DNA of 64,000 nucleotides, from NCBI GenBank assembly GCA_033439255.1, contig CM065890.1:1736001-1800000 (forward strand), in the 5' to 3' direction. This DNA comes from Hericium rajendrae (Eukaryota > Basidiomycota > Agaricomycetes > Russulales > Hericiaceae). This document shows, piece after piece, positions 1-64,000 of the stretch; position 1 is the stretch's first letter; each line of letters starts with the position of its first letter. Under the pieces are notes generated by a model. The model saw only the letters and a program-made list of their open reading frames with translations, made no database searches and was not told the DNA's origin. Position numbers and translations under genes: made by a program.

Positions 1-1
1 C

Positions 2-184
2 TCATTACAGAGTTTGTATGTTATGCTTTCAAGAGTAAAGACATTAGATGGACTAGCTATATTGAGGTGGTTTCCTCCGGCGAAAATCTCACAGCCTTTG
101 TCTCACGAATTCAGAAGTGAGTTTCAACGTCTGCATAAGCTAGCTATTGAAACTCATAGGAAGTTTCATGAGCGAGATGGATGA
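2..184 (+). CDS. PIF1/Helitron-type DNA helicase, C-terminal end (partial)
   Basis: The window begins inside a coding region whose last 60 codons read in one frame to a TGA at 182-184. They contain YVMLSRVKTLDGLAIL followed by a basic tail. This is the last motif (motif VI, with the SR-V-x-x-LDGL signature) of PIF1-family 5'-3' helicases, the form carried by Helitron rolling-circle transposons and by many PIF1-like genes scattered in basidiomycete genomes. The ATPase motifs lie upstream of the window, so I cannot say if the gene is whole or which of the two types it is. No hairpin plus CTRR Helitron end could be assigned downstream. The preceding bases end in CAG, so the exon could also start at position 11. 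Confidence 0.65.
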   Translation, partial: SLQSLYVMLSRVKTLDGLAILRWFPPAKISQPLSHEFRSEFQRLHKLAIETHRKFHERDG

Positions 185-1229
185 GGGCTAGTTCTCGTTG
201 TCTGAATGATGCTGTTTATATGTTTTTCGGTAGATAGTCAAAGTAATTCATACTGATTATTGCCGCACGAATTTAATGACCTTCAGCCCTTTTGCGGAGA
301 CTAATGTAAACTGATTCAACCGCGGGTAATATATAGGCCCGAGATAAACCTGGGCTTGCGGCTTTTGCTTGGTGTGGCCGTGGTACAAGTGAGATTTGTA
401 AATGATGTGGCACTACCCTTGTTACTGATGACCGTTGCAACCTTCGACAGCAGCGCTTAGGCTAAATGCCTAACGGCCATGCCAGTAGGTGCGCGTGTAA
501 TCAGATGAGGACGGTTTGGGCTGGCCCAGCGCGGACCGCGTCCTGGTGAGTAACGGGTGTGGCGGTGTGGCGCGTGAGGACGTTAGGTTTGAGACTGAGG
601 CTACTATACATGCCCGTTAGATCGCCGAAGTCATAGAGGGGTAGGAATATGCAATAGGTGCTGTACGATGAAGGGCACATACAAGTAGCTTATAACTTTG
701 CGAGCTGCTTGGCGTCTTAAAATATAAGCCTATTAGACTTGACAAGGATGTTCGGTGGACTTTAGATTGGCAGACGTGGTATGGATGGCAAACCCTTAGG
801 ATATAAAGTTATCAAAAGCGCTGTTGAGAAGATGCGGGACTCATAGAGATCCTGGCCTTTCTCGTTTGTCGTGATTTCTCTGTTCTACCCTTCGAGCGTT
901 TGTATGTTCGTATATATGATGTCTAGAAACAAACGGAAATTATGCTTCTTGACCATGATGTGCCAGTGAAAATTCAACGCGAACTTAGAGCTAGTCATGT
1001 TTAAAGGAAGAAGAATCACCAGACGCAGCTGTGTATAGATAGGAAGGAAGTGAGACTTCAGATTTAAAGTGAAAGGATCTGCCAACCTGACTTGAAATAA
1101 GACTTCAGAAATGTCTGATCGAGGACGCGGTTGATGTGTGAGCTATTTGACGTGGTACGCGCGATGGGTGGTAGCGGCGATGCGGCGGGTTAGTGTGTAC
1201 AGTGCCCGGGGTTGTTCTTACGATGAATA
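185..1229. other. Gene-free stretch
   Basis: No reading frame here shows motifs, splice patterns or codon use that I would defend as a gene. It probably is the 3' flank of the helicase element plus unrelated intergenic DNA. Confidence 0.5.
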
Positions 1230-1395
1230 GAGATTTTTCACAACTGACCGACTCGGATTTGGACTCGACTCGGACTCGACTGGTGCAGTACCAAGTCTAA
1301 CTAGGATGCAAGCGTTAGTGGCTGGGGGTGGCAGGGTGAAGCAATCAATGGAGCGTAGGGTTCGACTGTCTAGGGTCGAGTCGGAGGTCTGTCTC
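1230..1395. mobile_element. Short inverted-repeat element (MITE), copy A
   Basis: A 166-bp non-coding element beginning GAGATTTTTCACAA and ending in GTCTC, preceded by TA. Just inside both ends it carries repeats of the type GACTCGGACTCGACT, on opposite strands. It matches copy C at 9708-9873 in length and in internal order (a GGGTGGYAGGGTGAAGC stretch in the middle). The TA before the left end suggests a TA target-site duplication as in Tc1/mariner-type MITEs; the right flank reads TG, so that side has drifted. No protein is encoded. Confidence 0.65.
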
Positions 1396-1404
1396 TGATA
1401 TTGC

Positions 1405-1483
1405 ATGCATGGCGGAGACGCTATGTCAGAGTCCGAGGGCAATGGTTCGATTCCCGTGGTAACCTTTTGTATATTATAATATC
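1405..1483 (+). repeat. tRNA-related SINE-like fragment, copy 1
   Basis: Contains an RNA polymerase III B box (GGTTCGATTCC, 1444-1454) and, about 30 bp upstream, an A-box-like TGGCGGAGACGC. Downstream is the tail TTTTGTATATTATAATATC. The B box plus tail recurs on the minus strand at 4995-5103, so it is a repeat and not a unique tRNA gene. Arms do not fold into a clean cloverleaf. Confidence 0.5.
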
Positions 1484-1680
1484 TTTCCGATTTGTGCGTC
1501 TAAATCTAGGATCCTGTGTCAAGGTTCTGCCAAACCTTTACCCAAAGTCCTGTTAGTTCTTTGCCTGTCATCGCTGGTTTGGTCATAAGCGAATTACTTA
1601 GGATTAAAAGAAATTTTAATCTGGGCAATAGTTTGCGTGCGCGAATTGTTTGAACTTTTTCTGTTAACCGGTTCATCCTC

Positions 1681-1763
1681 GATGAGCCGCTTCGGATGAG
1701 CCGCTCCGGATGAGCCGCTCAGGATGAGCCGCTTCGGCTGAGCCGCTCGGGATGAGCCCGAGC
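1681..1763. repeat. 14-bp minisatellite
   Basis: Nearly six head-to-tail copies of GATGAGCCGCTYCG, starting at 1681, 1695, 1709, 1723, 1737 and 1751 (last one degenerate). Copies differ by one or two bases. The array keeps open frames on the minus strand, but I see no supporting protein context. Confidence 0.85.
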
Positions 1764-4700
1764 ATGTTTTTGTGGACACGGTATGCCTCAATGTCGAGCC
1801 CGTTACTTTTTTCGCTTGCATCCACGTCAGTAATCCTGAAATGCACAACGCGGTTGTTTAGGGGCCATTGCCTTCTACTCACGTCCGTCGAGCGCCTTTA
1901 AGTGAGCAACTGATTCTTCCTTTCGCGGGCCGCAGGTCTTCTGCTTACGACTGTCGCGTGCCCTTAGCATGATATTTTGAGCTTGTGTTCTATGTTACGT
2001 GGAATCTCTGTCAAGTCCAAATAACTGTGGGCATATAATGCGTGTACAGGAAGGTGAGAGGAACATATGAAGATAGTAAACAGGAGCAGGAATGTCAGAT
2101 CCGACGAGGTGGAGGGACTAAGGCATCATGAAGGCAGATAGTGATGACAACACACGTTTTGCACGAGATTGTAGACGGAAAGATTGGTGCCAGTGATGGT
2201 CCGCGAGCGCATTCCTCTACATAAGCCGCCATCGTGCACAAAATATTTCTATCTTGAACGCGTGCTTTACAGTCAGACGCTGGCGCTGAGCGTTGAGTAC
2301 CTGCGTGAAAAGTTCCTCAGCTGGTTCCAGCAATGGGTCAATATCTTTCAACGTTCGCATTCTTCTTTATTATTCAGTTAACCATGCATGGTATACTCAT
2401 ACTGGAGAACTTACTACAAGGCGTCATTTACCTTATAAGCTAGCGTCTGACTTTTCACGCATCCTTTACCTCTGCACAACCCAACGCTGTCTCGTAATAT
2501 TGCTTCGTGTGTCAGCCATAACGGCCTCTGTCGGCCCGCCGTGCCCGCTTCCAAAGCGGGTTCCGCCACGTCGTGCGACGCGCATCGACAATGTCGTTTC
2601 CTTCAAATCCTCAAGAAGCCGCCATACGATGTCGGGCGCAGCATTGGCCGTTTCATTACCCATCCCTCTTAGCCAGATATCTGTAATGATGTCTATTCTG
2701 TCGCTTTCCTCAAGTTTGCTTCTGCTCTTGACTTCTCGGCGCGGTGAACGCGATACCGCGGTGCTCCTTGCCAAGTCGCTATACTTGACGGGTGCCCACT
2801 ATGGCCAGCACGGACTGCGGCACTGAACCCGCACAGTTTGGGCCCGCGCTGTGCTTTACGAAATGATGGGTCTGACGTGTGCACCCGCATGAAGTGTGAT
2901 GCGTTCGTGAGGAAACGGGCGATGTGTCTGTCAGGTATGTGGGTCTGTGAGCGGCATGATGTAAGGTTAGGCTCACTGTGAGTGGTGCGGACTTCCTTGA
3001 CCACATTCTTGGCTTACTAGGCTTGTCAGATTAGCTTATGCTCATGTCTACCTCTGTACCGACACCGTCCAATGATCTCGTTTGTCCTCTCCATCACCTT
3101 CAGCTCGATCTCTATCACCTCCAGTTAAACTATGTTGCTTCTCGCCAAAAAAAAACAGCTGTCTACGCCTCCATCACACACAATGTCCTTTTCCCATGAC
3201 CTCCAGACCACGATCTCGGTTGCAGGCGCCCCAGTGTACACTGGCTATCTCATGCCCCCACCTTCTACACAATGTGGGACAAGATGAAGCTTACCTTATC
3301 AATCCACATCCTTTCAAATTCAGCATCCATTTGTTGCCATCCCTGCCCGCCATTCCTGCCTACTTCTTCTGCCCGCCTCTCCACCTGCGGAATTGTCTTG
3401 CCGGGCCTACAGGTACAAGGCAATGTGTTAGTGATCGTCGTGAACCAGGTCGTCCTCAAGCTTTTCCTGCCGTTGCTCGAAGCTATCGCAGATACCAGCT
3501 CGGTCCTCCTCCCGCGGCGCGTCAAGCATCGTTGCGCACGCCTTCATCGCTGCGATGTGGCTCCTGCATGCAATTTGGGAGCACACGCGCTCTGCTGCAT
3601 TCGCGTTCGACACGTTCGTTGCACGATCTTCGACTGGGCGGCCATGGCTGTGATTGCATCCAGCAGGCCCCGCACTGGAGGTCATGAAGGCATGAAGCGT
3701 TATGACAGTAACGCGCATCGCAACGGGCCACGATCGGACAGCGCCAGGCGTAAGTGAAGCGGTGTGTATCAGAGGCGTTCAAGGCCAATGCGGATGCCGT
3801 ACACGTGGGCGACGGGCTCGCGCTCCAGACGGGCACGAAGTGCAAATACGCGGAACGCGCGGGCGCAAGTGCGGGCTTTGTATTACCATAGAGGGCCTCG
3901 GGTAACGTGACGAGAGCTGACAGCGCGGAGGGCACCGTCAACGAGTGGTCCATGGTAATGTCGAGCACCACGCTGCTTCCAATGCTGATTCCGCGGAACA
4001 CATCGCTGTCCGTCACATCGACGACCACATTCCCCACCCTGCTGCTCAACGGCAGCCCGCTGTACAGCCGCGTGCCGCACCTGTCGGAGTCAACTGTCCC
4101 GCCGATGATCCCCGAGGTCGTCAACGCAGAGATGAGCTCCTCGTGTTCTCGCTGATGAAGCCAATGCAGCTCATGACGGCAGAGTCAGCGACCGCCATCC
4201 ATATACTTTGCCCGCCGTCACTGTCATCACCACCCCCGATCCTCCAGTATGATGCCACATCGTGCACGCCGATTATGTCCCGCCGGTGCCGGTAATGCCG
4301 CCGACTCCGCCATCACTGCAGTCATTCTCGCCTTCGATGGCGTGAGGTAGACATTGTTGGTCGCGGTTGGAGAGAGCGCCGTATGGGTGCAACAATGTAT
4401 ACTTTAAATGGCTGCGACAGGGTCAGCGTGGTCAAGAGAGTGTGCCGCTCTCGCGGGATTCTGGGAATGTGAGTACTGCATTGGCATTAGGAGGGGAGCG
4501 AAGGGCACATTCGTGCAGGCACACGCTGTCAGAGGCCTTGGACTGCGGATCGGCCTGCTGTTCGTGCAGGACGATGCCGAGAACGGGCTGCGCACTGCGC
4601 GACTGGAAGGTTGCGGTGAAGGAGTCGCGCCAGGTGCTGTTCATATACAGAGGCACGGGTTTGCGCAGTCGGGTCCAAGTGCGCGAGCGGATGTAAGGGC

Positions 4701-4994
4701 TAAGGCGAGAAAGTCGAAGATGGACTGGAAAATCGCAATTTGCTGTGTTTCCTCAATAATAATAGCTTATGTGTCTCGCATTGAGTGGAACTACACGGCT
4801 GGGCGAATTCAGGGTTTGACAAAGGATTTGCGTGAGAAGGTCGGACAAACCTTGCATAAGCATAGAACCTGTATAATCCGCTCATGGCCGAACCAACATT
4901 GACAAATAACTTAGGCGAAGGGCTGGCTGGACCTTGGGTGGATGTTTGCCAGAACCCTGACACAGCGTCCGGGATTTAGACGCACAAATGGAAA
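1764..4994. other. Gene-poor stretch with a decayed duplicated segment
   Basis: Several long open frames overlap on both strands (for example 2466-2774 and 3522-4124 minus, 3082-3687 plus), but they are mutually exclusive and show no domain I recognise. The segment around 3693-3860 has a diverged partner at 5630-5800. I do not call a gene here. Confidence 0.4.
3693..3860 (+). repeat. Diverged duplicated segment, copy 1
   Basis: Shares the order CATGAAG, then ACGCGCATCGC, then GGCGTTCAAGGC, then GGCGACGGGCTCG-like blocks with 5630-5800, at perhaps 70 percent identity. Frames encoding FKANADAVHVGDGLAL here and FKAKVEAVHVGEDGRLVL in the partner suggest both are relics of one coding gene that I cannot name. 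Confidence 0.55.
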
Positions 4995-5103
4995 AGATAT
5001 TTTAAAATACAAAAGTTTCCAATGGGAATCGAACCATTGCACTCATCCTGACGACTGCGAGCAATACACATTGAGACAACGAAGCAGACTACTACACCAC
5101 ACA
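4995..5103 (-). repeat. tRNA-related SINE-like element, copy 2
   Basis: On the minus strand it reads an A-box-like TGGTGTAGTAGTCTG (5086-5100), about 50 bp later a B box GGTTCGATTCCC (5024-5035), then the tail TTTTGTATTTTAAAATATC. B box and tail match copy 1 at 1405-1483. The T-stem pairs only with an enlarged loop and no acceptor stem forms, which argues against a working tRNA gene. Confidence 0.55.
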
Positions 5104-6291
5104 GGCTTGTTATATGTTTAATATTAGCAAAATATATAGCGATGTGGACGACTATTGTCTTCGCAAGCACGAAGGGTGCCAGGCGGTCATTGAGCAAACC
5201 TCTCAACTGTGTGCACTCACACTATGCCTTGTTTTGGTCTTACTGTACAGCCCGATTGCCATATATCATATAGACTCTTTTTGTGTGTCCCCAAGTCCCC
5301 GCCTCATGACGAACAGCATAGGAATCCTCGCGCGCTGTAGCTAGTCGTCACGGCGAGACGACTTAGAGAATTTGAGATCTTGACCGGAAATCCTCGGGCC
5401 GGATACAGCCGAGCACCGCCACTGTGGGGCAGACCTTTGACAACTTGGGTTGGGCTGGACCCTGCAGCAGCCTCTGGGCGTCGGCAGACCAGCGGTGGCT
5501 CAGGGTGTCGGCTGTCAGATCCGCTCATTATTAATCGCATGCTGGAGACGCTTAGCCGTGTAATCAGGTGTGGTGTAGTACTGCCATACATGTCGTACTG
5601 GATAAGGTGCTCGAGGTCATCAAGATGCCCGCTTGAAGTCATGAAGGTGACGCGCATCGCGATGGGACGTAATGACGACCGCGCGGCGCTGCACGAGTAA
5701 GGCGCTGCTCATCATGGAGGCGTTCAAGGCAAAGGTGGAGGCCGTGCATGTCGGGGAGGACGGCAGGCTTGTGCTCCACGTGGGCACAGCCGGTGTCTGC
5801 TACGCGCCCCGCCCGCCCGCCGCGCTCGCCACGCGCTCCTGTGTCCCGCGGGTTTCCCCGTTGTGCCGCTCTCCGTACCATACGCGCCGTACCTCGCCCT
5901 ACATGTAGGTTTAGCACGCGGCCGGGTAAGAGTTTGTTTAACGACAGGCGAATGTTTTTATGGCATGGATTATTACACCATTTTGACCACCATAGCGCAC
6001 TTGACCATTTATTGGTTGTGGAGCCTCTTCTGTCATGCGACCTTCTGCAAGATTTCAAAGAATTTTTGTAAGGATCAATATAATACAATTTCATAAGTAC
6101 GGCAGACGGATCAGGATAAGAAAAGAAAGAAAGACGAAAAGGGGCGGGGAAGGGGGGGATTTGGATGTAGTAGAAAATAGAATATCTATTAAGAAAAGAA
6201 GATATGGCGGATGATAAACTTTTGTGAACTAGGAACACAAACATGATTAGTCTGTTATATGAAAATGAGAAAAAGTTATTGACAAACCAGG
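5104..6291. other. Gene-free stretch with copy 2 of the duplicated segment
   Basis: Holds the partner (5630-5800) of the 3693-3860 segment, with MKVTRIAMGR and EAFKAKVEAVHVGEDG readable in different frames, so it is a broken relic. Near 6100-6180 is an A/G-rich tract downstream of the F-box gene's stop. Nothing else is supported. Confidence 0.45.
5630..5800 (+). repeat. Diverged duplicated segment, copy 2
   Basis: Partner of 3693-3860. Open pieces MKVTRIAMGR and MEAFKAKVEAVHVGEDG lie in different frames with a stop between them. The parent gene is not recognised. Confidence 0.55.
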
Positions 6292-7230
6292 TTACTTGAC
6301 GTCAATGATTCCCTTCATCTCAGGTTCGATCCGTCTGCAAAACCTGCACATATCTCCGCCCCACAACCAAAAACACTCGGTGGTCGATGCAATCGAGTTA
6401 GGCTCCTCCTTAGCAAACGCGAAAGAAAGACATGATCCATCGCAGAAGATACGAAGGGATTGAGCACAGTAACCAGTCTCACGATTCTTCCCGTCCGCGT
6501 GGAGTGCGATGGAGTTGTAGAAGGCCGAGATATGGAAAAGGCGATCCTTGTACTTGGTGATACATCGACCTACTTTTGGCTTATATTCTTCCCCCGGACG
6601 GATGCATCCTACTCCCGCCAGCGTCCATAAGGGATAGGCGATACAGAACCGGTCAGCGCTAAACCAGTTCATAACCAAAGTATTCCAGAATGTCGTCAAA
6701 GGGAATGTCGCAGATGGGCGTGAACTGCATATAACGTCGATGGTCGCTCCGAGTTTGGAGTTGTGAAGGTGCACGACGGACGCTATACATCCATAGTATT
6801 CGGATATGTTGTGTTGCGCAAGGTTTGCTTCTTCGGAGATATGCCGGTAGCCGAAAGATTGGCAAAGGACGTCGACGACGTGAGCAGCGGTGGACACGGA
6901 ACAGTATAGATCCATGTCTCTTGGCAACCACCCGTTGCGATAAATGGTTCCCTGTAAAATAATATAGAGAGCAAGGGATCCTGAAACGACGGCATCGACT
7001 TTCCGAAGGAAGGCTCGAAAGGCACGGACGTCTCCTACGAAGCGAGATAATTCGATCATCCAGATGTGGAGAATATAATCAGCAACGACGGTGTTTGCTG
7101 TTGCGTCGACGCCGCGAAGGGATGCAAGAGATGAGAATGATAAAAAAGAGCAGATATGCATAAGGATATCACTCCCGAGTGCCTTGAGCGGGATACGTTG
7201 TGGACAAGGTGACTGCATGGCGACGGGCAT
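6292..7230 (-). CDS. F-box protein with nucleotidyltransferase-like segment
   Basis: A single-exon gene of 312 residues. Residues about 14-60 (IPLKALGSDILMHICSFLSF..SLASLRGVD) form an F-box, the domain that ties a target-recognition protein to Skp1 in SCF ubiquitin ligases. It is followed by a segment with VVSGSLALYIIL and W-L-P-R-D-M-D-L-Y, a G-S-x(~20)-D-x-D pattern like that of nucleotidyltransferase folds, which I have seen in other Agaricomycete F-box-like proteins. The C-terminus has a Cys cluster (CFWLWGGDMCRFC). Known: F-box proteins are strongly expanded in mushrooms. Inferred: possible substrate adaptor; catalytic use of the D-x-D is unproven. The next gene is on the same strand 61 bp upstream. 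Confidence 0.6.
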   Translation of the reverse strand: MPVAMQSPCPQRIPLKALGSDILMHICSFLSFSSLASLRGVDATANTVVADYILHIWMIELSRFVGDVRAFRAFLRKVDAVVSGSLALYIILQGTIYRNGWLPRDMDLYCSVSTAAHVVDVLCQSFGYRHISEEANLAQHNISEYYGCIASVVHLHNSKLGATIDVICSSRPSATFPLTTFWNTLVMNWFSADRFCIAYPLWTLAGVGCIRPGEEYKPKVGRCITKYKDRLFHISAFYNSIALHADGKNRETGYCAQSLRIFCDGSCLSFAFAKEEPNSIASTTECFWLWGGDMCRFCRRIEPEMKGIIDVK

Positions 7231-7291
7231 AGTGGTCTCGTGAAGAAAGATCGGCAGTAGAGGGCGATATTTGATTGGCCTTGGGAATCAT

Positions 7292-7720
7292 TTATTGACC
7301 GTATTTTGAAAGAAATCGTCTAAGGTCCCGATCTCCAAAGACGGTTCTAGGGTCATGTCCTCCTGCATGATACCACCAAATTGACTGTGCAAAATCTTTC
7401 TCATCTAGACGATCGTCTGGACTCCAACGTCCGTCATTCGGTCCATCTTTGATTACTAAAACTCGACCGCGAATCGGAGGACAGTCGGATGATCGCACAA
7501 TTGACGCGATAGGATTGAGCGGAGCTTGCGGAACGCAGTCGGGATGCGCAGCGGTGAGAGTGTAATACCAGTCATCTATTTGTTGCTGATGACTATAGAG
7601 CTTAGCGATTGTGATCGAAGGATGCGGGCCAAGCATTGCCACTAAATCGGTGTTCCTAATCATCCCTTGGTCGTCAGTATGAACGCAGCATGATTCGAGA
7701 TGATTCCGCAAAATGGACAT
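7292..7720 (-). CDS. Small Agaricomycete protein with IWWY motif
   Basis: From the ATG at 7720 it encodes 142 residues. The C-terminal third has GRVLVIKDGPNDG, then D-F-A-Q-S-IWWYHAGGHD, then VFGDRDLRRFL. This order (VVKNGP, then IWWY, then VFGERxLxRFL) is one I associate with a family of short uncharacterised Agaricomycete proteins; no function is known to me. The frame stays open upstream to an ATG at 8254, but that extension runs through a 42-bp tandem repeat and low-complexity sequence, so I chose the inner start. The protein has no signal peptide or membrane span. Confidence 0.5.
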   Translation of the reverse strand: MSILRNHLESCCVHTDDQGMIRNTDLVAMLGPHPSITIAKLYSHQQQIDDWYYTLTAAHPDCVPQAPLNPIASIVRSSDCPPIRGRVLVIKDGPNDGRWSPDDRLDEKDFAQSIWWYHAGGHDPRTVFGDRDLRRFLSKYGQ

Positions 7721-7976
7721 GGAGGAGAGTGGATCTTCATCTGATGTTTTTGGTAGGATTATTATGGCATTCTGAAATTGGACGTTACAATTGGTTTTTG
7801 TGAGAAAACGAAGAGGAATACAAGTACCGTTCGTATTATTTGTGAAGGGCGAGAGAAGAGGGGCATCGTACAAGTTACGAAAGTGATGAAGAAAAGAGTA
7901 AAGGTTTGAACATTTAAATTTGAGTGAGACCAATCGACGCGTACCTCTTAGGGTGTGCTCGAGACCAATGTTTAGG

Positions 7977-8060
7977 GCAGAACGGCACCTTGCGGCGCCA
8001 CCGAAACTCCTGGATTGCGCAGAACGGCACCTTGTGGCGCCACCAAAACTCCTGGATTGC
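7977..8060. repeat. 42-bp tandem duplication
   Basis: Two adjacent copies (7977-8018, 8019-8060) beginning GCAGAACGGCACCTTG and ending CTCCTGGATTGC, with three differences. The period is a multiple of three, so frames through it stay open on both strands, giving misleading long open frames. Confidence 0.9.
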
Positions 8061-8311
8061 GCATGTGACTTGGACCCGGTTGCTCTTTCTACTCCATCCC
8101 GAACGAGAGGATCCCACGCTCGACCTCCTCCCGCAGCGACCACTGCGGAGGTCAAGCGACTCCCGCTGCGGGTGTCAGTACGGGCTGTGCAATGAACCCG
8201 CGTGGCGGGTGTGACGATAAGTCGCGCGGCGACTGTGGGGGTAAACGAGGCCAAACATGAGGCCGTCGATTAGCCTGGTGTAAAGCCAGCTTTAAACACG
8301 GTTAAACAAGT

Positions 8312-8881
8312 GGATGACTTCCCGTAGCCATCTGGAGCGACATTTAGCTCGACTAAATTTCTAGATACTAAATGGCCGAGCTGCCGACGCGCGCGGCAGT
8401 CATGCCGAGTGTCGGAGTGTGTCAGATCTTCGCCCGATGAAATACTATCCTAGAAATCTGAAAGGGGGGTCTCCACCCCCTCTTCAGACGCAAAGAGCGT
8501 TGCTAGACCTTGCTAGACCTATTTCGCCGCGTCGCCGGCGCCTCGTAAGCTGATGGCGCGCCTCGTTTGACCAAATTCAACGACCTAGCCATGCCGAGAT
8601 CAGGTTGAACATGTTAGATAATGAGGTATAGCTCGGCACAACCTGCCGTGATTGCAGCTCAGATTGAAATTCTGACCGTTTAGAAAAAGATCTAGAGCTA
8701 CTCAATATTAGAGAGATTTCGCAACGGCCGGAATGGAATGCTCCAATTCAAACCCCATGCTCCAACGGTCGCTTTTATGTGGGGGAGCCTAGGGTTAGAT
8801 GGCTCCACCATTCCATTCAAGATTCCATTCCGGCGAGTGCGAAAACTCTCTAATCTGCTAATGGGCTACGGGAAGTCATCC
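8312..8881. mobile_element. 570-bp inverted-repeat DNA element
   Basis: Bounded by perfect 18-bp terminal inverted repeats, GGATGACTTCCCGTAGCC at 8312-8329 and its reverse complement at 8864-8881; similarity continues a few bases inward (AT). No coding capacity. No clear target-site duplication was found, so the superfamily is open. MITE copy B sits inside, ending 13 bp before the right repeat, so this element is the older insertion or carried the MITE along. Confidence 0.65.
8711..8850. mobile_element. MITE copy B, nested
   Basis: 140 bp with 29-bp imperfect terminal inverted repeats (25 of 29 matching) that start GAGAGATTTCGCA and GAGAGTTTTCGCA and share CGGAATGGAAT. TA lies on both sides, a TA target-site duplication. 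The tips match copies A and C, the core does not, so it is a sister subfamily driven by the same kind of transposase (Tc1/mariner-like by TSD). Confidence 0.75.
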
Positions 8882-9707
8882 GGTGTCTAGGAGGTTCGAT
8901 CAGAATTTGCTACTAGTTTCGGATTCAACCGTTTCGGAGTTCCAAAAAAAACTACACCTCCATCATGGCTCCTCAATGTCTGGTGAACCTCGCATTGACA
9001 AGGGTGTGTCTCTTTCAACTTGCGCTCAACGAACCTTTGTGGATTACTGCTCAGCAGTTATTGTATAGCAGTAGTACATGCGTGGGCGTTCCGTACTGGA
9101 ACACTTTCAGTGTGGTACATCTACAAGAAAAATGCGTCAAGTATGCAAAATATGTTAAGTTATGCATGCATGTACGACCGCCGCCCTGCCACTCGTGTAT
9201 TCGTCGTTGACTTCGAGTACCATACGTGCGTCGCCGTGCTCTCTGACATGACCTTCCTGTTGGAACACAACCATGTCGTGTCATCTCTGCTCCGTGCGAT
9301 GCTGGACAGAGTCTTATGGCGTCGCGTGCGTACGTGATCTGCGCCACGTCACGCTCAAAACTGTTACTAGTCGCGCGCATAGACACCTCAGTACTAGTCG
9401 TTTCACTTCTGACGACGTGCGATGGTTACTGCGTCATCAGTGGCTTCTAGGCTTATCTTCCGGATACCACGCGTAACTCTCAGATCCATGAAGTGTTTTG
9501 CAAGAGGGTTAATAGTGCGACGTATTACTCAAATGACGCAGGCAAAATTAGAAGGGTGTGAGGGGGAAGACGTGTAAGAGGGTGGATGTGGGTTGTTTCG
9601 GGGAGTGCAAAGGTATGTATGAAGTGAGCATGTTGGTTTCATGGGTAGCATCGCGTACAACTTACAGGTATGTCTCGTGCACACGGTGATCCTTGTTGAG
9701 GTAATTA
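8882..9707. other. Gene-free stretch
   Basis: Overlapping open frames around 9020-9476 show no domain or splice structure. Nothing supported. Confidence 0.45.
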
Positions 9708-9873
9708 GAGAGTTTTTGCAATTAACCAACTCGGACTCACTCGGACTCGACTAGTGAAGCGCCGAGTCTGATTGAGATGCAGCTGTAACCTGCCGCGGGT
9801 GGTAGGGTGAAGCGACTAATGAAGCTTGTGGCTCGACTGGTTGGGTTCGAGTCGGAGGGCTGGAAAATTTCTC
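9708..9873. mobile_element. MITE copy C
   Basis: 166 bp, the same length as copy A, with TA on both sides. Left tip GAGAGTTTTTGCAA, right tip (reverse strand) GAGAAATTTTCCAG. Internal ACTCGGACTCGACT blocks and the central GGTGGTAGGGTGAAGC match copy A. Non-coding. Confidence 0.75.
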
Positions 9874-11254
9874 TATTAAGCAAGCATAAAGGCAATAGTA
9901 GTTTGGTACCTCGGGCTCGGGTGTGCGCGTGGACGACGCTTATAAGGTAGATCCGCGTGCATGTTCACTTTCATGATGCGTGAGTCAGTGCTTTGCCGCG
10001 ACGATGGTGTCGTATATATATTGAGGTGGCTAAGACTTGCGGAGATGATCGGTCAGTCGACGAGTACAGACTAGCGCGGTACGGCATGGACATGGGAGGG
10101 GGAATTTTTAGCCGTGAAATCAGATCTGTGGAACGAAAAGGTTGATACCAGATCTAACAAACAACAGGCGATCATGTCTAGGCCTCGCACAGCTTACACC
10201 GTACACTCCTCATGACTTTGCATGAGGACGAGTTACCCTGCCTCCCGCTTTGTAGTTACGGTCATTGTATGCTTTGATGCACAATAACGAGAACTCACAA
10301 ATCTTTGATTTTGGCATGTTGAACACGCCACTGCCCGCGCGCATATCTTGGTACGCAACATGCCGCGTGGTGCTCCAAGAGCCAGTATAGCCCGCGCGGA
10401 TACGCGCGATTTCAGCTTGCGCACATGCTGCCAGACTCTCCCTCCTCCGTGCATTCCATCACGCGTATCTCGCCATTTAGTCACTTTACTGTGTTCCGAC
10501 ACGCAGCCATCACTTTCTAGCGCATTCCGACACGTGCCACTCTCCGGTATGCTCAAGTCAGAGTCTGGTGACATTTTGGGCATGCTTGATTGATGCTCGT
10601 CTATGACTGGGGTACGAATGAGGTTTCAAGATCACTTACCTTCGCATACCGCTGTCCTATCCCAACTACGGATACCTCCAGCAACCAAGGCGACTTGAAA
10701 CTGAAGGTGCGACATCGAACAAGATGCAGAGCATGCCATGGCGGTGGGATACGTGGGACACGCCGCGTAGCGTCACACTTGCGCGCCACACTGGCAAGGG
10801 AGTGCCCGGGCCGTGTCATCCAAAAGTAGGTTGCCACTGAAAAATCTTATCTTATCTTAATGGAATAGTTCCGACAATCTTGATGCACAATCTTGTTCCG
10901 GCCGAGGAGGGTCGAGTTTATCGTAGCAGGGATGGAGAACTATACCTTGCACAGTTGTGGACAGTCCAGACGGAAAATTAGCAGCAGACTTACGCAGGGC
11001 GTTAAATGATGCGCGAGAGATGAGGTGGTAGTCATAGTGAAAGATATAGGATAGATTATGGAGATATTACTTCCGTAAAGACGGGTTGAGAAACAGTACG
11101 TATGCCGGGATGCATTAGCATGTCTCACTGGATCTACAATTTCAGGTTATATATAAAGTGTAGAGTTTAATAATCCAACTCTAACTTGATTATGACAGTA
11201 TATAAATCGCGACTATATTGCATTCTTGCTTCGTACAAACATCTTCAACAGGAA
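9874..11254. other. Gene-free stretch
   Basis: Contains short opposing open frames (10233-10593) without recognisable content, and AT-rich DNA from 11130 downstream of the next gene's stop. Nothing supported. Confidence 0.45.
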
Positions 11255-12106
11255 TTATGAGTTTGCAGCAAAGGTTCTCTGCAAACCGCCTATTATAGAA
11301 TAATCTATATTCTCTTGGTCTGAGGACTTGTATTCTTCTGGCACCGGCTTATAATCTTCCTTTTTTAGACCATGCGGGAAACTCGGCACGGCGACAAAGT
11401 CCAACACTATTCGCAAACTTGGCTTGCGATTATACGTCTTTACTAGCTCTTCATCAGAGCTGCTAGAAAGCTCCGTAAGCGGTGACGAGGAAAATATGTT
11501 TGCTGATGAGGCAGTAACAGGCCGTTCGTCCGTGCCTTCGGCATGTGACGGCTGCAAGCAAATAAAAAGGTCAGGCAATTTGTAGTTAGAGATACTGTCC
11601 ATTCTGTATAGCTTACTTCTGGAACGTGTTCATTTACGCTGATCTGTAAGTTTGACTGAAATTAGAAAATAGCTTAGTGACAGTGAGAAATAAAATATAC
11701 CGGATTGATCGTTTGCTCGGTGTGAGCGAAGACATTTACTGGCATGGTATGGTCCAGTATATTTGCCATATCTCTGTCAAGACGTGTTCTGTCTTCTTCC
11801 AAACGTCTGCTCTCCATTTCCATATCGATGGCACGTCTTTCGAATTGATTCATAATATCAAGCCAAGATGTAGATGCGTTTTCCAACGGCGGATCTGTAC
11901 CCTGAAGTATACAAGTTCAGTGAGGACAATATATTCGTTCGTAGATGGGCTTTTACACTTACGAACATGGTCCTGTATAAATTTGCAAGCGCAATTGCTG
12001 TGTCATGCGCAAAATCCTAGTATAACGAAATATTGTGAACCTATGTGACATTCTTTTGGTCGAAATCTCGCACCGAGTGACTTGAAGAACTATGCGTTGC
12101 ATTCAT
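11255..12106 (-). CDS. Small coiled-coil protein, unknown function
   Basis: Five exons can be read in phase: 12050-12106, 11963-12016, 11701-11901, 11617-11655, 11255-11551, giving about 215 residues. The middle (LDIMNQFERRAIDMEMESRRLEEDRTRL, split here: residues about 45-75) is highly charged and heptad-like, suggesting a short coiled coil; the C-terminus is Ser/Glu-rich. Weak point: the first intron would be only 33 nt, so the first exon may be wrong. I recognise no family. It lies in a minus-strand run of small lineage-specific genes with 12471-12999 and 16315-17669. Function cannot be inferred. Confidence 0.4.
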
Positions 12107-12470
12107 GGTTGGAAATGACATGTCTTGCTCGACGATTGTAGTGATTGTTAAGTGCAAGTCGAAGTTGACAATGAAGAAGTGAGGAGTGACATTAGTCGAT
12201 TGACCGTGACATCGGGCTGCGGTTTCGTTTCATACACCTTCCCTCGAGCCATGAGAAAACGGGTTGCATATAATCAACTTTCCAGGAAGAGTACAAAACG
12301 AATTCTAAACATCATTGTCGAAAAGAAAAGACATCTACCGAGAAAACCACAATCATGGCATCGTGACGAATAGCGCGGGCTATGTAACTGAAGGAGGGTC
12401 TGGATGATGCCGAACAAATCTATGGGCTCATATCAGTGTTCTGTCAGATATATAAAACCACGAGCAAAAC

Positions 12471-12999
12471 TCACTTGTCGATGGTACGCCATGCAGCGAT
12501 TAAATCCTCGGTACGAATATTTACCAATTTATTTGAGTGCATGGCTCGGCGAAATATGATTAACTCGCCTCGCCATGACTGATTGGAGCATCTGTTTCGA
12601 ATGGGAAGGGAAATTGGAAGGCTTGCGTAGTCGTGGCGATAGTATATAACGAAGGGAAGTAATCGCCCGTGTAGGTCACGAGTGAAAATTTCTCGTTTGT
12701 AGATGCCGGTGGGTGATACAAAGTAATGGCGGCAAAATGCGACCGTGGATAAGCTATGCTGGTCTGGAATATGGACAGCTTCCACAGAGATGAATTTGGG
12801 TTCTGGTTCAGTTCCAGCATAGAGTCCACGAACTCTTAACTATATAAAATAATTTGTCAGGTTTAAAATGGATTTTTAGATACAGGATACGCACAAATGG
12901 TGTCATGACACCGTTCGAAGGTAGCCAATGTGGAAAGAGTAGACAGACGATAAAACCCTTGTGAGTGGAGATTCTGGAAAGATGCACGATGAAACTCAC
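12471..12999 (-). CDS. Small protein with WRGELIIFR motif, unknown
   Basis: Two exons (12895-12999 and 12471-12839) joined by a 55-nt GT..AG intron encode about 157 residues. The C-terminal half reads LLPFVIYYRHD, then LPISLP, then SWRGELIIFRRAM, then KLVNIRTEDL. The W-x-G-x-(LIV)-x-(IV) step after a P-x-x-(IV)-x-(WY) strand resembles the N-terminal domain of the array genes at 27.5-34 kb (LVW..LP..PLTLWLLGQV), so this may be a one-domain cousin; that link is my inference. A second open frame over the same DNA was rejected because only this one continues through the splice. Confidence 0.45.
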
Positions 13000-13767
13000 T
13001 GAATTTGTTTAAATGAAATCACGCATCTATCTAAGCACCGCACACAAAAGGGAGCTTGGAAATAACTTCGATCATCTTGAGATTTATAAGCGCATGTGTT
13101 ACTCATCAGTTCTGTCATTTAGAGATCGACAATGTAAGTCAATAGCTGCACATGGAAATGATCGCGCACCGATAGCATTATGTTGAGTCTTTGTGAGAGT
13201 GAGAGAATCGTCAATGTTTAATTACTATAGGTTCTCTTGAGTGAACTCTATGTAGCAATATTATTGAAGATGGCGCTGTCAGACACGTAGAGAGATGATA
13301 AGCGTCTCAACTGGCCGATGGAAATGGAAGAGGCAGAACGTAGTGGAGACATTCGAGAGCTCCCATCTCCTAGTCATAATGTTTCAGCCACATGGCGGAA
13401 TGTGCCGAACTTTCTGACAAACTGATACAGAAGGATGCGTCTGGATACGTGTCCCTAAATTTGAAGTTCATCGGGGTCCGATTAGATCCTTGAAGACGAC
13501 AAGGTCAAACCTCTCAAGGTCAAGCGTGGCTCCCAGCTTACACCTCAAGTCGGGCGACACGTTGTTGCGAAGACGATTGGCGACAGTAAAGGGCTCCAGT
13601 GGAAGAGCGCTTTCGGCGGGAAGATAGGTCGAAGTGTCCATCGTAAGCACATTTACCGCGACACCAAAAGCGGGCATTCTTATCACCGAAGACCTTGCTA
13701 CCGCCACCATTATCTTATCTTCTCCTTATCTTCCCTCTGTTTCCGTCTTCAAAGCTGCCTTCGTAAC
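13000..13767. other. Stretch with one isolated 80-codon open frame
   Basis: 13468-13710 on the minus strand is open for 80 codons from an ATG, but I see no family, flanking exons or compositional support. The rest is AT-rich. Confidence 0.35.
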
Positions 13768-14563
13768 ATGATTTCAAACATGTCTGTAAGTTGGCCTTCA
13801 CCTGCTGCATTTTTTTCCGGTCTTCTGATTATTGTGGATCTCGTTTTCGCAGACAAGACGTGTGACGAGAATCTCATCCACCACCATCCTCAAGGATGAA
13901 GATTCTAACATGCGCACGCTCTCGCTTCGGATGATCCAGGACCCGCTGTCCCTACCCTCACTCGGGCTACAAGTACAACTGCGCGTTCACGCTGCGTGAA
14001 AACCGAGGCACCTGTTGATGTCAACCTAGCCGCAAGCTCAAGTCTAGCACCATCACGGCTGGCAAGGACAAGGCAAAGAACATCGTTGCCAACAGCATCG
14101 CTCCCTCACCGAGCAAGTTTGCAGCTGTGGTCATTTTAAAGGCCATTAGAACGACTACTGAGACGGCAGCAGCGCCCAGGCAGCCGTTGAAGGCTACTAA
14201 TGTACCCACGCGCTTTTTCTAGGGCCGGCCATGGAGGATATCATGACTATCGATTAGTCTGCGCAACATGTCGGTGCGCGGACGTTGACATCTGCAGCGC
14301 TGGTGAATGCGGCAGGCGTATGCCGGCAGACTCTGGACGATCTGTAAAGCCGCGGCACCCAAGGAGCATAAAGTGGAAGTGAGTCGCGTGTTTAAGATGT
14401 GGCACACGTCATCGGAGACGCTTGAAGAGCACGATGTGCCTAACAAGCAGATGGAGATACATATCAAGCTGATGGAAGAGCTCGTGAGCCAGAACGAGGT
14501 TTTAGAAATGCAGGAGACGGATGGAAATGTGGGCTGTAGATATATCGTATTTCCAGAGTATTG
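13768..14563 (+). pseudogene. Decayed fragment resembling a B-type cyclin N-terminus
   Basis: A plausible first exon MISNMS joins across a GT..AG intron to TRRVTRISSTTILKDEDSNM, the kind of basic, Thr-rich leader followed by K-D-E-N that opens basidiomycete mitotic cyclins. Some 500 bp on, in another frame, come HTSSETLEEHD and a run of Glu-rich sequence ending near ETDGNVG, which fits the acidic linker before the cyclin box. No cyclin box is present and frames change several times. Identification is from memory of such sequences and is weak. Confidence 0.3.
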
Positions 14564-14569
14564 AACGAT

Positions 14570-16103
14570 TTGGTCAGGCGCCGCGCGATTAGTAGACAAG
14601 CCAATGAATATCTCCGTCACACCCTCATCATAGTCCTCATCGACGCCTCTGACAGGCAGCAGAGCTGTCGCGCTGGTGGGGAAGGGCTGAACCGACCTGT
14701 TCTGAAAGTCAGAACTGCTCGAGCTAACCAGTTTTGGAGACTTATTAGGCTTCGCAGGGTAGGCGACCTTGAAAGGAGGCGGCTGCTGAGGTGGCAGACA
14801 GTCCTGGAGGAACGGCTTAGGCGTCTCGGCACGACCTCGGTCGTTCTTGGGACGCTTCGTCTGCGTGCGCCGCTTCCGCTTTTTCTTGGGCGGCTCCGGA
14901 CCCGGGAGACCAAGACCGGTGAACTCTTCTTTATCCTTCGCTCCTCGTCGCTGCTTCTGCTCTGCACCAGGTGCTCCCGCTGAGACATGTGAGGGTCCTC
15001 GGAACCGCGCATACTACTACTAGCCAATGGTGGCGGCGGTGGTGCACCGTGACCTGCCTGTCGTAACGCCTCAGGCAATTCAGCATCATCACGAGGCGGT
15101 GCCTTGTGATCCAGTGACACTTCACGATCAACGTGCATGGGTTCGAGGCGAACTCTTGGAGAAGGCGGTTGTATCGGTGGTACAGACGGCCCACCATGAA
15201 TATTTCAATACCCACGAGGAGCGCTCTGTACATGAGCAGCCATTGGTGACGTGCGAGGGGGTGATTGGTCACGAGCAAGACGCGGAGGGCTGTGCGCCCG
15301 ATGTGCAAGCAGTGACCACAACTGGCATAGTACGGTGGCTGCGGGGGAGGATAAGACGAGAACTCCCCGCTCGGCCTGCCCCAGCCAAGTCGCTCACGTT
15401 CACGCTCACGCTCTCGACGCTCCCAAGCTTGTTCACGCTCCGCAGCGCCTGCAGCACTTGCCTCGCGGCTGTAACGCGACGACTGGGGATGGGGGTGACT
15501 GGCCGGACAGTAGCTCTGCCCGGATGAAAGGTTCAATATGATGAAGCGCCTGGAGATTGTGGATGCGCAGCATGTGAGGAAGGAGAAACTGGGATAAACG
15601 GGACACGAGAATTGCGGGGATAGAAAGGGGTTTCTTCTAAATAAAAAAAAATAAGATTACGAATAGAAAGGGTCATGAGCATGGGGAGGAGCTGCGCGAA
15701 CTAGCTCGGGCTCGCGACCTTGAGGTGTTGTATGATGCAGTAAAAGGTTCATGTTTTGCTCCGAGACAGATTCGCGACGGAGTAGGTACACGTTAGATTC
15801 CTGCGCATACGGAGGTATGAGATCCATATCCATGAGGGCCAATGGCGTATGAGACACACCATAACGGCTCTCATCCAGAATGACGGGCAGCGGAGGCCCA
15901 CCTCAGAACGGAGCCGGCAAAGAACGGGCGGGTTCTCCTTGGGACGATGGTGAAAGCGGCAAGAAGGGCTCAGGCGGCCCTCTCGAGTCGGCATGAAAGA
16001 CCGGGCGGCCATTCGCAGTAGGATGCATCATAAGTGGTGGACCCAGCCCAGGCAGAGCAACAATAACACTGGCATATGCAGTCGGATGAACGTCCTGAGG
16101 CAC
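14570..16103 (-). pseudogene. Low-complexity coding relic, possibly Cyc8/Ssn6-like C-terminus
   Basis: Minus-strand frames, broken by several shifts, contain Pro/Ser-rich text such as GPPLMMHPTANGRPVF and GEFSSYPPPQPPYYAS, an Arg/Glu run (ERRERERERERLGW), a basic PPKKKRKRRTQTKR, and EDYDEGVTEIFIGLST. This order reminds me of the disordered C-terminal part of the basidiomycete co-repressor Cyc8/Ssn6, which lies after its TPR repeats. No TPRs are found here. It may be a partial gene copy; the parent assignment is tentative. Confidence 0.3.
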
Positions 16104-16314
16104 TGGAGCGGCAGGTAGTTGCGCGCCCGTCGCCTGAGAATGCTTGAGAAGCTAGAGGCGTTGCGTAATGGCACTTCTCCTATTCATTTTCTCTTGTTTC
16201 AACTACATGTACATAACGGATCTTACTAGGAAATGCACGGAATAGACAGAAGCCAGGATATTCATAACAACTAATCATAATATTTTTGTCTGTATAAAAA
16301 ATAGAGACGACAGT

Positions 16315-17669
16315 CTACAGACGCTCCGAAAACGGTCGAATATCTTCGACCGGTTCCTCAGACTCCAAAGCGCACATCTGGGAAACACTAGTTAAATGAA
16401 AATAATACTTCCATGATGGAGCAGAGGCTTTTTTTCCTGCACTTGTATAACTGCTCGAGCTGCTAGCGTCATAGCGACCTACAGCAGCTTCAACCAAGAC
16501 AATATCCCCTTCAGCAATCTCTGAAGCATCGAGTGTTGACATCGGATTAACCCCGGTTTTGTTCTGATACTCGATCCGCGCATCGTAAACCTCCCTAAAT
16601 TTTTCTGCCTGGAAAAGTTGATAAGCCCTGTTAAAGTATGCCACTAAAAATACTTACTACAGGAGCAGGTTCTCCACATACGCGTCGGGTCTTCCAACAA
16701 GAAGCTCGAATATCGTGCGTCGAATCGTCCAATGAATCCGCGGGAGCACCGAGACGTTTGAGAAGTTGTCTGGCTGCCTTGAAGGAAGATTCCGTCAACG
16801 GTGCTACGTGAATGGCAGGCTGAGAGACCGGATCTCCTTTTCCATTGAAAAACCACTTTTTAACCACTTTCCCCAAGATCCATACAATAATCGGTTGCGA
16901 CGCCATAGGCGTATATAGTAGATTGGTGCTGGTCATCTTGCCCTTCGTGGCCTTTTCCCAAACAATAGCGGTCGGGACACGCAAGATGGAGTAATTTTGA
17001 AATTCTCCATTTGCATATAATAAAAACTTAAGGAATCGGCTTTATTTAAACTAATAAGCACCATCGCAGTTCATTAAAACAACTAAACCTCACTCTATTT
17101 GCGACTGACTGAACGATTGCTCGCTCAACTCCCGAGTAAGAGAGGCGATGGTTACATCGATACCTGTGGATGTCGCAGGTCGAGTCGGAGGTCCGGACAC
17201 GTGTTGTATGTCGGATTGCGGAGTCAAGTCGGAATTTCGATTTCCGGAGTTTTCCGTTTCAGTTCTGATCGTTTGCCCTAACCTCATGTTCAGAAAACAT
17301 GCGCTGGCAAAATTTGGCCGTAGACGCGAACATACCTGTGACCGTATCCGTCACCCTGACACCACCGGCTTCATTGTCTCGAGGTTCTTCAATCTTGTCG
17401 TCAATCGTTTCAGAACTACTACCTCTCCCATGAACACTATACGTTGAATAAAGTGAGTATTCAGACAAGACTCTTGGTGCGTAAATTAACCTTGCTCGTT
17501 CTTCAGCAGAGTCCTCTGCCTGTGTGCTGTCAGAATTGCCAGAAATCTTTCTATTATTTCCATTCCAATGTCGAATCTGCATAAAGACAAACCGGGTTCG
17601 CTTGGCAGGGCGTTCTGAATGAGAATCCATGGATGAATCAGTGGGCTTTCGACGAGATGAAGGCGGCAT
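16315..17669 (-). CDS. Two-domain 'VW/WDGR' family protein with Ser/Thr-rich N-terminus
   Basis: The C-terminal two thirds (exons about 17021-16661 and 16611-16315, the second intron 49 nt) match the array proteins at 27.5-34 kb: VPTAIVW, then PIIVWILGKV, then IHVAPL in the first domain; FREVYDAR, then EGDIVLVEAAVGRY, then WKYYFHLTSVSQM and a closing PFSERL in the second. Upstream exons (17669 to about 17091, three introns) encode a Ser/Thr/Glu-rich leader starting MPPSSRRKPTDSS. They join in phase only if the T-run at the exon start (17017-17021) had one more base, so either this is one gene with a length error or two genes. Function unknown; possibly nucleic-acid binding (OB-like strand pattern), which is inference only. 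Confidence 0.55.
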
Positions 17670-18434
17670 AGTTTCATGAAAGGCCAGTAAAATTTAGAAG
17701 AAAGATGATTGAAAATGGTCGACACTGACGTCTACTATTCGACAGATATCACAACGAGCTAATATATATGTCTAGAAAACGTACGTTTCTCAAATTCTCT
17801 TGATTTTTATTTCAGATAACTTAACAACACGCATGACGAAGTCATTGAATGTTTATGTGAGCAGAGAGACAGACTACGATCGACATGTATTACTCACGTT
17901 TATACGGTGCATTTCGATCTTTCATCGACATCACAGCATGGATTATTCATAGAGCCAAATAACGGGTGCGTTTTGTCAACAAATCGGATTTTTAGAGCTG
18001 ATTCATAAAGATTCTGACTTCGGAATGGATCTTAGCAATGTCCTAACTCGTAAACTCTCAAGAAATTTCGTTAGTCATGGATTCCGCGCCTGTAAGATTC
18101 CGATATCCACATAGAAGACCTGAATGAGAACATTTCTTATATGCTGAGTTATAGTCGTCCAGGCTGCTGATAAATTTAAGCTAATGTAATCGACAAACAC
18201 GTCACCTTAGCATCTAGAGGATTGTCTGGAGAACGTGACAGATTGCAAATTTCACCCGTAAGCATCCGAGTCTCGTATGGAATAGCTAGTTCACTATAAA
18301 TATAACCATCAGACGAGTAAAGCCGAACTACGAACACTTCTTGAAGTTTCTCCCTTGCGCCTTAATACTTTCTTCTACGCAAACTTGACTAGCCTTGATC
18401 TTCCTTCTTCTTAAGAACGTCGAACATCCTCAAA
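17670..18434. other. Divergent intergenic region
   Basis: Lies between a minus-strand and a plus-strand gene and so probably holds both promoters. An AT-rich CTATAAATATAACC at about 18293-18306 precedes the plus-strand gene by some 130 bp. No gene seen. Confidence 0.45.
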
Positions 18435-19576
18435 ATGTCTTTTATCCAAAGTAAGTCCCTTTCAAAATCGTATCCCAAAGAAATGCAGTCCTTACATTAT
18501 TGTAAAGTGTTAGACGGAACGAGTCTTGTTCGCGATACATTCCCGACAGATGTAGTCTGCCTCGCTCAGGACAATGTGGTTATCAACAGTCCAGATACGA
18601 GAGAAATTGTCCCAGTCACTTATGACGATTTACTTGATTGGTCATTTGTTGCTATCAATAATGCGACGCACGACCTATCACGACAATTCGATTTACTTCA
18701 CTATCCCCTCAATGATGAAGACGAACCCCCAAAGGTCAGCATTCGCGCGCAGGGATTTTTGGGCGAGTTCAATTTTCGATCTACTGGAAATTGGAATGGG
18801 TAAATAGTTGACCTTCTAATGCACATTTTCCTTTATGTTGACTTTTTTGAAACTAGAATCACTACCAACGCATGTAAGGCGACTAACTTCCTTGTGCTAG
18901 AATCAGGACCCTTCGTAGAACAATTCGCGGCGTTACAAATTGCTGTTAACCATATCAAAACGCTCATACACCGTTCTCTTTATATTGGAGGTGAACAACA
19001 GCCACCTATTGAGTCAGTTCGGAATCAGTTATTTTGCCAACGACGCGTCTTTACAAAGGTATGGCAGTATCGGGTTATTTTAATATTTTAGCTAAGTTTT
19101 TCTCTAGGTATCCGGTCTTGATCCAAAGCCAGCATCCGTCCTTAATAGATCCGATCCACTCGCCGTTATGGCAGAAGCCGTGCAGGATATGTGGCGCGTC
19201 ACTGACAGAATTAAATTCGGGGTTCGACAAAAAAGTGGAACAGTGGTAGCTGCGCCTCATCTCATCTTCACCAGAGGAGATTTCGTAGATATATTGATCT
19301 CTTTCGACATTGCCACGGTACGCCGCTCTCGAGACGGCATGCCGACTACGGTAGTACACGTCTGCCCAGAGCATATCATTCAATTATGCCCCGCAAGTCA
19401 AGTACAACAGGTAAATATATTTCTACTATCATTTGAATTTGTCCAGCTAAACAAATTCACAGCTCATTGCCTTCCCCATGACGTCTCACGTTCTTTCTTC
19501 AAAGACTGGACGATTGCTTGACTCGGCAGCGGTCTTCGACGTCTCTGAAGGACAGTCAAGCGAAGAGATACTATAA
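18435..19576 (+). CDS. Agaricomycete 'RGDFVDI' protein, unknown function
   Basis: Four exons in phase (18435-18799, 18857-19058, 19108-19410, 19463-19576) encode 327 residues and end in TAA. The third exon holds IFTRGDFVDILISFDIATV, then a DGMP turn, then HVCPEHIIQLCPAS. The pattern G-D-F-V-x-(IV)-x-(IV)..H-I-I-x-L recurs in the second domain of the array proteins (HDFVLAEVQIV..LQHIVVL), suggesting a shared beta-rich fold; I know the RGDFVDV signature from other uncharacterised mushroom proteins but no function for it. No membrane segment or signal peptide. The start ATG follows a CAAA context. Confidence 0.6.
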
Positions 19577-20381
19577 TATTCCCATTTCTCTTTTTCAGAT
19601 CGCAATATGTACTTATACTTATCTGTGAAATCACATGTTACTCTACTCTATTTTCTTCGCAAGCTCGAGGGTTAAAATGTTCATGTATCATCACTTGAGT
19701 CGTGTATAGACCGTGCTCATTAATCATAGTGCTTATGGCTTCATATACGAGCTCTCAAACTATGACGGAATGCGACAAAAGTATGTGTCAGTTGCAGCAA
19801 ACCGGGCAAAGATACCCAGTTTAAATAGTCCGCTCTCCAAATGCATATGGTCTAGGACCAGCTATGTAGATCGAAAATCAGATTTTTAAGCATTATTAAG
19901 CGCAAGCATCAAGTCAGGTCACAGCAAGCGCCCATTAAGCGCCAGTCCACGCGATACTCCAGTCACCCATCAACAAAACTATCCTAAGCGCCCAAGGGCG
20001 TTCAGAGACTTTAAGAGACTTCAAGCAGATGAGCAGAGCAACACAGAGGACAAAAACAGCATAATTGGAGATGTTACACCACCGAAGCCATGTTTTAGAT
20101 GAAGTTGTCAAACGCGAGGTGCGGCACATACATATTCGGGCTCGCTTAACCCGTTTACGTTTTGGCGTTATTTCATAGAGCTCACAAGTATGGCGCGGTA
20201 TGGATCACCGGGAATCCTTTCGACCCCCCGTCTTCCGTCAATAGCGTCAGCCAAATACTCTCTGCTTCTTCTGATTACCTTTCAAACCGGCAACCAGAGC
20301 TTGACGTCTCCCAGTCCCGGTCCCCGCCAAACAGCCGCTCTCGCGTCACTGTAGAGCCCCTCGAGCTACCAGACTCATCTC
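19577..20381. other. Intergenic region
   Basis: No gene recognised. Contains a repeated AAGCGC/CAAGCGCCC motif around 19895-20010. Likely 3' flank of one gene and promoter of the next. Confidence 0.45.
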
Positions 20382-22454
20382 ATGCATCTGGAACCTACCA
20401 TTCCCGTCCTCGTCAGGCGTGCCTTCAACTCTTTGCCTAGTTCATCCGCCCTCGATGATGTCGCGACGTCCAATTTGTTTCCCACCCCATCCGCAGTTGC
20501 AGCTGTCTACCTTGACGTAGCGCGGGCCACGCCATGTTGCAGTGCTGCAGTGATCCAAGTGCATACGACATTCACGGTCCCTAACTTTAATCAATATTAC
20601 GACACGCCTCTGCCCTCGATTGAACATCCCGACTATATCACGCGCGGAGACGGATCTCTGCTTGCGCCTCCGATAATCCAGGATGCACGACTCGCGGCCG
20701 CAAGTCTTTTAGTAATAGGAGCATACCTATTGCTATTCCTCCGCAATATCATACTAACTTTTGGTTACATTCGGAGGATGAAGATCAAAAATAAGGAATT
20801 GTTCTACATTTTGTTCGCCAGTCAGGTCCTAGCTCAGTTTGCATGGGGCACCCTCCTTATTGGAGTTTTCAACCTAAGTGTAGACTGTGAGATGTAAGTC
20901 GTCATCTTCGCTTTCACATGCTCGGTATTGAATCTCTGCAGAATTACTCGAACAATGGGCTTCCTGTCTTCCGTTTCTTCTGGCATGCTAGTAAGTTGTG
21001 AGCTTTTTAGATTTGTGCATTTAGCTCAATATTCCCATGAAGTTGACAGGCGTTTATGGGTTCAAGGCCTGGCGCTGTATGAACAAATCCGTCTTGGTTC
21101 TCATCGTGTTAGGCTCACTTCGACTGGCTAATTTCTGTTTGATGATTATCGATATGGTAATTCAGCGGGCAGATCGTCGCTTGGTTGGTACGGTTTTTGC
21201 TGTTGAGAAGAAGAAGGTTTCACTATCTGACCGCAATCTTCACAGGTAACTGCACGCGCATAGACAGTGCTATGTTACTTTTGCCTATGGCCATTTTGAT
21301 CGCCTTAGAGGCAACATTCATTTTTTCGTGCTGTAAGTGTCAACAACAGTAACATCCGCTACAGTGTCCTGATATTTCAATTTATAGTTATGTACACCAT
21401 CTGGAAAGCATCTCGCTCTTCGGCAGCAAACGGTCGTACTTCCTATCGCAGCCCTTCAGAGCCTGACCTGAATAACAGTCGGAGTGACAAGAGAGCATCC
21501 AACACTCTGCATATTCCATCGCCCCGAGGTTGGTGGGATTACGTGGCTCGATCCTCACCAGCTTCACCTGCCACTGGAAATCAGTCCTCGATGTGGTTGT
21601 ACCTCGACGGCCTCCGAGATTACTTCCGTAATCTGTTCATCTCAAGCCCATCGCCAACTCCGCCGGCCATGCGCAAATCCTCCATACCGGGAGATCAACC
21701 GCTATCTCAGCCACCCCGACTCCGTCTCGCTACCCAAGATATCGAACGGCTAAGCACTGCACCTCTCAATTGCTACCAAGAACCGACCCTCGACCCGTCG
21801 GCTCTGCCGTTCAGTAATTTGAAACCCCAGATGATTCTCTTCCACGAAGTTATGCAAGAAGAGGTGATTAATGCTGTCGCGCTCATCTTGGAAGGATCCG
21901 CTGATTATTACGTGTTCAATTATCAGGCAGTGTACAGTGCATTTATTTCCGCCATATGCACAATCAGCGCAATTCTCGGCTTTATTAATATAAAACGTCA
22001 CGTCTTTTGGGCGACGACAGGATGGCTTGGGATTAATTGTGAGTTTCAATAACTGTCTCGTTATCCTCTTTCTGATCACAACAATGCAGGGGCCTTCATG
22101 TCTGCTCTTGCTGTTCACAGCTTCGGTCGCGTCGTGCATCGTCACGAAGAAGAGGCCATGTTTAGAAACCCAGCTTATTGGGACCCTAGGCTTAACACAG
22201 ATCCGGAGACATCCCGGACATTTCAACTCATTGATCCCCACCGGCCGCCATCCTTCATTGAAGGACCACATCGACGACCTGTACGACATGTCAACTCCTT
22301 CTACTCGAGCACGAACACATTCCCTGGCTCGTACAAATTCAGCGAGGAGAGTTGTCAGAGCGATAGGATTAATCATCCATTACCACCTAACGTCAACGAC
22401 CAGCAGTCATGGGAGAGATCAAACTCGTCTGAATCGAGTGCATGCCACGAGTGA
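20382..22454 (+). CDS. Multipass membrane protein of an Agaricomycete family
   Basis: Six exons (20382-20893, 20942-20990, 21043-21187, 21246-21332, 21388-22038, 22090-22454) give about 602 residues. Hydrophobic spans: LAAASLLVIGAYLLLFL, FYILFASQVLAQFAWGTLL, the GFLSSVSSGMLLTG region, SVLVLIVLGSLRLANFCLM, LLLPMAILIALEATFIFS, then after a long Ser/Pro-rich loop AFISAICTISAILGFI and a last short one. Near the end is ALAVHSFGRVVHRHEEEA. This layout matches an uncharacterised mushroom membrane-protein family; it is roughly seven-helical but I see no GPCR hallmark, so receptor function is only a possibility. All junctions keep phase, so the gene looks intact. Confidence 0.65.
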
Positions 22455-24992
22455 TCACGAGATGTGTCCATTGATCTTGCACTGATGGATACACACACAG
22501 ACGAAATTAATGTACCAGATGCTTCGAACATGATAGCATCCGTATCAGACCATTCAAGATCGTCACCGACGACATGTACACAGTAGATGCCACCTTGACT
22601 TCGAGTCTCTACAGTCCGGACCAGTCTAAATCATACCTATCCTTCATAGGTCAAGTCTATAAACAAAGTGCGAAAAAACCCGTACCAGTCGCAAGTGAAA
22701 AGGATTGTATCCAATGTCGACGCGAGCGCCTCAACTGCCGGAGCTCATTAATTGCAGGCAAGCGCGGCCGACTTCTCTGTCCCCACTTCTAACGCTGCAA
22801 CACTCCAAGATAACGTCGTTCTACGTCCGTCCTTACTATTCAAGTCATTCACTGTACGCCAAAAGCGTGTTTGAGAACTGCCACACATAGGCAAGGGCTA
22901 GATGACCCTAGTATGTGCGCTCGCTCTATTTGCTGCCAGCACCACCGCTCACGTTCCATCTTCACAGACCTTCAAAAAAACCTCAATATCCTTAACGAGT
23001 CTGACTGCCTACCAGCTGTCGTCGACCTGTCAGCTACTGATTCCAGCGCATTGCCCGCTCACGCGATACTTCTTCCGTGTTGTCACAGATACTCCCGTTA
23101 CCCCTAAGTGCTGGGCCTTAAATGTCGAACGTCTCAATGCGGTTTCTCAGTGGTTTCTCTTCAAAATTTAGCTTCAATAGCTGATCCATCTCGTCGGCAA
23201 TGTTCGTCTTATCCTTATCGCCCAGCAGCTCTCAGAATAAAAATCAACTTCTAGTGTTAGCTCTGCCGACAAGAAGACGGACTCGACGACGATCGCCTAG
23301 AGCGTGAGCAGACCAAAGGCAGACTCAACGGAGATCGTGATCAATGAGCAGACGCTGATGGATGCGTATCAGACAATAAAGGAAAGGTAGAAAGGCTTGT
23401 AACGAAGCTCACAACTGACTCGCGTCGCGCTCAATTGCACGGATCTCGAAAGCGACAGCACGCGTCCCCACACGCATGGATTGATACAGTAGCGCGGACA
23501 GCGGCGTCTGACGAGTCAGCATGAGTCAGCCCCGGGCCGAACCCCCATAGACGCCCGTCCGCGCGCGGCTCGTCTACATAGTCTGCCAGTGCCTCCGCCC
23601 TCGCGTCCCGCTCGCTGCTACCCCTTCCGTCACATCTGCCCCGTCGCCACCGCACTCGCCGTTTTCGCCGCAGCCCACACGCATTTGAGACCCAAAGCAC
23701 CCCATTCGGCGCTGCGCTCGGGCGAGGGCACGATGTCGCGAGGGCCCTTCACCCTCATCCGCGACACGTGCAAAACGAGAACGAAGAACAAGTGCCTCGT
23801 ATGCCCGTGCATCCATTTGTCGTATGTTCACCACTATGGATGGTGCTCGCCTGCCGACGGTATCACACAGAGCCAGCCACGTCGCGGACCCGTTCCTCGC
23901 CGTTCCTCATCGTGTGCTGACCCGCTGCCTGCCGTCTCCCCTGCTTACCTATGCATCATCCGACCGACTGCCGCCGCGAACCCCGAATACCACCACGCGA
24001 TGCTACAACTCGCCTCGCCTCTCGTGGTGCACCGTGCATCGCTACCCCGCACGACACGACTCGACAATGTCACATTGCATCTCCATCCAGCCTGCCTCAA
24101 GTAACAGAGCTCGACACGCTCGAGTACGGCGTCCTTATGGCTTGCGGAAAACGGGGCGTGCGTGGAGCTGTACCACAAAAAGCTGAAGGCATGGTCTTCA
24201 CGTGCGAGGTTGGCGACGTATAGGGTAAAACATGTTCCTACGCACGGGATTCCGCAGGATATTCTTACAATCCAGACGAGCTGGAATAGTTGGCGACAGA
24301 GTTCACCGATAAACCAACTCCGATTCCGAGTCCGGGGATACCGAAGATTGTCGCGATGCAGTCTCAGTCCATGGATTCGATCCATTACGTGCCTTCCCCA
24401 GCCAAAATCACGCATACCCAGCTTCCTGCGCCCCAAATCCGCGTCCGTCCCCGCACCTGCGTCAACAGAACCCTCACGCGGCTTCCACTCGCATGGTTGT
24501 ACTTTTGCTGACACACGGACGACAACATGGCGCCAGCGGATATTCTGCTCAGATGCTCAGCATGTCAGCACAACTTAACGTGCTGCATACGCAGCCCGAG
24601 ACCATGCCGAAATCAGCAATGTTTCCAACGCCGTTTTGGATTAAGAAGCGCTATGTGACCAATTTTAAATTCATTCATATTCTTGAGCTCTCCGTGTGAA
24701 GGTGTTTTAAGTTCATCGCAAGGGAAAACTCTAACAGTACTATGCAGGGATGCCCTGACAAGGAGTACAGGCAAGCATCTTCTCGCTTAGCGCGTCTCCA
24801 GGTGAAACTGAGGGACGCGACCTAACACGCTAGGAGAAGTCGTTGATGGCCGCGCTGTCAGTTGTCAAACGCATTCATGCGTTTGATAGCACGATTCACG
24901 GCATTCTCACGCACCGTACCCTCCATATATGAGAAAGCCTCGCCCTTCATCTGTCCTCCCAGCACCTTGACTACTCCCCTGCCGCGCTTGCA
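22455..24992. other. 2.5-kb gene-poor stretch
   Basis: Overlapping open frames occur on both strands around 23430-24580 in GC-rich DNA, but none has a domain or consistent splicing. A phrase like VELYHKKLKAW near 24160 hints at decayed coding DNA. Nothing named. Confidence 0.4.
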
Positions 24993-26990
24993 ATGGCCAA
25001 CGTGGACATCTTGCCAACGCAGGCGGTCAATGTCAATAATGCTCGGAAGCACGTACTTGAGCTAGATTCTCAGGTACGTTTTTCACATTCTTTATAGCGC
25101 CTTGCTTTCAGCATCGTTGCTGACGCTACTTTCCTCCCTCAGACATCATTTTTGCCGTACAAGCGCCCCAGAGGCGATATCTCTGCCCAACTTAGCAGCA
25201 TCATCGCCGAACAGGACGCTGCGAAAGCAGCAGAGGAAAACACTTGTGAGCTAGATTCTCAGGTACGCTTTTCATACTCTTCATACCGTCTTGTTGGGCA
25301 TTGTTCCTGAAATTGTTTTCCGCCGTACAAGCATCCCAGAAGCGACGTCTCTGTCCAGCTTAGCAACATCATCGCCGAACAGGACGCCGCTGAAGCGGCA
25401 GCGGCAAGCGTAGCTAAGAATGCTGCCGTCCGTCGAATGGTACGTGCCGTCATCTTCTACAAGAGTGTCATCTACTAATGCTTCATTCAGACGCGATCCA
25501 TGACAGCTCATCTGCGCAAGCCGGCTATAGTCTACGATGCGCCAGCCTCATTCGATTTCGGTGCGCAAGTTCAAGATGCTCTTACCCACGAGAGCCCACC
25601 GCTTCCCAAAGCTTCAGTGGCATTATCTCCAAACTCCGAGCTGCCTCTCAAGCTGCAGGAAGACAGCTCACCTTCTGCCCAGGTTCCAGCGTCGTCGTCT
25701 TCAAACAACGCTATGCCTCTCACACCGCAGCAGAAGTACCAGCTAGGCCGGCGTCTTCGGAAACGCAAGGCTACAAAAGGCCCAGGCGGCGTGCGCTTGA
25801 AGGCCGCCAGGAAACATGCCGCCCCAGCTTCCACAGGCCCCGAATTTGTGGCCGAGAAGCTACCGCATTCCAAACCTGGATGGGTTGGCAGCTATGCCGA
25901 GTTGGACAAGGTTGATGGCCGCATGTATACACTACAGGAGCTCCTCAATATGGGCTTCAAGCTTGTCAAGTGGAATGGAAGGTGCATGCCATGCTCTCTT
26001 TCGTCTAATATGGCTGCTGAGCTATGTGTCCTAGGGATTACAAGATCGTCCGCACAGCAAGTGGCCGATCCATGCTCATGCTTGTTGGCCGCCCCGGTGA
26101 AGGTGGCGGTCGAACATGGGAGGAAGTAATAGTTGGAGCAGCGGAGGCAATGGATGCCACAGCTGAAGAGTTCGACCTCCATGAACCCACCAAGATGGCT
26201 CGTGGAGGCTATCCCGTCATCAACATTGGCGTAGGGGCTGGACGTGGACCCCAGGTAAGCTTTCAAGCCATCCTTATGTGCTCTTCTGAGCCACTTCGCA
26301 GGCTCCATACAACCGTGTGGACGTAGCTGCTGCTGTCGGCCTGCTTGCGCATCCTGATATTAAGCGGATCGCACATTTTCAGAGCAGTGAGCATAGTTCA
26401 GTTTGACCTTTGTCTATTTAGCTGACCGTGCCTCGAAAGATGCATTCGCGACCTCGGCACCCAAGCTCTATGCACACTATAAAGACAACATCGACAAGGT
26501 TTTCGAACATAACCCAGACCTCCGCAAGAACTTCCCAGGTAGCATTTTCCCCGCTGCTGCATTCAACTTTGGACCAGACGCCGTGACGATCGCACATCGT
26601 GACAGACAGAATGTTGCCTATGGCCTATGTGGAATAACGTCGCTGGGGTCATTTGATCCTACAAAGGGCGGCCACATTTACTTCTGGGAGCTTGGTCTTG
26701 TTGTTGAGTTTCCACCTGGGTCCACCATCCTTGTCCCCTCCGCCTGCATAACCCATGGGAACACGCCAATTCAGCCTGGCGAACGTCGGTCGTCCTTCAC
26801 GCAATATTGCGCTGGCCATATGTTCAGCTTTGTGTCCCATGGCTACCAGACAGGCACAAAGCTTAACTCAGCAGCTAAGCGTGCGTCCGATGCTCAAGGC
26901 CCAGCAAGATGGCAGTATGGCGTAGATTTGTATTCCAAAGTCAACGAGCTTGCTGATGATATAGTAAAAGTATTTGGTTTCAACATGTAG
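24993..26990 (+). CDS. TET/JBP-type 2-oxoglutarate/Fe(II) dioxygenase
   Basis: Seven exons (24993-25073, 25143-25262, 25332-25439, 25491-25981, 26035-26254, 26302-26386, 26422-26990) keep phase throughout and give 557 residues. The last exon is the double-stranded beta-helix core: TIAHRDRQN supplies the His-x-Asp iron ligands (H427, D429), GGHIYFWELGLVVEFPPGS is the GG-turn and following strands, ITHGNTP supplies the distal His (H480), and GERRSSFTQY the Arg (about 490) that binds 2-oxoglutarate. Known: this class oxidises 5-methylcytosine in DNA, and in mushrooms it is expanded together with KDZ transposons. All catalytic residues are present. The N-terminal half is disordered and basic (GRRLRKRKATKGP). 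No KDZ transposase is visible nearby. Substrate is inferred from family only. Confidence 0.8.
25059..25410 (+). repeat. Intragenic tandem duplication of intron plus exon
   Basis: GAGCTAGATTCTCAGGTACG recurs 189 bp apart (25059 and 25248), each time followed by an intron and an exon encoding P-Y-K-x-P-R-x-D-(IV)-S-x-QLS-x-IIAEQDAA. The dioxygenase thus carries two copies of one coding module, and the duplication copied the splice donor too. Confidence 0.85.
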
Positions 26991-27552
26991 CCATTATACG
27001 CCATCTAGCCGATCGCTGTTACAGACAGAGAAATTGACAGATATTTTTGAGGCCATGCATTCCATTGACTTGCTGCTACCAGATTTCAACATAAGCCAAA
27101 GGCGTCTGCTGCTATCAGTGACGCATGCGCGACTAACGTTTTGCTCGACATCCTCTGAGCTCGGGCCCCCTCATCTTTGAATAGCCAATGAATCGTTGAG
27201 AAGCTTACAAACTCGGCCATCTCTCCTACGTGGCTTCAATAAAGTGAGAAACGAGAAAGCCGTTCAAATAAATTCTAATCTCTGCCTGTTATAAATCACG
27301 CATAAACGCAACGCATAAACGCAAAGAACGTGTCACAGCAACGCCGCTATCTTCACGTATGCAACGCTGACCTCATTCGGCTAAACCCAGCAAACGGAAT
27401 ACGTCATGTTTTCTGCTTTTAAGCCTGCTACAAACGACGTCATCGACTTCTATCAATGCGCCTGAGTAATCACGATACTGCGCGCACACATAAATAAAAC
27501 TTACAGCAGGTCACTCTACGCCATTTTCCAGCTTCCATTGTTGCTTGCAACT
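26991..27552. other. Intergenic region before the array
   Basis: No gene. Contains a short direct repeat CGCATAAACGCAACGCATAAACGCA near 27297-27322 (12-13-bp unit, two copies). Confidence 0.5.
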
Positions 27553-28405
27553 ATGGATCCCTCCAACACACCTATCATCCCAGACTCTTTGAACGAGTGA
27601 GACGTCATATTAAATACATATTTTCTAAATCTGACCACTCTTTTAGCCGCCTACATCGAATCGCAGAGTATAATAATCCCGACTTGGGAATTTACAGCTT
27701 AAAAAAAATCCCCCGCGTACTCGTCTGGTACAATCCACCTTCAAAACCACAGCGCGTTTACTTGCCTCACTCTATGATTCCACTCACGCTATGGCTTCTC
27801 GGTCAAGTTCAGCACGCGACATTCGCAGTTTCCTATAATGGTCCTACGGATAGGATCCATGTTTGCATCCTACCTCTGAACACCGACTACTACGACTTAG
27901 CCATAAGCTGTCTTAATAGGATGTCAACCATGAGAGGTATAACATAATATAAATCATCTTCAAACTATCTTAGGTTGATCTACTTTTAATATAGCGGCTC
28001 ATGAGCCTTCTATACTAGGCGCCTCGCGTCACCAATCTTTTCGAATCGCTGGAAGTCGCACTCCCGTCGTGTGTATCTAATCATCGGTATATTAAAGGCA
28101 GCTATATTAACCTCTTTTAGTATGAGGATTTCCGCAACATATGGGACGGCACTTCATGCCTTTCTGCCAAAAGCTCCATGAAACATTACGACAGTCCTCT
28201 CAAAGTCCATGACTTCGTTCTTGCCGAAGTTCAGATCGTCAAATATCACAAGGGAACGCGTGACCCTTTCATCGGCTTCCACGAAATGAGGAAGGCCTGG
28301 TTTGAGCTTCAGCATATAGTCGTCTTACACACGAGTCCAGAGACAACACCGTCCATATCTCCCTCCCCACTTCATCCTACTGACGTCCTGCCTGCTTACT
28401 TTTGA
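27553..28405 (+). CDS. Array gene 1: two-domain 'VW/WDGR' protein
   Basis: Four exons (27553-27596, 27647-27936, 27995-28065, 28121-28405) give about 229 residues. Domain 1: IPRVLVWYN, then YLPHSMIPLTLWLLGQV, then TDRIHVCILPLN. Linker: HEPSILGASRHQSFRIAG. Domain 2: FRNIWDGT, then VHDFVLAEVQIVKYHKG, then AWFELQHIVVL, ending DVLPAYF. Every block recurs in the next genes, and introns sit at the same places. I know no named family. The strand-rich second domain with D-(FI)-V-x-x-E-V-x-V could be OB-like. The third donor (GTCGTG) is weak. It is the first gene of a head-to-tail array behind the TET/JBP gene. Confidence 0.65.
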
Positions 28406-28999
28406 AGAAATTACATCTCTATCTACTATCTTTCGATTCTTCGTAGCCTCACTCTCATCCGAAGCACATCGCCTTTCAAAAATCGATTCCTCTCCCTTCA
28501 CCGCTAAGATTTCTGACCGTGAGAAGGTCCGATAAACATAACCAAATATTCATTCTTGTCCGCTACGTTGCGCCATCTGTTCTCTTTCAGCCCTTCCCTG
28601 CTCTTCTAGCAAAACGAAATGTTACCACTCAACCAGAACAAGCTCCTTCAGTACAGTATGCCGTACTCTTCCTTGTCTCAAAATCAGCCATTCTAGACTC
28701 TCAAAGCTGCCATCTCCGAATGCCGCAATGATCTTACGATATTTTCTTCCTCATCTGCTACGCATTATACATCGGCTTACTTATGCGCAGTGACTGCTTC
28801 CCCATCCTCCTCCTCGTATACCTCATCAATCTACGAGAAATGCTTTCCTAAGCCAGATCAATCTGTAGTCGGTCGCCGGCGATGGCACCGATCACGACCA
28901 CATAAACATTCCCGCAGTAAGTCTGCGCTAGTGCGGCACCGTTCTCGAATAATCATAGACATTCAAAGCCATTACTACACGAAAACAATACGTAGGCAT
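28406..28999. other. Spacer between array copies
   Basis: No intact gene. Open but motif-free frames at 28519-28731 and 28790-29113. The latter runs into the damaged array copy that follows. Confidence 0.4.
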
Positions 29000-29806
29000 C
29001 ACTTACAGCCAATTAATCCTTGCCCGTCCTCTCCTACGAACTATAGCATATCCTTACGGTGGCTTTCAACGTCAAGTATGGTACGCCCAGCTTCTCACTA
29101 TATTCGTCTATAACCTACTGATTAGATCGAACTTCGCAGCTCTATGATTTCGGAGCCGCCAGTTCGAGAATATTATTGATCAGATCGGCTTTACAAACCA
29201 TTGAAAACCCAACGACCAGGTGCACCTCGCAGTACTGATCGAGGGTGTCACCCTTTCTATACACTATAACATCTTCGACAAATTCGCATGGACACGCCGC
29301 AAACAACGTCTTTTTTCAGCTATGACGGTAAAGCAATACCTCCTTACAACTTTTGGAAACTGACAATCGATTTTAGTCACATCCTTCAGCCGCTTCCCTG
29401 ACAAATACCCAAAATCAAGGACTTCGGTCCTGCGGGATCCGTTTAGTTCGACCTACACCTCCAAGTTTCTTTCTTCTAGTATTAGATCCGCCGCCAGTTG
29501 TATGTTTCTCTACATATATATATTCTTCCAAATATTGATCACATGATATAGGCTCCAGAACGAAACCATAACTTCCAAATCGCAAGGGGATTTTTCCACT
29601 GGACGAATATTCACGGCACTATGTACACATCTGTTACATCCGCCGACATTGTTCTTTTTTTATCAATTATTTCCTCCACACAAAACTCTCGACCGCATGT
29701 ACTGATTGAGCTGGATGCTTCTATGGGGTCTGTCATCGCCTTCTGCACTGTTTTATCCCTGCACCAACGTCAAGGTTTAACGTTCTACGATGCTGGAGAT
29801 ATTTGA
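29000..29806 (+). pseudogene. Array copy 2, damaged or mis-sequenced
   Basis: Recognisable pieces in family order: LRTIAYPYGGFQRQVWYA, then NDQVHLAVLIEG, a GT..AG intron, the linker HPSAASLTNTQNQGLRSCG, then FFHWTNIHG, TSADIVLFLSI and a C-terminal strand VLIELDASMGSVI. The pieces align with domain 1, linker and domain 2 of the neighbours, with the linker splice in the same place. The frame breaks just before NDQVHL; adding one C to the CCC run at 29206-29208 restores ENPNDQVHL, so a length error is possible. Without that the copy is a pseudogene. N-terminal exon not found. Confidence 0.5.
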
Positions 29807-30136
29807 GTGGCTTATCGGTACCTGTAGGAATATTTACCACTTTCGTGCTTTTTTCCAAAAACAAATATGTCACTTTCCTCCACCGATCCAGGTCTGACAT
29901 CCTAAATCTCAACATCGTCATCATGCCAATTATTACACATCGAGCTAAGCCGCGGCTGATTCATTCCACCCTAGTTGAATCCGCTCTCCGTGCCCTTCGA
30001 TCGCATGTAATCTTATCTGCTTCCCCGTTAAACCAGTGAGTTACTCAAATATCATCTTCCCGCTTTCGACCTATCTTCCCGAAAACCAACCTTAGCCATC
30101 ACCTCCTCATATCATACTCCAATCCACATATTCAAC
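29807..30136. other. Spacer between array copies
   Basis: Holds a 38-codon open stretch from an ATG at about 29923 ending before GTGAG, possibly an orphan first exon. Nothing firm. Confidence 0.35.
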
Positions 30137-30989
30137 ATGCCCGAGGGAGAAAGCAACTTCTCCCCTGACAACAATAGTGATTTAGACAATTCAACGCTCG
30201 CGTAAGATACTTTTTGGCTGACTCAAGTAAGTCTTCATGCTAACTTGACTTCAGCCACCGTCTTCGTACCATATTCAACTACGAGAATCATGAAATTGGC
30301 ATCTATGGTTTAGGTGCATCTCCGACGCACTGCGAATGGAACGACTACCCTCGACGCGTCAGACGTCTTCACCGTTCTGGCGCGCAAAATGCTCTGACTC
30401 TGTGGGTTACGGGATTACTAAGACATCTCAATATTTACTCCCGGGACGGAGAGCCGCTGGAGATCGTCAGGGTCACGATTAGTCCTCATGGTGAGGATCA
30501 AGCTGAAGCAGCCATGGCTATACTCGGAGAACAAGCTACGACCATCGGTATGTACCAATTTTCTAAACACTTTGGAGATAGAGTCACATCTTCTTCCTCA
30601 GACAGCGATGAAACCCAGCAAATTTCTATTGGCGCTTCACGCTGTCAGAGTGCCCGTATTCATGGGCTAAATGGCCACTCCGTTCGTCTAATTCATTATC
30701 TTTTCAAAAATCATCTAAAACATCATAGATTCCTCCTTTCACAAACATCTGGGATGGCCGCGAACGCTTCACATCTAAATCAGACATGACCCGTTATACA
30801 AAGCCACTCACCAAAAACGACCACATCCTTCTCGAAGTAGAAGTTGTGAAAAGATTCAATTGGTTTCTACGAAAATGGGAGCCAACAGCATTTGAACTTC
30901 AGCATATTGTCCTTTTGCAGGCTACTCAAGTATCTGCCGAAGATTCTAACTCTTCTCGTATCGCCGACACCTTACCTGTCCAGCTGTAA
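30137..30989 (+). CDS. Array gene 3: two-domain 'VW/WDGR' protein
   Basis: Four exons in perfect phase (30137-30201, 30255-30547, 30602-30681, 30729-30989) give 232 residues. After an acidic leader (MPEGESNFSPDNNSDLD) comes HRLRTIFNYENHEIGIYGL, then ALTLWVTGLLRHL, EIVRVTISP; linker ISIGASRCQSARIHG; domain 2 FTNIWDGRERF, NDHILLEVEVVKRF, AFELQHIVLLQ and the end DTLPVQL. Length and exon sizes nearly equal array gene 1, so this is the cleanest reference copy. No transmembrane, signal or catalytic motif seen. Function unknown. Confidence 0.7.
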
Positions 30990-32468
30990 CGTTCTATTTG
31001 TAGATATCTATCGAAAACAATTGGAATTTCTGCCTTCCTGTTCGCCGCCACCGTACTATCTTCTTCCTCGGCAAGTCGTTTCTTCGTTTCTTTCCGACTG
31101 TTCAGGCACAGGATCCACTGGTTACGAGGCCGGAACTGCTGATGCAGACGCTGGCGCAGGTTCAACAGGCTATACCTCGCTTGTCTAGCCAGGAATCACG
31201 ACTCTTGACTCTGAGAAAACGGCCCTGTATGTTTTTCAAGTCTCTGCTCTAAGAACAACTGATTTTGACGTCTACACATCGAAGACCACACGGCCGCTTC
31301 AGCAACCGAAAGACGATCCCGTCCGACATATCCTTTGAGCACAGGCAGTACGCACGACCCCATTGCAACCCATCTGATGAGCTCGCACAGTTATCCGAGA
31401 TCCATCTCGTCAAACCAGTACCTTGAGCACAAAGAGAAGAACATCACGACCAACTCATAAAGATGGTTTACGGTCCGTCGCCTACACCTGATATACTTCT
31501 TCCATAGAGCTCTTCATTAGCAAGGTCCCCAGACGCCACCAAGACGCAAAAATATGACCGGATCATGGGGAAGAATATGACCACTCCCACTGACCTCTTT
31601 CCCTCATGTCTGCTGTCAAGTCCACAATGCTCACCAACCTACCCCATCATCCACGGCTTCTCCCCCTTCCACACGTCTTCAACACATCGTACGTTTCCAT
31701 ATCAGTCCCCACACGCCCGCAATATGCACCTACGCTACACGCCCGCTACCTGCACGCGCGTAATCGTATACGCTATGCGCGCGCCTGCCCGTCCGTCCGT
31801 CCGACCTACTCCCACGTATCCCCGCGTCGTATGCACGCATATCGCGCCAGAACATGGGCCGAGCCGGCCCAAAGAGGCCTGACTCAACTCGGCCGACGAC
31901 TTCAAGACGGACCTCCACAACAATATACACAATACATCGGATACCATAGCACAGTCCCAAGCACGGCAGTTCGTACCTTCCAAGGCTGGCGCGCACAAAC
32001 GCAAGAATACAGTGACAGCAACACGACGAAGCTACGGACGGTGCATCCACCAGTTCTACCTCTCGCTCCACACATTTGCTGCACCGCGCCCTCCGCTCTG
32101 ACCCTCCTACAGCCGGGCTACCTCGGGCTTATGTACTACCAGCAATTGAAGGACACGACGAACGACAAGGTACGTTTACGTACACAAAAAACGCGCCTGC
32201 CACTCGGTATCTTTCAGCGTGCTGACCATACCGAGATCCGTCCTCCGACGATCGATCGCAGATCGGTATGCGCCTTACACACCGCTCTACACTATATAGC
32301 CTTCCTCTAGCTACGTGAATAAACCTCCTCTTTCCAGCCTGACTGCGCATTCCATTGATTACTTATTTGAACGAAATTTACGGTAAAACAAAATCACATG
32401 ACATCACACATCTCCTGAGCCTACCAAATTCGCGCAGTCGCCTCTCCTTCTTCCCCACCTCTTCCATT
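30990..32468. other. Spacer with unrecognised coding-like DNA
   Basis: Open frames at 31565-31882 and 31606-32310 overlap in different frames. A further frame from about 31888 stays open for some 70 codons without an ATG and reads like protein (DDFKTDLHNNIHNTSDT..) but matches nothing I know. No gene called. Confidence 0.35.
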
Positions 32469-33292
32469 ATGCGTCCCGTATCTCCAGATAGTCAAAGGTA
32501 TCCATTCAACCTATCAATCCTATACGCATCTAAGACCATCCTCTTTCATAGCTGAATTGATTGTTTTCTCAATCGCCAGGACTATGACCTTCACCAGTTC
32601 TCCGTCGACGTCGTCCCAGAATTTTTAGTTTGGGACAACCGTAGAATAAACCACCTTTGCCTCCCTTCTTCCGATAAACCGATAGACATCTTCCTTGTCG
32701 GAGAAGTTATCTATGTACAGCTATTATCACCACGAGGCCAACCACGAGATCAAGTACACATCACTATCCTGCCCATTAACGCTACTCATTCCAACAACGC
32801 CCTGGCTCTTCTAAATTATGAAAAAGCTACTCCAGGTACGTCGCTGTCTTTTGATCTTAAAAACGAAGCTCATGCATACTACTAGCACACCGAGAACCCA
32901 TGCCTATTGGGGCATCCTCTGACCAAAACCTTCACGCCGCAGGACTAGCAGATCCCATGGTACGTGCCAGTTATCACTCCATCTCTTACAGCCTAAATAA
33001 TTTCACATAGATCCTTCCATTTCGAACAGTGTGGGACGGCAGAAAAAGCCCTAACAATCCCCCGGACCTACCACAACTTGATCCCGGTACCGTACAACCA
33101 GGCGACATCGTATCCCTTCGCGTACAGGTCGTCAAACACGACCTTGCTACTTCACACGATTACGGTACATACGAAGTATCTCCTAATGCATGGTTCCATC
33201 TCCAAGCAATAACTCTTCTTGATTCCTGTCCTACGACATATACTCCACAATTTCCGATTCGCCCTGCAGATACCGTACCTTTCGTATTGTAG
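32469..33292 (+). CDS. Array gene 4: two-domain 'VW/WDGR' protein
   Basis: Clear exons 32580-32835, 32886-32959 and 33011-33292: VPEFLVWDN, then CLPSSDKPIDIFLVGEV, DQVHITILPIN; linker EPMPIGASSDQNLHAAG; domain 2 FRTVWDGRKSP, PGDIVSLRVQVVKHD, AWFHLQAITLL and the end ADTVPFVL. The first exon is uncertain: the ATG at 32469 reaches a good donor at 32498 but in the wrong phase for exon 2, so the true start is elsewhere or the sequence has a length error. Exon layout equals that of array genes 1 and 3. Confidence 0.6.
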
Positions 33293-33513
33293 TCATTAGC
33301 AGATCTACTCAAAGTACCATGTACATAACCTATTACACTACGATAACCCAGCATCTTCCTGTTGTCACCGCAGCCGCTCCCGCAGAAAATGTCATCTTCA
33401 CTACAAGGCTAGTGTGTGAAAAAAGGTCCACCGTGTCACATACTTATACATCCAACCGTGCCGCGCAGTCAATTACCCATCACCGCTTCTCTCAATCTCC
33501 TCCCTCCTTCTCG

Positions 33514-34002
33514 ATGTTTATGCTGCCCATTACCGTCATCGGGTCCACGACGGCCACCCCAAACCTCATCGCAAGTGCCGATACAGGCGAATTATGGTCA
33601 GTAAATGAACTAATCTCAACAATCATTAATTCATCCCATTACAGCCGAGCGAGAGCTATCGACTTATTTAAAGATGAGTTAGCTCACAGATATGCCATTC
33701 GCTCCCTTCCTCGGGAACTAGTATGGCGTCAATCTCCACAATATCCTGGTTTTGAACTACATTCGCCTGAAGACGATGTCAACATCCGAGCTTTGATCTT
33801 AGGATCAATCCGATACATCCGCGTATTACCCCGACGGATTTCGCTTTTGTTGGAGGTACATTCCTCGGAGACAGGAATCATTATTCAACAAATGTTCCTG
33901 CTGACGACAAAACTGTCCTTGACGCCAGATGTAATCTGTCTACCAGCTGCTACAAACTGTCGGTTCTCCGGAACTTGCGCAATATATTGGTGTTGCGAAT
34001 AG
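33514..34002 (+). CDS. Array gene 5: shortened family member
   Basis: Two exons (33514-33596, 33645-34002) give 146 residues. RSLPRELVWRQ, then FELHSPEDDVNIRALILGSI align with domain 1 of the neighbours (PRVLVWYN..LPHSMIPLTLWLLGQV). The IGAS linker and the WDGR block are missing; instead SLLLEVHSSETGIIIQQMFLL may be a trimmed domain 2. It ends in TAG-free sequence closing WCCE. Either a divergent short paralogue or a copy that lost its middle. It is the last copy of the array. Confidence 0.45.
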   Translation: MFMLPITVIGSTTATPNLIASADTGELWSVNELISTIINSSHYSRARAIDLFKDELAHRYAIRSLPRELVWRQSPQYPGFELHSPEDDVNIRALILGSIRYIRVLPRRISLLLEVHSSETGIIIQQMFLLTTKLSLTPDVICLPAATNCRFSGTCAIYWCCE

Positions 34003-34284
34003 GATATGGGCTAGCTGAGTTCGCCGATTTTTTTTGGTCACGTTAAATTATTACCCATGTGGATGGATAACATCCTTGTTCATGCCTTGTGTTCATTTTG
34101 ATATCCATTTGAAACTTATCTAGTTGTTGATACCCTGTCACCTATCGTCGTTGTCGAGTTCAGAGTCTCCGATGCTACGAGACAGAAAGGGTCTGGATGA
34201 GCCTTAGAGTCTCAGAGACAGCGGTGACGACGTCCATGATATATCCTTGTGACAGTATGTGGACGCCGGCGGACGTATGACCGC

Positions 34285-34329
34285 AGTGATCGACCACCCA
34301 TGGTTAGTAGCCATGGGTGGTCGATCACT
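34285..34329. repeat. Perfect 19-bp hairpin
   Basis: AGTGATCGACCACCCATGG at 34285-34303 is followed after a 7-nt loop (TTAGTAG) by its exact reverse complement at 34311-34329. It lies about 280 bp beyond the last array gene. Could be a transcription-end structure, an insertion footprint or a tiny foldback element. Confidence 0.9.
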
Positions 34330-35182
34330 AGTATGTTTATCGTTAACCACCAATTTAGTCTAGGTTATCGGTAAATCTGAGGATCGTATTCCTGTATTTA
34401 TGTGTTGGTCGTGTGAAGCGGGACGCCGTCCAGCTCCTGCACTGCGCTATATCATCAGGAGCTGGCTGAGATGGAATTACAGTCTGGGAGCACACGGGTA
34501 CACGATCGACACTGGCAGTGTCAGCGCTTCAGACCAACTGTTCGTCAGGTCACATGCCAAAAAATGAGAGTGCCGATGAGCTCCGATTAATTATCGGGGA
34601 GCATCGGTCAAATTTGAAAAATCAGCCATGAAATCTCCCGACAAGACTCACGGAGCACCATCGGAGGCGGCCCAGAGCTTTGAGGTGGCTGAAAAGATTG
34701 ATGTCCGCTTTTCCCTGTCATTTCCCCATACAATGTTTGGGCCGTGCCTTCAGCGATGCCTCCATTAAGGGCCAGAGGTCAGGGTCTACTGCTTTGTTTC
34801 TGTCGAGTAGCCCGCTGCAGCCACACGAACACCGGCAGGTGACATGACGATGGTGAATTATGGCCCACATGAGAATGAGAACCCAGTTGCCTTAGAATGA
34901 AATGGGCTGCAAAGGAGTGGTTGTGGTAGAAAAGGAGCGGCCGGGCGCCAAGCTACATAGCGACTCCAGTCGCCAGCGGCCAGCGTACTGCCAGCATCGA
35001 CTGTATCATATGCCAGCTCCACCCCCTCAAAGTTCTATCCCTTGATCGCCTTCTCATGTTCAACACATGCGCATGAATCTCTCTTTCTACACCCAAACCA
35101 CGTCTTTCCATTCCTTCAACCACCTTACCCCAGTTACCACGTCCAAACTTGGCTAGAGACGTTCTAAAGACACGCCGACCTC
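34330..35182. other. Promoter-side region of the MFS transporter gene
   Basis: No gene. A second, imperfect hairpin (CCGATGAGCTCCGAT with ATCGGGGAGCATCGG) lies at about 34573-34607. The last 150 bp are pyrimidine-rich, as is common before basidiomycete start codons. Confidence 0.45.
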
Positions 35183-37086
35183 ATGGCAGGCTTCTATGAG
35201 TTCCAGCTCGTGCTCCTCACCGCCGTCTGCATTGCCGTCCTTCTCATCGAGCGCTACGTTGCATCCTCCAAGAAGCCCTCCGCGGGCGCCCAGAAGGAGC
35301 TGGTCGATGACTCGCTCGAGAACGGCGCAGTCGGGAACGGAAGCGCGGGCGGCGTGGTGGGCGCACGGGCGGCGGCCACGCGGGCCCTGATGCGCAAGTA
35401 TCTGATCGTCTATGCCATTGTCATGGGTGAGCGAATTGCCGTTCGGGACTGTGGGGGTTCCGGGATGCTGGCAGCAAGCTAAATCGGTGCGATTGACATT
35501 TCAGGCGCGGACTGGCTCCAAGGTCCATACATCTACTCGCTGTACCGCCAGCAATACGGGTTCTCGGAACGCGTTGTGTCGTTCCTGTTCGTGACAGGGT
35601 TCTTGAGCGCAGCCCTGTTCTCACCTCTCGTAGGTGTTTGGGCTGATCAGTTGTATGTGCTGTCATTATGCGTCTTGGTGGCTGAGTGCTGATCCCATAC
35701 AGTGGTCGGAGGCGCATCTGCGAGCTCTTCTGCGTCACCTATACGCTCACATGCGCGCTTCTGCTCTACCCGTCTATGCCGCTGCTGTTCCTTAGCCGTG
35801 CACTTGGGGGCATTTCGGGTTCAATCCTCTACTCTGCCTTTGAGAGCTGGCTTGTGTCGGCCAGCACGGCCTCTGCACTCCACAGCGAGGATCTCAGCAG
35901 CATCATGGGCCGAGCGACTCTGGTCAACGGTTTCGTTGCTACCGGAGCGGGTGTAAGTCTGCCAACTGTCGGAAAGGCGTTCATGGCTCAGATGAAGAGA
36001 TGTTTAGATTATCTCCAACAAACTCGTCGAATACAACGCAGACAATTTCCGCTCGCCGTTCATCGCTAGCGGAGCCCTGCTCATCCTGGCCTTCTTCGTA
36101 ATTCGCGGGGCGTGGACAGAAAACTACGGTGGCGCCGGTGCGCCGAGCGCAGACGACGACATCTTCCAGATCAAGCGGCTTGGCTCTGCCTGGAGCATTG
36201 TCACTTCTGGTATATAAAATTGTCTCGTCCTGGAATGTGTCACAACTGATTTTATACTAGACCCTGTTCTGCTCGTCCTCGGCCTTACTCAGACGATCTT
36301 CGAAGGGTCCATGTACCTTTTCGTTTTCATCTGGGTGCCGACCCTCCAGGAAGCATCTCTGGACCCCTCATCCCTACCGCTCGGCTACATCTTTTCCGCC
36401 TTCATGGTCTCCATGATGCTCGGTTCGCTCCTTTACACCTTCATCACCGCGCACTGGCACCGCCCCCCGCCGATGGTGAAGCACACGCGCTCCGCGTCCG
36501 TAGTCGATGCGGCCACGCCCGACACGACCCTCATTTTGCATGCAAAGCTCTCATCGCTCGTGTGTGCCGTGTCGGCGATGTCGTTCGCGGCGTGCGTGCA
36601 CTCCGCGGGCAGCAGCGGCCCGTTCGCGGAACACCTCAAGTTCTGGGCGTTCTGTGCGTTCGAGGCGTGCGTGGGGATGTACTACCCGGTGCAGGGGATG
36701 CTGCGCGGGTCGCTGGTTGCGAATGAGCATCGCGCTACGGTCCGTGACTGGCTTAGCTTCACTTTGGGCCCTTGCTTACCTATACTGACTGTCAGGTCTC
36801 GGCGCTGTTCCGCGTCCCGCTGAACGTCTTCGTCGTCATATCGCTGCTGACCGGCGTCTCGTCGATGCGCAACCTCGTGCTCGCCGCGTGCGCGATTGTG
36901 CTCTCCATCTCGTCGATCACCACCGCGGCGGTCATCCTCCCGCGCATCGAGGCGCAGCCGCCGGCGACATCACCAACCGCTCGGCGTAGGTTGTTTGACG
37001 GGGGGTGCCTGATGCGGCAGCAAACAAAAAAAGGCATGCAGGCGGCGCGGATCTGCATACCCGTTCTTGCTTTTATTTATACATAG
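35183..37086 (+). CDS. MFS transporter, molybdate-anion transporter (MFSD5) type
   Basis: Six exons (35183-35426, 35505-35652, 35703-35952, 36008-36209, 36261-36739, 36796-37086) give 537 residues. Signatures: MGADWLQGPYIYSLYRQQYGF, split by the first intron after MG; LVGVWADQFGRRR, the MFS loop motif between helices 2 and 3; RALGGISGSILYSAFESWLV; and TQTIFEGSMYLFVFIWVPTL at the start of the second half. These are typical of the MOT2/MFSD5 family, described as high-affinity molybdate-anion transporters in algae and animals. Twelve hydrophobic segments are present in outline. Phase holds at every junction, so it looks intact. The fifth intron donor is the unusual GTCCGT. Membrane location inferred. 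Confidence 0.8.
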
Positions 37087-37497
37087 CTTTGTCGGACTCT
37101 GTAGAGACGATGTATCCATTACTATAGTTCAGCTAGACTCGCGAATCGACATCACTCCGGAATTCCAACTTCACGGAAGACTGTCGTCGGGCTTCGTCGG
37201 GCCGTATTCACCGGCGCTCGTTTACCTCAAGCAGTATTGCCGGAACACAAACGGAACCTCGAGGTCAGATCTACATAGTGCTGCAAATTCAGAGCATGTT
37301 ACGGTATGTCGATGCGCTTAGAACCGGGTGTCATCATTGGCAGATATCAACAGAACAAGCGCTGGGTGGATGTTCTTCGTCCCTTTCATCAAACTCTCAC
37401 TTCTCCATTGCCTGGTCGGCACAGGCAGCAGAGCCGTGAGGTCGAATACTGACGGTGCTTAGGCTAGTCTGTCGGACCTGGCAGCCTCACGAACATT
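37087..37497. other. Intergenic region
   Basis: 3' flank of the transporter and promoter of the next gene on the same strand. No gene seen. Confidence 0.5.
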
Positions 37498-40400
37498 ATG
37501 AGTTACGATCCTAGCTTGAATGACACGAAGAATCCGGAGACGAGCTCCAATGGGATTGATGGCATTGGTAAGTCCTGCATCTAATGATATTTGTTTGTTT
37601 TGTGATGAATTTGCGGCACAGCTGTGAACGACGAGGATACTTTTGAGGGGATCCCGACGACCGATGATGACTGGGAGAAAGCGGGCGCGGAGACGTTCGA
37701 GCATTTCCAGAGGTGCGTCATATTCGCGGCCCGGGCTCGTGGCCTTTCCTTGCATGATCGATGTCGCTGAGTTCTGCATCATCGTTGGATGTGTATCCAG
37801 GCTCATTGGAAATCTGGACAAAGAGGTATGTCTTTGCACAGGATGTCCACTGTTCCGAGTTGACTGTTGTGTTCTTGGCGGGACGTAGCTTCGCAACTTT
37901 TCTAATTCCGCGCGCCAACTGGGAGGATCCGTGGGCATCCTATCTTCAGCCTTTCGTGTGCGAGAGCGCCTCACGAAGGTATCCCACCTGTTCCGTGAAA
38001 ATGCAGCCGACCTCTTCCCCCGCAAAGTTCTGCGGCATGCGAAGAGTCCTTATTCAAGCCAAACTTGACGCATCCCCACCCCCAGCGCAGGGGCCATATG
38101 ATCTGGCCCACCTCGCGTGCTCGGAAGATTTCGGTTTTGTATACTGACCTAGAGAACTTCCCCGACCAGTTGGAGAAATTTGCAGACGATTTCGGGACGT
38201 TTTTGCATTGTTTCAACGAGGTTGCAGAGTTCGAGGACGAGTCTGTCAATAATGCGATCACTGCATTCGAAAGCGACCTAAGAGTGCGCTGCGCTCGTTA
38301 CTTATTTGATGAAGTACTAATACCCACGTATCTTAGTATTGGGCATCCTCCTTAAAGGAGTACACAGGTTCGTTCCTCGCAAGTATGGCCCCTTCTGTCT
38401 TGACGCTTTTCCAGGCGAATTTCGATACCCGGTGTTAAACGATACCTCCACGACCTTTCGTCCGAAATTGGAGATCACCTTGAATCCGTCAGCACAGCGG
38501 TCTCTCTTTTTGTGGAGATTGGTCAGTCAGTCGATGTCGATGTTTATTTTGTACCGGACCCAATCAAGGAATGATCTTGAACTTTGCTGATGTTGATCAT
38601 CCAGGTGTTCCGACCATACGCTCTGCACAGAAATACAGCACCAACAGTCTCCGCAATCTTTCGACGCTGGCCACCTTCTTCTCCGCAGTCACAGCTACCA
38701 CTCTGCAGTTCTCATTCGACATGAGAGGCACTCCCATCACGGACAGCGTCAATGGATTCTGGTTCACGGCTATGGTATTCAGCGTTGCGGCCGCGGTGAA
38801 CGGGCTTTTAGGTCTGACGTGGAAACAGGCCATATGGTGAAACGGTATCTTGATATTCCGTTTCATTATCGTTCTTATCTTTCTTTCAAAGGCGTTCCCC
38901 GGGAGATCGTGTACCATGGTGGGTGCTGGCTTGGATCAAGCGCTCGCCTCTGGTTTTCCTGGTCCTCTCAGTAGCCAGCTTCTCCGTGGGTCTGGTCCTC
39001 TTCACATTCGCTTCGGAACAGGTGCGATTCCCTTCCAATTCAGAAGGTCGCGTCTGATTATGTCTGCCAGCACCTTGCCGTTTGCGTTGTTACTACAGTC
39101 TTGACTAGTGTGAGCTGCATCGGCCTGGCATCAGTGTCTGCCTGGTTTGTGTCCGAGCGTTGGATATTCAACCGCCACCAGGGCACAAAGTGGCTTCTGG
39201 ATTCGCTGCATGACGTGTGGATGGGCATCATGTCTATCTACGCCATATCGCTCCTGTCCGACTTGGCCCTCGGCTTGCTTGGTATCATGGCTATTCCGCT
39301 GAATGGCCTGACGCCGCGTGTGCATGCCATTTCTGTTCATATCAAAAGCGCACTGCTCAAACTCGTGTCGCTTGCGTACGCAGCTGGCCACCAAGCGCGG
39401 GATATCGTTTTCCGCATTCCTGTGTGCCATGCGCCCGGACCACGGGACGCGGTATCACCGCAGATCACAGGGTCCGGCATCATAACCTCCCCAGATCACA
39501 TCGTCCCGATTCTGCGGAGCCCTAGCGAAGGCATTTCGTACAACGGTCATATGAACGGGACTGGGGATTTCGACAAGAATTCCAGCACACTCGCCCTCGT
39601 GGATTTCAGGCTTGACGATGAGAGCGACACGAAGAACCCACCCATGTCCCCCGCAGTCACGCGTTTCGCGAATGTCGTCCGGTCTGTGATGATGATGAAT
39701 TCGGCCGCACAGGTCGAGCCCCGCCGGACGATCCATACTTCGCAGGCTGCGACCCTGGGTGAGAAGCTGAGGAGTATGGTGCGGACGCAGGATTTGGCGG
39801 CGCACAAGGGACATGTACGGCATTTACATTTCTCGCCGAATGGGAAATATCTAGTCTCTTCAAGGTAAGTCACTGCACCATGGGTCGGAGTGGCCATTCT
39901 TTTACGAAGCTTCGCTTCGGTTTTAGTTCAGACAGAATGTCCTATATATTCCACGTCAGGGTAGGTTTTTAATTTGAGCCGAGTCTGCTCTGTTGTGACA
40001 AACTCATTCATCCAACAGGATCCACTCGTCCACCACCGTATTCTAGCACATCCTTCTGGGTTCGTGCGCGGCATCGAATGGTAATCATCATGATCAGTTT
40101 CGTTCGAACCGTCCTTGACGATATGACACAGGTCTCCTGCGGGCAACATGCTTTTGACCAAATTGAACAGCTCAATCAAGGTTTGGACAGAGGTGCGTGC
40201 ACGTTTTTGGTCTATTCTATCATCTGTAACACCACCATTATGATTTGTTGAATGTCAGGCTGGCGTGTGTATCAAAACAATCGAACGGCGTCGTCAAGTA
40301 CGGTCAATCCGCTGGCTTCCTGGAGGCGAAGGTAAATCATTGCTGAATATGCGTCGAAAGAACTTGTGGATTGACATTGTAATGAAGCTTTTCTGTCTGC

Positions 40401-41497
40401 CGAAGGAAGTAACATACGCAAGATGGTAAGTTTTCGAGGCTGTGTGTATCGTTATTCGAGTGCTGAATCTATTTCTCCCCAGGTGTTGACAGGCGAGGTG
40501 CTTGATTCACATGACTTCGGTCGTATAAGCATCGACGATATCGCGGTAATGAGCGGCGGTCAGTTGGTTCTAGGAATCGGAACAGTCACAGCGACGAGAG
40601 ACGGTCGAAAGCCAGCTAAAGGCCGATCTGAGAGGCGCATCTTCGGCAAGCCTCTTTCGACTGGAGTTATGTATGACATCTAAGCATTATATCTGCAGTT
40701 TATAATTTGGAAGAAAAGTGCATACGCAGGTGAGCGTGATTGGTTAGGAGCAAACGCGGTGTGTTTAAACGAGCTTGATGTTAAGCCAGCTCCCAATCTT
40801 CCACCAGATGCGGGCTGTCACTGCGTCGCGGACTGATTTCTTCGCACTAGTCAGCTACGAATCCCAGGTTGGTCCCCCTCTTACATGCATTGTTCAGCAT
40901 CTAATAATCTCCGCGCCAGCCCCCTCAACTTTGGAGAATCCATGTAGTGAAGAACGGCAGCCTGACAAATGCGCCCCCGACACTGTGCTCGCATTACACA
41001 CCCAGCACGCCGGCCGAGTGGTCAGGGCCTGCCCAATTCGGCGGCAAGAATGACGAGCTCGTACTCTGTGCCAGCAAGCGTAAGCATCCATTTTTCCTAT
41101 TCTGCGGACGCGCCACGCTGACAACGCGCAAGCCGGCGACATCTACATGTGGGACCGCGACTCCGCCGCACTGCTGCATCACATCAACGTCCCCGCCCTT
41201 GGTGGCAACCTCACATCCCTCGCATGGAATCCCGCCGCGGACCCGTTCATGTTCGCGACCGGCAGCCACAGCGGCGCCCTCGGCGTGTGGACGTCGCCGC
41301 CCCCGCCAGTCTCTCCGCTCGACTCGATCGTCATCCCACCGCCCCGACAATCTGGTGCGTCTTCGCCCAGCAACAACGATGATGATCGCCGGAGTGAGGT
41401 GCAGTCCTTGCGGACGGTGCCTGAGTCGCCGACGCTGGAGCCTCCAAGTGGTCGTCTGCGCGTGCCTCCGCAACTGGTGGTATCGATTCCGGCATAA
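37498..41497 (+). CDS. WD40 protein with N-terminal multipass membrane domain
   Basis: One long gene of about 16 exons starting MSYDPSLNDTKNPE. First comes a cytosolic helical part (GGSVGILSSAF, LFRENAADLFPRKV, FPDQLEKFADDFGTFLHC). Then a membrane part follows (STLATFFSAVTATTLQF, WFTAMVFSVAAAVNGLLGLTWKQA, PLVFLVLSVASFSVGLVLFT, CIGLASVSAWFVSERW). WD40 blades make up the rest (HKGHVRHLHFSPNGKYLVSS, GIEWSPAGNMLLTKL, SIKVWTE, GDIYMWDRDSAALLHHI, FATGSHSGALGVW). I know this architecture from unnamed Agaricomycete proteins; the role is likely scaffolding at a membrane. Two A-runs (38061-38063 and 38437-38439) each seem one base short, breaking SSQN-LTHPH and PVLKRYLHDL. One intron uses GC-AG ends (donor GCAAGC at 40650). 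Confidence 0.7.
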
Positions 41498-41711
41498 CGA
41501 TTGCGAAGTTTAGTATGAATTGCTCGTAACTTATTCCTCCTTGGTATTCGAGTACATTATACCCAAGCGTACTAGATAAAGCATACGGCCGAAAATTATA
41601 CCCCCTTCCACACCCTGTAAATGAATCGACACTATGCTACCCTCCACATTGATCCACGCAATACTAGTCAGATATCAGAACGTCTATATGTGTGCGTACT
41701 TTGAAATGGGA

Positions 41712-44031
41712 TTAGATTTTCGCGATCATCATGGCGATGACGGCGTAGATGACGGTTACGGGCGCTGTAACGACGCAGTATGACCAGAAGACGGTGCGAC
41801 TGATGAGGCGCTCAAAAGCGTCACCAGCTGCGGCTTGCGTCATCTGCAGAAGATAGGTCAGTCAAGTCCCTATGCAAGCAGTCTATACAGGACACAGCGT
41901 ACCTGTGCGAGCGTCAAAGCAGGAGGAGACGATACGAGAATGATAAGGGATAGGATGAACACAGGACTGAAGTGTGAAACGAGCTTTAGTACGGGGCAAT
42001 GCGACTGAATGACTTCAAATACCCACTCTTCAAAAACATTCGGGATGTCCGTCGACGCGCCCCAGATCATGACCGGGATAAAGACAGCAGGCGTGATGAT
42101 CATTCGCGCCAGGATCGAGACGAGCACCGTCTTGCCCTCCCCATGATGCGGGCCGCGCTTCCGCCGCCCCTGCTTGGCCTCCTTCGTCCCGCCAATCAAC
42201 TCCCGCAAACTGTCCTTGAGCGACGCCTGCGACTTGATACGGCGCCAGCGATTCTTCGCCTTCTCCCAAACGCCTTCCCGCTTCTCGCCATCCCCGGGCG
42301 GCGGCCGGTAGAAGTACGCGCCGAGGACGACAAGCGTGATTGGGATGGAGCAGTCCCGAGCTGGGCGACCGCGCCTTTCACCGGCGCGAGGTGCATGTCG
42401 AGCGCGTGCTGCAGCGGCTGGACGAGCGCGACGAAGATCGAGAACAGCGACGCCCACAGCGGCACGGTCATGAATGCGGTCAGCGTGCGGAAGAAGCTGA
42501 TGGTGCGGTGGTGCGTGCGGCGGAGAAGGGCATCGCGGCGCGTGGACGTGGGCATGGTGGATCGGCGCCGCACTTGTGGGAGGACGGGCTCTTCCTCGGC
42601 CTCGGAGGCGCTGCCCTCCTCAAGCGAGGATTCAGGCGCGCCGAGGTCGGCTTGCGACTCGGAGGGGAAGGAGTAGAGGCTCTGCTGGAGATCGAGGTGG
42701 GTGGCTGCGGCCGGATTCTCGACGATTGAGGCTGGCACGTCGGGGACCTCGGTGGTGGCCTGGATTTGCCCGTTGGCTGGTGGCATCAGCGGCTCGACGA
42801 GGACAGGGACGTATTCTCCGACTCCTGGCGGGCCCGCGCCCAAGAGTGGCCGCGCCTCGGCTACACCGCGCGCCCGGTGCTCCTCTTCTTCAGGCTCGGG
42901 CTCCGCTACCTCGGCAGGGTCTGCCTTGGAAAGCAGGCGAACTCCGTAGCTCCAGCGGATCTGCGGCCTGTCATTGAGGCATATTGCATAGAAAATGACG
43001 ATGGCATGCTTACGATCATTCCCAGGGTACTGCATACGACGAGATAGGAAAGCGCACGACCGACCATTGCGTCCTTGCTATCGTCGTCACCCCATTCCAG
43101 CCCAGGAACAGCGATGGCAAGTGACTGCAGCAGGGCTATCGGCAGGGAATTTGAGTTCATAAACATGGCGGCAGCCATGGCAAAATGTCTACGGGAAATA
43201 TGTATCAATGCTTTGGTCGACAGGAAATAATCAGTTGAGTTTGTGAAGCACGACGTTTGTGATGGTTTCAGCCGGAACACGATTCCGAGCATCCATGCGA
43301 CGCCCATCGAGACGAAGGTGACGGCGAGGAAAATATAGGTACAATCCATAGCTCCTTCAATTTACCTGTGAGATATGACCATCGTCAATATCGACCATTC
43401 CCAGGTGTAGGTGTGGAGAAGCACGTGCCAGGTGAAAGGGAGAATGCAACTTTCGAGAATAGGAGGCATGGCGTGAAGAGCGAAACGTTCACCGTGTTTA
43501 GTTGCTAGATGTCGGTCAGCGAGCAGATCCACAATTCAGAGACGGAGAATGCGGACGAAGACACGAGTTTGACGCGTTCCGATTCCGAAGCATCTTCCGA
43601 GCAGAGCGGAAGCTGTGGGCCAAATTGAAATATACCGAAACATGTCGGTCGGACGGCGGCTTTGACACCTCCGTCAACACAGTCTTCATCAAGAGCGGAC
43701 GACGACCAGATACTCGTGGCATTATGTCTCCCATTGTCCTCGGAGCAGACAGATTGGAGTGATTTAAAAATTCGGCACTCACATGTTGGATCTTCTTGTC
43801 AAGGATGCCTCGTCGGGCGAGTATAAACCCCGAAAGACATACGATCACAACTTCAAGAATGGACTACGTATCAAAAAATCAGAAGTCAGTACTCGCCCTT
43901 GTTTGTTCGGCGGCCCCGAGCCTCGTTCCGACTCTACACGCGATAAGATAGCGAAATTGCACAACGCTCACCGAAACTACGGTCTTGAGGAGGGGCCAGA
44001 CGGGTGTTTCTGTGGTAGGAGAGACGACCAT
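41712..44031 (-). CDS. Auxin-efflux-carrier (AEC) type membrane transporter
   Basis: Exons 43972-44031, 43783-43863, 43429-43504, 43255-43365, 43014-43188, 42027-42960, 41903-41966 and 41712-41843 give about 544 residues. Signatures: CLSGFILARRGILDKK, LNTVNVSLFTPCLLFSKVAF, AAAMFMNSNSLPIALLQSL, then a long acidic cytosolic loop, then CSIPITLVVLGAYFY and SPPALTLAQMTQAA. This is the fungal AEC family (PIN-like, 8-10 helices; yeast relatives include Ecm3), probably in ER or vacuole membranes. Two one-base gaps in short runs (43330-43333 and 42355-42357) break the frame at VPIFF-LAVT and QLGD-CSIP. The third intron seems to use a GC-AG pair (donor GCACGT). Confidence 0.75.
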
Positions 44032-44379
44032 GTACTTATCGCAGTAGTGATGGTGAGGGAGGAAAGAAAGAAAGAGGAGGGCATGCCAAGGTGCTGCCGG
44101 ACGCCGCGAACGTTCTAAGACTAACGTCATTCTGCTTGCATCACCGCAGAACACCGTCTTCGGGCGAAGGCTGTGTTCTTAACCCCCCTTTGTTTCCGTG
44201 TCATCTCAACAACATCGCAATACTCTAGAAGTGAAGATGAGAATCGGGCTTCCTATTCAGATACAATCGTACTAGAGTACAGGATACATATAATTACAGA
44301 TTGAAAAAATACAACATCAGACACAACAGCGTATCAAATACACGAATATCTTTACAGCCTACATTTCATCACGATAAAA
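44032..44379. other. Short intergenic region
   Basis: 5' flank of the carrier gene and 3' flank of the methyltransferase gene, both on the minus strand. Nothing else seen. Confidence 0.5.
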
Positions 44380-45365
44380 TCAGAAGCCCATATGCCTCTG
44401 TTTCTCTTGGTCTGTCAGTGGAACATACTGCAGTTCGCGTCAGCAAACAGTCGACTTGGTCTTCCGAGCCAAGCTCGGAAGAGTTAGGGGCAAAACTCAC
44501 CATAACACCGAAGAGCTCCTTTGTTGTCACCCTCCCGTCTTCATGTTTATCAACTTGCAGCACTTCCTGTGCATACGTGCCCACGGGAATGAACATCCGT
44601 CCCGGCGACGCCAACTGATCGACTAGGGCTTGAGGGAGCGTCGGCGCTGCGGCACCGACATGTATGGCGTCGTATGGCCCACCCTCGGGCCATCCTGGTT
44701 TATGGAAATGAATACTCCAAGTATTGGCTAAGAAAGGAATAGGAGCACCTTGCCGACCGTCGGCTGCGATAAGGACGATCTCGCCGCTATCAAGCGCATG
44801 CCCGAGCCCGTCCTTGCGCACATTCTCCTTGCTCCATTCCACGAGCTGAGAGATATGCTCGATGCCTACGACTTTGCCCTTCTTCTCGTCGGAAGTGACG
44901 AGATGGTGGAAGACAGAACAGAGATATCCCGAACCGGACCCAATGTCCAGCACACGTGCGCCGGGACGCAGAAGGGGCAGCAGGATTTCGGTCGCGTGTG
45001 CATGCTGGCGCAAATGGTCAGAATGTAAATATAGTAATGAACACTCAGTGTATATGTACCATGTGTGGCGCAGAGATCGTCGCACCATATCCGATTGACC
45101 TTAAGATGACTCGAAATCAGCGTGTTTCTCACTTTCAATCGCCGTATACTTACTGCGGTGAGTCAACATACGCATCAACCCTGTCGACCACATATTTTGC
45201 GCGGTCGACGCGGTTCAATGCCTAAAAGTCCAAGCAATCAAGACTCTCGCCTCCTGTCAATTCCAAGGTACGTACCGCTGCAACACGGTCTGATTTCACG
45301 AGTCCGCTTCTCATCATGTTGGAGACAAGTTCGGCATTGGATGCGCCGGTAGATCGCCAGGCCAT
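44380..45365 (-). CDS. PCMT1: Protein-L-isoaspartate O-methyltransferase
   Basis: Six exons (45276-45365, 45154-45221, 45060-45099, 44749-45004, 44501-44694, 44380-44427) give 231 residues, the usual PIMT size, and keep phase. The enzyme transfers a methyl group from S-adenosylmethionine to isoaspartyl residues so that damaged proteins can be repaired. Seen: VDRAKYVV and [22 protein letters not shown] (the substrate-side signature), VLDIGSGSGYL (SAM motif I), VGIEHISQLVEWS (acidic ribose-binding step), GPYDAIHVGAAAPTLPQAL (post-motif I region) and the terminal YVPLTDQEKQ. One exon is only 40 nt. All key elements are present and no break is seen. Confidence 0.93.
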
Positions 45366-45819
45366 GTTTATATAGGGAAAAGTGGGAAGAAAGGTGAAAA
45401 GTTTGAATGGATTGAATGACAGCACGGTGGAGAGATGGGTGGTGTAGCTGGGAGAGGCTTGGAGTACACCTGAGTATAAGTACTTACATAGGAGGATCGA
45501 GGATAGGGTGAAGTCATGGCAGTCCGTGAAGTCATATTCACCCAGGCCCTCCACGGCCTATGCCGGCCCGGATGCGGAATGCTCTCGGTCCTAATATCTT
45601 GTTTTCTAGATCTGTCTGCTTGCTGTCCAGGTCGTTGTCTGGCATACTAACTTACAGCCTGGAGAGCAATCGCTGAGATTCCGCGAGGATGCAAACGTAG
45701 CAACTTATTTCTAATCAAATCCCTCCAACTACTTAAGACGACAAAATTGGTGCGCACCCTGTGTTGGCGTTTTAATACTCTGATCTCATTTGTCGAGGTA
45801 TTGAATGAAGTCGGAATCC
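45366..45819. other. Intergenic region
   Basis: 5' flank of the methyltransferase gene on the minus strand. The stretch just before 45820 weakly resembles the DNA upstream of the Nup96 start (53330-53400). No gene. Confidence 0.45.
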
Positions 45820-45970
45820 ATGCTTCACTGTGTTCGCTAGTGATACAAGCGACGATAACCGCAAATCTGCAATAAATGGCACCTGAAGCGCAATCAGACA
45901 CCCCCACGTACACGCCGCTCCCAAGCGACGACAATCGACGAACCTAAGCAACAATACAGACATGTCAGAG
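45820..45970 (+). pseudogene. Duplicated 5' fragment of the Nup96 gene
   Basis: From ATGCTTCACTGTGTTCGCTA onward this DNA follows the first 140 or so bases of the Nup96 coding region at 53402: both share GTGATACRAGCGA, AATGGCACCT, AGCGCA, CAGACACCCCCACG, CGCCGCTC and CAAGCGACR in order. Several small gaps and stops show that it is dead. It is a partial copy about 7.5 kb from its parent, in the same orientation. Confidence 0.75.
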
Positions 45971-46145
45971 TTCTTTTGCGATAAGTATACGTCCAAATTA
46001 GCAGCATTGTGCTCGACGAATCTTCGCGAAGCACTTTCCAAATGGCACGAGGCAGCTCTATCATGAGGATGCCCTATCAAGGTATGTAGATCTGTGGCTT
46101 TCCCTGGATGTTTCGCAAGGCGTCTTCGGCCTGCTTTCTGCCTCC

Positions 46146-49100
46146 ATGCGTTCTCGTATGCATCGTCTCATCCGCCCCTTCCTTAGGCTTCTTATCCGCA
46201 GGTTTCTAATAACCAAGAATCGGTTTAGGCGTTGGAGTTGTCAACTATGGTCGGCACTTTCGGCGCTAGTGTGGCGTCGGTTCCCATTTCCGAGGCCTCC
46301 GTCTGGAGGCCTTGAGCAAATCGAGACGGAGGATTTTGAGAGCGTCGAGACCGTTGCTTCTCCAGCTACAGCTGAAGAACGACACACTGCCGTCTGTACC
46401 AGCAATGTGCCGCATTTTTCGGCATCTGCCAGCCATCCCAACCTCCCCTCCGTGATATCTCGACCTCTTCTGTCCACGGCCCAGCGCCCAGCATCCTTCG
46501 TATCTCCCACCTCGAATAGCCCCGCCCCCAATCCATACATTACTGGCATCACACCAGTATCGCACCTTGGAATCCGCACTTCGAACAGTGCGGCTCAAAG
46601 CGCGGACAATCTCAGCCTAGCGAGCTCCCGATTCTCGATCATCCAAGCGGAAGCAAGGCGTACATCGCGTGGGCTCTCGAAGCCGCCATCTGGCATCTCG
46701 TCGAGAGCTGCGCAGAGGTTCTTCACAGGGGACAGGGCGCCACCTTCGTTTTCTCTACCTCGATCCTCTCCAGCGTCCTCCAGGTGCCGTCTCGGGCACC
46801 ATCGAGGGCTCCTTCTAGAGCCGGCTCTCCCCGATTGGGTTCTTTCCTGAGTCCAAGTAGTGGGGTGGTTCCCGATTCAGGAAGACGACCTTCGAGTTTG
46901 GATGAGGATAGTACCCATGTGCGTGTGGAATCACCATCGGAGCCATCGTTGTCTGAGCCATCGTCACCTGTGGCGGCTCCTGGTCTGAGCATCAAATGCC
47001 GAGCGTTGCCGGCAGCAGAAGGTCGTCTGTCTCAGACGCTCGCGTCGAGAGGCCCTCCGAGTCGTCTTCAACTTTGCGCAGCTCAGCGGAATTATCGCTT
47101 CCAGAACCTCCAGAAGGTCGCATACGGAAACCGATAGCCACCCGCCATATTTTGCGTTATGAAAGAGATTACAAGGTGTAAGTTTTGTTTGGGAACTCGA
47201 GCTTATCACTGATCACTAACAGCTCTCAGCCCTGCAGAAGATTCTATTTATATAATACCGGCTTTAACGACTGCTTGGCCTCAGTACGCCTTTTCGCTTC
47301 GAATTGATGCCCTCATTAAGCCACCATATCTACAGCTCGAGCGATGGTGACTGCGGATGTTGGACTCCCGTAACGCACCCTGAAGGAGTCATCTACTTTT
47401 ACGATGCTCAACGAGTGCGTTTCCGATGCCTTTCATCCAGTATTCTAAGTCTTGACTACGTTGCTTCAATCAGCGCATCTCTACTGACACGTATATGTAT
47501 GACCTGACTATGCGCAACGAAGTGGAAGATTTTGTGGTCCATCTTAATGCCCTCGTAATTGCTCACGATAAACCACTTCCGCTGAACCATGAGCTCGTTC
47601 TGGAGGTCGAACGGGATGAAAATGTCATTCTTTGGGGTTATTATTATGTCGACCATGATACGCAAAGCATATTCTGGCTGGAAGACTATCCAAGCCAAAA
47701 CTTGACATACGAAATCAGCGGGGTCAGGTCGTTGGCCCACGTTAGTGAGTCGTCGTATCTCGTATCTGTATTGATGGCAGCTCATAAGTATAAATTACAG
47801 AACACGTCATTGACAATCAGTATTGGTAAATACAATCGGCCTTGTTACATCCGCACCAATTAACGTTTTTCGCGAACAAGGATGCATTGGTCTTATTTTC
47901 CAACTGGGCCATTCCATTTCCAAAGGAAACATACCAGGAATTGTTAGGTATGCTAATCCACAATACAACTGGTAGGATATCTTTGCCAAACCTACATCGG
48001 CTAATTTACTCAAGATCAATTGTAGATAGTCTGACATCAAATAACTCCACCGCACCCTATGACTTGGAAAAACTTTTCCAAATGATAGCATTAATAAGGA
48101 AGAGTGACGGTGAGTCCGTTTCTAACAAAGCTCGATTATTTCATTGACATTCTGCACCGACTTCCCAGTTGACGGTCCTGCATATGCCTATGTAGTGTTC
48201 AGCGTCGGTAAGTTCAAGTCTAATCAGATACGCGACAAAGCTCATTTTTGACTAACAGCGAGGTTGATGAGCTTCTTCAGTTAGTACCATATATGCACTC
48301 AGCATCATATCGTTTCAGAATACTCATACACGTTTTCAGGTCAATGGCGATTTGTACATCATCACGGACAAAGGGGCGCTCGATTGACTAGGGACAAGAG
48401 CATCCATGGAAAGAAACACCGACGGACGACTCTGATAACGTTGTTATCGCCCTTCTTTTCTGGGCTCCGGAGGCCCAAATGCGCGATATCGAGAAGTTGT
48501 GGGTGGATGAAATACTCAATCATGCTTTATGGAAGAATTTTGTGTCCAAGCTGAACACAGAATGGACCGAATACGTGGCATACGTAAGTCGTTCCGACTG
48601 ACCGATGACCATTCACTGTCGAATTGGAAATAATTTGGCAGGCGAGTCTTCTGCTCACGGCAAATGTCGCATTTCTCGCCATTCCGGCTGTGACCCCTCA
48701 GGACGGAACCCCTGCAATATCGCCAGCACAAATATCGAGTAACATGTCCGTGGCTAGCAGTGTCGGCACTATTATCTTGGGCTTGCTACTGATGCGCCAA
48801 AATCGAAGCAAGAACCGCGCAGACGCGGCGGAAGCAGTAAGGACAAATTTTTTCACATCCATCGACGAAGGCTAAAATGGTCTAGGCAACATTTTTGTGG
48901 AAGAGTAGCCAATCTCGGATGGGTTTGGAGCCTCTCGCGATCATTCACAGTCTCCCATACGCATTGCTCATGTGGGCGTGAGTGCTGAATTTTTTTGGCG
49001 TGCTGCTTTGTTGTATTAACATTCTGCGCCAGTACGGCCACATTTGTAGTGACTTTTGCAATCTTCGCCTTCTGGGATACACGCCTCAGGACTCGCATTC

Positions 49101-49381
49101 CTGTCGGTGCGATGTCTTTGGCTATCTTATCGCTGATTTCGTGGTGTATTCTGTCCGCCCGACACACAACGGGACAGGACAGCGAGCCTTGGTTCATCGG
49201 GATTTCCCAGTCCCTGGCGCGGCGCAAACAGCAGTTGCAAAGCCTCGGCGAACGACTACGATATCGTGATGACAAACACATCTCAACAGGGATGGAGCTT
49301 CCAGGCCGCCTGGGTGCCAGTTATGCAGGATCTACGGTTCGTTCGTTTGTAGGTGAAGGATCTACGCACCAAACAGTTTGA
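46146..49381 (+). CDS. WW-like Agaricomycete membrane protein
   Basis: A Ser/Pro-rich N-terminal region (with APSRAPSRAPSRAGSPR) is followed by WTPVTHPEGVIYFYDAQR, RISTDTYMYD, LNHELVLEVERDE and WGYYYVDHDTQSIFWLEDY. That pair of W/HPEG..YY-VDH blocks is typical of a large mushroom family with WW-like beta folds. The C-terminus has membrane helices (LLLTANVAFLAIPAV, VGTIILGLLLMR, SLPYALLMW, FVVTFAIFAFW, GAMSLAILSLISWCIL) and a basic coiled tail ending at TGA 49379. Some mid-gene introns (47790-48600) I could not settle. Two runs look one base short: GG at 46783-46784 (SSR-VPSRAP) and AAA at 46994-46996 (SIK-MPSVAG). Convergent with the next gene, 48 bp apart. Function unknown. Confidence 0.65.
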
Positions 49382-49429
49382 TATGTTTCCCACAATTGTA
49401 TCTTCATCCTATGTATCCGTATTACTTGT

Positions 49430-51603
49430 TTACCAGTCATACCCGTCATCACCACACGTTGCCTGGCCGTACGAGGGCAGAATAGTGACATCTGCATCGT
49501 ACTTGAATTTGTAGGAATCTTATCCAATAAGGTGATGATAAGGATATTGAATCGACATTGATAAATTAACAACTCACAGATGCGATGGTCCCCCGAATCT
49601 AGAGGGTAGCCAAAAGACGACTCAGTATGGTACGCGGACTTCGGCCAGCAGCGGTCCTCGTCGTCCTCGTCCTCGTCCTCGTAGTCTTCATCCTCCTCCA
49701 TGCCTTCGTCCTCATCGTCATCGTCTCTGGGCTTCTCGGAATCCCTAAATTTGGCAGGACGATAATCGTGATAAGACCCCATGCGGTCCATGTACTGACA
49801 TTCCGTTGCAGCAAACAGAGTCTGCGACGAAGCGTCCCATGCAAGGTCGGAGACGTCGTTGTTACCCGTGCTCAGTTGGTACAAGTGGGACCTTTCCACG
49901 AACGTCCCAAACTTTAACTTGTTGCGAACCAGAGCCGCCGAGAATGATGACTAGTAAGTAGGATAAATGTCAGTAGCTGGTCGAATAGGGAGAATAGAAC
50001 GATACCCACAAGGGTGTCCGCCAACGTGCTCATAAAGCGCAGAGAATATCATTTCTGTGCAGTGGTTAATGGCAAGGACCGGAGCCAGGAGCCGCACGTC
50101 GTATAGGCGTACTCCGCCATCTTTCGCAGCCGTCAAAAATCCATTCGGATCTTCCTTGCTGGTACTGATCGCGGTTGTGTGTGCTCCGTGTCCGACGTAG
50201 CGTGTGACAATCTGCTGTGCCTCGATGTCGACAACGGAAGGGCTGTATCGCTCGCCGTGCTTTGCGAGAACAGAGTTTGAGTTCCCTGGGTGTGCCCTCC
50301 AGATCTCGATGTTCTTCAGAGCATCCGCGGCGATAGACTGCGTAGGCGGAGCTCCTCGCGAAAGTTCGATTTCGTCGCCACCATCGTCGTCCCTCCAGGA
50401 GTCCAGATTCTCCCGCCTCATCTTCTTGCCCACAATCTTCCTGCCGTTTGAGCCGTGCGTAGGAAGAGAATCGACGTCCCAGACGGCGAGGCCAGATTTG
50501 CCGGAGCGGAGAAGCTTGGCTTCACCGTCCCTCACGAGAAGGGCTGCCTCGTATCCACGTGAGTCAAGTGTATGCACTGGGAGGACATCATCTTCGTCAT
50601 CGGTCCATTTGTAGGACTTGATCCTGCTGGAGTCGGCCACGAACGCGAGCTTGCGTGTTTCGTCCAACGCAAGTTCCCTCGCGACGTCGGCAAGGCCAAC
50701 ATCGACGTCCTGCTGGTTTGCGAAGACATTCGCCCCTTCCTCTGCGACGAGGGGAAAAGGCTAGGGCGGGATCACGCTGCTTCCATCCGGTGGCACCGAT
50801 CATGGCCATCATGGAGTCGCCAGCGACCATACGAATCGGTGCCCATGTCTCCTGCGCGGCAATCTCACATCGCGCCTGGACGAACGCGATCAGAGCAGGA
50901 GATGCACTGGAGGGGATCGCAGGCTGGACGAGGTTCTGGCTCTCGTCCACGCAAAAACGTGCTAGAGGGGTAGACCCCGACCCGGGCTTTGGCATGGACT
51001 TCCAGGGAGTCATTTGACTTCCAGTATACTCTTTCAACTTGTCTGGAGTTGCTCTGTATATCAAGCTTTGATCCTTCAGAAAAGATATCATCATTCAACG
51101 TGCCTTTGATATCGACATCAATGCCAGGCTGTATCCCACTTAGACGCTGCAGAAGCTCGGAGAAGCCGTCCAAGAGACCTAACGTCGAACAGCGTCAAAA
51201 GACAAGGACAGATTTCTGATTGTGACTCACCCATGCCCAGCCCACTCCCTTCGCCATTCCCTTTATCCGAAACCTCATTTCCGCAGAAAATGGGTATGAA
51301 ATCGTGCAGGTCCTCCAAATCTCCGCCGTACGTGAAGTCGACGACAGAGTTTTCATGATCGCTGGCCTTCATGACGAGGGTCCTCATGTCATCCATGGAA
51401 AGATCTCCTTCCTGCGCTGCTGCACGGACGAGATCGCAAGTCTGTCTGAGTGTTTCCGTGATCAACTTGTTCATGTCGTCAATAGCTTTATCAGCGATCT
51501 TGTCATTTCTGCTCGACTTGTTCTTTTCGTAAGCTGCGAGTCCTTCGTCGAAGCTGGACTCGATGGCATTGAGCTGACCTAGATAAGAAGGCAAAGTGGT
51601 CAT
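49430..51603 (-). CDS. WD40-repeat protein
   Basis: Starts MTTLPSYLGQLNAIESS with an N-terminal helical part, then WD40 blades: WAPIRMVAGDSMMAMIGATG, DETRKLAFVADSSRIKSYKW, AKLLRSGKSGLAVWDVDSL, YVGHGAHTTAISTSKED, GFLTAAKDGGVRLYDVR, ILGGSGSQQVKVWDVR, DVSDLAWDASSQTLFAATE. A very acidic stretch (DEDEGMEEDEDYEDEDEDDED, split here at about 20) follows, and the end is GDDGYDW. Probably a protein-interaction scaffold; no closer name. Two runs break the frame: GGGG at 50751-50754 (ALAFS-LVAEEG) and CC at 49896-49897 (VWDVR-ERSHLY). Last intron 49513-49577 is a good GTGAGT..AG. A separate ATG frame at 51600-51776 upstream may be an upstream open frame. Confidence 0.65.
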
Positions 51604-52199
51604 GTTGATATGAATCGCCTTTCCTGTGGATCAAACGTCAGTGAAGGAAGATGTGAGACAACTCTTCGAGAAGAGGACGATGACGCGATGGACTCGGTAT
51701 ACAAAACGCGTTCAGTCACGCGTGACATGACGCGCTCCTGCAAAGTCTCAAGCAAAGTCTCATCAAAGGTAGCCATAGTATACAACATCGTCCACGAAAC
51801 TCTCCTTATTGGGGATCCGCAGAACCACATTGGATGAAAGAGCTTTATACACGGGCAAAACGCAAGGGACACTCGCAGACTGCAATACGAGAGCGAGACG
51901 GAACCTTGATACGGTCCGACGAAGACCTCATACATGCTAAACAAGGTGATGGGGATTGGATGTATGAATTGTGGTTGAGTTTAACTTCTCGTCTCCTAAC
52001 AAGATCAAATAAAAAATGACGACGTCAGCGCCACAGGTTCTGCCTGGTCATGATGGCCTTCATCAACGACTTTCACCGCTATTTTATTGCCGGGCATGGC
52101 CAACGTCGTTTGTGCATTCTGACCCAAAAGTCGACAACATTTTGCCTGCCTATTTCGAGAAAAGATGCCATGTCTTCATCATCCTCCACGAGAGTTCGT
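51604..52199. other. Intergenic region
   Basis: 5' flank of the WD40 gene. A 58-codon minus-strand frame (MATFDETLLETLQERV..) ends just before the WD40 start and might be an upstream open frame or a missed first exon. Otherwise nothing. Confidence 0.4.
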
Positions 52200-52510
52200 G
52201 CAGGACCCTAGTCACTGTGAGATAAACCTGCCCGACAGCCGTTCGAGATTATGTTTAACGCAATCGACACTAAAACGATGATAGACGCCACGCCGACGGG
52301 TGTGCGAGTGCAAATATCTTCGTCCCGCAAGCAGAACGCTAGAAAGCGGCCGAAGATTTAACTATGCTGTAGCATAATGACAATCAATTTGATGAAAGAT
52401 AACAGTGGTATTCACTTACGCCCACATAAGTATACTGTACAGAAGGCCGTAGATGACAGCCACTGCCTTGCCGTCCGCAGTAGATCTCATATATGCCCAT
52501 AGTAATCTTG
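52200..52510 (-). pseudogene. Membrane-segment fragment related to the WW-like gene
   Basis: Minus-strand pieces AVIYGLLYSILMWA, then a GTAAGT..AG intron, then FLAFCLRDEDICTRTPVGVA and IIVLVSIALNII match the end of the 46146-49381 gene (SLPYALLMWA, intron at the same place, then FAIFAFWDTRLRTRIPVGAM, AILSLISWCIL). No upstream part of such a gene was found, so this is an orphan C-terminal piece. Confidence 0.55.
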
Positions 52511-53401
52511 TATATGAATGTTTCAGATAAGTTCGGAAGATTTATATCGCTTCTTCAGTATTTGCATCAGCGACTAGCCTGAAATTTGTTGACAGTGAGG
52601 CTTAGGAATATGCTGCCGAGATTATTGGTGATGGAAAGACTTCTCAAGACCTCATGGCCTCACTAGAAGGGCAGCATTCGTAGCAAATGAAATGCTGGAC
52701 TAGACAAGAGGCTGTTTCAGCCATCAAGCGGTGAAAATAATTTTAGACGCACTCACGTTGCAAATCTAGACCATACTCATTGCAGGTTCGATACAAGGCA
52801 TTTTCACCTGCTGCAAGAGCCTTTAGGTCGAAATGCTTTGCCTGTCAACCGCTAGTGAATGGGAAGCCACAGTTTGACGGTCGATCGTCAGCCTCAGCGT
52901 GCGGTGGACAGCATCATTGTGAGCTGCAACTGATAGCCAGTTTATCCGAAGTCAATATGAGAATTTATGAGGACAGAAGCTCATGATACAGCGCTGACCG
53001 ATTAGCTGTAGGAATGGTCGCAATGGAATGAGACGTTCGAGACAGGAAACAAGGTGAAGTTGGCGACGAAGTGACGCGAAAGAACAAACTGGACTGAGCA
53101 GGTTGCAGCTGCTGACCACGTGCCATTTACCGCCACAAGCGCGCGAACGCCTTGGCCCTTCAAGTTCATGCCCTGCCCGAGTCTCGCAAAGATCTGAGCT
53201 CTGTTTCAACCTTCGCTCTCTCATCTTCACATCATTATCGCGCACCAGCTCGTTACTTTGGATCACAGGCGCAGAAGGTAAGTCGTATAAGTTATCACAA
53301 ATGTGATTGGAGGCTCACTATCCAGTTACTTGGGATTGACATTAGTGTTTTTGAGGCTTCATTTGTCTCGCTAACGTCCCAAAGACTGAATCAAAATCAG
53401 T
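52511..53401. other. Intergenic region before Nup96
   Basis: No gene recognised. Should contain the Nup96 promoter. Confidence 0.45.
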
Positions 53402-56400
53402 ATGGCGCGCTTCACCGCGTTTTCTAGTGATACGAGCGAAGATGAAGGCGAATATTTGGCGAATGGCACCTCAAGCGCAAAACAGACACCCCCACGCGCA
53501 CCACGCCGCTCTCAAGCGACAGTCAACGAGCCCGAGCAGGAGGGTGCGGGCACATCAGAGTCGGAGTTGTCGATGATGGAAGAGGAAGATCTTTATTCGA
53601 GCCCGCCACGCAGGAAAAGTCGGGACAGAAACGCTCTGGTCGAAGGGGAAGATGGAGAGATTTACCACACCCATGAGCTTGATGCGGAATCTACCTCCGG
53701 GGAATCGTCACGTTCATCCACCGGGTCGCGAGCCGCAGGAATACGTCGAGAGGATGCAAGTATGATACCATGGGCTCAACAAATTGGCGTCGATGCGCAC
53801 AAACTGCACGTCATGCAGGCGTCTTTATTTCGAATGCCGGAGGAGGCCGCCGCATTGCAGGCGCGGGCGTCCGAGAGGCCGAAGCAGCTTCAGCTCGCTC
53901 CTAAAGCTGCCGGTCGGAAGCGGGACTCAGAGAGGGATGTTCTCAGATTGCTCGTGCCAGAGGTGAGTGTCTAAAGGCATGCTGTGAACGCATTGTCTCA
54001 TCTTCTTTCTATAGCGTCCATCCGGCCGTGATCTGGAGCCAGCAGAGTTCAAGCCCTCAAGAAAATATCCACGCGTTGAATCTTCTGCATCCGCTGTCAA
54101 CGGGAAGGAAGACCTTGTGGTTGATGCGGGTTTATCCCTTGGTCGGTCGTTCCGGGCAGGGTGGGGCCCATCCGCGAAACTCATTCATCTTGGACAGCTA
54201 TGTAGTCCATTGCACGATGCGTACGTTAATCTTTGTCTTTCAAACTACAGTTTCTCAATCTTGAAAACAGAACGACCGCGAATTCATCAGTAGTGACAGA
54301 GACGACCGTGCCATTAGCGCCGCCAGGAGAAGAGGCGGCCGACTTGGCATCGAAATTGCTCTCACATCATCTGAGCAACTCTACGATCCTCCTAGACGCT
54401 GACGATGTTCCATTTGCCAACCCCTCATCACGCCTCTCATTCGCTTCGTTTGCCGCGCTGTTCACTCCCAGTGCTCGCTCCTTTGAGCCTACACTTTTCC
54501 GTCTTGGACACGCATTATTCGATGAACTCGACTTGCACATCCAGGATTCCGTCAGTGTCGATGTCCGCAATCGCATCTACGCCATCCGTAGGAAGGCAGA
54601 GCTCTCCGCATGGCTAGAGGATGCAGTGGCGCCGGCCGTGGATGGGGAAATCAAACATCATGTATCAGGACATGGCGCCGAGGCTGCCTTTAGTCTCCTC
54701 ACGGGACATCAGGTGGAGCAGGCTTGTGAAGCTACCATGGAGAGTGGGGAGGTCAAACTCGCCACCCTGATCTCTCAAGCAGAAGGCGATTACGAGTTTC
54801 TGGAAGACCTCCGAGCTCAGCTGCGGATATGGCGAGAAGATCGGGTGGACGTCCACATTAACGCGCACGTCCGGAAGGTTTATGCTTTGCTGGCGGGCAT
54901 TGTGGATATATTGGAAGGATCGAGTGGCTCGGGGATCGAACAATGCCCAGATCTGCCAATATCAGAAGGGCTGGATTGGAAGCGCGTGTTTGGACTCCAT
55001 CTTTGGTACGCACAGCCCATGGACGCGTCCATAGCGGACGTGTTCGAATCATATGAACAACACTGGAAGAACGCGCCTGAGCGGACCGCCCCACCCCGCC
55101 CGTGGTACGCTCAAGCCGACGCAGCCGACACCGAGTCGCAATATTGGCGATTACCATCAGACGCAGACCCACCTGACGCACTATACCACCTAATGAAACT
55201 ATATGCGGACCCTGCTTGCTCCTTGTCGAACATCATGTCGCCCCTGTCGTTTGGCCCATCTCCCTTGGATTACTCCTTGCCGTGGCACCTATACATTATC
55301 ATTTCGCGGTGTATGCGAATCCGCGACTTTGCTGATCGGGATGACCCTGGAGTCAACCGAGGCATCGACGACGACGAGACGGAGTCGCGGGTGGAAGGCC
55401 ACAGTCCCAGTGCCGATCTACTGACCGGCAGCTACGCATCGCAACTAGAACAGATGGGTTTGATTCAGGAAGCGGTATTTGTGTTGCTGCACATCGAAGG
55501 CTCCTCCGGGTATGTTTGATGCCATGCCTCCATATTGAACATCTCACTTACGGTCTCGGTACAGGCGGGAAAAGGCGATCAAGGATCTCCTAGCGCGCTC
55601 CGCGCCGTTACTTGACGATTGGGTAACGCGTGGATTGGCCGGGAGTTTGAAGATCCCGCTTGCATGGGTGAATGAAGCCAAGGTAAGCAATGATAGTACT
55701 GTCGCCTTGCAGACACTGAGCACGTCGCCATGTAGGCTATCTACGCCCTTGACAATGGCGACGTCTACGATGCCTACGTCCTCTATCTCCAGGCGGGACT
55801 GTATCAAGCGGCACATGACCTCGCTGTGATCGAGCTGGCACCCGAGGCCGTCATTCGCGACGATCTCCAGCTGTTGAGAAGTCTGTTTGACAAAATCGCC
55901 GGACACCCTGTGGACGGTTGGCATGTGCGCGGAAAGGTGAGCTGCCCTCGCTGCTCGGTCTCCGTCGTTGATTCCGGGTGCCGATCACTGTCTGTCATCG
56001 CCAGGCTTTCCTCGACTACGCGCACGTGAAGACACGCGTGCCGGAGCTCCTTGCCGAGGTCCTTGACGCCGCAAGCGTGCCTGACGCGTCGCAGGCATCG
56101 GAGCTCGAGGAGTTCGCACGCACGATACCGCGGCTCGTTGGCATCCTGCCAGACATACTTCGCGACCGCACTGATCCTCGACACAACACCGCATTGGCTG
56201 AGATGATCGCCGGGTTGACGCGCGAACTGGACAAAATCGATCCATTGGCCCTGGTGCGTCTTCTTATCGATCGGGCAGCATCTGGTCGATTGAATTGTTG
56301 GCTATACAGTCTCAGGCGCAAGCGAAGCCGATGCTTTCTCATGAGGCGACGAAACTGCGTCATCTCCACTGCGCTGCGCATGCCCGCTTTTTGAGGACCT

Positions 56401-56423
56401 TGCAGGCGGCTGCAGCTGCTTAG
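53402..56423 (+). CDS. NUP96: Nucleoporin Nup96/Nup145C (Y-complex)
   Basis: Seven exons (53402-53962, 54015-54220, 54271-55509, 55565-55682, 55736-55936, 56005-56253, 56310-56423) give 895 residues with phase kept. Nup96 is a core member of the Nup84/Nup107 Y-shaped scaffold of the nuclear pore. Seen: an acidic leader MARFTAFSSDTSEDEGE, the conserved VDAGLSLGRSFRAGWGP and KLIHLGQL near residues 230-255, then an all-helical domain with LFRLGHALFDELD and DALYHLMKLYADPACSLSNI followed by LDYSLPWHLYIIIS, as in the Nup96 Pfam family. No Nup98 FG/GLFG part or autoproteolytic site lies upstream, so here Nup96 is a separate gene. A dead copy of its 5' end lies at 45820-45970. Confidence 0.85.
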
Positions 56424-56752
56424 GCGTCAGTCCACCGTAGAGACCTTACTTTATTAGGCGCTGAGATTCGCAAATCACAGCGCTCACAATTCAATCTGAT
56501 GTATATGCAATAAGTTATCTAGAACAGCCGGCCTGCAGTCTACTCGAGTTGTTGTGGATCCCAAGATTGGCATCGGTTCTTTCAAATGGATAACTAGGAA
56601 TGATAATGGTCATAAATAATGGTAACTCTACGGTACAGTGCTACGGGACATGATAAATACTTTGCCTGTCTTCTACAAGGTATCAAGAAAGCATCGGCAG
56701 ATGAGGTGCGACAGCAACATGAATGGGGTATACATGCGATTTGGCGAGTCGT
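56424..56752. other. Convergent intergenic region
   Basis: Shared 3' flank of Nup96 and the DUF6593 gene. No gene. Confidence 0.5.
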
Positions 56753-57471
56753 CTAGTCGATATTGCATCCACAGAGGAAAAGAGTGGCGCTGAGCACGCA
56801 GACCTCGAGTAGCCCGTACTGCAAGGCGCGCTGAGTAAGCTCTATGCTGACGCCGTCGGGAAGTGTGCAAACGCGCGCCAACACATGGGATTGCCCGTTC
56901 TGCGTATAATAGAGCTGCAAAAAAATGAGCACGCGGAACTTTGCGCGTGGAGCAGCGTGCGTACGCACACAGATATATTGGTCCACAGGTGCCCATACGT
57001 ACTGGACTCCACGAATCTCCATAACCCTGGACCTGAGAAAGCGAAAGCGATGTCAGGGATCCGCAAGGTACGTACGCGAGGGAAAGCAGCGTACGTGCGG
57101 TCCGAAGACACCCTGAGCCAGCTCCGCACGGACTGGCGGGGCAGGAGCCCCGGCATCTCGACCGTCGCGCGCGTGCCCCAGTCGACCATCGCGATCGTGC
57201 GCCGGTGCGCGTCGCGCCAGACCGTGTGCTGCGGGCTCGCGGGGTCCGTCACGATGCGGAAGTGCGTCTGCCCGCGCGGGCCCACGACGGACGCGTTGAG
57301 GATGGTCGGGCTGAAGCCGGTGATGTGGTACGTGACGAAGTCGGAGGATGGGGGCAGACGCGCGCTGGGCGTGTTCAGCGTCGGGAGCGCGCCGAACACG
57401 GACGGCGGGGGCGCGGAGCCGTATGTCCATGGCTGGACGGAGGGCGCGTTCCCGGCGGACCATCCTTGCAC
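56753..57471 (-). CDS. DUF6593-type protein
   Basis: Three exons (57095-57471, 56969-57032, 56753-56914) give about 200 residues. After a short Pro/Ser leader, FVTYHITGFSPTILNASVVG, HFRIVTDP, TIAMVDWGTRATVEMPGLL, then across an intron SRVMEIRGVQYVWAP and LARVCTLPDGVSIEL form the strand series of DUF6593, a domain common in mushrooms with a tubby-like look and no known function. The C-terminus (ALQYGLLEVCVLSATLFL) is hydrophobic. The 5' end is very GC-rich (57100-57460), which keeps all frames open and makes the start uncertain; the ATG at 57471 is the first good one. Confidence 0.65.
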
Positions 57472-59335
57472 GTATGGGATTGAAGTTCGCGGACATCTTC
57501 TCGTGGTTGATCGCGTCGGGAGTGCGGGTTTCTGGGGATGTGTGGAGATGGAGGCCTGGTTGACTTGGAAGAAACGTCCGTAGATTTTATATGCATGCTA
57601 AAGCAGCCTTTGCTATGTGTTGAATGGTCGATCATGAGGATTGATGAGCAGGGACGGGATTCCATGGGTAACTCGGAGGCATCGAGATTATGCAATGAGC
57701 GAGCCGGTGGTCTCAGTCTCGGGGGTGCAGACGGAGGGATAAGCATAGGGAGATCCACTGCAAGGAAGATCGAGCAGCGGCTTGGCGGTCTTCTCGGACG
57801 CATCGGTTGGCGAAGGGGCACTGGGATCTGTGATCAACATGGGCGATTATTCAGGTCAGCAGTTGTCAACAGAAACGACACAGCTGGTGAGTAACCGTCG
57901 CCCCTGCGAGGGGCGGAGTAAATCACGGTACTTGCTAGCGGAAAGTCATGCAGTGTTCCGAGCTCTCCGCTCATTCTGTTGTGCACAGCCCCATCGAGGG
58001 CGTGCAAGTCAGCAGCGAGGTTAGGAGGTTATAACTCCGTTAGCTGCTATTGACAACCTTATATTTAGCTGGACGGACATGACAATGCGGATAGCCAACG
58101 AACATGAACAATCAATGCATGGTTCTGACTTCTTGGATGTGAGATCCGCAAAGGAGGCATGGCAGAGTCATCTGGCGAGTATGAAAGGGTCAGAAGAGAA
58201 CATGGGTCACAACGAGGCGAACCTACCGCTGTGCAACGTGAGCCGTGACGCGCACAGGCTGCGGCGCTGTTGATCTGGAAAGGATGGGCAATGAGCGCAT
58301 AGCCACAGACTCTGAGCTCTCGACAGTGTCCATGACCCGCTTAGCTCGTCGTGAATAGGCCAGAAATTATCTAGACCATTGCCTGGGCTACATGCTCATC
58401 GTTACATCCCTGCATGTCGTCGTCCACCAAAGTCGAGTGGTTGCTAGCGACAGTAGCGACAAACTACAGTTATTTCCCGAAAAGGAAACCTTGGCCAGAA
58501 CGCCGCCTCGGCGCTCCAGAAAGTACGGGCGCTCACTCGCAGCGCCCCCTGGAGCAGAGCCAGGGCCCCTGGAGAGATCTCCAGGTGTTCATAGGGATCC
58601 ACACCTGACGATAAATTGGAATGGATGGATGAATTTGTCGGCCCACTCACCTGAGCTCGTTTCTGAAGAATGAAACGAAGTTTCAGGAGGACCCTTACGG
58701 ACTTTGACCATTAAATTGTAATGACTTCTCCGGAAAAGGAATAGTAATCTTCGACGGATATGAGGCTGGAAGCCCTGAACGACCGCGAAACATGATATGA
58801 TGTTTCAATCGAACGTTGCACGTTGAGTCCTGGGCCATGCGGTATGCGGCTAGCACACTGGGGTCGATGAGCGCCGAGCAACGGTATCGTTTGATAATGA
58901 ATGAGTCTCTTGGTGGAATCGTCAATGATAGATCTCATCAACAGCCTTATGTGGTACGTACGGACAACGAAACAGGGACAACAGATTTGTGTACTTTGGA
59001 ACCCAAGACAAATTGAGACAGGTGCCCAAAGCAAGCACTCACCAGGACACGGCACTGCGACTCAAGTTCACTGGCGCTAACATTCTACCATCAACGGAGC
59101 ATACCGGAGACAGTTTCGAGGCGAGAGGAGAAAACCGACAGTGGCATGTCGAAATTTCGAGCTAACGATCTTTTCAAGGCCAGTAGTTACCCAGGATAAC
59201 AGAAAACGTTGATTGTCACAGAATGGTAGTGGGGAAGCGAGTATAGAACAAAGACAAAACATGTGATGTGACAGGTTTAACATAATACACCGTATGCGCG
59301 AGCCGAAATAGGCGAGGGTCCTGTTCATCAACGCA
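57472..59335. other. 1.9-kb stretch without a supported gene
   Basis: Short open frames occur on both strands (57538-58024 plus, 58392-58673 plus, 58695-59055 minus). A minus-strand phrase DPSAPSPTDASEKTAKPLLD near 57740-57830 ending in a stop looks coding-like but I cannot extend it. Nothing named. Confidence 0.4.
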
Positions 59336-60088
<753 letters not shown>

Positions 60089-60657
60089 GACGATCTGTGT
60101 TCGTAAACGGAGCTTGGAAAACTGAGGGCGGGGATGTCGAAAGCAGATCGCACGAAATCGCAGGAGATCGATGTGGTCGCGAGGTGTGTCGAGGGAGCAA
60201 CATCATGACGGAATCCAAGGTGGAACGAGCAGCTACTGTCAATATCACGGCTTCCACGACGACGGTGAAGAAATCACATACACTCTAGACAGAAAGGATT
60301 GAGGCAGACGACGGCGAGGAGGTGATGGTATGGGGTCAAGCAGCGGACTGACCGATTGGCGTTATTTGCGCCTTTTGTCAGCAATTCGGTCACACTTCGT
60401 CACAGCTACAGCTTTCCTCTGACAAAAGAACACTTCATCGGCATATCTTCTTAGCAATCGCAACACAATCGGCGTGTCTGACAATTATGTTTCATACTTG
60501 AGGTGCAGACTCATTGTAGGATCTCTTGCCTGTAAAGCTGATCGCGGTAGATCTACCATTGGAGCTTTGGTAACGTATTATGTAGTTGTCGCTGCTTCAA
60601 GACGTTGCTAGAAGGAAACATTCCTCGTCATCTACTCCAGGACCTGGACGTAATTTT
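60089..60657. other. Promoter-side region of UBC4
   Basis: No gene recognised between the UBC4 start and the stop of the small gene on the same strand upstream. Confidence 0.5.
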
Positions 60658-61195
60658 TTAACGGATCATGATACTCAGGCGTTCCCTGTCGACGAAAAAT
60701 GATGCAAAGTGAGAAGGAAAATTTCTTCCATTTGTGCACAAACCGGCATGGATTCTCATCTGCATCAACGAGGCGTATGCCGATGCGGGCGCCCATCTGT
60801 CCGAGGGTCATGGTAACCCAAGTAGAATGGTCAAAGGGTACTTATCCTAGATCATCACGATAGGGAATCAGATAAACTTGACGGACGGCACAAAACCTCG
60901 AGGACGGAGCATGCGTTGATAGAAAGGGAAGGGTCCGAGAAAGAATGGAGGGTCAAGCACTTCAGGAGTACTCTGCAGATCTTTTTCAACCGAGTAAAAC
61001 GTCTTTGTTGCTCCGTCGGACATTGGCAGGGAACCGGTCTAGGCGGATGAAGTGAATAGTGATGTGATTTAGAACAAAGAATGGAAGAACGCTGGACTTC
61101 ATTTCCGCCCCTAAGTCCGCTGTCGTTCAAGGAGCGACAGGAAAATCATACACATACCTATGCACGACAAAGCTGTTGGTATGCGGATCAGCCAT
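60658..61195 (-). CDS. Small unrecognised protein (about 93 residues)
   Basis: Exons 61166-61195, 60897-61038, 60744-60840 and 60658-60685 join in phase to MADPHTNSFV, TGSLPMSDGATKTFYSVEKD with a Pro/Phe-rich stretch (DPPFFLGPFPFYQRM), VPFDHSTWVTMTLGQMGARI, GIRLVDADENPCR and ERLSIMIR. The three downstream exons share coding-like sequence and phase, which is hard to get by chance. The first exon and its 127-nt intron are less sure. I know no family. It would escape an ORF search because every exon is short. Confidence 0.45.
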
Positions 61196-62395
61196 GATTG
61201 TCGGACTGATTGTCTCTAGGCTTCAAGAGTCTCATCAGGAAGATGAAGGAGAATCAGGAGACGGTAGAGGGGGTCAAGTAAATACTCCAAATTTCGGACC
61301 AACCTGTGCGGCAGATATGGATTGTCCCGCTGGTACGGATCTTCGTCCGGAAGATCCTGGACCTGCAGCGACAAGATTAAAGTTATACAGCATGCACGAA
61401 TATCAGCTTCGACGGAAATAGGAGGAAAAAATCCTGATCGCTCCTGATGACCGTTTGAATAGTGTCATAATCTCAGCATCAACGCGCAGAAGTCGAGACG
61501 GACGGGTACTTACGGCCTGTCGACTCGAGGAGCCGATAGATGGATGTTCAATCGACAAATCAGAGGATAGCATGGCTCTCGCGGCTAACGACCAAAAAAC
61601 CGGCTCAACTCTGCACAATGACTGAAGGCCAATCAGCCGTCGTGGCCGATAACAGCTGCTGATTTGACATGCATAAATGCATATGACAAGCGTAAATAAA
61701 GCAGCGCAGAGCCGTCAATGCAATGAAGAATAATATTGCATATAACAATTGTGTCTGACAACCGAGATTCCCGAAAACATGTAGGAGATATATTTCGATA
61801 GTTAGGGACAACGTCACCGTCATTATGCAGAGTCCCTTGATATTAGCTGGGGTGGCATTGAACAGGATTAAAGTTACATGCTTGTCTGCACGGCATATAA
61901 CGGAGCTTTCTGGGGGCTGTTTTGAGAGCAAGGGGTCTGCTGCTGAGCACCGCACACAGCGCTCAGATACGCGTCCGCCGATGAATGAATGGAGGCTGGA
62001 CGAGTTACCGGATTTAGGTTATTAGATAGCGATGGCTTCTGGATCTAACAAGCGCAAACAATCCGTTCGGCAAAAGCCATCACTCCGAGGTTTCGTCGTA
62101 GAGTAACCTCAACAACATTCCAGGACTCAGCTGAGCTGCCAGAGGATTGACAAAGTGTGAGTACATTCGTCAACTGTCTCAATGACATATTGATGAATGA
62201 GTATTCATTTTATCGTAATTTCGGTCCACCAGAAACGCGATTCACATCTGGTTGGTCATACGTGATCTACATCGTTTTCTCAGGTTCTGTAGATCATCGT
62301 TGATTCAGATCTATCGCCTCTGCAAGGTTGTCATCGCTTTCAACACAAAAAATACAGCTTTTCGTCATACAGCTTCTCAACGTACAGGTCAATCA
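61196..62395. other. Divergent intergenic region
   Basis: Lies between two divergent genes; a 81-codon frame at 61176-61421 has no recognisable content. Likely holds the Cue3 promoter; the last 150 bp before the ATG are pyrimidine-rich. Confidence 0.4.
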
Positions 62396-64000
62396 ATGGC
62401 GATTGCACCCTTACCGCTGTATCCGTCATCGAGAGCGAGAGCGGCCCTTCAGCCATCTCAGCTCGCCGCTCTTCATCAGAAAATAGCCCTTGCACTGCAA
62501 GAAACGCTCGAATTACCTACAGAGAAGCGCGACACCGCTCGAAGTGCTGCATTTGTTTCTTCTTACGTTCGTGATACGGCTCAAGAACTGCTCCAGTCCC
62601 TGATATGGGACTCGGGATCCACAGACAAGCCCAGAAAATTGAGCGGGGATATCAAAAACATCCGAAACCGTGTACTTCTACTTGCTGAGCGTCTTGCTCC
62701 GTCAGGATCGTTTGATCTATCGGCTCTTTTTGACTTGACTGTGGTGTACTCCAAACAACCGAAACGCCTTCGTGGCCTCCTTACAGCAGCCTATCAATCA
62801 TTCCCTGAACCACGACCCGACCTCTCGACGTCTGCCGTCCCTGCGTTTGCCTCAGTTCTGAGTCAGACATCGGACATCGGACTGTACGGCTTGCGCAAGT
62901 CTGCACACACTCTCCTCTGCTTCTTACGCGCGTCCCCACCTGAGTTCATCCGGGCCTTCGCTCAGAGCAAGAGCTTCCTCTTGGTGCTTGCTCATGCATA
63001 CGATGGGGCCTCGCTGCCATCGCGCAATCGTACGGTGGAATGCACCTTCCGTCAGATGGACCGCAGCGCGCGCTGGATGACTGGGAGCGCATTCTTCTCG
63101 AGACGAAGGTCGCCCTCCTCGACACATTCCACATTCTGTTCAAGACCTTGCTCGCCGATCTTACACGCGCAACGGGAACGGACCTCGCGACCGAATCGGA
63201 GAGGGCGTTTGAAATCGTCTTCGCACTACTGGAGCTGCCATCCGTCTCCCCATCTACAGGCTCTACGACACCCACACCTTTCCTCAATCGAGCGCTCATC
63301 GTGGATTACCAGCATGCCTACGATCTCTCTCGGTTGCTCGAGAGCACCCTCACCCAGGCAGCCTCTGACGACGCCCGACTCGAGTTCATCACCTGCTCGC
63401 TACGCGCCCTCGACAACGACACCCCCTCCTCCACCCCATCCCACACGACAAACCCCGGCGCCCTGACATTCCTGCTCGGCTCCGGTCTCCCTCCGACAGC
63501 CGGCACCCGCGCGCAGCAGCCCCCACCCGCCCGACCGCCACCCGCGTCGCCCGAGCGTCAAGACGACGGCGGCGTGGACCTGCGCGTCTCGGAGGTGCTC
63601 GCCGATCCTGCCGGACTACCCGCCGGCGTACGTGCGCGCGCTCCTCCAGCGCCCCGCGTACAGCACCGCCGAGCGCGTGATCGAGGCGCTGCTCGAGGGC
63701 ACCGCGCCGTCGCCCGAGGCCGTCGAGCGCGATGCGCGGGCTGTGCCGCCCCCGGATGAATTTGAATTTACGAGGGGCCGGGAGAACGTGTTCGATGGGC
63801 AGAAGTTGGACCTCGCCCGGGTGCACAAGGGGAAGAAACGGTGAGCGGCTAGTGCGCATCGCTACAGTAGCTTGGTTGACTAATGCGTTGTGTGTGCAGG
63901 GACGACGCGACGACGGTGCTCCGCGACCGTAGTTTCATCGATCAGATGAAGGCTGAGATTCTGCGCCGGGCCGAGGCTGTCAGCGACGAGGAGGATGAGG
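62396..64000 (+). CDS. CUE3: CUE-domain protein, Cue3/ASCC2 ortholog (partial, runs off the window)
   Basis: Begins MAIAPLPLYPSSRARAALQP. Cue3 (Rqt3) and human ASCC2 belong to the complex that splits stalled ribosomes marked by ubiquitin (RQT/ASC-1). Seen: a helical N-terminal half (SGSFDLSALFDLTVVY, YGLRKSAHTLLCFL), then LDDWERILLETKVALLDTFH; near 63560-63700 the CUE ubiquitin-binding domain (LPDYPPAYVRALLQRP, then AERVIEALLEGTAP); then RGRENVFDGQKLDLARVHKG, the hallmark that follows CUE in ASCC2. First intron 63841-63899, second exon continues past 64000. Two runs break the frame: GGGG at 63005-63008 (one short, HAYDGG-LAAIAQ) and CC at 63607-63608 (one long, EVLAD-LPDYPP). Confidence 0.8.

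What the first reader, a model, noticed from the sequence alone, without database searches (positions are those of the whole stretch)
27553..34002. Head-to-tail array of an unnamed two-domain protein family behind a TET/JBP gene
Five copies (27553-28405, about 29000-29806, 30137-30989, 32469-33292, 33514-34002) share, in order, a P-x-x-(LI)VW block, a (LW)-G-x-(VI) block, D-x-(VI)-H-x-x-ILP, a linker I-G-A-S-x-x-Q, then F-x-x-(IV)-WDG, D-x-(VI)-x-x-x-V-x-VV and (FH)-(EH)-LQ-x-I, closing with D-x-(LV)-P. Intron places are shared too. I can name no described family. Tandem growth plus fast divergence suggests selection for variety (conflict, recognition or element-borne genes).
Basis: partly seen in the sequence, partly recalled or inferred. 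Interest (0 to 1): 0.78.

Follow-up and report, generated by a model that had tools for sequence, protein, structure and literature searches.

The report
Accessory genes of giant mushroom Helitrons
The tandem genes belong to a fungal jumping element that copies itself by a rolling-circle route, and they are relatives of a gene that many related elements in the same genome carry beside their replication enzyme, so they look like working parts of the element, whose job is still unproven.

Summary
The array is real but smaller than reported: three copies with both domains, one truncated copy, and one (29000-29806) without profile support. It lies inside a large Helitron whose open 2006-aa RepHel frame ends at window 181. 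Three elements (C10, C9, C11) share the order RepHel-E-C-D-F-A-B; A and B are the array genes, C a relative. The window has the same genes with one block inverted. Five elements with both ends located span 17.7-29.3 kb and end in a 5' hairpin and asymmetric inverted repeats, as Helitron2 elements do. The 3' motif lies about 40-800 bp behind gene B at 7 of 7 clusters outside the window. Of 21 family loci found, 17 have RepHel within 40 kb upstream on the same strand (0.7 expected). Gene C and the Rep domain diverge in step (Mantel r 0.83, p 0.0001, 12 loci). pN/pS is below 1 in every correctly framed comparison, so selection for variety is not supported. No significant Pfam or PDB relative was found. 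Most likely an accessory factor of rolling-circle transposition, perhaps binding single-stranded DNA like plant Helitron RPA proteins; fold tests were inconclusive. The window copy has a 5' end but no recognised 3' end.

The parts
1..181 (+). C-terminal end of the Helitron RepHel gene; the open frame runs from contig C13:1730164 to 1736181 (2006 aa, stop to stop); DUF6570, Helitron_like_N (HUH) and PIF1 helicase
   Evidence: frame, RGTLHCHML motif; PF20209 3.5e-27, PF14214 3.1e-35, PF05970 3.8e-27; 76% to the C10 RepHel end
6304..7242 (-). gene F (F-box-like at best, PF12937 E 0.092, below its cut-off), conserved cluster gene
   Evidence: 43-45% to C10 and C11
7301..7774 (-). gene D, second part
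   Evidence: 44-49%
12462..12833 (-). gene D, first part; about 4.7 kb away from the second part here, adjacent to it in C10, C9 and C11
16318..16629 (-). gene C, domain 2 exon
16634..17041 (-). gene C, domain 1 exon (minimum extent)
18447..19416 (+). gene E, conserved cluster gene of unknown kind (three pieces)
   Evidence: 41-49%
26397..26987 (+). TET/JBP-like dioxygenase exon, component of some of these elements
   Evidence: PF12851 E 0.0047, below its curated cut-off; 62 matching stretches in the genome, itself included; 47% to the TET inside the C10 element
27553..28405 (+). array copy 1 = gene A: exons 27553-27596, 27647-27936, 27995-28068, 28121-28405
   Evidence: splice sites read by eye
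30137..30989 (+). array copy 3 = gene B: exons 30137-30201, 30255-30547, 30602-30681, 30729-30989
   Evidence: splice sites read by eye
32577..33292 (+). array copy 4 = extra A-like gene: exons about 32577-32835, 32886-32959, 33011-33292; first exon unresolved
   Evidence: splice model; long branch, place unsure
33514..34002 (+). array copy 5: truncated, first part of domain 1 only
   Evidence: no profile score

Best explanation
The array is the 3'-terminal part of the gene set of a giant Helitron2-like rolling-circle transposon. Shown by sequence: the best-preserved elements have a 5' hairpin end, a RepHel of about 2000 aa, in some a TET/JBP gene, then genes E, C, D, F, A, B and a conserved 3' end. 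C has single-copy relatives in divergent Helitrons; A and B form a separate branch, found as a pair next to the 3' end; the window copy has an extra A-like gene and a truncated copy. Inferred: because C diverges in step with RepHel and is under purifying selection, the family serves the element's own transposition and is not passenger DNA; the A-B pair is a later duplication. Guess (about 0.35 on its own): the proteins bind the single-stranded DNA exposed by RepHel, or load or guide RepHel, filling the role thought to be played by RPA-like proteins in plant Helitrons, with A and B possibly working as a pair.
For: RepHel with HUH and PIF1 domains beside the cluster, at 6 of 8 A/B clusters. Conserved gene order in C10, C9 and C11, with an inverted block in the window. 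C10:698537-712013 is a 96.8-98.0% copy of a C2 segment with a sharp end about 95 bp past gene B. That end gave a 3' motif with 27 genome matches at up to 2 mismatches and 0 for the backward control, present at 7 of 7 non-window clusters about 40-800 bp behind gene B on its strand (positions). A 5' motif found from four flanks has 15 genome matches; 12 pair with a same-strand 3' motif within 60 kb against 0.26 expected by a simple density estimate, six of them as 241-631 bp mini-elements; one pair, 47 kb apart on C12, may be chance. 17 of 21 family loci have RepHel upstream (0.725 expected, maximum 5 in 2000 random placements). Mantel r 0.83, p 0.0001, 12 loci. Tree: C type and single-copy relatives split from A/B at 100/100, B 99/99, C 99/98. 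pN/pS of C10 against C9 is 0.10-0.27 for genes C, D, E and F and 0.13-0.29 for A and B (from pN and pS).
Against: No sequence or fold match ties either domain to a DNA-binding family. Pfam OB-fold PF01336 appears in 1 of 16 spliced members (E 0.056) and 1 of 27 domain 2 exons (E 0.078), among unrelated hits as good or better (best 0.01 and 0.022). The weak bacterial SSB hits of the first domain 1 profile (5 of 8 matches, E 0.65-2.2, below three lectin hits at 0.0023-0.011) vanish with a broader profile, whose 14 hits (E 0.67-1.9) are viral 3C proteases or polyprotein. AlphaFold2 gave pLDDT 71 for domain 2 alone and 49 for domain 1 alone; Foldseek found nothing significant (best E 6.1 in PDB, 0.44 in the viral set). 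Twelve of 16 spliced proteins are basic, but copies 3 and 4 of the array are not (pI 6.6 and 5.3). 46 of 63 RepHel loci show no detected member. Two of 21 family loci (C14:558k, C8:1844k) have neither RepHel nor the 3' motif nearby, and some counted RepHels are broken (C1:452438 has three stops). Two A/B clusters (C1:245k, C10:1936k) lack RepHel. The window element has no recognised 3' end. pN/pS reaches 0.64 between elements (A domain 1, window against C11) and synonymous sites are near saturation. No expression data.
Confidence: 0.65

Rival explanations
1. Passenger genes: a host gene was captured by read-through past the 3' end, as proposed for cap genes of Pleurotus Helitrons, and is carried without a role in transposition.
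For: A and B lie directly before the 3' end, where read-through capture would place them. Castanera et al. 2014 (PMC4289320; sections 5, 7, 14 and find passages) say the position of capA and capB fits this model.
Against: With five queries at E up to 0.001 no copy was found away from Helitron features apart from 2 of 21 loci. Gene C or its relative diverges in step with Rep across 12 loci. pN/pS is low.
Confidence: 0.15
2. Counter-defence or host-manipulation genes: the proteins, like the TET/JBP gene, act against host silencing of the element rather than in the transposition reaction.
For: A TET/JBP gene lies in the same elements at window, C10 and C2, and transposon TET is thought to counter methylation in fungi (Kojima 2025, PMC12730594; abstract, find passages and section 3.2.3). 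A and B are duplicated and variable in number.
Against: The family occurs in elements without a TET match (C9, C11, C14). Gene C tracks Rep, more like a core replication partner.
Confidence: 0.15
3. Host gene family under diversifying selection (conflict or recognition), that happens to lie near transposons.
For: Copies 1 and 4 in the window are only 32-33% identical.
Against: pN/pS is below 1 throughout; position and strand relative to RepHel and the end motifs are far beyond chance.
Confidence: 0.03

Closest known systems
Helitron2 group of rolling-circle transposons (Bao and Jurka 2013, PMC3627910, passages; also PMC5148889, passages)
   Same: RepHel, 5' hairpin, 10-bp asymmetric inverted repeat CCTGGTCCCG / CGGGACCAGG (exact in C11 and C14), conserved subterminal 3' inverted repeat; the base after the 3' end is T in 7 of 7 and the base before the 5' end is T in 3 of 4.
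   Different: 17.7-29.3 kb with a conserved set of further genes (E, C, D, F, A, B); the passages I read do not describe such a set.
HELPO1 Helitrons of Pleurotus ostreatus with cap genes (Castanera et al. 2014, PMC4289320, sections and passages)
   Same: [quoted passage not shown] capA, capA2 and capB about 45% alike; capB found near RepHel in most other basidiomycetes that have it.
   Different: HELPO1 ends are described as T[C/G] and CTRR, elements 1.5-13.7 kb. Whether cap genes belong to this family could not be tested: no sequences at hand.
RPA-like proteins of plant Helitrons (PMC4683698, passages)
   Same: A second protein carried by the element beside RepHel.
   Different: Plant proteins are recognisable RPA homologues; these show no significant similarity to any Pfam or PDB family.
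TET-carrying Helitron2 of Agaricus bisporus (Kojima 2025, PMC12730594; abstract, passages, section 3.2.3)
   Same: A distant TET/JBP-like gene inside a mushroom Helitron2.
   Different: What I read describes the TET gene, not the A/B/C family.

Membership tests
Helitron2 | RepHel protein with HUH nuclease and PIF1-type helicase | tested here: met
   a RepHel lies upstream of 6 of 8 A/B clusters
Helitron2 | Short asymmetric terminal inverted repeats, 5' copy terminal, 3' copy subterminal | tested here: met
   CCTGGTCCCG and CGGGACCAGG exact in C11 and C14; in C10, C9 and C2 a parallel change with one mismatch (read by eye)
Helitron2 | 5' hairpin | tested here: met
   -7.8 kcal/mol, z -4.58, 0 of 200 shuffles as good
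Helitron2 | 3' hairpin | tested here: inconclusive
   GCCCGGAGGGC is conserved, but the 32-nt end folds no better than shuffles (z 0.28, 115 of 200 as good)
Helitron2 | RepHel phylogenetically inside the Helitron2 clade | not tested
   no reference RepHel set at hand
Helitron2 | Insertion shown by an empty site | not tested
   one assembly; only the different flanks of the C10 and C2 copies were seen
RPA / OB-fold single-strand binding proteins | Significant sequence match to an OB-fold family | tested here: not met
   best 1 of 16 members, PF01336 E 0.056
RPA / OB-fold single-strand binding proteins | OB fold in structure | tested here: inconclusive
   the two domains were predicted separately, domain 1 poorly; no significant fold match for domain 2, domain 1 not searched
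RPA / OB-fold single-strand binding proteins | Binding of single-stranded DNA | not testable with these tools
   needs protein
HELPO1 cap genes | Sequence similarity to capA, capB or capC | not testable with these tools
   sequences not held; supplements not available
TET/JBP dioxygenases (neighbouring gene) | PF12851 above its curated cut-off | tested here: not met
   16.6 bits against 34.9 for the exon 26397-26987; 62 matching stretches in the genome with that exon as query

The most novel reading that the evidence does not exclude
Mushroom Helitron2 elements encode their own accessory protein family, unrelated by sequence to RPA, that acts with RepHel on single-stranded DNA. An ancestral single gene C is kept across the clade, and one lineage duplicated it into an A-B pair that may form a two-subunit complex, within giant elements that carry further conserved genes and in some cases a TET/JBP gene.
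Probability: 0.35. Interest if true: 0.78.

Novelty: new variant of a known kind. Interest (0 to 1): 0.6.

Why it matters
In Pleurotus, unknown genes beside RepHel have been read as captured passengers or shuffled novelties (PMC4289320). Here one such family is tied to RepHel by position, by shared divergence and by purifying selection, which points to a working part. That makes a testable question of which proteins besides RepHel a eukaryotic rolling-circle transposon needs. The 5' and 3' end motifs also give a way to find and bound these large elements, which could be mistaken for host tandem arrays, as nearly happened here.

Tried and rejected
Copy 2 as a decayed family member: no profile support. 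KDZ transposons as carriers: 172 KDZ matches in the genome; none of those listed lies in the element spans (the list was cut). Domain 1 and domain 2 as repeats of each other: no similarity. Domain 1 as SSB-like: weak hits lost with a broader profile. Gene E as a further family member: no significant score (best 1.5 bits, E 0.21). A decayed 3' end in the window: none at up to 3 mismatches, and matches to the 10-bp inverted repeat are no more than chance (46 against 47.2). A strong hairpin at 34285-34329, found once in the genome, is noted but unproven as a substitute end. In one search four of 16 rows were framed wrongly (C D1, D first part, F, C14/C1 B D1) and were redone. The tree had one misframed row (C_c9) and was rebuilt. 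For one search, 12 of the 15 Rep stretches fetched were used: the C2 copy was left out as a near-duplicate, C10:1058k and C14:237k because their domain 1 of type C was not fetched; one Rep row held an in-frame stop, read as X, and one was partial.
Full report
What was checked. The window is C13:1736001-1800000 of an unnamed 46.8 Mb genome in 19 contigs, a mushroom-type fungus judging by its KDZ and TET content (inference). The reported blocks are present in copies 1, 3 and 4; copy 5 keeps only the first part of domain 1 (E 1.8e-7 with profiles built without window rows) and copy 2 has no profile support. None of the eight array exons scanned has a Pfam match at E up to 10.

The family in the genome. 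Domain 2 of copy 3 finds 17 exons in 8 clusters. At 7 of the 8 clusters an A-type gene is followed by a B-type gene on the same strand; at C11 the pair is doubled, at C9 the A gene is interrupted by about 6.4 kb, and at C10:1936k only a B gene was found. A third type, C, has both domains and lies upstream of the pairs at C10, C2, C9, C11 and C14; in the window it is at 16318-17041 on the minus strand.

The clusters are mobile elements. C10:698537-712013 is a 96.8-98.0% copy of a C2 segment, with a sharp end about 95 bp past gene B. Protein comparison shows a shared order in C10, C9 and C11: RepHel, E, C, D, F, A, B; C14 shows F, A and B in the stretch fetched (RepHel of C9 placed). The RepHel ORF at C11 carries Helitron_like_N and PIF1 domains; the window's own open frame is 2006 aa, from C13:1730164 to window 181, with an HUH motif. 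In the window the block TET-E-C-D-F is inverted relative to C10, and gene D is split by about 4.7 kb.

Ends. The duplication boundary gave a 3' motif, GGTGNTGCCCGGAGGGCCGTNCTA followed by T. It has 27 genome matches at up to 2 mismatches; the backward control has none. All 7 non-window clusters have it about 40-800 bp behind gene B on the same strand (positions). Comparing four RepHel upstream flanks gave the 5' motif CCTGNNCCCGTNAGGGAACAGGTCTT, with 15 genome matches at up to 2 mismatches and none for the backward control. Twelve of 15 pair with a same-strand 3' motif within 60 kb, against 0.26 expected. Full elements: C11 17.7 kb, C10 20.0 kb, C2 29.2 kb, C14 29.3 kb, and C9 22.6 kb from its one-base-shorter 5' end. 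Seven further pairs span 241-3908 bp and look like non-autonomous derivatives; the remaining pair, 47 kb apart on C12, may be chance. The 5' end folds into a stable hairpin (z -4.58); the 3' end does not fold better than shuffles (z 0.28). The 10-bp inverted repeats fit the Helitron2 description of Bao and Jurka (PMC3627910, passages read). The window element has the 5' motif with no mismatch but no 3' motif.

Linkage and inheritance. Merging the hits gives 21 family loci; 17 have a RepHel within 40 kb upstream on the same strand, expected 0.725, maximum 5 in 2000 random placements. The window locus has genes on both strands and was counted by majority; some RepHels are partial or broken. Of the other four loci, two have the 3' motif. 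By subtraction 46 of 63 RepHel loci show no detected member. Ten further loci fetched from those hits (L034-L043) carry domain 1 (E up to 8.4e-16) and a domain 2 hit (E 9.7e-16 to 0.0011) in 10 of 10; they were chosen for a match, so this is not independent. Rep-domain and C-type domain 1 distances correlate over 12 loci (Mantel r 0.83, p 0.0001). In the tree the C type and single-copy relatives separate from A and B with 100/100 support; B is one group (99/99), C one group (99/98), A is not resolved, and copy 4 is a long branch of uncertain place. I read this as an ancestral C gene and a later A-B duplication; the root is only a midpoint.

Selection. All 20 comparisons have pN/pS below 1: 0.10-0.27 for C10 against C9, up to 0.64 between more distant elements, 0.62-0.68 between copies 1 and 4. 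Synonymous differences are 0.56-0.85 per site, near or past saturation, so the values are approximate. A and B of C10 against C9 give about 0.13-0.29 (pN and pS). This is purifying selection and does not support selection for variety.

Function. The domains have no significant relatives in Pfam or PDB. Domain 2 alone models as strand, short helix, two long strands at pLDDT 71; domain 1 alone is poorly predicted, and fold searches of domain 2 gave nothing significant. My reading that the strand order over both domains could form an OB-type fold is inference. The mechanism rests mainly on analogy with plant Helitrons, many of which carry an RPA-like protein (PMC4683698, abstract start, passages), and on co-inheritance with RepHel. 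Twelve of 16 spliced proteins have pI above 8.6, but copies 3 and 4 of the array do not (6.6 and 5.3), so charge gives no clear support.

Prior work. Castanera et al. [quoted passage not shown] Kojima 2025 (PMC12730594, abstract, passages and one section) reports TET-carrying Helitron2 in Agaricus bisporus. Seven answered paper searches, of which I saw listings, showed no description of this family; subscription papers, supplements and Repbase entries were not searched.

Noticed in passing
window 34285-34329: A hairpin with a 20-bp stem (z -10.5), found once in the genome, just behind copy 5; its last two bases and the next two read CTAG. Possibly a substitute Helitron end, unproven.
   Followed up: partly
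window 25058-25407: Tandem duplication upstream of the TET exon: 91 nt at 82% and 47 nt at 87% identity, spaced 168 and 189 bp.
   Followed up: no
window 7774-12462: About 4.7 kb of DNA splits gene D, whose two parts are adjacent in C10, C9 and C11.
   Followed up: no
genome-wide (G000): Large TET/JBP (46 PF12851 matches; 62 matching stretches with the window exon) and KDZ (172 matches) expansions.
   Followed up: no
C2:2356256, C4:1273827, C6:376080, C7:2595896, C17:252732, C18:30911: Six mini-elements of 241-631 bp with the same 5' and 3' end motifs as the giant Helitrons.
   Followed up: partly
L015/L028 (C9:655.8-662.2 kb): Gene A of the C9 element is interrupted by about 6.4 kb between its two domain exons.
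   Followed up: no
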